A stretch of 33,267 nt of DNA from Gammaproteobacteria bacterium. Lineage in GTDB: Bacteria > Pseudomonadota > Gammaproteobacteria > Natronospirales > JAJUFS01. This document shows positions 1 to 33,267 of this stretch, one piece after another; within the stretch, counting starts at the first letter, position 1, and each line of letters begins with the position of its first letter. The stretch lies in NCBI GenBank assembly GCA_033720895.1, contig JAWWBS010000016.1:1-33267 (forward strand), written 5' to 3'. The notes beneath the pieces were generated by a model. It made no database searches and was not told where the DNA came from. It saw only the letters and a program-made list of their open reading frames with translations. The translations under genes were made by a program, and so were the position numbers.

Positions 1-287
1 AGCATCTGCCAGGTGTAGAGGCCGGAGTCATGGCCATCATCGAATACCAGCCGCACGGCATAGTTGCCGACCGGCTCGATGCGCGTGATGTCGACGTTTT
101 CCTTTTCGATCACCAGCACCTTCGGCAGGCCATAGGCTTCGCCGCCATGGCCGCGCACCTCGGCCGAGGGTGAGAACACCCTGAGGTATTCGAAGGGCAG
201 CTCGTAGTGCCGTCCGTCCGCAAAGCTGACAGCCAGCTGCCGCGACTGGCGTCGCAGCTTGAGCTCGGTGGGGGCGCTCGTTGCCAT
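1..287 (-). CDS. DUF971 family protein, 3' end cut by window edge
   Basis: Reading from the ATG at 287 gives a protein beginning [20 protein letters not shown], running 95 residues off the window. The segment with FADGRHYELPFEYLRVFSPSAE and later VGNYAVRLVFDDGHDSGLYTW matches the DUF971 family, the same fold as the N-terminal domain of gamma-butyrobetaine hydroxylase, sometimes linked to iron-sulfur protein handling. The conserved GHDSGLYTW end is present. Its ATG shares one base with the hslU stop (TGATG), so it is very probably translated from the hslVU mRNA; hslV-hslU-DUF971 is a recurrent order in Proteobacteria. The biochemical role of the stand-alone protein is not established. Confidence 0.85.
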   Translation of the reverse strand, partial: MATSAPTELKLRRQSRQLAVSFADGRHYELPFEYLRVFSPSAEVRGHGGEAYGLPKVLVIEKENVDITRIEPVGNYAVRLVFDDGHDSGLYTWQM

Positions 288-1624
288 CAGAGGATGTAGC
301 GGCTCAGGTCTTCGTTCTGCACCAGGTTGCCAAGTTGCGCGTCGACGTAATCGGCGTCGACCACGATCTTCTTGTCGGCACGATCGGCAGCGGCGTAGGA
401 GACTTCTTCCATCAGCCGTTCCATCACCGTGTGCAGGCGGCGTGCGCCGATGTTCTCGGTGCGCTCGTTGACCTGCCACGACACCTCGGCAATGCGATGG
501 ATGCCGGATTCGGCGAACTCGACCATAACGCCCTCGGTTTCCAGCAAGGCGGCGTACTGGCGTGTCAGCGACGCATCCGGCTCGGTCAGGATGCGAACGA
601 ATTCCTCGGTCTTGAGCGCATCCAGCTCGACCCGGATCGGCAGGCGACCCTGCAGCTCGGGAATGAGGTCGGATGGCTTGGCGACGTGGAAGGCGCCCGA
701 GGCAATGAACAGGATGTGATCGGTGCGCACCATGCCGTAACGCGTCGATACCGTGCTGCCCTCGACCAATGGCAGCAGGTCGCGCTGCACGCCTTCGCGT
801 GACACGTCGGCGCCGCCATGCTCGGCCCGCTTGGCAACCTTGTCGATTTCGTCGATGAAGACGATGCCGTTCTGCTCGACGGCTTCCAGCGCTTCCTGGC
901 GGATCTCGTCCTCGTTGACCATTTTCTGCGCTTCTTCATCGGCCAGCAGCTTCAGCGCGTCCTTCACCTTGACGCTGCGCTTGTGCGAACGCTGCTGGCC
1001 TAGATTCTGGAACATGTTCTGCAGCTGCGAGGTCATTTCTTCCATGCCGGGAGGGGCCATGATCTCGACGCCCAGCGATTGCGACACGTCCACCTCGATC
1101 TCGCGATCATCCAGCTCGCCATTGCGGAGCTTCTCGCGGAACTTCCTGCGCGTTTCGGAGCGATCCGGCTCCGGTTCGGCGGGTTCGTTGGCAAAGCCGA
1201 CGTTGCGCGGGCGCGGCAGCAGGGCGTCGAGCACGCGGTTCTCCGCCGCTTCCTCGGCCCGATGCCGCACCTTGTGCGTGGCTTCCTCGCGGACCATCTT
1301 TATCGCCATGTCGGCCAGGTCCTTGATGATGGAATCCACTTCGCGGCCGACGTAGCCCACTTCGGTGAACTTGGTGGCCTCCACCTTGATGAACGGTGCA
1401 CGCGCCAGCCTGGCCAGCCGGCGGGCGATCTCGGTCTTGCCAACACCGGTCGGGCCGATCATGAGGATGTTCTTCGGCGTGATTTCGCCGCGCAGCGGTT
1501 CGTCGATCTGCATGCGTCGCCAGCGATTGCGGAGCGCAATGGCTACGGCGCGCTTGGCGGCATTCTGGCCGACAATGTGCTTGTCGAGTTCCTGGACGAT
1601 TTCTCTCGGTGTCATTTCTGACAT
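287..1624 (-). CDS. hslU: HslU, ATPase and unfoldase subunit of the HslVU protease
   Basis: This 445-residue AAA+ protein forms the hexameric unfoldase that feeds substrates into HslV in the cytoplasm. Visible features are Walker A GPTGVGKT (57-64), the pore loop GYVG (90-93), the intermediate I-domain with charged helices (about 110-240), Walker B IVFIDE (254-259), and the C-terminal tail ending SRYIL, which in this family inserts into HslV and activates it. Length matches the family (about 440-450). It lies 25 bases after hslV and overlaps the DUF971 gene by one base. The ribosome-binding site is weak; the ATG at 1615 (Met4) is an alternative start. Nothing suggests inactivation. Confidence 0.98.
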
Positions 1625-1649
1625 GTCGATTCCCGGTACGGGCTGGCGC

Positions 1650-2183
1650 TCAAAGCGTTTCCAGCGTGATGTTGTGATTGGTGTAGACGCAGATGTCAGC
1701 GGCGATGTTCAGCGCCTTCTCGCAGACTTCGGCCGGCGAAAGCTCGGTGTTGTCCAGCAGCGCAAACGCTGCGGACTGCGCAAATGGCCCGCCGGAGCCG
1801 ATGGCCATCAGGCCGTTCTCCGGCTCGATGACATCGCCATTGCCGGAGATGATCAGCGAGGTGTCCTTGTCGGCGACGCAGAGCAAGGCCTCGAGGCGGC
1901 GCAGGACCTTGTCGCCCCGCCAGTCCTTGGCGATTTCCACGGCCGCGCGCGTCAGGTTGCCGCTGTGCTGGGCGAGCTTCTCTTCGAAGCGCTCGAACAG
2001 GGTAAAGGCATCGGCCGTGCCGCCGGCAAAGCCGGCCAGTACCTTGCCGTCATACAGGCGACGCACCTTGCGGGCATTGCCCTTCATGATGGTGTTGCCC
2101 AGCGAGACCTGGCCATCACCGGCCATGGCGACCGAATCGCCACGGCGAACGGAGCAGATGGTGGTGCCGTCGAATTGCTGCAT
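1650..2183 (-). CDS. hslV: HslV, peptidase subunit of the HslVU protease
   Basis: This 177-residue proteasome-like threonine peptidase is the dodecameric core of HslVU. The start [16 protein letters not shown] has six residues before the Thr-Thr pair. In E. coli the catalytic Thr directly follows the initiator Met, so here the catalytic residue should be Thr7, exposed by cleavage after Gly6; short propeptides ending in G-T-T are common in other Proteobacteria. The motifs [10 protein letters not shown] and [16 protein letters not shown] are typical, and the C-terminal region keeps the ETL-type end. A GGGGGAG ribosome-binding site lies 7 bases before the ATG. It is first in the hslVU-DUF971 operon, behind a candidate sigma-32 promoter. 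Confidence 0.97.
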
Positions 2184-2235
2184 ATGCCTGCTCCCCCTGG
2201 AAGCGGTCGAGTGACTGGATGCCTGCGAACGTCCT

Positions 2236-2264
2236 TGATGAGGGCGGCGCTTGCCAATATCAAG
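2236..2264 (-). promoter_or_regulatory. candidate sigma-32 heat-shock promoter for hslVU
   Basis: On the minus strand a CTTGATA box (2264-2258) is followed after 14 bases by CCTCATCA (2243-2236). The E. coli sigma-32 consensus is CTTGAAA, a spacer of about 13-15, then CCCCATNT, so one mismatch lies in the -35 and one in the core -10. The leader to the hslV ATG would be about 45 bases. hslVU is a classic heat-shock operon, which supports the call. The assignment is by eye only. Confidence 0.45.
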
Positions 2265-2376
2265 GGCCGGTACCCGTCCAACAAGGGTAGTACAGCTCGT
2301 CTGCTGGTATCATGCCTGACGTCCACACCCGCCCGTCAGTCGGTGCCATACGACAGCAAGTACGAACGGAGACAGC

Positions 2377-3051
2377 ATGCGACGCCATGTCCCGACAGCC
2401 AGACTGATGCTTGCCTGCCTGCTGGCCTGCGGCGGCGCCGCGTTCCCCGGCCATGCCGGCGAACTGAAAATCACGCTGGTCGACCAGGACGGTGCGCCGA
2501 TCGAGCACGCCGCGGTGCTGCTGGACATGGACGGCCTGGATGCACCGCCATCCCCGGTACCGGCCGTCATGGATCAGCGGGATCGCCAGTTCCTGCCCTA
2601 CGTGCTGGCGATACGTCCGGGTGCCGAGGTCAGTTTTCCGAACTCCGACAACATCCGTCACCACGTCTACTCCTTTTCCGAGGCGCGGCCGCTCGAGCTG
2701 AAGCTCTACAGCGGCACGCCCACCGAGCCGCTGGATTTTCCCCGCGAGGGAATTGTCACGCTCGGTTGCAACATCCATGACTGGATGCTCGGCTTCATCG
2801 TGGTCAGCAGCGCCGACCGTCAGGCGATATCGGATGCAGCCGGCCAGGTGATGTTCCGCGACCTGCCGGATGGAGAGGCCCGCGTGCGCACCTGGCATCC
2901 GCGATTCGGTTCCACCGAACTGGCAGGGATGGCGATAAGCGTGCAAGGCGATGTCGAGCAGGTCCTGACCCTGGAACTCGGCCCCGAGTTGCGGCGCGAG
3001 CCGCCCGCGCTCGAGGAGCAGCGTGAAACCCGACGGAGGCGTGGTCGCTGA
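2377..3051 (+). CDS. periplasmic cupredoxin-like protein ('methylamine utilization protein' family)
   Basis: This 224-residue protein has a signal peptide (about 1-27, cleavage near GHA-GE) and a small beta-rich domain. A type-1 copper site is visible: His95/His96 in the DNIRHHVYSF segment, then Cys131, His134 and Met137 in GCNIHDWM. It is therefore predicted to be a periplasmic electron-transfer or copper-binding protein. Homologues are often labelled methylamine utilization protein, but no methylamine dehydrogenase genes are nearby, so that name should not be read as function. The C-terminus (about 205-224) is highly charged and Arg-rich. A GGAGA ribosome-binding site precedes the ATG. Its stop overlaps the ATG of the c-di-GMP gene by one base, arguing for coupled translation. 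Confidence 0.8.
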   Translation: MRRHVPTARLMLACLLACGGAAFPGHAGELKITLVDQDGAPIEHAAVLLDMDGLDAPPSPVPAVMDQRDRQFLPYVLAIRPGAEVSFPNSDNIRHHVYSFSEARPLELKLYSGTPTEPLDFPREGIVTLGCNIHDWMLGFIVVSSADRQAISDAAGQVMFRDLPDGEARVRTWHPRFGSTELAGMAISVQGDVEQVLTLELGPELRREPPALEEQRETRRRRGR

Positions 3052-5402
3052 TGTTCAAGTCCTTCCAGGCCAAGTTGACGGCCGGTCTGATCGGCCTGGT
3101 GGCGGCGTCGCTGGTGGTCAGCTTCGTCGCCGTGTCTCTGGCAACGCGAGCCAACGTGGCGGCGACCACGGCCAACGAGTTGCGCACGGCGGCCGGCGTT
3201 TTCGAGCAGTTGCTGGCCGTGCGTGGCAACCAGTTGCGCAACAGTGTCGCGGTGCTGGCGGATGACTTCGGTTTCCGCGAAGCCGTGGCGTCGGCTGATG
3301 CCGCGACCATCCGTTCGGCCTTGCTCAACACGTCCAGCCGCATCGAGGCCGACACCGGCCTGGTCCTGACGACTTCAGGCGACATCCGGGCCAGCATCGA
3401 TACCGGCCTTGCCGAGGGCATCGCCTTTCCGCATGCCGACCTGCTGGACCGCGCGGCAGAAGAAGGCAGTGCAGCGGCAATCGTCACGCTCGACGGCGAC
3501 AGCTACCAGCTGGTCGTCGCCCCGGTTCGTGCACCGCTGCGAATTGGCTGGATTGCACTTGGCTTCCGGCTGGACGACGAATTGTTGGGCTCCCTGGCCA
3601 CCCTGACGGGCGCCGAGATCAGCATTGCCAGCGAGCAGGAAATCATTGGCAGCTCGCTGGACCGCATGACGCGCGCGGCCCTTGCCGAGCGGCTTGTTGG
3701 CGGCCTGGACGCAGACACGGGCGTTCGCAACCTGCAGCTCGACACTGCTGAATTTCTCACGCTGCAGGTCATGCTGGACCAGGTCGCCGGGCCGGAACTG
3801 CACGCCATCCTGCAGCTGTCCCTGACGGCAGCACTCGCGTCCTATCGCGAGCTGGAAATCCAGTTGCTCGCGATCGCGGGCTTCGCCCTGTTCCTGGCGC
3901 TGCTGGTGGCCCTGTTCATCGCCTCCGGCGTGACCCAGCCCGTGCGCGAGCTGGTCGCCCGCGCCCAGAAGATTGCCCGCGGCGATTACTCCGTATCGCT
4001 GTCCCTGAACCGCAATGACGAGATCGGCCAGCTGAACGAGGCGTTCAATGCCATGCAGGAAGGCATTGCCGAACGCGAGGAGCGCATTGTTTTCCAGGCC
4101 CATCACGATGACCTGACGCGCCTGCCGAATCGTGTCCTGGCACAGGATCGCCTGCGCCAGGCCATCACTCGCGCCGAACGCACGGGCCGTCCTGCGGCGC
4201 TGGTCATGCTCGATCTCGACCGCTTCAAGGAAATCAATGACGCGCTCGGCCACCAGCTGGGTGACGAAGTGCTGCAGGCCGTGTCCGACCGACTGCTGGA
4301 TGCCGTGCGCGGTGTCGACACGGTTGCACGCCTGGGTGGCGACGAGTTCATGGTGGTGCTGGAAGATGTCGAACCGGAAGCCGCCATGGCGAAGGCCGAG
4401 GACGTGGTGGAAGCACTGCGCCGGCCGATGCTGATCGGCGAATCGAACCTGCACGTCATCGCGAGCGCCGGTGTCGTCCTGATTCCCGACCACGGTCGCG
4501 ACCCGGAGCAGCTCATGCGGCGCGCCGATATCGCCATGTACGACGCCAAGCAGTCGCACAATGCGACGCTCCTGTATCGCAGTGGCCGTGATGAAAGTCA
4601 CCTGATGCGCCTGCGCTTGATCGGTGACCTGCGGGTGGCGGCCACGCGTGGCCAGTTCCGGATGTTCTACCAGCCCAAGCTCGACCTGCGGCGCAACGAA
4701 ATCACGCAGGCAGAGGCCCTGATTCGCTGGGACCATCCCGAGCACGGCTTCATGCCGCCCGATCAGTTCATCACCCTGGCAGAGCAGTCTGGCAACATCG
4801 GCGTGGTAACCAACTGGGTACTGCGCGCGGCCCTGCAGCAATTGCGCCACTGGCTGGACGACGGGCTCGACCTGTCGGTGTCGATCAACATCTCCGCAAT
4901 GGATCTCGAAGACGCATCGCTGCCCGAAAGGGTCACCGAGCTGTTGCAGGAATTCGACGTGTCGGCCGAGCGCCTGGTACTGGAAGTGACGGAAAGTGCG
5001 GTCATGCGCGATGCAGAGTCCGCCATCAGGATGCTGGACAAGCTGAATGCTGCCGGCATCCAGCTGTCGATCGACGATTTCGGCACCGGCTACTCTTCGC
5101 TGGCACAGCTCAAGCGCCTGCCGGTACACGAGCTGAAGATCGACAAGTCCTTCGTGATGCAGCTCGACGCGGATTCGGAAGATGCGATCATCGTCCGCTC
5201 GACCATCGAGCTCGCACACAACATGGGATTGAGCGTGATCGCCGAAGGCGTCGAAAACGAAGCGGCCCGCCAGCTGCTGAGCGACTATGGTTGTGACCAT
5301 GCCCAGGGCTACTTGATCGCCAAGCCCTTGCCGGCGCAGAAGTTTGCCGAATGGCTGCACGACTCGACCTACCAGGTCGCCATGCGAAAGGAAGCCGAAT
5401 GA
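3051..5402 (+). CDS. membrane sensor with HAMP, GGDEF and EAL domains
   Basis: This 783-residue bifunctional c-di-GMP enzyme has TM1 at about 10-30, a periplasmic sensory region of about 240 residues (Cache-like by layout), TM2 at about 271-291, HAMP at about 292-345, GGDEF at about 350-510 and EAL at about 525-770. The catalytic GGDEF (429-433) is intact, with an RxxD inhibitory site (R420-D423) exactly five residues upstream. The EAL motif (555-557), the DDFGTGYSS loop (675-683) and the EGVE motif (732-735) are also intact. Both synthesis and hydrolysis of c-di-GMP are therefore possible; which dominates cannot be read from sequence. It sits between a cupredoxin-like gene (1-base overlap) and a DUF3034 gene (4-base overlap), so its periplasmic domain may sense a state reported by those exported partners. 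Confidence 0.93.
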   Translation: MFKSFQAKLTAGLIGLVAASLVVSFVAVSLATRANVAATTANELRTAAGVFEQLLAVRGNQLRNSVAVLADDFGFREAVASADAATIRSALLNTSSRIEADTGLVLTTSGDIRASIDTGLAEGIAFPHADLLDRAAEEGSAAAIVTLDGDSYQLVVAPVRAPLRIGWIALGFRLDDELLGSLATLTGAEISIASEQEIIGSSLDRMTRAALAERLVGGLDADTGVRNLQLDTAEFLTLQVMLDQVAGPELHAILQLSLTAALASYRELEIQLLAIAGFALFLALLVALFIASGVTQPVRELVARAQKIARGDYSVSLSLNRNDEIGQLNEAFNAMQEGIAEREERIVFQAHHDDLTRLPNRVLAQDRLRQAITRAERTGRPAALVMLDLDRFKEINDALGHQLGDEVLQAVSDRLLDAVRGVDTVARLGGDEFMVVLEDVEPEAAMAKAEDVVEALRRPMLIGESNLHVIASAGVVLIPDHGRDPEQLMRRADIAMYDAKQSHNATLLYRSGRDESHLMRLRLIGDLRVAATRGQFRMFYQPKLDLRRNEITQAEALIRWDHPEHGFMPPDQFITLAEQSGNIGVVTNWVLRAALQQLRHWLDDGLDLSVSINISAMDLEDASLPERVTELLQEFDVSAERLVLEVTESAVMRDAESAIRMLDKLNAAGIQLSIDDFGTGYSSLAQLKRLPVHELKIDKSFVMQLDADSEDAIIVRSTIELAHNMGLSVIAEGVENEAARQLLSDYGCDHAQGYLIAKPLPAQKFAEWLHDSTYQVAMRKEAE

Positions 5403-6253
5403 TGAAATGCCGAAGCCTGCTGTTGTGCCTCGCCCTGCTGCCCGGCGCAGCGACTGCCGATGATGGTCGCCTGCTGGCCACCGGCGGCATCACCTCGCTG
5501 GAAGGCAGCGCGGGTGGCGGCATCGTGCCGTGGGCGGTGATTTCCGGTTACGGCAGCGACGAGGGCAATGGCGGTACGGCGGCATTCTCATACGTCAATG
5601 TCGGCGACTACCAGGTGGACGTGATCGGCGTGAGCGCGGGATTTCGCAATCGCTTCGAGATTTCCTATGCCGAGCAGCGACTGGATCTCGGTGCGCTCGG
5701 GCTGGCATTGGCGGCACCCGATGCAACGCTGAAGAACGAAGTGCTTGGCATGAAGGCGCGGCTTCATGGCGACCTGGTCTATTCACCCGAAGGTCAGTTC
5801 GCGCTGGGCGTGCAACGCAAGTCGCTGGATGACGCGACGATTCCACAACTGCTGGCACCGGTCGACAAGAGCGGCACGGATGTCTACCTGGCCTGGAGCA
5901 AGCTATGGCTGGGAGCGGCAGGTGGTCGAAACCTGCTGGTCAATGCCACCCTGCGCTCGACCTCGGGCAACGAGCTTGGCCTGCTGGGCCATGGCGGCAA
6001 CAGCAGTGATCGCGAGATCCTGCCCGAGGTCAGTGTCGCGATGTTCCTGGACCGCAAGACGGCCATCGGCTTCGAGTACCGTGACAAGCCGGACAATATC
6101 GACGCGATCGAAGAAACCGCCTGGAAGGACGTGTTCATTGCCTGGTTCCCGAGCAAGTCGCTGGCACTGACCGCCGCCTGGGTCGACCTCGGCACCATCG
6201 GCGGCCTGCGCGAACAGACCGGCTTCTATTTTTCCGCCCAGGCGAGCTTCTGA
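5399..6253 (+). CDS. DUF3034 family protein, exported, probable outer-membrane barrel
   Basis: This protein of about 284 residues starts MMKCRSLLLCLALLPGAATA, a clear signal peptide. I place the start at the ATG overlapping the previous stop (ATGATGA); the second ATG at 5402 is nearly equivalent. The mature N-terminus has the family signature LLATGGITSLEGSAGGGIVP with WAVISGYG next. Alternating polar/hydrophobic strands, many Gly and aromatic residues and a C-terminal Phe (FYFSAQASF) suggest an outer-membrane beta-barrel. The family has no known function. The four-base overlap with the c-di-GMP gene and the following haemoglobin lipoprotein gene imply one transcription unit. Confidence 0.8.
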   Translation: MMKCRSLLLCLALLPGAATADDGRLLATGGITSLEGSAGGGIVPWAVISGYGSDEGNGGTAAFSYVNVGDYQVDVIGVSAGFRNRFEISYAEQRLDLGALGLALAAPDATLKNEVLGMKARLHGDLVYSPEGQFALGVQRKSLDDATIPQLLAPVDKSGTDVYLAWSKLWLGAAGGRNLLVNATLRSTSGNELGLLGHGGNSSDREILPEVSVAMFLDRKTAIGFEYRDKPDNIDAIEETAWKDVFIAWFPSKSLALTAAWVDLGTIGGLREQTGFYFSAQASF

Positions 6254-6289
6254 CCCCCGCCGACCATTGCGACAAGCGAGGAGTGCCCC

Positions 6290-6742
6290 ATGCAACGTCT
6301 CCTGATCCTGCTGATAGCGCCGATACTGCTGGCTGCCTGTGCAACTCCGGCGCCCACCACGGCCGAGCTGGCTGCAAAAGACGACAGCCTTTACCAGGCG
6401 CTTGGACAGCAGCAGGGCATCGACCTGCTGGCGGGCGAACTGGTGTTCCGTTTCATTTCGGATACGCGCATCGCGCACTACTTTGCCGATACGGATCTCG
6501 ACCGCCTGGAGCAGAAGATCGCCGAGCAGGTGTGCATGCTGGCGGGTGGCCCGTGCACCTACACCGGCGACGACATGCGCACGGTTCACGAGGGCATGAA
6601 CCTGACGGAAACCGACTTCAATGCGATGGTGGAAGATGCGCAGCTCGCGATGACGGCCATCAGCATTCCGGAAGCCGCGCAGAATCGCCTGCTTGCCAAG
6701 CTGGCGAAATTCCGGGGCGTGGTGCTTGGCAGGGAAGAGTAG
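6290..6742 (+). CDS. group 1 truncated haemoglobin, predicted lipoprotein
   Basis: This 150-residue protein has a lipobox LLAAC (Cys17), so it should be lipid-anchored in the envelope. From about 32 it aligns with group 1 truncated haemoglobins: SLYQALGQQQG, then GGPCTYTGDDM and the proximal haem ligand His100 in TVHEGM. Compared by eye with M. tuberculosis TrHbN, the distal Tyr(B10) falls on Val52 and the distal Gln(E11) on Ile77, giving an apolar distal pocket. Cys82 and Cys89 could form a disulfide in the periplasm. A GAGGAG ribosome-binding site lies upstream. It is the last gene of the cupredoxin / c-di-GMP / DUF3034 set and ends 3 bases from the convergent xerC stop. A ligand sensor or carrier seems likelier than an NO dioxygenase, but this is inference. 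Confidence 0.82.
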   Translation: MQRLLILLIAPILLAACATPAPTTAELAAKDDSLYQALGQQQGIDLLAGELVFRFISDTRIAHYFADTDLDRLEQKIAEQVCMLAGGPCTYTGDDMRTVHEGMNLTETDFNAMVEDAQLAMTAISIPEAAQNRLLAKLAKFRGVVLGREE

Positions 6743-6745
6743 CGC

Positions 6746-7708
6746 TCAGTCCTCGCCGGACCTGCGGCGCGCGCGCGGATGAGCGGCATCATAGACACTG
6801 GCAAGATGCTGGAAATCGAGATGCGTGTAGACCTGGGTGGTTGAGATGTCGGCATGACCCAGCAATTCCTGCACGGCGCGCAGGTCGCCTGAAGATTCCA
6901 GCAGGTGCGAGGCAAAGGAATGCCGCAGCATGTGGGGATGCACGTGCACCCCGAGGCATTGCTCGCGCGAACGGAATTCCAGCCGGGCCTGCACCGAGCG
7001 CGGACTGATGCGTTTGCCACGCGTGCCCACGAACAAGGCCGCCTCGTTCTCTGCCGCCATTTCGCCGCGGCGTTTCAACCAGTCCTTTATAGCCTGCCGG
7101 GCATAGCGGCCTACCGGGACGATGCGGGTCTTCGAGCCCTTGCCGGTCACTTCCAGTTGCGCGTCATTGATCGAGGCCACATCCAGCAAGTCGAGGCTGC
7201 ACAGCTCTGCCAGGCGCAGGCCCGACGAATAGAAAAGTTCCAGCATGGCCCGGTCGCGTGCATCGATTGCCGCGTCGCCAGGCAGGTCAAGCAGGCGCGC
7301 GACCTGGTCCGCATCCAGCGTGGTCGGCAGCCTCCTGGCGCCCTTGGGCGGGGTAACATCCTCGGCGGGATTGGCACTGACCTCGCCCTCGCGGGCGAGG
7401 AAACGGAAAAAGCCGCGAACCGCGGACAGGCGCCGCGCAATGCTGGCGGAGCCGAGGCCGTTGCGATGGGCGTTTGCCGCAAAGCGGCGCATGTCGGGGT
7501 GGGTGACATCCTGCCACCGGCCAATGCCATTTGTTTCGCAGAAATCGAGCAGGGCCACCAGGTCACGGCGGTAGTTGCTTGCCGTGTGCGGTGACAGGCG
7601 GCGTTCGCTGGAAAGGTGGCCGAGGTACTTGTCGATCCAGGGGTCCGTGGAAGAGTCGGCAGCGGCGCGCATGGCGAGCGGCTCAGGGCTCCTGGACGCT
7701 GTCGACAT
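6746..7708 (-). CDS. xerC: XerC tyrosine recombinase
   Basis: This 320-residue site-specific recombinase acts with XerD at dif to resolve chromosome dimers. An N-terminal SAM-like DNA-binding domain (about 22-115) is followed by the catalytic domain with Arg165 (SSGLRLAEL), Lys190 (TGKGSKTR), His259-x-x-Arg262 (HMLRH), His285 (LGHADIST) and nucleophile Tyr294 (QVYTH). XerC rather than XerD is favoured by the dapF-DUF484-xerC order, also seen in E. coli and Pseudomonas. The start at 7708 overlaps DUF484 by 26 bases; Met13 at 7672 would leave no overlap and a length near 308. Neither has a clear ribosome-binding site. Confidence 0.93.
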   Translation of the reverse strand: MSTASRSPEPLAMRAAADSSTDPWIDKYLGHLSSERRLSPHTASNYRRDLVALLDFCETNGIGRWQDVTHPDMRRFAANAHRNGLGSASIARRLSAVRGFFRFLAREGEVSANPAEDVTPPKGARRLPTTLDADQVARLLDLPGDAAIDARDRAMLELFYSSGLRLAELCSLDLLDVASINDAQLEVTGKGSKTRIVPVGRYARQAIKDWLKRRGEMAAENEAALFVGTRGKRISPRSVQARLEFRSREQCLGVHVHPHMLRHSFASHLLESSGDLRAVQELLGHADISTTQVYTHLDFQHLASVYDAAHPRARRRSGED

Positions 7709-8390
7709 GGCGGCGCAGCGCGGCGGTCAGCAGCTCGGCAATGCGCTCGAGGAAGGTGGTTCCCAGGGTCGGGCCGAACTGGTCCTCGCTTTCGGCGCCG
7801 ATTCCGAGCAGGCCCAGGCTGCCGCGGGTCCCCAGTGGCAGCAGCGCGCTGGAGCCGATGCTGCCCGCGGCATCGCCGAACAGGATCTCCAGCTGCTGCG
7901 GACGCAGGCGTCCGACCACCGGTTTGCCCGTGGTGAAGACCTGCTGGAATTCCTGCTGCATGGAATCGAAATCGACGCGTCGCACGGGGCCGAACTCGAC
8001 CTTGTCCGGGTCGCCCCGGAACATCAGCAACGTCACGGCATCGGCACCGAAGCGGTGGCGCAAGCGATCCTGCATGTTGTGCAGCAGGTCGGGCAGGTCG
8101 TTGGCGTCCATCAGGCTCAGCATCAGCTGGTGAATGCGCTCGACAGCCGCATCATTGGCGCGAGCCACTTCGATCAGGTCGATCAGCTTGCGCTCCAGGG
8201 TGCGATTCTGGTTGCGCAGTATCTCGACCTGCTTTTCGATCAGCGACACGGCGCTGCCGGCCTGGTGTGGAATGACCAGCTTGGCCACCAGCTCGGGATG
8301 CTGCTCGAGAAATTCAGGATGGGTGTCGAGAAACGCGACGATTTCCTCGGCAGTCAGGTCCGTGGTCTCGGTCCGGGTGGCGCTGCTCAT
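7683..8390 (-). CDS. DUF484 family protein
   Basis: This 235-residue protein has the N-terminal DUF484 signature (EEIVAFLDTHPEFLEQHPEL), a helical probably coiled-coil stretch around 45-85 (SLIEKQVEILRNQNRTLERK), and a C-terminal GAF-like region from about 95. The family regularly sits between dapF and xerC and its function is unknown. AGGAGAGAAC directly before the ATG is a strong ribosome-binding site. It follows dapF by 16 bases, so the cluster is probably one operon. Confidence 0.9.
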   Translation of the reverse strand: MSSATRTETTDLTAEEIVAFLDTHPEFLEQHPELVAKLVIPHQAGSAVSLIEKQVEILRNQNRTLERKLIDLIEVARANDAAVERIHQLMLSLMDANDLPDLLHNMQDRLRHRFGADAVTLLMFRGDPDKVEFGPVRRVDFDSMQQEFQQVFTTGKPVVGRLRPQQLEILFGDAAGSIGSSALLPLGTRGSLGLLGIGAESEDQFGPTLGTTFLERIAELLTAALRRHVDSVQEP

Positions 8391-8406
8391 GTTCTCTCCT
8401 GCGAGG

Positions 8407-9237
8407 TCATTGGTCGATGCTGCCGTGGTAGACGGTGACGGCAGGGCCGGTCATGTAGACCGGTGTGCCTTCACCGGCCCAGCTTATCACGAGGTGGCCG
8501 CCGGGCAGGTCGACATGCACTTGCTGGTCGAGTTCGTGCGCGAGGATTCCCCAGACAACCGCCGCGCAGGCGCCGCTGCCGCAGGCAGCGGTTTCGCCGA
8601 CCCCGCGCTCGAACACCCGCAACAGGATGTGGTTGCTGGCACGGCGTTCCATGAAGCCGATGTTCGCTCGCTGCGGGAAGATCGAATGGCTTTCCAGCAT
8701 CTCGCCGATGTCCTCCACCGGCGTGGCAGCGACATCGCTCACTTCCAGCACGGCATGAGGGTTGCCCATGGAGACAGCGCCGAATTCGATCTCCTGCCCT
8801 TCCAGCGACAGGTGATAGGTAAGGCTGCGGTCGCTGGCAGCCAGCGGAACATCGACCGGGTCCAGCTTCGGCACACCCATGTTGACGCGCACCATGCTGT
8901 CCTCCAGCAGCTCGACTTCCATGTCGCCAGCCAGCGACTCCAGCACCAGCGAGCTGCGATCGACCAGGCCCTTGTCATGCAGGAAGCGCGCCACGCAGCG
9001 CACACCATTGCCGCACTGCTCCACTTCGGAGCCGTTGGCATTGAAGATGCGGTAGCGGAAATCGGCGCGCGCGGAATCGGCAGGTTCCACCAGCAGCAAC
9101 TGGTCGAAGCCGACCCCGGTGTGGCGATCTGCCAGCGCCTGGATGCGAGCCGTTTCCGGCTCGAATTGCTCGGCATTGCCATCGATCACCACGAAATCGT
9201 TGCCGGCACCGTGCATCTTGGTGAAATGAAGTGTCAT
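8407..9237 (-). CDS. dapF: diaminopimelate epimerase
   Basis: This 276-residue cytoplasmic enzyme converts LL- to meso-diaminopimelate for lysine and peptidoglycan. The N-terminus MTLHFTKMHGAGNDFVVIDG is the standard signature. The two catalytic cysteines are Cys75 (EQCGNGVRC) and Cys219 (TAACGSGACAA), in the two pseudo-symmetric halves. Length is typical (about 275). The ATG overlaps the stop of the upstream one-TM protein gene by four bases (ATGA), indicating coupled translation. No lysA or lppL-type gene lies upstream, unlike many gammaproteobacteria. Confidence 0.97.
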   Translation of the reverse strand: MTLHFTKMHGAGNDFVVIDGNAEQFEPETARIQALADRHTGVGFDQLLLVEPADSARADFRYRIFNANGSEVEQCGNGVRCVARFLHDKGLVDRSSLVLESLAGDMEVELLEDSMVRVNMGVPKLDPVDVPLAASDRSLTYHLSLEGQEIEFGAVSMGNPHAVLEVSDVAATPVEDIGEMLESHSIFPQRANIGFMERRASNHILLRVFERGVGETAACGSGACAAVVWGILAHELDQQVHVDLPGGHLVISWAGEGTPVYMTGPAVTVYHGSIDQ

Positions 9238-9848
9238 CGGTCGGGCTCCGCCGGAATGTTGCGCTCCATGAAGACCTCATGCATGGCGACTGCCTCGCGC
9301 ATCAGCACGATCTGTTTCAACATCAGTTCGCGGGAGATGCTGTGCGCCATTTCGACGCTGGCAGCGTCGTGGAAACTTTCACCGAAGGTATGGTGGTTCA
9401 TTTCCTTTTCGAGCTCCCGCAGCTGGCCGATGCGATGGTAAAGCAGTGCCGCCTCGTCGACGTAACTGGCCGAAATGCGATTCGCCCAGCGATCGTTCAG
9501 GAGGCGCTGCCAGACCGAGTCGTTGAGGTCCGGGAAATCGAAGCCGCCGAAATCCCGGAAATGCTCCCGGAACGGCGAGTCTGCCGTTACCCTCAGGCCG
9601 GCCAGTGCTTCGAAGCGTCGGCTGACGATCTGCAGGCTCTCGAGAAGCTCTTCGTGATTCTGTCGAACTTCCTCGTTGAGACGCGCGATGGCGATGTCGT
9701 TGCTTTCCGCGATTTCGCGTTCTTCCCGCCATTCATCCACGGCCAGTGCAATCATCACGCCGATCACGATCGCGATGAACTCGAGCAGCAGCTCGAAGCC
9801 CTGGTCGCGGGAGATATGCGGAAGTTTCTTGCGGAAGCGTCGCAGCAT
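9234..9848 (-). CDS. uncharacterised protein with one TM segment
   Basis: I do not recognise this 204-residue protein with certainty. A basic N-terminus (MLRRFRKKLPHISRDQ) precedes one hydrophobic segment at about 18-38 (ELLLEFIAIVIGVMIALAVD), then an acidic, Arg/Glu-rich soluble part that is probably helical or coiled-coil. The pattern of a TM segment ending in DEWREERE resembles small membrane proteins of the DUF6090 type, a loose resemblance only. It overlaps dapF by four bases and lies 21 bases after the CoA-binding gene. No good ribosome-binding site is seen. Confidence 0.75.
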   Translation of the reverse strand: MLRRFRKKLPHISRDQGFELLLEFIAIVIGVMIALAVDEWREEREIAESNDIAIARLNEEVRQNHEELLESLQIVSRRFEALAGLRVTADSPFREHFRDFGGFDFPDLNDSVWQRLLNDRWANRISASYVDEAALLYHRIGQLRELEKEMNHHTFGESFHDAASVEMAHSISRELMLKQIVLMREAVAMHEVFMERNIPAEPDR

Positions 9849-9869
9849 CAGCGTGTGTTCAGCAAGGGC

Positions 9870-10298
9870 TCACGGAGTGGCGCCACCTTTCAACGCGACC
9901 CATTCCTTGAACATGCACTTGTCCATCACCACCGTGATGCCGTGCTCCTGGGCGCGCAGCGCCGACTCCTCGTCGACCACACCTTCCTGCAGCCACAGCA
10001 CCTTGGCGCCGATTTCGATGCAGTCATCGACAATGCCGGGAATGGCAGTGGGATTGCGGAAGACATCGACAATGTCCGGCACTTCCGGCAGCGACTGAAG
10101 GTCCGGAAACGCGACTTCGCCGAGAATCTTGTCGACACCCGGACGGACCGGAATGATGTGGTAGCCGAACTGTTGCAAGGCCTTGGCCACGCCATGGCTG
10201 TCTCGCTCCGGCTTGGAGCTCAATCCGACCACGGCAATGTTGGTTGCGTCGGAGAGAATCGTCCTGATGGTTTCCGAGTCTGGATTGGCAAAGGCCAC
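9870..10298 (-). CDS. CoA-binding domain protein (COG1832/YccU-like)
   Basis: This 142-residue single-domain Rossmann protein carries the CoA-binding signature: [20 protein letters not shown] (about 20-39), then YHIIPVRP, and a C-terminal [13 protein letters not shown] stretch like the succinyl-CoA synthetase alpha N-domain. The family binds CoA or a related nucleotide, with unknown physiological role. The start is GTG at 10298, supported by AGGAG six bases upstream. It is the first gene of the minus-strand set leading to dapF and xerC, and is divergent from ubiD. Confidence 0.88.
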
Positions 10299-10312
10299 GA
10301 TGTGCTCCTGGT

Positions 10313-10341
10313 TTGGTGTTATTCCTTCAGGCCATTATAGT
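10313..10341 (+). promoter_or_regulatory. candidate sigma-70 promoter for ubiD
   Basis: TTGGTG (10313-10318) and TATAGT (10336-10341) are separated by 17 bases. The -10 matches five of six consensus positions and the -35 keeps TTG. The start point would fall near 10348, giving a leader of about 37 bases to the ubiD ATG. Confidence 0.5.
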
Positions 10342-10384
10342 GACGAACGTCGCCACTGACAGTCCCCGGAAGAGCAATCTGCCC

Positions 10385-11866
10385 ATGAAATACCGTGATT
10401 TGCGCGAATTCATCGAGCTGCTGGAGTCGCGCGGCGAGTTGCGTCGCATCAATACTCCGGTAGCGACCGAGCTGGAGATGACGGAAATCTGCGACCGGTT
10501 GTTGAAGGCGGGCGGTCCTGCCGTGCTGTTTGAAAAGCCGACCGTCGCTGGCGAGGTCAGCGACATTCCCGTGCTGGGAAACCTGTTCGGCACGCCGGAA
10601 CGCGTGGCGCTCGGCATGGGCGCGGACAGTGTCGCCGCCCTGCGGGACATCGGCGAATTGCTGGCCTTCCTCAAGGAGCCCGAGCCGCCCAAGGGCTTCC
10701 GCGACGCGATCGAATTGCTGCCGCGTTACAAGAAAGTCATGGATATGGCGCCGAAGCGGGTGAAGAAACCGGCCTGCCAGGCCGTGGTGCTCGAAGGTGA
10801 TGATGTCGACCTCGGCAGGCTGCCCGTGCAGACCTGCTGGCCGGGAGATGCCGGACCCTTGATAACCTGGGGCCTGGTCGTGACGAAGGGTCCGCACAAG
10901 GAGCGCCAGAACCTGGGTATCTATCGCCAGCAGGTCATCGGCAAGAACCGCCTGATCATGCGCTGGCTGTCGCACCGCGGGGGTGCGCTGGATTTCCGTG
11001 AATGGCAACAGGCCCATCCCGGCAAGCCTTTCCCGATCTCCGTGGCGCTCGGTGCCGATCCGGCCACGATTCTCGGCGCGGTCACGCCGGTGCCGGACGC
11101 CCTCAGCGAATATGCTTTCGCCGGCCTGCTGCGCGGCTCGAAAACCGAACTGGCCAAGTGCATCGGCAACGACCTGGAGATTCCCGCCTCGGCCGAGATC
11201 GTGCTGGAAGGCGTGATTCATCCGGATGACATGGCGCCCGAAGGGCCCTTTGGCGACCACACCGGTTACTACAACGAAGTTGACGATTTCCCGGTATTCA
11301 CGGTCGAGAGAATGACGTTCCGGGAAAAGCCGATCTACCACTCTACATATACGGGCAAGCCGCCGGACGAGCCCGCCATCCTCGGCGTCGCGCTGAACGA
11401 AGTGTTCGTGCCGATCCTGCGCAAGCAGTTTCCGGAGATCACCGATTTCTACCTGCCGCCGGAAGGCTGCTCCTATCGTCTCGCTTGCGTGTCGATGAAA
11501 AAGCAGTACCCGGGCCATGCCAAGCGCGTGATGCTCGGCATCTGGTCCTTCCTAAGGCAGTTCATGTACACCAAATTCGTGATCGTCACGGATGATGACG
11601 TGAACATCCGCGACTGGAAGGAAGTGATCTGGGCGCTGACCACTCGCATGGACCCGGCGCGCGACACCACCACCATCGAGAATACCCCGATCGATTACCT
11701 CGACTTCGCCTCGCCGGTATCAGGCCTTGGCTCCAAAATGGGCTTCGATGCGACCAACAAGTGGCCGGGCGAAACGGATCGCGAGTGGGGCAAACCCATC
11801 GAGATGGACGAGACGATCAAGCAACGTGTCGACGAGCTCTGGAACGAGCTTGGGCTGGAAGACTGA
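10385..11866 (+). CDS. ubiD: UbiD, 4-hydroxy-3-polyprenylbenzoate decarboxylase
   Basis: This 493-residue decarboxylase of ubiquinone synthesis uses prenylated FMN made by UbiX. The start [20 protein letters not shown] is the family N-terminus, so I use the ATG at 10385; the reading frame extends upstream through the promoter region without support. Recognisable segments are [11 protein letters not shown] (158-168), MRWLSHRGG (192-200), and the glutamate-rich active-site region [10 protein letters not shown]...[12 protein letters not shown] (271-296). Length matches E. coli UbiD (497). No ubiX is in the window. Two small membrane protein genes follow closely on the same strand. Confidence 0.96.
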
Positions 11867-11873
11867 GAAGTTC

Positions 11874-12350
11874 ATGAGTAACCTCGTTTTTGAAAGGTCG
11901 GCGGCCGAAGCCGAGCAAGCGCTTTCAGCGCTCATGCAACGCTTGTCGCATGACAGGAACAGCGGCCTGGCGGGTGAAGTAAAGGACGGCTGGCTGGATA
12001 TTCGCCGCCGTGGTTGGCAGTGGCATCCGTTTTCATTGCGGGGCCAGATCAAGCCCGAGGGCGATCGCCGCTCCAGCCTGGAGCTGCTGTATACGCCGCA
12101 CCCTGCCATCGCGATCATTGGCGTCCTGCTGGTCCTGCTGATCGGTGTTTCTTTTTCGGTGGCGTATCTGGTTGTCGGCGAGCTGTTTACATTCAGTTCT
12201 TCGGTGCAACAGGGGCGTTTCTTGGGAGCTGTCTTCGTGTTGCCCCTGGCAGCCATTGGTGGCTTCATCTGGATGTTGGGAAGAGGATCTCCCGGGCAGT
12301 TGCGCTACGAGGTTGCGCAGATTCTGGAAGCAGGGGTAAAAGAGTCATGA
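11874..12350 (+). CDS. uncharacterised small membrane protein
   Basis: I do not recognise this 158-residue protein. It has a soluble N-terminus of about 70 residues containing WLDIRRRGWQWHPFSLRG, then two hydrophobic segments at about 76-100 (IAIIGVLLVLLIGVSFSVAYLVV) and 113-133, and a short polar C-terminus. The start at 11874, seven bases after the ubiD stop, gives an uncluttered N-terminus. It overlaps the next gene by four bases, so the two are probably made together and may interact. Confidence 0.7.
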   Translation: MSNLVFERSAAEAEQALSALMQRLSHDRNSGLAGEVKDGWLDIRRRGWQWHPFSLRGQIKPEGDRRSSLELLYTPHPAIAIIGVLLVLLIGVSFSVAYLVVGELFTFSSSVQQGRFLGAVFVLPLAAIGGFIWMLGRGSPGQLRYEVAQILEAGVKES

Positions 12351-12829
12351 GCGAGAATGATCAACAGCAAGAGCCAGCATTGGCAAGCAGGTTGAGGGCA
12401 TGGATGGATTCGCACGTACCGCCGGCCATCCAGGGATTCCAGGGCATTCAGCTGATCATCGCTTATCACCTTATCGTCGCTGCCATCATGCTGGTGTTTC
12501 TCTTCCTGGCCGACAATGTCGGCGAGCGCCTGACCATGATGATTGCGACCTTGCTCTATGGCTGGATCGCCTACGCGCTTTTCTCGGTGCGCAAGAATGG
12601 TTGGCATCTCGCTCGCATTGTTTCGTTCATTACCGTCATCCTGAACGCCGTTGCCGTCGCATGTGCGCCAGAGGCGATTGCGGATGGCGATGGGAGTCTC
12701 GCGCTGGTGGCGCTGGACATCCTGGTATTGCTGGTCAATATCCAGATCCTGGCCTACTTGCGACGACCGTTGTTGCGCGAGATCTATGGTGTGCCGGAGT
12801 TCGACGCTGACGCGGATGGCCCGGGCTGA
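12347..12829 (+). CDS. uncharacterised multi-TM small membrane protein
   Basis: I do not recognise this 160-residue protein. After a polar start (MSENDQQQEPALASRLRAW) it has about four hydrophobic segments: about 36-57, 62-79, 85-105 and 113-132. The C-terminus is acidic (GVPEFDADADGPG). It starts inside the stop of the preceding gene (ATGA). Several families of small four-TM proteins share this layout, so topology alone gives no function. Confidence 0.7.
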   Translation: MSENDQQQEPALASRLRAWMDSHVPPAIQGFQGIQLIIAYHLIVAAIMLVFLFLADNVGERLTMMIATLLYGWIAYALFSVRKNGWHLARIVSFITVILNAVAVACAPEAIADGDGSLALVALDILVLLVNIQILAYLRRPLLREIYGVPEFDADADGPG

Positions 12830-12898
12830 GATGCGCCGAGCGGGATGTGACGTGACCGACACATCGATCGCACGACAATCTGTCATACTGCCTCCTGC

Positions 12899-12914
12899 CT
12901 GTTGTCAGCAACAG
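12899..12914. repeat. perfect short inverted repeat before the barrel gene
   Basis: CTGTTG TCAG CAACAG is a perfect six-base inverted repeat with a four-base spacer, 28 bases before the ATG at 12943. It could be an operator or a small hairpin in the leader. Nothing else in the 113-base gap (12830-12942) is clearly functional except the ribosome-binding site GGGGAAGG. Confidence 0.3.
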
Positions 12915-12942
12915 CGAATCAACATCGACCCCGGGGAAGGCA

Positions 12943-13671
12943 ATGAGGAATTACCTGTCACTAGCGTTCTTGCTGCTTGCCGGCCAGGCGCAGGCCATGC
13001 CGACCAACGCCGCGATTGCCGTCATGTTCGGCGAAACCGAAACCGTGTCGGCCTCGGCCATGCCGGAGACCGAGAACCATGACCGTCGCCTGGATTTCCG
13101 CTACCGTACCCGCGATACCTATTACACGCTGATCGGCCTTTTCGATCGCGAAGAATCGCTCAGCCGCGGCACGACTTTCGATGCAGCCAGCGTCGCGACG
13201 TATACCGGTCCGGCCTACACTTTCGATTACATCGACGAATCCGCCATCCAGCAACGCGGTTACGAACTGATTTTCATGCAGTACTGGCCGACGTCCAGTG
13301 GCCTGGAGGTGCATGCCGGGTTCGGCGCTGCCCGGCTGGCGAACACGATTGATTACACTGCGGTGTTGTTCGACGAGACGGACACGAGCCTGACCACGAC
13401 CAGCCTGCGCCAGGAAGAACTGAAAGAGACGTCCGGTATTGCAGCGCTGGCATTCCGCGGCCGCTGGAATTACATCGGCATGCACGTCGAAGCGCGTTAT
13501 TACCACAAGGTCCCGGTTGCCGATCCCTTCGCTGCCGAGCTCGATACGGACCAGACATGGCTGTCCGCCGGCCTGGATTTCTGGTTCGGCGAGAGCCTTG
13601 CCCTGGGATTGCGCTACATGGACGACGAGGTGTTCGAATCGCTGGGCGCCACGCTGACCTGGTCTTACTGA
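12943..13671 (+). CDS. predicted outer-membrane beta-barrel protein
   Basis: This 242-residue protein has a signal peptide (MRNYLSLAFLLLAGQAQA, cleaved about after residue 18). The mature part has alternating strand patterns with many Tyr, Phe and Trp, repeated sets such as YELIFMQYW and WLSAGLDFWF, and the C-terminal aromatic end TLTWSY typical of outer-membrane barrels recognised by BamA. About eight strands seem plausible. No specific family is recognised. A GGGGAAGG ribosome-binding site precedes the ATG. It is followed after 87 bases by the ParA-like gene, which has its own candidate -10. Confidence 0.72.
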   Translation: MRNYLSLAFLLLAGQAQAMPTNAAIAVMFGETETVSASAMPETENHDRRLDFRYRTRDTYYTLIGLFDREESLSRGTTFDAASVATYTGPAYTFDYIDESAIQQRGYELIFMQYWPTSSGLEVHAGFGAARLANTIDYTAVLFDETDTSLTTTSLRQEELKETSGIAALAFRGRWNYIGMHVEARYYHKVPVADPFAAELDTDQTWLSAGLDFWFGESLALGLRYMDDEVFESLGATLTWSY

Positions 13672-13709
13672 TAGACCGGTCCTGCGCCTGCAAAGCATCG
13701 TCCAGCGAC

Positions 13710-13715
13710 TATACT
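13710..13715 (+). promoter_or_regulatory. candidate -10 box for the ParA-like gene
   Basis: TATACT lies 44 bases before the ATG at 13759. A matching -35 is poor (CTGCAA at about 17 bases spacing), so only the -10 is proposed. An AGAGGAGG ribosome-binding site follows just before the start codon. Confidence 0.35.
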
Positions 13716-13758
13716 GGAAGCCAATTCCCGTTCGGTTGTCTGAGAAGAGGAGGCAAGC

Positions 13759-14403
13759 ATGCGTCGCTACCTGGTCATGAACGCCAAAGGCGGTTGCGGA
13801 AAATCCACCCTGGCCACCAATATCGCGGCGTACTTCGCCTCGCAGTGGGAGAACGTCAATGTCACCCTGGCGGATTTCGATCCGCAGCAGTCTTCCATGG
13901 ACTGGCTGGATGCGCGCCCCGAGGATCGGCCGCAGATTACCGGTATCAACGCCTATAAAGACGGCCTCCGGTCGCTGGCACCGAACACCGACTACCTGGT
14001 CATGGATGCGCCGGCTTCGACGCATGGCAAGGACCTGACCGCGCTGGTCAAGCATGCCGAGACCATCATCCTGCCGGTGCTGCCGTCCACCATCGACATG
14101 AAGGCCATCGGGCGTTTCATCGAGGAAGTGCGCGATGTCGGTCGCGTCGAACGCAAGGAAGTGAAACTCGGCGTCATTGCCAACCGGGTGCGCGAGAATT
14201 ACACCATTTTCGAAGAACTGGATGACTTCCTGACCCGCATGCGGGTGCCTTACCTTGGCCACCTGCGCGATGCCCAGAACTACGTTCGAGCCTATACCCG
14301 GGGCCTGGGCGTCTGGGAGCTGCCGCCCTACCTGGCGACCCCGGATTGGGAGCAGTGGGAGCCGATCGTGAAGTGGTTGGAGTCGAAAAAGTCGCAACCT
14401 TGA
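13759..14403 (+). CDS. orphan ParA/MinD-type ATPase
   Basis: This 214-residue P-loop ATPase has the deviant Walker A KGGCGKST (10-17) with the signature lysine, Walker A' in LADFDPQQSS (about 37-46), and Walker B in TDYLVMDAPA (about 77-86). Such proteins position cargo such as plasmids, chromosomes or protein clusters on nucleoid or membrane. The DFDPQQSS motif and short length, without an N-terminal DNA-binding domain, fit small ParA proteins. No parB-like gene is adjacent, and the gene is closed by its own terminator, so the partner is unknown. A very good AGAGGAGG ribosome-binding site supports the start. Confidence 0.85.
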   Translation: MRRYLVMNAKGGCGKSTLATNIAAYFASQWENVNVTLADFDPQQSSMDWLDARPEDRPQITGINAYKDGLRSLAPNTDYLVMDAPASTHGKDLTALVKHAETIILPVLPSTIDMKAIGRFIEEVRDVGRVERKEVKLGVIANRVRENYTIFEELDDFLTRMRVPYLGHLRDAQNYVRAYTRGLGVWELPPYLATPDWEQWEPIVKWLESKKSQP

Positions 14404-14443
14404 GTGCCGGCATGGCGCTCGGATCGATGCAACATCCAATGGA

Positions 14444-14467
14444 AGAGCCCCGCTTCGTCGGGGCTCT
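14444..14467 (+). terminator. hairpin terminator after the ParA-like gene
   Basis: AGAGCCCCG / CGGGGCTCT form a perfect nine-base stem (14444-14452 with 14459-14467) around loop CTTCGT, starting 40 bases after the stop. The following T content is modest (CGTCGGTTTGGTT), so termination may be partial. Confidence 0.65.
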
Positions 14468-14546
14468 CGTCGGTTTGGTTGCCGCTTGCCGTTACTGGAC
14501 GAAAATTCAGGTTCGGTTTTGTAGGCTTTTGCCTAGCGGCGCGTAA

Positions 14547-14825
14547 GTGATAGCCCTCTCCCAATTATGACCAGTTTTTTTGATAAATGTGGGTATTCGA
14601 TTTCTTCTTCGGCGATTATTTCCCTCCAGGTGGAAATAAAAAACTAACCAAAAGTCTGCAGCATTCCTGTCGGAGGGCTATTATCTAAGTAAGATTTTTG
14701 CACTGCGGGGGAACTAAGGCATCTGGTCAGTGTCTTAAGCAGTAACCGACGCCATTAGGGGGCGTCGTTCATCCACCTCCGAGCTTATGTGACTTGCGCG
14801 GCCCTTCCCCCGGGCCGCTTTTTTT
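14547..14825 (+). ncRNA. candidate structured RNA gene, family not recognised
   Basis: The gap 14404-14973 has no credible gene, but its AT-rich middle holds several base-pairing elements on the plus strand. (1) A 13-pair helix joins 14547-14559 to 14672-14684, nine pairs of it uninterrupted Watson-Crick (ATAGCCCTC with GAGGGCTAT). (2) Inside it, 14616-14623 pairs with 14632-14639 (TTATTTCC / GGAAATAA). (3) A hairpin 14714-14739 has loop TCTGGTCAG, whose CTGGTCA (14723-14729) is complementary to TGACCAG (14568-14574), giving a pseudoknot. (4) A seven-pair hairpin lies at 14747-14767. (5) A strong terminator ends at 14825. It does not match tmRNA, 6S, SRP or RNase P landmarks I know. An alternative is a shorter RNA of about 135 nt starting near 14691 from a TATTAT -10 box at 14679-14684. 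Confidence 0.42.
14798..14825 (+). terminator. strong rho-independent terminator
   Basis: GCGGCCC (14798-14804) pairs perfectly with GGGCCGC (14812-14818) around a seven-base loop, followed at once by seven T residues (14819-14825). It is the best intrinsic terminator in the window. No protein gene ends just upstream, since the ParA-like gene ends 395 bases earlier and has its own hairpin, so it probably ends an RNA transcript. Confidence 0.88.
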
Positions 14826-14973
14826 GTGCCTGCTTCCTGCACGGCCTTGCCAGCAACCCTTGTTTAATTTCCGGTTTATTAGTGGTTTTCCTGACATGAG
14901 GCGCCGCGATCGGGTGCGACACTGGGCAACGATCTGAAATTCGCCCATCAACCACCTGTCATGGAAGGCAAAC

Positions 14974-15177
14974 ATGAAGAATGACAACAAGCTCGAGCCG
15001 GCGATATCGCAGCAAATCCGCTCCCAGTTCATCAGCATCGAGGTCGAGGTCACGGAAACCGGCGAACCACGGCTGGTTCTGCAGGGAGCTTACCTGAAGC
15101 TGGCTGGCTTCCAGGCTGGCGATGTTGTCGATGCCATCGTGCAACCCGGCCTGATTTCGCTGCTGGAAATCGACTGA
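14974..15177 (+). CDS. small SymE-like (AbrB/MazE-fold) protein
   Basis: This 67-residue protein has a good GGAAGG ribosome-binding site and stands alone between a strong terminator and the diguanylate cyclase gene. The C-terminal half, PRLVLQGAYLKLAGFQAGD followed by VVDAIVQPGLISLLEID, resembles the SymE toxin family (pattern L-x-G-x-[WY]-L-x-x-A-G-F-x-x-G-D), which has a swapped-hairpin AbrB-like fold. In E. coli SymE is an SOS-induced protein controlled by the antisense RNA SymR. The N-terminal 25 residues are polar and unassigned. Whether it is a toxin, an antitoxin or a DNA-binding regulator cannot be decided here. Confidence 0.6.
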   Translation: MKNDNKLEPAISQQIRSQFISIEVEVTETGEPRLVLQGAYLKLAGFQAGDVVDAIVQPGLISLLEID

Positions 15178-15216
15178 TCACATCCCGCTCGCCTGCTTGC
15201 TAGGAAAATTTCCCGA

Positions 15217-15243
15217 CCTCCGGTATTTTCAGTACCTCGGAGG
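15217..15243 (+). promoter_or_regulatory. hairpin overlapping the ribosome-binding site of the diguanylate cyclase gene
   Basis: CCTCCGGTA (15217-15225) pairs with TAC (15233-15235) and CGGAGG (15238-15243), with a two-base bulge, giving nine pairs around a TTTTCAG loop. The 3' arm contains the start of the GGAGGGGAAGGG ribosome-binding region for the ATG at 15252, so folding would reduce initiation. A near-palindrome GGAAAATTTCC (15203-15213) lies just upstream. Confidence 0.4.
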
Positions 15244-15251
15244 GGAAGGGA

Positions 15252-16397
15252 ATGACGCCCAACAAGAAGACACCGGCTTTATGGATGCCACAGGACCCCG
15301 CCATGCTGGCGCTGGCCAGCGAGGGCGAGTGGCTGCTTGCGCGTGTCCGGGTATTTCTCAATCTGCTCCTCCTGATCACACCAACCTGGAAGCTGCTGCA
15401 TTACCCGCAGGTCCCGATCTTCTTCTGGGGCTTCTGGATCACGGCGTTCGCCACCATGATGTCCGTGATCATCCTGTTGATCCTGCGTCGCTATGGCTAC
15501 AGTCCCTTGCTTGGCTTGATGACGTCCTTGCTGGATGGCAGTTACATCACGTTTGCGCTGGTCCTGTTCATGACGCTTGCCGGTCCCTTGATGGCGCTGA
15601 ACAGCCTGGTGGCGTTTGAAATCTATTTCCTGGCCATTTTCGCCACAGCCCTGCGTTACGACCCTCGTATCTCGGCTGTGACCGGCACGGTCATCACGTT
15701 GCAGTACGCACTGATCTGGTGGTTTGCCGCTACCTATTGGAACCTGGGTTCCGAGGAATTCATCCGGCCGGGTCAACGCCTCTACCAGCCTTTCGACCAG
15801 GTCACGCGCCTGATTTTCCTCGGATCTTCAACCCTGCTGGCCACACTGGTCGTTACCCGCGTGCGGGAGCTGGTGTTGCGATCGATTTTCGATGGCCTGA
15901 CCGGCAGCTTCACGCGTCGTTTTCTTGATGCGCACCTGCAATACGAATTCGATCGCGCCCGGCGTGACGGTCACAAGATTGTCATCGCCATGCTGGATGC
16001 CGATTATTTCAAGAAGATCAACGATACCTATGGCCATGCTGTTGGCGATGAAGTGCTGAAACTGCTCAATCAGCGCATACGACTCCGCATGCGACGCACG
16101 GACGTGCTCGCGCGCTATGGCGGCGAGGAATTCGTCATCGTGATGCCGGAGGCCAGCATCGCTACTGTCCTGCCGAAACTGGAGGTCCTGCGCCACGAGT
16201 GCGCTGCCGACCCCATGCATGTCGGCTCCGGTGAATTGATCAAGGTCACCTTCAGCGCCGGGCTTGCGGAGTATCCGGCAGACGGCAAGCGGCCGGAAGA
16301 GGTTCTCGATGTCGCCGACAAGCGCATGCTCGACGCCAAGGCACGCGGACGCAATCGCATCATCGTAGAGACGCGCAAACCGCTGGAGGATTCATGA
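15252..16397 (+). CDS. membrane-bound diguanylate cyclase (GGDEF)
   Basis: This 381-residue protein has an N-terminal membrane module of about six TM segments (about 34-50, 55-79, 85-110, 114-134, 140-160 and 185-202), followed by a GGDEF domain (about 213-375). Catalytic residues are intact: metal-binding Asp249 in MLDADYFKKIND, and GGEEF at 290-294. An RxxD inhibitory site (R281-D284) sits five residues upstream, so product inhibition is expected. It should make c-di-GMP in response to a membrane cue; the input module is MASE-like in layout but I cannot assign a type. Its stop overlaps DUF423 by four bases. Confidence 0.92.
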   Translation: MTPNKKTPALWMPQDPAMLALASEGEWLLARVRVFLNLLLLITPTWKLLHYPQVPIFFWGFWITAFATMMSVIILLILRRYGYSPLLGLMTSLLDGSYITFALVLFMTLAGPLMALNSLVAFEIYFLAIFATALRYDPRISAVTGTVITLQYALIWWFAATYWNLGSEEFIRPGQRLYQPFDQVTRLIFLGSSTLLATLVVTRVRELVLRSIFDGLTGSFTRRFLDAHLQYEFDRARRDGHKIVIAMLDADYFKKINDTYGHAVGDEVLKLLNQRIRLRMRRTDVLARYGGEEFVIVMPEASIATVLPKLEVLRHECAADPMHVGSGELIKVTFSAGLAEYPADGKRPEEVLDVADKRMLDAKARGRNRIIVETRKPLEDS

Positions 16398-16801
16398 ACG
16401 CCGCAATGCCGCCCGAGCGCTGGATGGCAATCTCCTGCGTGTTGCTGGCACTGGCCGTGATGTTCGGCGCTTTCGGGGCGCATGCACTGCGCGGGCAACT
16501 GGAAGCCGATGCATTGCGCAGCTACCAGGTGGCGGTCGACTACCATTTCTCCCAGGCCATTGGCCTGTTCCTGCTGGGGCTCGCGGCGCGCGATTCCCGG
16601 CTGCGACTGTCCGGACCCTTCTGGTTGATGCTGGCAGCATTGCTGGTGTTCTGCGGCTCCCTTTATGCACTGGCGCTGACGGACCTCCCGGGCATCGGCA
16701 TCCTGACCCCGGTTGGCGGGATCGGTTTCGTGCTCGCCTGGACGTGGGCTGCCTCGCTGTTCTGGCGTCATGCTTCCGGCAATAAGACTGGCAGCGACTG
16801 A
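16394..16801 (+). CDS. DUF423 family inner-membrane protein
   Basis: This 135-residue protein with four TM segments carries the DUF423 (YgdD-like) signatures FGAFGAHALRGQL (24-36), a YQVAVDYHFSQAIGLF helix and the SLYALALTDLPGIGILTPVGG stretch, whose Gly-rich LTPVGG motif is conserved. The function of the family is unknown. It starts within the stop of the diguanylate cyclase gene (ATGA) and is followed after one base by the SRAP gene. Confidence 0.9.
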   Translation: MNAAMPPERWMAISCVLLALAVMFGAFGAHALRGQLEADALRSYQVAVDYHFSQAIGLFLLGLAARDSRLRLSGPFWLMLAALLVFCGSLYALALTDLPGIGILTPVGGIGFVLAWTWAASLFWRHASGNKTGSD

Positions 16802-16802
16802 C

Positions 16803-17453
16803 ATGTGCGGCCGCTACTTCCTGCATAACGAAAAGCTGCCGGTCGCGGAATTGTTTGCCGATGGCTGGGCCTGGGAGTCGACGGATTTCCCGGCCAATGG
16901 TCGCTACAACCTGGCGCCATCACAGCACTTGCCGGTGGCATTGCGACTTGATGGCCGCAATGTCATTCAGTCGCGTGCGTGGGGCCTTGCACCCGCCTGG
17001 CTGAAGGATTCCTCCAAGGCCCAGATCAATGCGCGAGGCGAGACGGCGCACGAAAAGCCCATGTTCCGGAAGGCTGTGAAGTCTTCACGCTGTCTCGTGC
17101 CGGCAACCGGTTGGTACGAGTGGCGGATGCTTGATGGCAGGAAACAACCCTATGCGCTTGCTGCTGCCGATCGTGACCCCGTCATGTTTGCCGGCATCGA
17201 GGAAAACGATACGTTTGCCATCATCACTACCGAGGCGATCCCGGCACTGGTCCATGTACATCACCGCATGCCGCGCGTCCTGTCGGCAGCGGAACAGAAT
17301 GCCTGGCTGCAAGGCAGCGTGGAAGATGCGGTGGAGATTCTTGCCGGAAAGCCACGAGGTGCCTTCGCGGCCTGGCCGGTGGACCGGCGGGTCAATTCAC
17401 CGCGCAACGATGATCCCGCATGCATCCAGCCTGTCGAGCTCGACGAGGACTGA
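16803..17453 (+). CDS. SRAP domain protein (YedK/HMCES family)
   Basis: This 216-residue protein shields abasic sites in single-stranded DNA by forming a thiazolidine crosslink through its N-terminal Cys2. The start MCGRYF places Cys2 correctly, which fixes the ATG at 16803. Other family residues are visible: Asn76 and Arg78 (QINARGET), Glu106 (GWYEW), and the His153/His154 pair before RMP (VHHRMPRVL). Length fits YedK (about 220). It follows DUF423 by one base, so it shares the transcript of the diguanylate cyclase. The link to that gene is probably positional, not functional. Confidence 0.93.
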   Translation: MCGRYFLHNEKLPVAELFADGWAWESTDFPANGRYNLAPSQHLPVALRLDGRNVIQSRAWGLAPAWLKDSSKAQINARGETAHEKPMFRKAVKSSRCLVPATGWYEWRMLDGRKQPYALAAADRDPVMFAGIEENDTFAIITTEAIPALVHVHHRMPRVLSAAEQNAWLQGSVEDAVEILAGKPRGAFAAWPVDRRVNSPRNDDPACIQPVELDED

Positions 17454-17455
17454 CG

Positions 17456-17860
17456 TCAGCTGCTGGCAGGCAAGGGTGACTTGTCGGGCGGCACGAAAGT
17501 GCGTCGGGCCTGGTCGGACTCCAGCAACGCTTCACTGTAGTGAGCCGCCAGCAGTTCGCGTGCATCACTGATCAGTTCAGGACAGGACTCGAGAAAGGCT
17601 TCCCAGTCAGGTGCCGGATACGCGTCCCGCCGCGCCGCGATGATGTGCATCAACGCCAGGGTCAGCGTGAGGTGAAACTTTTCCGGGGCACCGATGGTGG
17701 TGGCGTAACGCTGGATTGCCAGCGAACATTTCATGGCCGCTTCCGCCAGTGGACCTTGCTCGAGATAGAGCCAGGCAGCCCGCAGGTGATTGCGATGGTT
17801 GAATGCTTCACTTGGCAGCGAGCAATCTTCCAGGGCTTGAAGAAATTCGGCGTCATTCAT
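17456..17860 (-). CDS. uncharacterised helical protein with FNHRNHLRAAW motif
   Basis: I cannot name this 134-residue soluble protein. Its N-terminal FNHRNHLRAAWLYL motif (about 20-33), with two His and two Arg, recurs in bacterial hypothetical proteins as F-x-H-R-x-H-L-R-x-A-W, and suggests a conserved ligand or metal site. The rest appears all-helical. I use the ATG at 17860; a TTG two codons upstream is also open but unsupported. The gene is convergent with the SRAP gene, with only two bases between the stops. Confidence 0.7.
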   Translation of the reverse strand: MNDAEFLQALEDCSLPSEAFNHRNHLRAAWLYLEQGPLAEAAMKCSLAIQRYATTIGAPEKFHLTLTLALMHIIAARRDAYPAPDWEAFLESCPELISDARELLAAHYSEALLESDQARRTFVPPDKSPLPASS

Positions 17861-17899
17861 GCGCAAGATTGTAGTCCGCCGAGGACGTTGTTGCGAGGG

Positions 17900-18766
17900 T
17901 CAGTCCGGACGGTCTGCTTCATCGAGACTGGCCCGCAGGCCCTGGCGAAAATCAGGATAGTGCAGCTGGAATCCCGGCAGCCCCAGCAGCTTGCTGGCGT
18001 CCACGCGCTTTGAATCCCGCATGAACTCGAGTGCCTTCTCGGAAAAATACTGGCTTGCCTGTTGTCGCGAGATGCGAGCAGGACGCGGCAATTCCAGCAG
18101 ATCAGCCAGCGCATCGTAGAGTTCCGCAGTGCTGGAGGGGCTGCCATCGGCCACATTGTAGACCCCGGACTCTCCCTGCCCGGCGCAGGCAACCGCGGCG
18201 CGCGCCAGGTCGTCTACGTGAATGCGATTGCTCCAGCCTGCTTCGCCAGGGTCGAGCACCGGCCGGCCTTCGCGGACCTTTTCAAGCGGCAATCTGCCTG
18301 GACCGTAAATGCCGGCAACGCGCAATATCACGGTCCTGGCTGCGGTGTCCTTGCCCCAGCTTGCGACCAGTTGCTCGGCCGTCACGCGGCGGCGACTTCG
18401 GTCGTTACCCGGGCGCAGCGTCGCTGTTTCGTCGACCCACTCGCCAGCGCGGTCGCCATAGACGCCCGTGGTGCTGAAATAGACCAGCAAGGGTGCTCCC
18501 GGGAGCAGTGCCAGGAAGCGTGCGAGGCGATGGTCGGAATCCGGCCTGTCGCTGCCATCCGGAGGCACGGTGTAGTAAACGCAATCCACCAGGGGCAGCT
18601 CGGGAGAAGCGCGCTCGTCATCCAGGTCCAGCACCACACCGGACTCGGCATCGCCGCCCGCCGGCGAATTCCCGGGCCGGTGCGTGGCCCACACGGTATC
18701 GTTGGCATGCAGCCGGGCGATCCGGGCTCCCGTGTACCCGCCGCCTGCTATCAGGATTCGCGCCAT
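17900..18766 (-). CDS. SDR-family NAD(P)-binding protein, extended type (YeeZ-like)
   Basis: This 288-residue protein has the Rossmann nucleotide-binding motif GGGYTG at residues 8-13 (AGGGYTGARIARL). An epimerase-type segment FSTTGVYGDRAGEWVDE (98-114) has the active-site-like Thr99/Thr100 and Tyr103, and a RIHVDDLA motif lies near residue 185. No YxxxK triad lysine is visible four residues after Tyr103 (GDRA follows), so catalysis may be altered, or the protein may bind nucleotide without the classic reaction. YeeZ-type proteins share this layout. The substrate is unknown. It is divergent from the reductase gene at 18864. Confidence 0.85.
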   Translation of the reverse strand: MARILIAGGGYTGARIARLHANDTVWATHRPGNSPAGGDAESGVVLDLDDERASPELPLVDCVYYTVPPDGSDRPDSDHRLARFLALLPGAPLLVYFSTTGVYGDRAGEWVDETATLRPGNDRSRRRVTAEQLVASWGKDTAARTVILRVAGIYGPGRLPLEKVREGRPVLDPGEAGWSNRIHVDDLARAAVACAGQGESGVYNVADGSPSSTAELYDALADLLELPRPARISRQQASQYFSEKALEFMRDSKRVDASKLLGLPGFQLHYPDFRQGLRASLDEADRPD

Positions 18767-18863
18767 GCCTGGTCAGCTCCCTTGTGGCCGGGTCACGCCC
18801 CTTCGGACATGACCGTTCAAATTTGCGAAAATGGCAGGCACCCACTCTACCGCGAGCCACCGA

Positions 18864-19922
18864 ATGACAGCCAACGTTACCTTGCAGCCCAGCGGCAAGC
18901 TGCTGGTCGTACGCGAAGACGAATCCATCCTGGACGCAGCCCTGCGACAGGGTGTGGCGTTGCCGTATGGCTGCCGCTCGGGGAGTTGTGGCACGTGTGA
19001 ATGTCGACTGGTCGACGGCGAAGTCGATTATCCCGATGTCCCGCCACTGGCATTGACCGATGAAGATATCGCCAATGGCGCCGTGCTGACCTGCCGGGCA
19101 CATCCATCCACGGACCTGGTGCTCGATGCGCAGGAGCTTGCCGGCGCCGGCGACATTGTCATCAAGACCCTGCCCACCCGCGTGGTCCGACTCGAAAAGC
19201 TCTGCCATGACGTCATGGGTGTCTGGTTGAAGCTTCCCGCTGTCGAGCGACTGGCGTTTCGTGCTGGCCAGTACATCGACATCCTTCTCAAAGACGGCAC
19301 CCGTCGAAGCTTTTCCCTTGCCAATCCGCCGCATGACGACGAATTGCTGGAATTGCACATCCGTCATGTCCCGGGCGGGCAGTTCACCACCGAGGTGTTC
19401 GACGACATGCGTGAGAAAGCCTTGTTGCGCCTGCAGGGGCCGCTCGGCACGTTCTACCTGCGCGAGAATTCCGATCGGCCCGTCATCATGGTCGGCGGAG
19501 GAACCGGTCTTGCTCCCTTGAAGGCGATGGTCGAGTCCGCGCACTACCACGGCATCACGCGCCCCATACGGCTGTACTGGGGTGTGCGTGCCGAGCGTGA
19601 TATCTATGCCCGGGAGTTGCTGGAGCAGTGGTCATCGACCTTGCCCGATTTTCGCTACACCATCGTCCTCTCCGATCCGCAGGAGGATGATGCATGGGAA
19701 GGCGCGGAAGGTTTCGTGCACGAGGTCGTGGTCGAAGATTACCCGGACCTCGCAGCCTATGATGTCTACATGGCAGGTCCGCCCCCGATGGTGGAGGCGG
19801 GCAAGAAGGCATTCCTCAAGGCCGGCCTGCCTTATGAGCGGCTGTTCTTCGATTCATTCGATTTTGCTGCGGAGGTGCAGGCCAAGCTGGACGAGCTGGC
19901 CGCGGCTGACCGCGGCGAGTGA
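18864..19922 (+). CDS. 2Fe-2S ferredoxin / FAD-NAD(P)H reductase fusion (glucoseen reductase-like)
   Basis: This protein of about 352 residues joins an N-terminal plant-type 2Fe-2S domain (Cys37, Cys42, Cys45 and Cys77) to an FAD domain (motif RSFSLANPP) and an NAD-binding domain (VGGGTGLAPLKAM and a PPPMVEAG end). Homologues are annotated CDP-6-deoxy-delta-3,4-glucoseen reductase, but no deoxysugar genes are present, so the electron acceptor is unknown. An aromatic-ring or ubiquinone-related oxygenase is a fair guess. I use the ATG at 18864; an in-frame ATG at 18831 would add 11 residues without a good ribosome-binding site. It ends three bases from the convergent hemY stop. Confidence 0.88.
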   Translation: MTANVTLQPSGKLLVVREDESILDAALRQGVALPYGCRSGSCGTCECRLVDGEVDYPDVPPLALTDEDIANGAVLTCRAHPSTDLVLDAQELAGAGDIVIKTLPTRVVRLEKLCHDVMGVWLKLPAVERLAFRAGQYIDILLKDGTRRSFSLANPPHDDELLELHIRHVPGGQFTTEVFDDMREKALLRLQGPLGTFYLRENSDRPVIMVGGGTGLAPLKAMVESAHYHGITRPIRLYWGVRAERDIYARELLEQWSSTLPDFRYTIVLSDPQEDDAWEGAEGFVHEVVVEDYPDLAAYDVYMAGPPPMVEAGKKAFLKAGLPYERLFFDSFDFAAEVQAKLDELAAADRGE

Positions 19923-19925
19923 TGG

Positions 19926-21131
19926 TCAGCGCCCGGTCGGGCCCTTGCTGCCCACGGGGCACATTTCCAGTCCCTTGCGGTAGGCCTGCATGGCGGCTTC
20001 GGGCTGGCCGAGTTCCTGCAGCAGGCGCCCGAGTCGCTGGTAGCTCCGGGGAGTTTCCTTGAGACGGAGACTGGTTTCGAGGTACCCGCGGGCCTTGCCC
20101 CAGAGACTGGCTGCTGCACAAAGCGAACTGGCGGCCGCCAGCAACTCGGCCGAATCGCCACGGCTTTTCAGCCAGCTTTCGACACGACCAATCTGCTTTT
20201 CAATCTGCGAGCTGCGCACGTCGCCGTACAACAGCACCAGGTCCGCATCCCAGTTGGACTTCAGGGCATCGCGCAGCATCGACTCGGCCTGGTCATGACC
20301 ATTTGCATCCATGTACGCCCGGGCAAACGCTGCCACGATGACGGCATCCCGTCGCAATCGGCGGGGCGTGGTCTTCCAGAGGCCATCGAGTGCACTTATG
20401 CCGCGACCTCCCGCGTTGCGGACGGCGGCCCCCAGGCTCTGTTGCTCGAGGTCCTCGATGACCTTCGGGTTGATGCCGCGTGCCTTGCGCAGCCGCGGCA
20501 GCAGGTTCTCGACGCCGTGCCAGTCACCGAGCTCGACGTAGGCTTTCGCCAGCAAGCGCAGCGCAAAGGCATGCCCGGGCTCGATCTCCTGGATGCGCTT
20601 CAGCGTTGCCAGGGCGTGCTCGTACTGGCGATGCGACATCTGCAGGTCCGCCTGCGTCAGCAACACGGCCTTGGTCGCTTCCGGCGTCGACTCGTAGGCC
20701 GCTTTCAGGTAGATGTCGCGCCGTTCATCGGCACCAAGCAACTGCGCGGCCCGTGCGGCAGCGAGGTAGTTGATCAACGGTGTTTCGGCATCGTTGGCAT
20801 GCTTGATCAACTGGCGTTCTCCGCGGTCCCAGTGGCCTTCGGCAATCTGGATCAAGCCGTTCATCTGTGCCTCACGGCCACGAGCCAGTCGCCGCCGCCG
20901 GGCAGCCGCGCGCAGGCGTTCCGGTGCGGTCAACACGGCCATGATGACGGCTTTCACCAGCCACAGCAGGGCGAGCAACAGGATGGCTGCAGCCAGGAAG
21001 GTGGCCAGCGTCATCTCGACAACGTCGCCGCCGTGGAATATGCGCACCAGGCCCTGGTCGCTTGCCAGCATGAGGCCGAGTGCGATGGCGCCGGCCAGCG
21101 CCAGGACAATGCCAAGTATCCACTTCAACAT
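19926..21131 (-). CDS. hemY: HemY-like TPR protein of the haem cluster
   Basis: This 401-residue inner-membrane protein has two N-terminal TM segments (about 4-24 and 42-65), a basic stretch RRRRLARGRE, and then helical TPR-like repeats to the end (for example HALATLKRIQEIEPGHAFAL). It matches the proteobacterial HemY family of the hemCDXY operon, which supports haem synthesis in an ill-defined way. It is not the Bacillus protoporphyrinogen oxidase of the same name. Its ATG overlaps the hemX stop by one base. Confidence 0.92.
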   Translation of the reverse strand: MLKWILGIVLALAGAIALGLMLASDQGLVRIFHGGDVVEMTLATFLAAAILLLALLWLVKAVIMAVLTAPERLRAAARRRRLARGREAQMNGLIQIAEGHWDRGERQLIKHANDAETPLINYLAAARAAQLLGADERRDIYLKAAYESTPEATKAVLLTQADLQMSHRQYEHALATLKRIQEIEPGHAFALRLLAKAYVELGDWHGVENLLPRLRKARGINPKVIEDLEQQSLGAAVRNAGGRGISALDGLWKTTPRRLRRDAVIVAAFARAYMDANGHDQAESMLRDALKSNWDADLVLLYGDVRSSQIEKQIGRVESWLKSRGDSAELLAAASSLCAAASLWGKARGYLETSLRLKETPRSYQRLGRLLQELGQPEAAMQAYRKGLEMCPVGSKGPTGR

Positions 21132-22234
21132 CAGTCGCGCACCCCGTTGCCGTTGATGCGTCGGAATTCCTCAAGTGCCGGGGTCACATCGGGAAGCTCG
21201 GGCTGGAGGTTGATATCCAGCAGGCCGTTCATGTCAGCCAGCATGATCTTCACCGCGCCGTCTTCCGAATCGAAGTAATCCGCCAGCCAGCGTCGCGCCA
21301 TTTCCAGGCTGTCGCGATAGCTGCGCGCATCCGAGCGCAGCAGCGCAGCGCGCGCCGCCGCCAGCTGCAATTCCAGGTTGCGAGCCAGGAAGAAGCTGTC
21401 CTCGGGAGACAACAAGGGGCGCGGCGGCTCGGCGGGTTGCACGTTGATCAGTTTCCGGGAAAGGCGCTCCCAGAGCGCATCCAGGCGAGCCAGCCAGCCA
21501 GCCTCGGTGTCGGCCGTGGCGGCGTCTTCAAGGTCGCTGGCATGGGCGCTTTGCGCCAGCGGCAGGTCGGCCACCCGCTTTTGCATGCTCGACAGCTTCA
21601 CGGCCATGCCCGAAACATCCGGCAGGGACACCTCGGCCAGTGCCGCAAGGTGAGTTGCTATGCGCTCGCGTACCGGCAGGTAACGCGGATCGGCCAGGTC
21701 TCGCAACCGGTCGTCGGCGGCCTGCAGTGCATACACCGTGGCATTGACGTCGCCGGTCAGGTAAAGCTCGTCGGCTGCAATGCGCAGCAGGTATTCGACC
21801 TCGGCCTGCACCAGGGCGCGGCGGCCACCTTCGGCAGCATCACGCAAGGCATCCATGCTGCTTTCCAGTCCCTGCAGGCGATCTTCCAGCGCGTCGCTGC
21901 GCGCCTTGTCGGCCGTCGCCAGTGCCTCCAGCTCGGCAACACTGGCACGGGTTTCTTCCAGTGCGCGGAGGTCGGCGGCGAGGTTTTCCAGCCGGTCCTG
22001 CTGGGCGTTGAACTGTCCCTGCAGCGCGCCGCGTTCCGCTTCCAGCCACTGCCAGCCAAACCAGCCGCCAGCCGCGCCGCCTGCCAGCACCACCAGCAAC
22101 AGGAACCATGCGAGGCCGCCGCCGGAACGCGCCGGCTGGGAAGCACGCCCGTTCCTGGCCTCGGCTGGCTTGTCGTTGTCCGCCTTGGCCGGGGTGGTGT
22201 TGCCGGTCGCTTCTTGCTGTGGCTTGTCACTCAT
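21131..22234 (-). CDS. hemX: HemX-like membrane protein of the haem cluster
   Basis: This 367-residue protein has a polar, low-complexity cytoplasmic N-terminus (about 1-40), one TM segment (about 41-60), a coiled-coil region (about 66-130, many Glu/Leu/Arg) and a C-terminal HemX domain containing RRALVQAEVEYLLRIAADEL. It is often annotated as uroporphyrin-III C-methyltransferase, but no SAM-binding motif is visible, so that label is probably wrong. The hemD-hemX-hemY order is as in E. coli and Pseudomonas. It is 34 bases after hemD. Confidence 0.92.
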   Translation of the reverse strand: MSDKPQQEATGNTTPAKADNDKPAEARNGRASQPARSGGGLAWFLLLVVLAGGAAGGWFGWQWLEAERGALQGQFNAQQDRLENLAADLRALEETRASVAELEALATADKARSDALEDRLQGLESSMDALRDAAEGGRRALVQAEVEYLLRIAADELYLTGDVNATVYALQAADDRLRDLADPRYLPVRERIATHLAALAEVSLPDVSGMAVKLSSMQKRVADLPLAQSAHASDLEDAATADTEAGWLARLDALWERLSRKLINVQPAEPPRPLLSPEDSFFLARNLELQLAAARAALLRSDARSYRDSLEMARRWLADYFDSEDGAVKIMLADMNGLLDINLQPELPDVTPALEEFRRINGNGVRD

Positions 22235-22268
22235 CTGAACATGTCCTGTCTGGGCGCGGGGTCGATGG

Positions 22269-23033
22269 TCATTGTTGTTTCTTCTGGCCGGACCACCAGC
22301 GGGTCAGGGCGGTCATGATGGCCCGATCGGCCGTGCCATCGGCAAGGATGGGCGCTTTTGCTGCACCGGCCTGCTCGGCCAATTTAATCACACGCGCCGA
22401 GGGTGCGACCAGCTGGACCTCTGCCAGCAGCCGGTCCGCTTCCTTGCCGAGCAAGGCGAGGAGCGCATCCAGGCTTTCGCCGCTGGTCACGACCACGGCA
22501 TGCAGGCGGCCCGCGGCCAGTGCGGCCAGCATGGGACGAGCATCGGGTGTGGCCGGTCGGCGACGATACACGGCCGCCGACACCGCCTTGGCGCCACGCT
22601 CGAACACGGCATCAGCCAGCGCTGTCCGTCCACCTTCGCCCTTGACGATGCAGACCTTCTGCTCCGCCGCCGGGTCGAAGTCCGGGCTGGCCAGCAGGCC
22701 CTCGGAGGTCTCTTCCCCGATTTCAGGGACGATGATCAGGCAATCGCGACCCAGGGCCTCGCCCAGGGCATCGGCGGTTGTCCGGCCAATGGCAGCAAAG
22801 CGTGCCCGGGCGGGCAGGTTCAATGACGGGGCGTGCTCCACGGCAGCCGTGCTGGTGAAGACATACCAGTCGGCATCGAGCGGAAAGTCGTCCAGTGGCA
22901 TTGACGTGCTTTCGATGGCCAGCACCGGCAGCGAAAGTGCCGTGCCGCCTTCAGCGGCAATGGCCTTGCACAGCGACTGGCCACGGCCGGCCGGTCGCGT
23001 GACAACAATGCCGGCGCCTGCCAGCGCCCTCAT
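22269..23033 (-). CDS. hemD: uroporphyrinogen-III synthase
   Basis: This 254-residue cytoplasmic enzyme closes and inverts ring D of hydroxymethylbilane to make uroporphyrinogen III. Sequence conservation in this family is low; supporting signs are the N-terminal [14 protein letters not shown], the central [30 protein letters not shown] and the C-terminal [13 protein letters not shown] segment, all at the expected spacing. The ATG overlaps the hemC stop by four bases (ATGA), consistent with coupled synthesis of two enzymes sharing an unstable intermediate. Confidence 0.93.
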
Positions 23034-23962
23034 GTGGCCTCGCGCAGGCGGGCAAGTACCTCGCCGGCTCCGCGAGCCAGCATGTCCTCGGCGACGGCAT
23101 GACCCAGCGCTTCCGGATCACTGGCCGGCCCGCGAGCCTCGCCGCTGATGACATCGCGCCCGTCCGGCATGCCGACCAGCCCGCGCAGGTGCAACTCGTC
23201 ACCCTGCAGCACGGCATAGCCGGCGACGGGCACATCGCAGCCACCCTTCAGGCGGGCGTTGAGCGCGCGTTCGGCGCGGGTCACCTTGTCGGAATCCGCA
23301 TGCACCAGGCATTGCATGGCGTCGAAGATGTCCGTGGCATCGCTGCGGCATTCGATCCCCAGCGTGCCCTGGCCAATGGCAGGCAGGCTGACTTCCGGCA
23401 ACAGGCGACTGGCGATTCGCTCGTGCATTTCCAGGCGCTTGAGGCCGGCTGCAGCCAGGATGATGGCATCGTATTCGCCATCATCCAGCTTCCGCAGCCG
23501 GGTCTGCACGTTGCCACGCAGCGTTTTCACATCAATATCCGGGCGTTGGGCGCGCAGCTGGCATTGCCGCCTGAGGCTGGACGAGCCGACCACGGCCCCT
23601 TGTGGCAGCTCGTCGAATTCACGGTAGTGGTTGGAGACAAAGGCGTCACAGGGATCGGCCCGCTCCAGGATGGCGGCCAGCTGGAAACCTTCCGGCATTT
23701 CCGCGGGTACGTCCTTCATCGAGTGCACGGCGATGTCGGCGCGCCCTTCCAGCATCGCGACTTCCAGTTCCTTGATGAAGAGGCCCTTGCCACCGATTCG
23801 CGACAGCGGCGAATCCAGAATCTCGTCGCCGCGCGTACTTAGCGGCAGCAGTTCGACCTGGCAATCAGGCATGGCCGCACCCAGCCGGGCAGCGACATGT
23901 TCTGCCTGCCACATGGCCAGTGGTGATTTGCGGGTTGCGATGCGTATGCGTTGCGGTGCCAC
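23030..23962 (-). CDS. hemC: porphobilinogen deaminase (hydroxymethylbilane synthase)
   Basis: This protein of about 310 residues polymerises four porphobilinogens to hydroxymethylbilane using a dipyrromethane cofactor. I choose the GTG start at 23962 because AGGAG lies eight bases upstream; an upstream GTG at 23986 would add eight residues. With this start the catalytic Asp is residue 84 ([11 protein letters not shown]) and the cofactor Cys is residue 242 (LKGGCDVP), the same numbers as in E. coli, which supports the choice. Other motifs are [13 protein letters not shown] and [10 protein letters not shown]. It follows algR after a 90-base gap containing a possible TAGAAT -10 (minus, 24021-24016), so it may have its own promoter. 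Confidence 0.97.
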
Positions 23963-24052
23963 GTGATGCGCTCCTGCCAGTCTCACAAGTCCATGCCGGT
24001 CCAGCCGGCAGGCGTATTCTACGCGCTATGCCGCGGTTTTGCTGGCCGCGAC

Positions 24053-24790
24053 TCAACCCTGCCGGATCGAGCGCCGCACTTCCGGTACCAGGCGCCGACT
24101 CACTTCGAGCTGGTCACCGGTATCGCGTACGCGCACGTGAAAATGCCCGTCCCCGTCCTTCTCCAGTGCCTCGATGGCCCAGTGTGCGACCAGTGCGTTG
24201 CGATGAATGCGCAGGAAGTTCTCGCTGAACTCCTCTTCCAGGGACTTCAGCGAATCCTCGATCAACACCTCGCCGTCACGGTGGCGAACGGTGACGTATT
24301 TCTGCTCGGCCCGGAAATAGTAGACGGACTCAACAGCCACCAGTTGCAGGCTGTCACGCACCCGGGCACAGATATGCTGGCGCGCGCCCGCGGCGCGCTG
24401 CGGCTCGGCGAGCGCCGATTTCTGTGCTGCATTCGGTCGTGCTGCGCGCTCGATGGCGTTGCGCAGGCGATCTGCGCGCACCGGCTTCATCAGGTAGTCG
24501 ATGGCATGTGCTTCGAAAGCCTGGATCGCAAACTGGTCGTAGGCGGTGGTGAATATGACCGCCGGCGGCACCTCCAGGTCGGCCAGGTGCCGTGCACATT
24601 CAAGGCCGTCCATGCCCGGCATCCGGATATCCAGCAGGATGATGTCGGGATTGAGTGCCTCGACCTGCTTGAGTGTCTCGGTCCCGTTGCCGGCCTCGCC
24701 CACGATCTCGACATCGGGAATATCCTTCAACAGGCCCTTGAGGCGAGTGCGTGCCGGCAATTCGTCGTCGACAACCAGGATGCGTTTCAT
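24053..24790 (-). CDS. algR: AlgR, LytTR-type response regulator
   Basis: This 245-residue response regulator has a receiver domain (1-120) with the acidic pocket VVDDE, phospho-acceptor Asp54 (ILLDIRMPG) and Lys102 (YLMKPV), and a C-terminal LytTR DNA-binding domain (about 140-240: HICARVRDSLQLVAVESVYY, NFLRIHRNALV). The gene pair with algZ upstream and hemCDXY downstream matches the algZ-algR-hemC region of Pseudomonas, where AlgR controls alginate, twitching motility and other virulence traits. Here the targets are unknown. A good AAGGAG lies before the ATG. Confidence 0.95.
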   Translation of the reverse strand: MKRILVVDDELPARTRLKGLLKDIPDVEIVGEAGNGTETLKQVEALNPDIILLDIRMPGMDGLECARHLADLEVPPAVIFTTAYDQFAIQAFEAHAIDYLMKPVRADRLRNAIERAARPNAAQKSALAEPQRAAGARQHICARVRDSLQLVAVESVYYFRAEQKYVTVRHRDGEVLIEDSLKSLEEEFSENFLRIHRNALVAHWAIEALEKDGDGHFHVRVRDTGDQLEVSRRLVPEVRRSIRQG

Positions 24791-24802
24791 GCCTTCACTC
24801 CT

Positions 24803-25924
24803 TCAGTCTTTCACGCCACTGCCCGCCGGCTGCGGGGCCCGCGGCAGGGTCAGGACCGTGGCAAACAGCTCGCCATCGGGCGCTGCGGTAAGCGATGCCT
24901 GCCGGCCCAGTGCCAGCCGAAGTCGCTCGCGGGTATTTTCCAGCGCGATGTTGAGGCCCTTGCTGATGCCGGTGCTGCCAATGGGTAGCGGGTTGCAGAT
25001 GCGCAATACCGCGTAATCACCCTGTACGGCTGCCTTGATGTGAATGCGGCCGCCATCGGGAGACTTCTCGATGCCATGGTAGATCGCGTTTTCCAGCAGC
25101 GGCTGCAGCGTCAGTCGTGGCAGCGGCCAGTCGTCAGGCAGGGCGTCCACGTCCCAGTCGACCTGCAGGCGTTCACCGATGCGCTCCTTCTCGAGTCGCA
25201 GGTATTGCTCCGCCAGCTCGCACTCTTCCTTGAAACTGCCCAGCGCGCCCGGTTGTGCAAGGCTGGCGCGGAACAGGTCGGCCAGGTCGAGAACCGTGTG
25301 TTCTGCCTTGTCCGGTTCGGACGGGATCAACGCAGCAACGGTATTGAGACTGTTGAACAGGAAATGCGGCCGGATTCTTGCCTGCAACGCTGCAATGCGG
25401 GCACTGGCACTGCCTTGCACCTGTTGTTGCCATTCGTACTGGATGTAGAAATATCGCATTGCCACGGCAGAGACGATGGCGCTGATTGCTATGTTGCGGC
25501 CCACGAAGGCGAGCGCCTGTTCGCTGGCCAGGGCAAGCGACAGGTAGCGGTCCAGGAGGACCGTGGCGAGGCTCAGCAACAAGGTCACCAGCAGCAGGCC
25601 GGCGTAACAGCTCAGGTAGGCCAGCCGCGATGATGCGTTCAGCAACTTGCGACGCAGCAGGCACAGCACGGCTGCACTGGCGAGCGCCTGCCAGAGCATG
25701 AACAGCGACAGGCTGATGAAATCGGCCATGACATCCGCGCCAGGTGCCAGGCCACGCGCCATGGTCAGGACGATTGCCACCAGTTCGGCAATCAGCAGGA
25801 TTTCCACCACCACCCGTGCCGAGCAGAAGTCCGGCAGGAAGCGCATGGCAGGAGAAGCAATGCGGGCATCGTCCCCCGTGGTCGGGGAAAGCTGGCCGTC
25901 AGGGTTCCGGTCGCTGTAGCTCAT
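24803..25924 (-). CDS. algZ: AlgZ/FimS-like membrane histidine kinase (LytS family)
   Basis: This 373-residue sensor kinase has four predicted TM segments (about 38-60, 68-90, 102-124 and 140-157) and a cytoplasmic HisKA_7TM-like kinase domain. The phosphorylated His is probably His187 in RIRPHFLFNSLNT, the hallmark of the LytS/FimS class. The ATPase part shows LLENAIYHGIEK (N box) and a short Gly-containing region, ISKGLNIALENTRERL. These kinases lack a classical periplasmic sensor. It lies 12 bases before algR, so the pair forms one unit. Confidence 0.93.
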   Translation of the reverse strand: MSYSDRNPDGQLSPTTGDDARIASPAMRFLPDFCSARVVVEILLIAELVAIVLTMARGLAPGADVMADFISLSLFMLWQALASAAVLCLLRRKLLNASSRLAYLSCYAGLLLVTLLLSLATVLLDRYLSLALASEQALAFVGRNIAISAIVSAVAMRYFYIQYEWQQQVQGSASARIAALQARIRPHFLFNSLNTVAALIPSEPDKAEHTVLDLADLFRASLAQPGALGSFKEECELAEQYLRLEKERIGERLQVDWDVDALPDDWPLPRLTLQPLLENAIYHGIEKSPDGGRIHIKAAVQGDYAVLRICNPLPIGSTGISKGLNIALENTRERLRLALGRQASLTAAPDGELFATVLTLPRAPQPAGSGVKD

Positions 25925-25964
25925 GCGCCTAGTCTTGTCCGGCTGGCCTAGCGGCGCAAGTCGC

Positions 25965-25981
25965 CTGGCCGCTTCGGCCGG
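25965..25981. other. GC-rich hairpin between the 3-hydroxyisobutyrate dehydrogenase-like gene and algZ
   Basis: CTGGCCG and CGGCCGG form seven pairs (one G-T) around a CTT loop, just after the stop of the gene at 25989. No T-tract follows on either strand, so it is not a convincing intrinsic terminator. It may slow polymerase or mark a partial boundary between the speA set and the algZR/hem set. Confidence 0.3.
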
Positions 25982-25988
25982 GAAGGAG

Positions 25989-26861
25989 TCAGCTGTCGGA
26001 CCGGAACAGGGGTTGCTTCAGCCGGTACAGGGATGAAACGTCCTCGTCGCCATGCCCGGCAGCCATCAGCCGCTCGTAGTGGATGCGGGTCATTTCGATG
26101 ATCGGCAGCTGGGCATCGAAGGACGCTGCCATCTGCTGGCAGATCGCCAGGTCCTTGTCATGCAGGCTGACCTTGAAGCCGAGCGGGTAGGTGCCACGCG
26201 CCATGTTCGGACCGCGATTCGTCAGCATCCAGCTGCCAGCAGCACCCCCGCCAACCACGTCGATCACCTTGTCCAGGTCGAGCTCGTGCGCAGCGGCAAA
26301 CGCCAGTCCCTCGGCGACTGCCTGGTTAACGCCCGCCACCATGATCTGATTGACTGCCTTGGTGGCCTGGCCGGCACCGACCTCGCCCATGAGGACGCAG
26401 CGCTTGCCCATGGCATCCAGCACCGGCTTGACGCGATCGAAGTCGGCGGGCGAGCCGCCGCACATGATCGCCAGGGTGGCGTTCTTGGCGCCCTCGGTAC
26501 CGCCGGACACCGGGCAATCCAGGAAGCCGGCGCCATGCCCGGCGAGGATCTCGGCTGCCTGGCGGGCGGTCCCCGCGCTGACCGTGGAGCAATCGATCAC
26601 AACCGCATCTTTCGGCAGCTCCGCAGCCATGCGCTCTACGAGTTCCAGCACATCGGCATCGGCTGAAACGCAGAGCACGACAACTTCGCATTCGCGGGCC
26701 AGGGTTTCCGGTGTGTCGAAGCGTCTTGCTGCTTCGCTGCCGGGGAAATCCTGCAGGCGTTGCGGCGAGCGATTCCACACGCCATGCAGCAGGCCGGCCT
26801 TGTCGAGATTCAATGCCATCGATTCGCCCATGGCGCCCAGGCCGATGAATCCGGTTTTCAT
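25989..26861 (-). CDS. 3-hydroxyisobutyrate dehydrogenase-family NAD(P)-dependent oxidoreductase
   Basis: This 290-residue beta-hydroxyacid dehydrogenase has an N-terminal Rossmann motif GFIGLGAMGESMALNL (4-19), the substrate-binding DCPVSGGTEGAKNATL (115-130), the catalytic Lys168 and nearby Asn171 (TKAVNQIMVAGVNQ), and the helical C-terminal domain. Possible substrates include 3-hydroxyisobutyrate, tartronate semialdehyde or an aldehyde reductase-type succinic semialdehyde; sequence alone does not decide. The ATG at 26861 has AAGGAG seven bases upstream and is preferred to the GTG two codons before. It lies two bases after the glyoxalase-fold gene. Confidence 0.9.
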   Translation of the reverse strand: MKTGFIGLGAMGESMALNLDKAGLLHGVWNRSPQRLQDFPGSEAARRFDTPETLARECEVVVLCVSADADVLELVERMAAELPKDAVVIDCSTVSAGTARQAAEILAGHGAGFLDCPVSGGTEGAKNATLAIMCGGSPADFDRVKPVLDAMGKRCVLMGEVGAGQATKAVNQIMVAGVNQAVAEGLAFAAAHELDLDKVIDVVGGGAAGSWMLTNRGPNMARGTYPLGFKVSLHDKDLAICQQMAASFDAQLPIIEMTRIHYERLMAAGHGDEDVSSLYRLKQPLFRSDS

Positions 26862-26863
26862 GA

Positions 26864-27232
26864 TCACGCTCCTTGCATGCCTTTCAATTCGATCAGGTAG
26901 CCTTCCGGACTCTTCACGAACAGCTTGTGCCGCTCGCGATCCGTACCGGCATCCACGACCCTGGCCGGCACCTGGATGGCTTCCGGCATGGCGGACTCGA
27001 CCCGCGCAGCCAGCGCCATGAAGTCATCAACAGCAAGGTTCAAGCCGAAATGCATCGTTGCTTCGGGCTCGGCCATGTCCGGTCTTTCATGGAATGTCAG
27101 CTTGGCGCCGTGGAAGTCGATATTGATGTAGCCCGCCGGGTCTTCGTGCTCGAGCGTCGCGCCGAGCCCGGTTACGAAGAATGTTCTCGTTTCTTCCAGT
27201 GAACGGACAGGCAGCGAGAGATGGAAACTCAT
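26864..27232 (-). CDS. VOC (glyoxalase/bleomycin-resistance fold) protein
   Basis: This 122-residue single VOC module has the typical opening LSLPVRSLEETRTFFVTGLG and the closing KLFVKSPEGYLIELKG, with the Glu (IELKG) that often binds metal. Other possible metal ligands are His4 near the start and a central His (MHFGLN). The substrate is unknown. The ATG overlaps the stop of the ABM-like gene by four bases. Confidence 0.87.
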   Translation of the reverse strand: MSFHLSLPVRSLEETRTFFVTGLGATLEHEDPAGYINIDFHGAKLTFHERPDMAEPEATMHFGLNLAVDDFMALAARVESAMPEAIQVPARVVDAGTDRERHKLFVKSPEGYLIELKGMQGA

Positions 27233-27552
27233 GGCGTGCTGCCCGCGCCAATGAAGGATTCGGCTGTTGTCAGCGCTTCGTACTCGGCATCGAGCGCTTC
27301 GTATCGTGCTTTCGCCATCTGCCGGAAGGCGTCGAACGCACTGGCCGATGTCCAGTGGTCGGCGGTATAGAAGACGCCCGCATCCTCTTCATCCTGCCAG
27401 AGCAGGGTGCCGACATATCCTTCATGCTCCGCAAACAGGCGGGCCCACGTTCCGTCGGAGGCGTAATGCCTGCAAAAAGCCGGGCGTTGCTCGCTCGGTA
27501 CCTCGTAGCGCCACAGTCGCACATGCGTGCTCGCTGGAATCTGCATGCTCAT
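27229..27552 (-). CDS. small dimeric alpha-beta barrel (ABM-like) protein
   Basis: This 107-residue protein has the layout of antibiotic biosynthesis monooxygenase-like domains: VRLWRYEVPSEQRPAFCRHY (strand-helix), then GYVGTLLWQDEEDAGVFYT and a W-S/T-x-A-F-x-x-F helix (HWTSASAFDAFRQM). Such proteins are cofactor-free oxygenases or ligand-binding proteins; the active residues are not clear here. The ATG overlaps the speA stop by four bases, and its stop overlaps the VOC gene by four, so this set is translated in series. Confidence 0.68.
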   Translation of the reverse strand: MSMQIPASTHVRLWRYEVPSEQRPAFCRHYASDGTWARLFAEHEGYVGTLLWQDEEDAGVFYTADHWTSASAFDAFRQMAKARYEALDAEYEALTTAESFIGAGSTP

Positions 27553-29432
27553 TTCTCCAGGTAGGTATAACCGGCAAGTCCGTCCTGCATGGCCGCAAGA
27601 TATCGTGCCTTGGTGTCGGCATCGAATGCAGCGGCATCGATCTTGTTCCGGTAGGCCTCCAGCAGGGCGTCCGGCTCGAAGTGAACGTAGGCCAGCACTT
27701 CGTCGGCACGATCGCCTTTCTCCGGCTGGAAGAACTCGAACTCGCCCTTGTCGTTTCGCTCGATGTTCACCGAATCGGTGTCGCCGAAGAGGTTGTGCAT
27801 GTCGCCGAGGATCTCCTGGTAGGCGCCCACCAGGAAAAACGCGACCAGGTATTCCTCGCCATCCTTGTGCTCGTGGATGGGCAGCGACTTCTCGACGCCT
27901 TCGCCGTCGACGTAATAGGAGATGCGCCCATCGGAGTCGCAGGTCAGGTCATGCAGGGTGGCACGTCGGTCGGGTGCCTGGTCCAGGCGGTGCACCGGCA
28001 TGATCGGGAAGATCTGGTCGATGGCCCAGACATCCGGCAGCGACTGGAATACCGACATGTTGCAGAAATACTTGTCGGCCAGCTTCTCGTTCAGTTCATC
28101 GCGCAGTTCGCGCTGCTGCCGAGTGGTCGGCTTCAGCGAGCCGGCCAGCTTGCGACAGATCGCATGGTAGGTGCTTTCCGCGCGAGCGCGCTGTTCCAGC
28201 GTCATCACGCCGTGCACGAACATCGCCTGTGCTTCGCCCAGCCAGTAGGCAGCATCGTGGTAGATCTCCAGCAGGGCGCGTCCTTCTTCGTTGCGGTAAC
28301 CCTCCCACAGGTCGTGCAGGATCATCGGATCTTCCGCCGAGGGTGCGTCCGGCTGCACATCGGCAATCGATTCATGGTCGATGACGTTGGTCACCAGCAC
28401 GGCATGATGCGCCGTCATGGCCCGGCCGGACTCGGTGATGATGTCCGGTTCCGGCAGTTCGTATTCCTGGCAGATCTCCCACAGCGTGCGCACGATGGTG
28501 CTGGCGTATTGCTGCATGGAGTAGTTGGTCGAGTAGGCCGAGCGCGAGCGTGAACCTTCGTAGTCGATACCGAGGCCGCCGCCAACGTCCATGACCTTGA
28601 TCGGCACGCCGAGCGCATGCATTTCGGCATAGGCGCGGCCGGCCTCGCGCATGCCCTTGGCAATGTCCCGAATGTTGCCGATCTGGGAACCGAGGTGGAA
28701 ATGCAGCAGTTCCAGGCAGTCGAGCATGTCGGCCGCCTTGAGTTTTTCGGCTGCTGTCAGAAGCTGAGATGCCAGCAACCCGAACTTCGACTTTTCACCG
28801 CCGGTGTCCTGCCACTTGCCGGCCGAGGCATGGTTCAGGCGAACGCGCGTGCCCAGCCGCGGCCTGATACCCAGTTGTTTCGCTAGCGCAATGACGTGAT
28901 CCAGCTCGGAAAGCTTTTCAATCACGATGAACACGCGGTGGCCGAGCTGCTGGCCGATCAAGGCAAGCTCGAGGTACTCGCGATCCTTGTAGCCGTTGCA
29001 GACAATCGTCGCGCCGGCTGGCGCCAGCGCCAGTACTGCCATCAGCTCGGGCTTGGAGCCCGCTTCCATGCCGACCCGCTCGCCGCCGGATTCCAGGATG
29101 TCACTGACCACGACGCGCTGCTGGTTGACCTTGATGGGATAGACCGCGGTGTACTCGCCGGCATAGGCATTGGCCTCCCTGGCGGCGTCGAAGGCCGCGC
29201 AGAGGCTTTTGACCCGATGCCCGAGGATGTCGCCGAAACGGAACAGCACCGGCAGCGACAGGCCATGCTCGTGTGCCCGGTTGGCCAGTTCGTGCAGGTC
29301 GACCTTGCCATCTGCCGGGTTGCCGGTCGGGCAGACCTCCAGCGTGCCACTGGGGCTGATATCGAAATAACCGCCGCCCCAGCGCTCGATGGCGTAGCGT
29401 TCGCGGTTGGCCTGGATAGTGTCTGCCGACAT
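27549..29432 (-). CDS. speA: biosynthetic arginine decarboxylase
   Basis: This protein of about 627 residues is a PLP-dependent fold III decarboxylase making agmatine for polyamines. The start at 29432 (MSADTIQANRERYAIERWGG) is preferred: GAGGA lies seven bases upstream, and the likely promoter -10 (29475-29470) is downstream of the other in-frame ATG at 29483. The PLP lysine is Lys101 (YPIKVNQQRVVV). Further motifs are DVGGGLGIDYEGSRS, ESGRAMTAHHAV and WAIDQIFPIMPVHRLDQAP, all typical of SpeA. Length is near that of the non-enteric family (about 630). No agmatinase or agmatine deiminase gene is in the window. Its stop overlaps the ABM-like gene, an unusual downstream partner. Confidence 0.96.
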   Translation of the reverse strand: MSADTIQANRERYAIERWGGGYFDISPSGTLEVCPTGNPADGKVDLHELANRAHEHGLSLPVLFRFGDILGHRVKSLCAAFDAAREANAYAGEYTAVYPIKVNQQRVVVSDILESGGERVGMEAGSKPELMAVLALAPAGATIVCNGYKDREYLELALIGQQLGHRVFIVIEKLSELDHVIALAKQLGIRPRLGTRVRLNHASAGKWQDTGGEKSKFGLLASQLLTAAEKLKAADMLDCLELLHFHLGSQIGNIRDIAKGMREAGRAYAEMHALGVPIKVMDVGGGLGIDYEGSRSRSAYSTNYSMQQYASTIVRTLWEICQEYELPEPDIITESGRAMTAHHAVLVTNVIDHESIADVQPDAPSAEDPMILHDLWEGYRNEEGRALLEIYHDAAYWLGEAQAMFVHGVMTLEQRARAESTYHAICRKLAGSLKPTTRQQRELRDELNEKLADKYFCNMSVFQSLPDVWAIDQIFPIMPVHRLDQAPDRRATLHDLTCDSDGRISYYVDGEGVEKSLPIHEHKDGEEYLVAFFLVGAYQEILGDMHNLFGDTDSVNIERNDKGEFEFFQPEKGDRADEVLAYVHFEPDALLEAYRNKIDAAAFDADTKARYLAAMQDGLAGYTYLEK

Positions 29433-29469
29433 GCTGGCATCCTCGTTGGGAGATTCGATTGCAGCCGCG

Positions 29470-29498
29470 ATTATAGGAGACATGGCGCGCTCTGGCGA
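29470..29498 (-). promoter_or_regulatory. candidate sigma-70 promoter for speA
   Basis: On the minus strand TCGCCA (29498-29493) and a perfect TATAAT (29475-29470) are 17 bases apart. Transcription would start near 29463, leaving a leader of about 30 bases with the GAGGA site before the ATG at 29432. It decides against the upstream in-frame ATG at 29483. Confidence 0.6.
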
Positions 29499-29507
29499 AG
29501 CCGGCGT

Positions 29508-29513
29508 TATACT
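29508..29513 (+). promoter_or_regulatory. candidate -10 box for speE
   Basis: TATACT lies 39 bases before the speE ATG at 29553, on the strand opposite the speA promoter. No good -35 is seen at the right distance (GCGCGC region), so an activator or a weaker promoter is possible. Confidence 0.35.
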
Positions 29514-29552
29514 CGCCGTTTCACCCTTGCAACGCCCAATCTAGAGGACGCC

Positions 29553-30419
29553 ATGGCTGCCGATAACCGACTTCTTGCCGACCGCTGGTTCACCGAGATT
29601 GCCGACGAGGCAGATTGCGCCTTTTCGCTGCGCATTCGCGGCAAGGTCTTCGAGGAGCAATCACCCTTCCAGAAAGTCGAAGTCTACGAGACCGAAAGCT
29701 GGGGCAATCTCATGGTGATCGACGGCTACGTGATGCTGACCACGCGTGACAATTTCCTCTACCACGAAATGATGTCGCACCCGGTGCTGTTCACGCACCC
29801 GGATCCCAGGCAGGTCGTCATCATCGGCGGTGGCGATTGCGGCACGCTGCGAGAGGTCCTGCGTCATCCGGATGTGGAGAAGGTCTGGCAGATCGATATC
29901 GACGAAGTCGTCACGCGCGCCGCCAAGAAATTCTTTCCCGAGCTCTGCGAATCGAACGATGACCCGCGCGCTGAATTGCTCTGGATCGACGGCCTGAAGT
30001 GGGTGCGCGAGGCGGCCCCGGAGAGCGTTGACGTGGTCATTGTCGATTCCACCGATCCGGTCGGCCCGGCGGAAGGATTGTTCGGCAAGAAGTTCTATCG
30101 CGACTGCCTGAAGATGCTGCGACCGGGCGGCATCCTGGTGCAGCAGAGCGAATCGCCCTTGCTGCACGGGAAGCTGTTGCGCGAAATGCGCCGCGCGATG
30201 ATCGAAGCCGGCTTTGCGGATACGCGCACGCTGGGTTTCCCGCAGCCCTGCTATCCATCGGGCTGGTGGTCGGCCACCATGGCGCGCAAGGGTCAGGCCA
30301 TTGGCGGATTCCGCAAGGCCGCTGCCGCAATCCTGCCATTCAAGACGGAGTACTACACCGCCGAGGTCCACGAAGCGGCATTGCACATGCCGGCGTTCTT
30401 CAAGCGGGACGTCGAATAA
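29553..30419 (+). CDS. speE: spermidine synthase (polyamine aminopropyltransferase)
   Basis: This 288-residue enzyme transfers an aminopropyl group from decarboxylated SAM to putrescine. Motifs are SPFQKVEVYET (37-47), the SAM-binding IIGGGDCGTLREVL (90-103), QIDIDE (113-118) and the catalytic VDSTDPVGP (164-172) with Asp165 and Asp168. The PSGWW segment is also typical. The ATG has an AGAGGA site upstream. It is divergent from speA, so decarboxylated-arginine supply and spermidine synthesis may be co-regulated from the 120-base gap. speD is not in the window. Confidence 0.97.
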   Translation: MAADNRLLADRWFTEIADEADCAFSLRIRGKVFEEQSPFQKVEVYETESWGNLMVIDGYVMLTTRDNFLYHEMMSHPVLFTHPDPRQVVIIGGGDCGTLREVLRHPDVEKVWQIDIDEVVTRAAKKFFPELCESNDDPRAELLWIDGLKWVREAAPESVDVVIVDSTDPVGPAEGLFGKKFYRDCLKMLRPGGILVQQSESPLLHGKLLREMRRAMIEAGFADTRTLGFPQPCYPSGWWSATMARKGQAIGGFRKAAAAILPFKTEYYTAEVHEAALHMPAFFKRDVE

Positions 30420-30437
30420 AGCGACTTGCAGTGATTC

Positions 30438-31715
30438 TCAGCTGAGGGCGTCTCTCAGTGCGAGCAGGCGGGCGTGGCGCGGGTGGCCTGTTTCCGCGAG
30501 GAAAGGTTCCAGTACTTTCAATGCTGCTTGCGGATCCTTCTTGCGATCGACCAGGTGGTTTGCCTTCAGCAATGCCACATCGAGAAGAATCGGATCGTTC
30601 GGGAAACGCTGTGGCGCGAGTGCTGCCAGCATTTCGAAACCGTTGTCCGGACGCAGCCGCCAGGCAGCGCGCGTCAAGCGCAGCCACTCGTCGGCCGAGC
30701 GGGTCTTCAAGGTCTGGAAGTGCCGCAGCATCCTGAGCAGCACGTCGACACCGGCATCCTCGCGCTCATCCCTCAGCAAGCGCGACAGCAGCACTTCCGT
30801 GTAATGTCGCAGCGCATCCCAGGCACGTCGTTTCTCGAGCTCGTCCAGCACCTCGATGGCTATTGCCGCCGGCAGCTCGGCTGCCAGGTGGCCGAGCGCA
30901 AAATGCGCAGCCTCGATGTTGTTGTTGGCCAGGAAACGATCGACCTCGGCCAGCACATCCGGCTCCACTTCCTCGACTTCCCGCGTGTTGAACAGCTTGC
31001 TGTCCAGTCCCATGCGCTCGTAGCGGTGCAGGGCAATGAAGCCCAGGTAATGGCAAAGCGCAATCAGCAACCAGACGAAAAAGCAGACCACCATCAGTGT
31101 GCCAAAGCCGGTCGCTGTAACCAGCTGTCCCGTTGTCGCAACAAAGGAATCGGCGCGCCCGCTCAGCAACTCGGTCGCAAACCAGCCCGAGCCGATCATC
31201 ATTGCCAGGAACACCAGGTAGGGCAGGCCAGCATTGGCCAGCGCCGTGAAAATTCGGTCGGGCGAGAACGCCAGCGAGAAGCGATCGGTAACAGCCAGCT
31301 GCAACAGGATGATGGGCGCTGCTGCCAGCAGGAGCAGGTTGGCAAACACGACGACCATGTCGGGAGCATCTGCAGACAGGTTGAGTGTTACGGCAAACAA
31401 GGCGATGCCGACAAGCAGGGCGGTTCCCTTGCTGAAGCCGACCGACTCCATCGATGACATGCGCGGCGGGTCACCCCTGCCGGAAGCTGTCTCCCTTACT
31501 ACCAGCAGCAGGAATTGCAACAGCGCCGAGATGGCTACAACCAGCACCAGCAGCCCAAGGATGTTGGTGCCAAACACGACAATCAGGCTGGTGTTGCCGA
31601 AGGTGAACCACAGTGCACTGCCGCGCAACGGATACCACAGGATGCGGGGCAGGTATCGAAACAGCGAACCGTTCTTGCGCAAAGCAAGGTCGGCTGGGGA
31701 AAGTGACTGGCTCAT
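30438..31715 (-). CDS. uncharacterised membrane protein with C-terminal helical repeats
   Basis: I do not recognise this 425-residue protein. The N-terminal half has about five or six hydrophobic segments (about 33-74, 94-113, 118-140, 160-180 and 200-225). The C-terminal half (about 240-425) is all-helical and TPR-like, with the motifs AAHFALGHLAAELP and WLRLTRAAWRLRPDNGFEML. The arrangement suggests a membrane anchor presenting a cytoplasmic helical-repeat scaffold. It ends 18 bases from the convergent speE stop, and lies 38 bases before the first of the DUF4124 genes on its strand's upstream side. Confidence 0.72.
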   Translation of the reverse strand: MSQSLSPADLALRKNGSLFRYLPRILWYPLRGSALWFTFGNTSLIVVFGTNILGLLVLVVAISALLQFLLLVVRETASGRGDPPRMSSMESVGFSKGTALLVGIALFAVTLNLSADAPDMVVVFANLLLLAAAPIILLQLAVTDRFSLAFSPDRIFTALANAGLPYLVFLAMMIGSGWFATELLSGRADSFVATTGQLVTATGFGTLMVVCFFVWLLIALCHYLGFIALHRYERMGLDSKLFNTREVEEVEPDVLAEVDRFLANNNIEAAHFALGHLAAELPAAIAIEVLDELEKRRAWDALRHYTEVLLSRLLRDEREDAGVDVLLRMLRHFQTLKTRSADEWLRLTRAAWRLRPDNGFEMLAALAPQRFPNDPILLDVALLKANHLVDRKKDPQAALKVLEPFLAETGHPRHARLLALRDALS

Positions 31716-31753
31716 TTTGCGCGAACCCGGGTCATGATGTCCGCGCCCGTGTT

Positions 31754-32212
31754 TCAGCGTCCGCAGGCTTCGCGCACTTTTGTCTGCCGTTCGGCTTTCA
31801 GCGCACTGATTTCTTCATTGCTCAGGTAGGTCTTGTTGTCGCCTTCACCGCGAGACATGCGCTTGGCCTGGTTGGCTTTCTGCAGTTCCGCACGGGCGGC
31901 CTCGCAGGCCTGCTTTTTCTTTTCGCGCTCGGCCTGGGCTTCGGCACGCTCGGCAGCACGTGCCTCGCGCTGTTCGGCATAGCTGTCGAGCAGTTCCCTG
32001 CGTGCCCTGGCGCGAGCCTCGACTTCGTCGGAATCGGTGCGGCTGGTCCGAATGGGAAGCTTCTCGACCTGCTCGGTGCCGTCGCAGGCCCGGGCCTGGT
32101 AGCTGACCTTGCCGTTCTCGTCCTTGCACTTGTACACCGGATCACCGGCAAGCAGCGGCTGTGACCAGCTGGCCATCACCACCAGCGCAACGGGCATGAA
32201 AATGCGGTACAT
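31754..32212 (-). CDS. DUF4124 exported protein, copy 1
   Basis: This 152-residue protein has a signal peptide (about 1-22, ending QPLLAGDP) and the DUF4124 core VYKCKDENGKVSYQARACDG (26-45), with two cysteines probably joined as a disulfide. The rest is a charged, helical, Ala/Glu/Arg-rich tail (about 60-130), with Cys residues at about 103 and 150. Function is unknown. The next upstream gene is a paralogue sharing 29 identical bases in the core region, so the two arose by tandem duplication. Confidence 0.85.
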   Translation of the reverse strand: MYRIFMPVALVVMASWSQPLLAGDPVYKCKDENGKVSYQARACDGTEQVEKLPIRTSRTDSDEVEARARARRELLDSYAEQREARAAERAEAQAEREKKKQACEAARAELQKANQAKRMSRGEGDNKTYLSNEEISALKAERQTKVREACGR

Positions 32213-32227
32213 GGCGCGGCTTGCCTG

Positions 32228-32713
32228 TTACTTGCAGTTGTTTTCGAGGAAGCTGCGTGCCTTCTGTTTTTCCGCACCCATTTCCTCGGCACTCAGCACT
32301 CGCTCGGAACCGTCTTCGTTGCGCGCCTTGAGAATGTCCGCATTCTCGTAGGCCTGCAGGTTCTGGCGAGCAATGGCGCATTGTTCCTTGCGAATCTCCA
32401 GGTTGCGCTTCATGCGCTCGTCCGTGGTGCTGGCAATCATCTTGTCCAGCAACGGCGTGTCGGAATTGCCGTCGGCCGCATCGCCTGCATCGCCATCGTC
32501 ACTCGCCGTCGACGGACCACGACGCAGTTTGAGCTTTTCCTGGGAGGTGGCGTCATCGCAGGCCTGCGACTGGTACTTCACCTTGCCGTTCTCGTCCTTG
32601 CACTTGTAGACCTCGGCCGCCTCGCTCGGCGCCGCAGCGAACAGGGCCATGCACATGCCAAGCAGCATGATGCCGAACACGGTGTTGCCAGATGAAATGC
32701 TGGTTGCTTGCAT
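32228..32713 (-). CDS. DUF4124 exported protein, copy 2
   Basis: This 161-residue protein has a signal peptide (about 1-33, ending PSEAAE), the core VYKCKDENGKVKYQSQACDD (35-54), a low-complexity acidic middle (DDGDAGDAADGNSD), and a helical C-terminus. A GGGAG ribosome-binding site lies before the ATG. Copy 1 follows 15 bases later. The acidic middle and the different tails suggest the two paralogues have diverged in partners while keeping the exported disulfide core. Confidence 0.85.
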   Translation of the reverse strand: MQATSISSGNTVFGIMLLGMCMALFAAAPSEAAEVYKCKDENGKVKYQSQACDDATSQEKLKLRRGPSTASDDGDAGDAADGNSDTPLLDKMIASTTDERMKRNLEIRKEQCAIARQNLQAYENADILKARNEDGSERVLSAEEMGAEKQKARSFLENNCK

Positions 32714-32833
32714 ATCGCGTCTCCCGAAAGCCTCTGTCGGCGAGCGCCCTGCGGGGCAGGGGGCAGGCCGTTGCCACTCATCTTTTATACGCTCAAATCC
32801 GAGCCGAAAAAACCGCCAATCGTCTCGCCATCA

Positions 32834-32871
32834 CAGCCGTTCGACCGGCTGCCGCGAAATTCCACAATTTC
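32834..32871. other. two small inverted repeats in the gap downstream of the PII gene
   Basis: The 184-base gap 32714-32897 contains CAGCCG TTCGAC CGGCTG (32834-32851) and GAAATT CCAC AATTTC (32856-32871). A minus-strand T-run lies about 20 bases after the first hairpin, so a weak terminator for the PII gene is possible. A TATAAA-like element (minus, near 32790-32785) could be a -10 for the DUF4124 pair. Confidence 0.3.
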
Positions 32872-32897
32872 CGGTACCGATTCTGCGCCCTGGCGCA

Positions 32898-33266
<369 letters not shown>

Positions 33267-33267
33267 C

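Follow-up and report, generated by a model that had tools for sequence, protein, structure and literature searches.

A conserved cupredoxin-receptor operon proposed to control c-di-GMP hydrolysis from the bacterial envelope

A four-gene operon in a 33,267-nucleotide stretch of gammaproteobacterial DNA (the window) is best explained as encoding an envelope receptor that is gated by a cupredoxin and controls the hydrolysis of c-di-GMP, a reading to which we assign a probability of roughly 60%. The physical signal would be copper redox state, NO or another cue. Counting for this reading are the conserved order of the four genes, a pairing of cupredoxin and receptor that holds when approached from either partner, exchanges of the receptor output, conservation of the EAL, copper and haem residues, the predicted folds, and sigma-28 sites upstream of part of the family. 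We know of no signal for most c-di-GMP enzymes. For one such enzyme, found in genera that matter to the environment and to agriculture, the operon supplies a candidate partner in the periplasm whose metal site is defined, and the input of the receptor thereby becomes directly testable. No functional description of the operon, of DUF3034, or of a cupredoxin acting with an EAL enzyme or diguanylate cyclase was found in the literature searched, where a mutant known only by its locus tag may exist.

The genes of the operon encode, in order, a cupredoxin, a receptor of dCache_3-HAMP-GGDEF-EAL architecture, a DUF3034 protein and a globin (Table 1), and they are flanked by the divergent hslVU genes on one side and the convergent xerC gene on the other. 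The first and second genes overlap by one base (TGATG) and the second and third by four (ATGA), and a 36-base gap precedes the globin gene; the positions and overlaps given for these genes in the earlier note agree with our re-reading of the sequence.

Table 1. Positions of the operon features within the window
Feature	Position	Strand	Description or basis
Intergenic promoter region between hslV and the cupredoxin gene (divergent)	2184..2376	.	No sigma-28 site
Cupredoxin gene	2377..3051	+	P0001, 224 aa, secreted, predicted type-1 cupredoxin
Cu ligand H95	2659-2661	+	Sequence
Cu ligand C131	2767-2769	+	Sequence
Cu ligand H134	2776-2778	+	Sequence
Cu ligand M137	2785-2787	+	Sequence
Receptor gene (dCache_3-HAMP-GGDEF-EAL)	3051..5402	+	P0002, 783 aa, membrane c-di-GMP enzyme
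dCache sensor domain, periplasmic	3156..3854	+	Receptor residues 36-268
HAMP relay	3915..4067	+	Residues 289-339, Pfam PF00672, 1.8e-15
GGDEF domain	4098..4562	+	Residues 350-504, Pfam, 1e-48
EAL phosphodiesterase domain	4626..5327	+	Residues 526-759, Pfam, 1e-75
DUF3034 gene	5399..6253	+	P0003, 284 aa, Pfam PF11231
Globin gene	6290..6742	+	P0004, 150 aa, lipoprotein, group-1 truncated globin
Globin lipobox LAAC, C17	within 6290..6742	+	Sequence
Globin Cys82	6533-6535	+	Sequence
Globin Cys89	6554-6556	+	Sequence
Globin proximal His100	6587-6589	+	Sequence

Conserved co-occurrence of the four families had been set beforehand as a test of the module, and the order cupredoxin-receptor-DUF3034-globin is kept in 73 of the best 80 DUF3034 loci (named genomes). 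The outcome that the earlier note named as refuting, a gene set confined to this genome, is thereby clearly excluded. Many bacteria share the order, Pseudomonas and Xanthomonas among them, and all four genes are present in the laboratory strains Pseudoalteromonas distincta ATCC 700518 and Pseudomonas poae DSM 14936. No other neighbour of the four genes recurs past about five genera; the recurrence of the genes together within differing neighbourhoods rules out chance synteny. In random genome draws, a receptor gene lies on the same strand within 1.2 kb of the cupredoxin gene at 62 of 75 loci, mostly overlapping it or separated by no more than 20 bp. Conversely, among 26 receptors with this kind of sensor, 22 adjoin a cupredoxin, one more lies at a contig edge, and three have no adjoining cupredoxin. 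The receptors paired with cupredoxins carry GGDEF-EAL, class III cyclase, histidine kinase or Ser/Thr kinase outputs, and the cyclase and histidine kinase forms are nested among the GGDEF-EAL receptors in a tree of the sensor domain. Weak cupredoxin homologues (E about 1e-16, loci L200-L209) also precede such receptors; those of E about 1e-31 and weaker in L136-L142 are receptor-less and were left out as belonging to another kind. No cupredoxin-receptor gene fusion was recognised among the loci read. The hub of the module is the cupredoxin-receptor pair, with an exchangeable output, rather than four genes of equal standing. The earlier proposal of an envelope-signalling module feeding c-di-GMP is upheld in its wide conservation, its intact copper and haem sites and its periplasmic sensor, and is amended in that the four genes do not contribute equally.

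The pairing has exceptions, and 12 of the 75 cupredoxins have no nearby receptor. Because some of these adjoin other partners, either an outer-membrane-like protein or DUF3034 and globin alone, the cupredoxin also serves a function where no receptor is encoded nearby. The receptor-less cupredoxins, like the three receptors without a cupredoxin, count against the gated-receptor reading, as does the fact that dCache domains usually bind small ligands directly. We have weighed a rival, judged to have perhaps one chance in four, in which an envelope unit made up of cupredoxin, DUF3034 and globin handles redox state, copper or NO by electron relay or detoxification, the receptor being co-transcribed only to match lifestyle to this activity, with some unrelated small molecule as the ligand of its dCache domain. 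Loci L022, L173 and L196, which hold cupredoxin, DUF3034 and globin without a receptor, speak for such a unit, as do a few named loci with DUF3034 and globin alone and the secreted barrel-like proteins next to receptor-less cupredoxins. Set against it, the cupredoxin-receptor pair is the more constant element, since 28 of the 75 cupredoxin loci have a receptor and neither DUF3034 nor globin, and the pair persists through a complete change of receptor output.

The copper site is predicted from a ligand pattern and from one weak match to a known structure. In the window cupredoxin, H95 and C131-x2-H134-x2-M137 form a short-loop His-Cys-His-Met type-1 set, and all four residues are invariant in 25 diverse relatives, in keeping with the type-1 copper protein named in the earlier note. 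A Pfam search with the 224-residue protein gave no match to a cupredoxin family, and its C-terminal part is a CarboxypepD_reg-like domain. Among sequences of solved structure, the copper domain is closest to the blue copper protein 5fc9 (E 0.003), which differs in having Arg aligned at the position of the Met ligand and is not known to belong to any receptor operon.

The receptor matches dCache_3 at 2.5e-9 (37.5 bits against a cut-off of 25.7), and an AlphaFold2 model of its sensor domain (pLDDT 94), of double Cache fold, has Foldseek matches that include the periplasmic domain of LuxQ (3c38), DctB and Mlp24; match and fold together bear out the periplasmic sensor claimed previously. The GGDEF/EAL enzyme likewise has its full set of motifs, the window GGDEF domain being canonical (GGDEF at 429-433, RxxD at 420-423). 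Across a 128-row alignment, from which the motif counts for the receptor family were taken, E555, N613, E645, E648, D675, D676, K696 and E732 are present in all 128 receptors and Q752 in 127, whereas the canonical GGDEF motif is kept in 38 and missing from 90. Near-invariance of the EAL residues beside decay of GGDEF in most members strongly suggests that the output conserved across the family is hydrolysis of c-di-GMP. As a c-di-GMP enzyme the receptor stands as first described, with the output now placed in its EAL domain, which is constrained family-wide, the GGDEF domain being degenerate in most relatives. The window GGDEF domain may still be active, and its canonical motif counts against our reading in that the enzyme there could, on balance, make c-di-GMP.

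Precedents exist for receptors gated by a periplasmic partner. In the LuxP-LuxQ system of Vibrio, a periplasmic partner reads the signal and gates the membrane receptor, and in NspS-MbaA of Vibrio cholerae a periplasmic partner is co-encoded with a membrane GGDEF-EAL enzyme. The likeness to this class would rest here on genomic linkage, supplemented for LuxP-LuxQ by the place of 3c38 among the top fold matches and for NspS-MbaA by the same pairing of periplasmic partner and GGDEF-EAL enzyme. LuxP, however, is of sugar-binding type and LuxQ is a hybrid kinase, whereas the present system pairs a copper protein with a receptor whose output is usually c-di-GMP; NspS is a polyamine-binding solute-binding protein, and its system has no copper protein, barrel or globin. 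YfiBNR/TpbB of Pseudomonas also places a HAMP c-di-GMP enzyme under three-part envelope control, by a periplasmic protein, an outer-membrane lipoprotein and the inner-membrane enzyme itself, but YfiN is a cyclase, and in our operon a cupredoxin takes the place of the periplasmic partner and a globin that of the lipoprotein. Identity with YfiBNR is ruled out, as the receptor scores 168.9 bits against the curated YfiN/DgcN cut-off of 325 and its partners match other Pfam families.

We propose that the cupredoxin is a periplasmic co-receptor, which genomic linkage strongly suggests is dedicated to the dCache sensor in the manner of LuxP and NspS. Its metal state (Cu(I), Cu(II), apo or NO-reacted) would set its binding to the sensor; the change would be relayed to the cytoplasm by the HAMP domain, as the domain order implies, and c-di-GMP hydrolysis by the EAL domain would most probably be the output, with GGDEF regulatory or, in most lineages, lost. 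An accessory on the outer-membrane side, formed by the DUF3034 barrel together with the lipoprotein globin, may deliver or condition the input, for which a haem ligand such as NO appears most plausible.

The DUF3034 protein matches PF11231 at 1e-95 (320 bits, cut-off 25), carries a conserved glycine-rich N-terminal segment (E35-A46) and ends in Phe. Its AlphaFold2 model has 12 strands (pLDDT 79.9), and the protein is accordingly predicted to be a 12-stranded beta-barrel of the outer membrane. Foldseek matches are FapF, OmpG, NanC and VhGalP, with which it shares the predicted barrel topology and the C-terminal Phe, albeit at about 10% identity and TM-scores of 0.4-0.5.

The globin is, as the earlier note had it, a lipid-anchored truncated haemoglobin, with its lipobox Cys, a Bac_globin match (4e-11) and the proximal His; this globin profile and His place it in group 1. 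Among 116 distinct relatives the haem His is present in all and the Cys pair in 115. Fold and proximal His are common to it and to HbN, from which it differs as an exported lipoprotein with a Cys pair and in its apolar distal pocket, where V52, L73 and I77 replace TyrB10 and the Gln residues at E7 and E11. This replacement rules out an NO dioxygenase of HbN type or an O2-carrying trHb1, and the pocket speaks against a globin of the TyrB10/Gln type that stabilises O2. A more specific version of our reading, not opposed to it, makes the operon a sensor of NO (or CO), in which the globin binds NO in the envelope, the cupredoxin relays the event and the phosphodiesterase is switched on, leading to dispersal or motility. 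It would accord with the haem His and the conserved EAL output, with positions B10, E7 and E11 being aliphatic or Phe in essentially all 116 globins, and with phosphodiesterase activation being a known route to NO-induced dispersal; yet the globin is absent at 38 of the 75 cupredoxin loci, sites for NO regulators are not enriched upstream, and the ligand preference is read from residues only, and we hold this version to be rather improbable. Least likely, at long odds, is a copper module whose barrel admits copper, whose cupredoxin binds it, whose receptor reports periplasmic load and whose globin is a side partner: the type-1 ligands are invariant and a secreted barrel-like protein adjoins the cupredoxin in many loci without DUF3034, but CueR- and CopR-type sites are not enriched upstream, copper supply leaves unexplained the globin found at 37 of the 38 DUF3034 loci, and the usual task of a type-1 copper site is electron transfer, not the sensing of metal load.

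More tentatively, and with the odds somewhat against it, cupredoxins might be redox-active co-receptors for an entire class of dCache receptors, with c-di-GMP, cyclic mononucleotide, histidine kinase and Ser/Thr kinase outputs; the globin/DUF3034 version would then sense NO or redox state in the envelope and drive hydrolysis of c-di-GMP in many marine bacteria as well as in Pseudomonas and Xanthomonas. Cupredoxin pairing with receptors of other signalling types seems undescribed so far. If cupredoxin gating is true, metalloproteins would join the list of co-receptors, and the operon would provide a candidate envelope sensor for dispersal and motility triggered by NO or redox state. Functional hypotheses for DUF3034, and for those truncated globins that are exported and carry a Cys pair, also follow from the operon.

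Expression of the EAL enzymes PdeH/YhjH of E. coli and BifA of P. putida depends on the flagellar sigma factor. The combination of an EAL enzyme with this sigma factor suggests a motility role here as well, although those phosphodiesterases are not known to have a cupredoxin partner. A paper on BifA and FliA is cited in PMC6498148. Sigma-28 sites occur upstream of 35 of 146 members of the operon family against 1.65 expected, an enrichment that proved spacing- and strand-specific in a second test that used spacer, strand and Markov controls. The operon carries a predicted sigma-28 promoter in some flagellated hosts, where the module, expressed in part of the family from sigma-28, would lower c-di-GMP in motile cells. 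No such site lies upstream of the window operon and no FliA above the curated cut-off was found in the window genome, and the module there must act on another target. Upstream of the family, FNR/ANR, DNR-like, CueR, NsrR, Fur and CopR patterns showed no enrichment, and RpoE-like (16 versus 7) and RpoN-like (4 versus 0.9) patterns were slightly enriched.

The window is contig C16, from an assembly of 2.2 Mb. Its four genes are bordered by divergent hslVU on one side and convergent xerC on the other, and the coordinates read here agree with the gene overlaps described in an earlier note, confirming its four-gene observation. Three of the four products match Pfam families above cut-off, the exception being the cupredoxin. 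That note's interpretation, that copper, redox state or a haem ligand in the envelope is converted to a change in c-di-GMP, is supported in part and can be sharpened: the operon likely encodes a new variant of periplasmic-partner-gated receptor, in which the copper protein is the partner and c-di-GMP hydrolysis the usual output.

Genes of the operon, with window positions and basis of assignment
Product	Position	Strand	Basis
Secreted cupredoxin	2377-3051	same as other three	ligand set and weak match to solved blue copper protein
dCache_3-HAMP-GGDEF-EAL receptor	3051-5402	same	Pfam above cut-off
DUF3034 protein	5399-6253	same	Pfam above cut-off
Lipoprotein globin	6290-6742	same	Pfam above cut-off

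The DUF3034 family, PF11231, is present in 14 of 274 genomes drawn evenly from the same class. The proposed search for conserved co-occurrence was carried out by scanning genome contigs, which returned at least 569 relatives; among the best 80, picked by DUF3034 similarity and thus a gauge of order rather than of frequency, 73 retain the order cupredoxin-receptor-DUF3034-globin on the same strand. Carriers of all four genes include Pseudomonas, Xanthomonas, Pseudoxanthomonas, Rhodanobacter, Marinobacter, Idiomarinaceae, Pseudoalteromonas and others. No flanking gene in these neighbourhoods recurs beyond about five genera, a pattern more in keeping with a functional unit than with old synteny. 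Genes in the comparison loci (prefix L) are mechanical open reading frames, and their starts are therefore approximate. The receptor is broken by stops or frameshifts in L015, L096 and L107, as is DUF3034 in L015, through decay or assembly error.

The hub of the system is the cupredoxin and the receptor. When neighbourhoods were read around 75 loci found by cupredoxin searches in random draws, a same-strand receptor with the same sensor type lay within 1.2 kb in 62, with DUF3034 nearby in 38 and globin in 37. The periplasmic domain alone, used as query, gave 26 matches in 274 genomes, of which 22 adjoin a cupredoxin match, another is cut by the end of its contig, and three (L204-L206) have no cupredoxin beside the receptor. 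Divergent cupredoxins, with scores of only about 1e-16, also stand ahead of such receptors. One divergent group (L200, L202, L203, L207-L209), whose GGDEF-EAL proteins are about 900 aa long, shows the same pairing. Two receptors of one type accompany the cupredoxin in Pseudomonas loci L066, L068, L073, L077, L083, L091, L094 and L103 and in L144 and L146, the second directly upstream of it, and one cupredoxin may therefore serve two receptors there.

Most cupredoxin-adjacent receptors have a GGDEF-EAL output, and this is replaced by a class III cyclase domain in L125, L128, L129, L153 and L170, by a histidine kinase in L127 and L197, and by a Ser/Thr kinase in L019, L132, L134, L135, L195 and, about 1.8 kb off, L133. 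In a sensor-domain tree of moderate support with some long branches, the main cyclase group and one histidine kinase nest within the GGDEF-EAL receptors (containing group SH-aLRT 85), and the kinases form one group. The cupredoxin and the sensor domain stay constant through these changes, and this constancy is the argument for regarding the cupredoxin as partner of the receptor. Among 128 distinct receptors the EAL catalytic positions are all invariant, except for one Q752 change, and 90 do not match the canonical GGDEF motif; the family is thus best read, from sequence, as phosphodiesterases. The window receptor, which retains both GGDEF and the RxxD site, could be bifunctional.

For the sensor domain a dCache fold is predicted with high confidence, and the top fold matches include LuxQ, a receptor that LuxP gates from the periplasm. 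The four copper ligands of the cupredoxin do not vary among 25 diverse members. In the proposed mechanism this protein would bind the sensor domain, and signalling would depend on copper or redox state. The globin haem histidine is conserved in 116 of 116 sequences, and Cys82 and Cys89 each in 115. Where a solved group-1 globin has TyrB10, GlnE7 and GlnE11, the aligned residues are aliphatic or Phe; judged from these residues, the pocket should stabilise O2 poorly, making NO or CO the better candidate ligands, and NO a putative input. Globin relatives also occur in L211 (16-5024, minus strand), where an exported one just upstream of a 1416-aa GGDEF-EAL protein, haemerythrin-like by eye at its N-terminus, is another case of a globin adjoining a c-di-GMP enzyme, and in L214 (5857-7665, plus strand), where a 602-aa protein has a related globin-like stretch.

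DUF3034 is predicted with moderate confidence to form 12 strands resembling outer-membrane barrels, and would act at the outer membrane together with the globin. Its most conserved segment, residues 35-46, where prediction is largely of low confidence, may serve as a plug or as a site for a partner. In loci without DUF3034 the neighbour of the cupredoxin is often a different secreted protein, 290-450 aa long and outer-membrane-like at its C-terminus. In L168, L169, L174 and L178, where the cupredoxin has no receptor, it directly adjoins a protein of about 400-420 aa that is secreted and outer-membrane-like, possibly a simpler two-gene unit.

Of ten regulator patterns tried upstream of the operon across the family, only sigma-28 stood out clearly: sites agreeing with the consensus at 12 or more of 16 positions occur in 35 of 146 upstream regions, against an average of 1.65 in shuffles, which never exceeded 3. 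The enrichment is seen with the proper 11-base spacer and on the proper strand (35 versus 2). Non-redundant sites number 23, chiefly in Pseudomonas and Xanthomonas, plus single-mismatch sites in L021 and L171. No sigma-28 site lies upstream of the window operon, and its organism's genome has no FliA over the curated cut-off; the sigma-28 link therefore does not apply to this organism. Besides three PilZ matches, that 2.2 Mb genome holds 35 GGDEF matches, a dense c-di-GMP signalling complement for an apparently non-flagellated organism.
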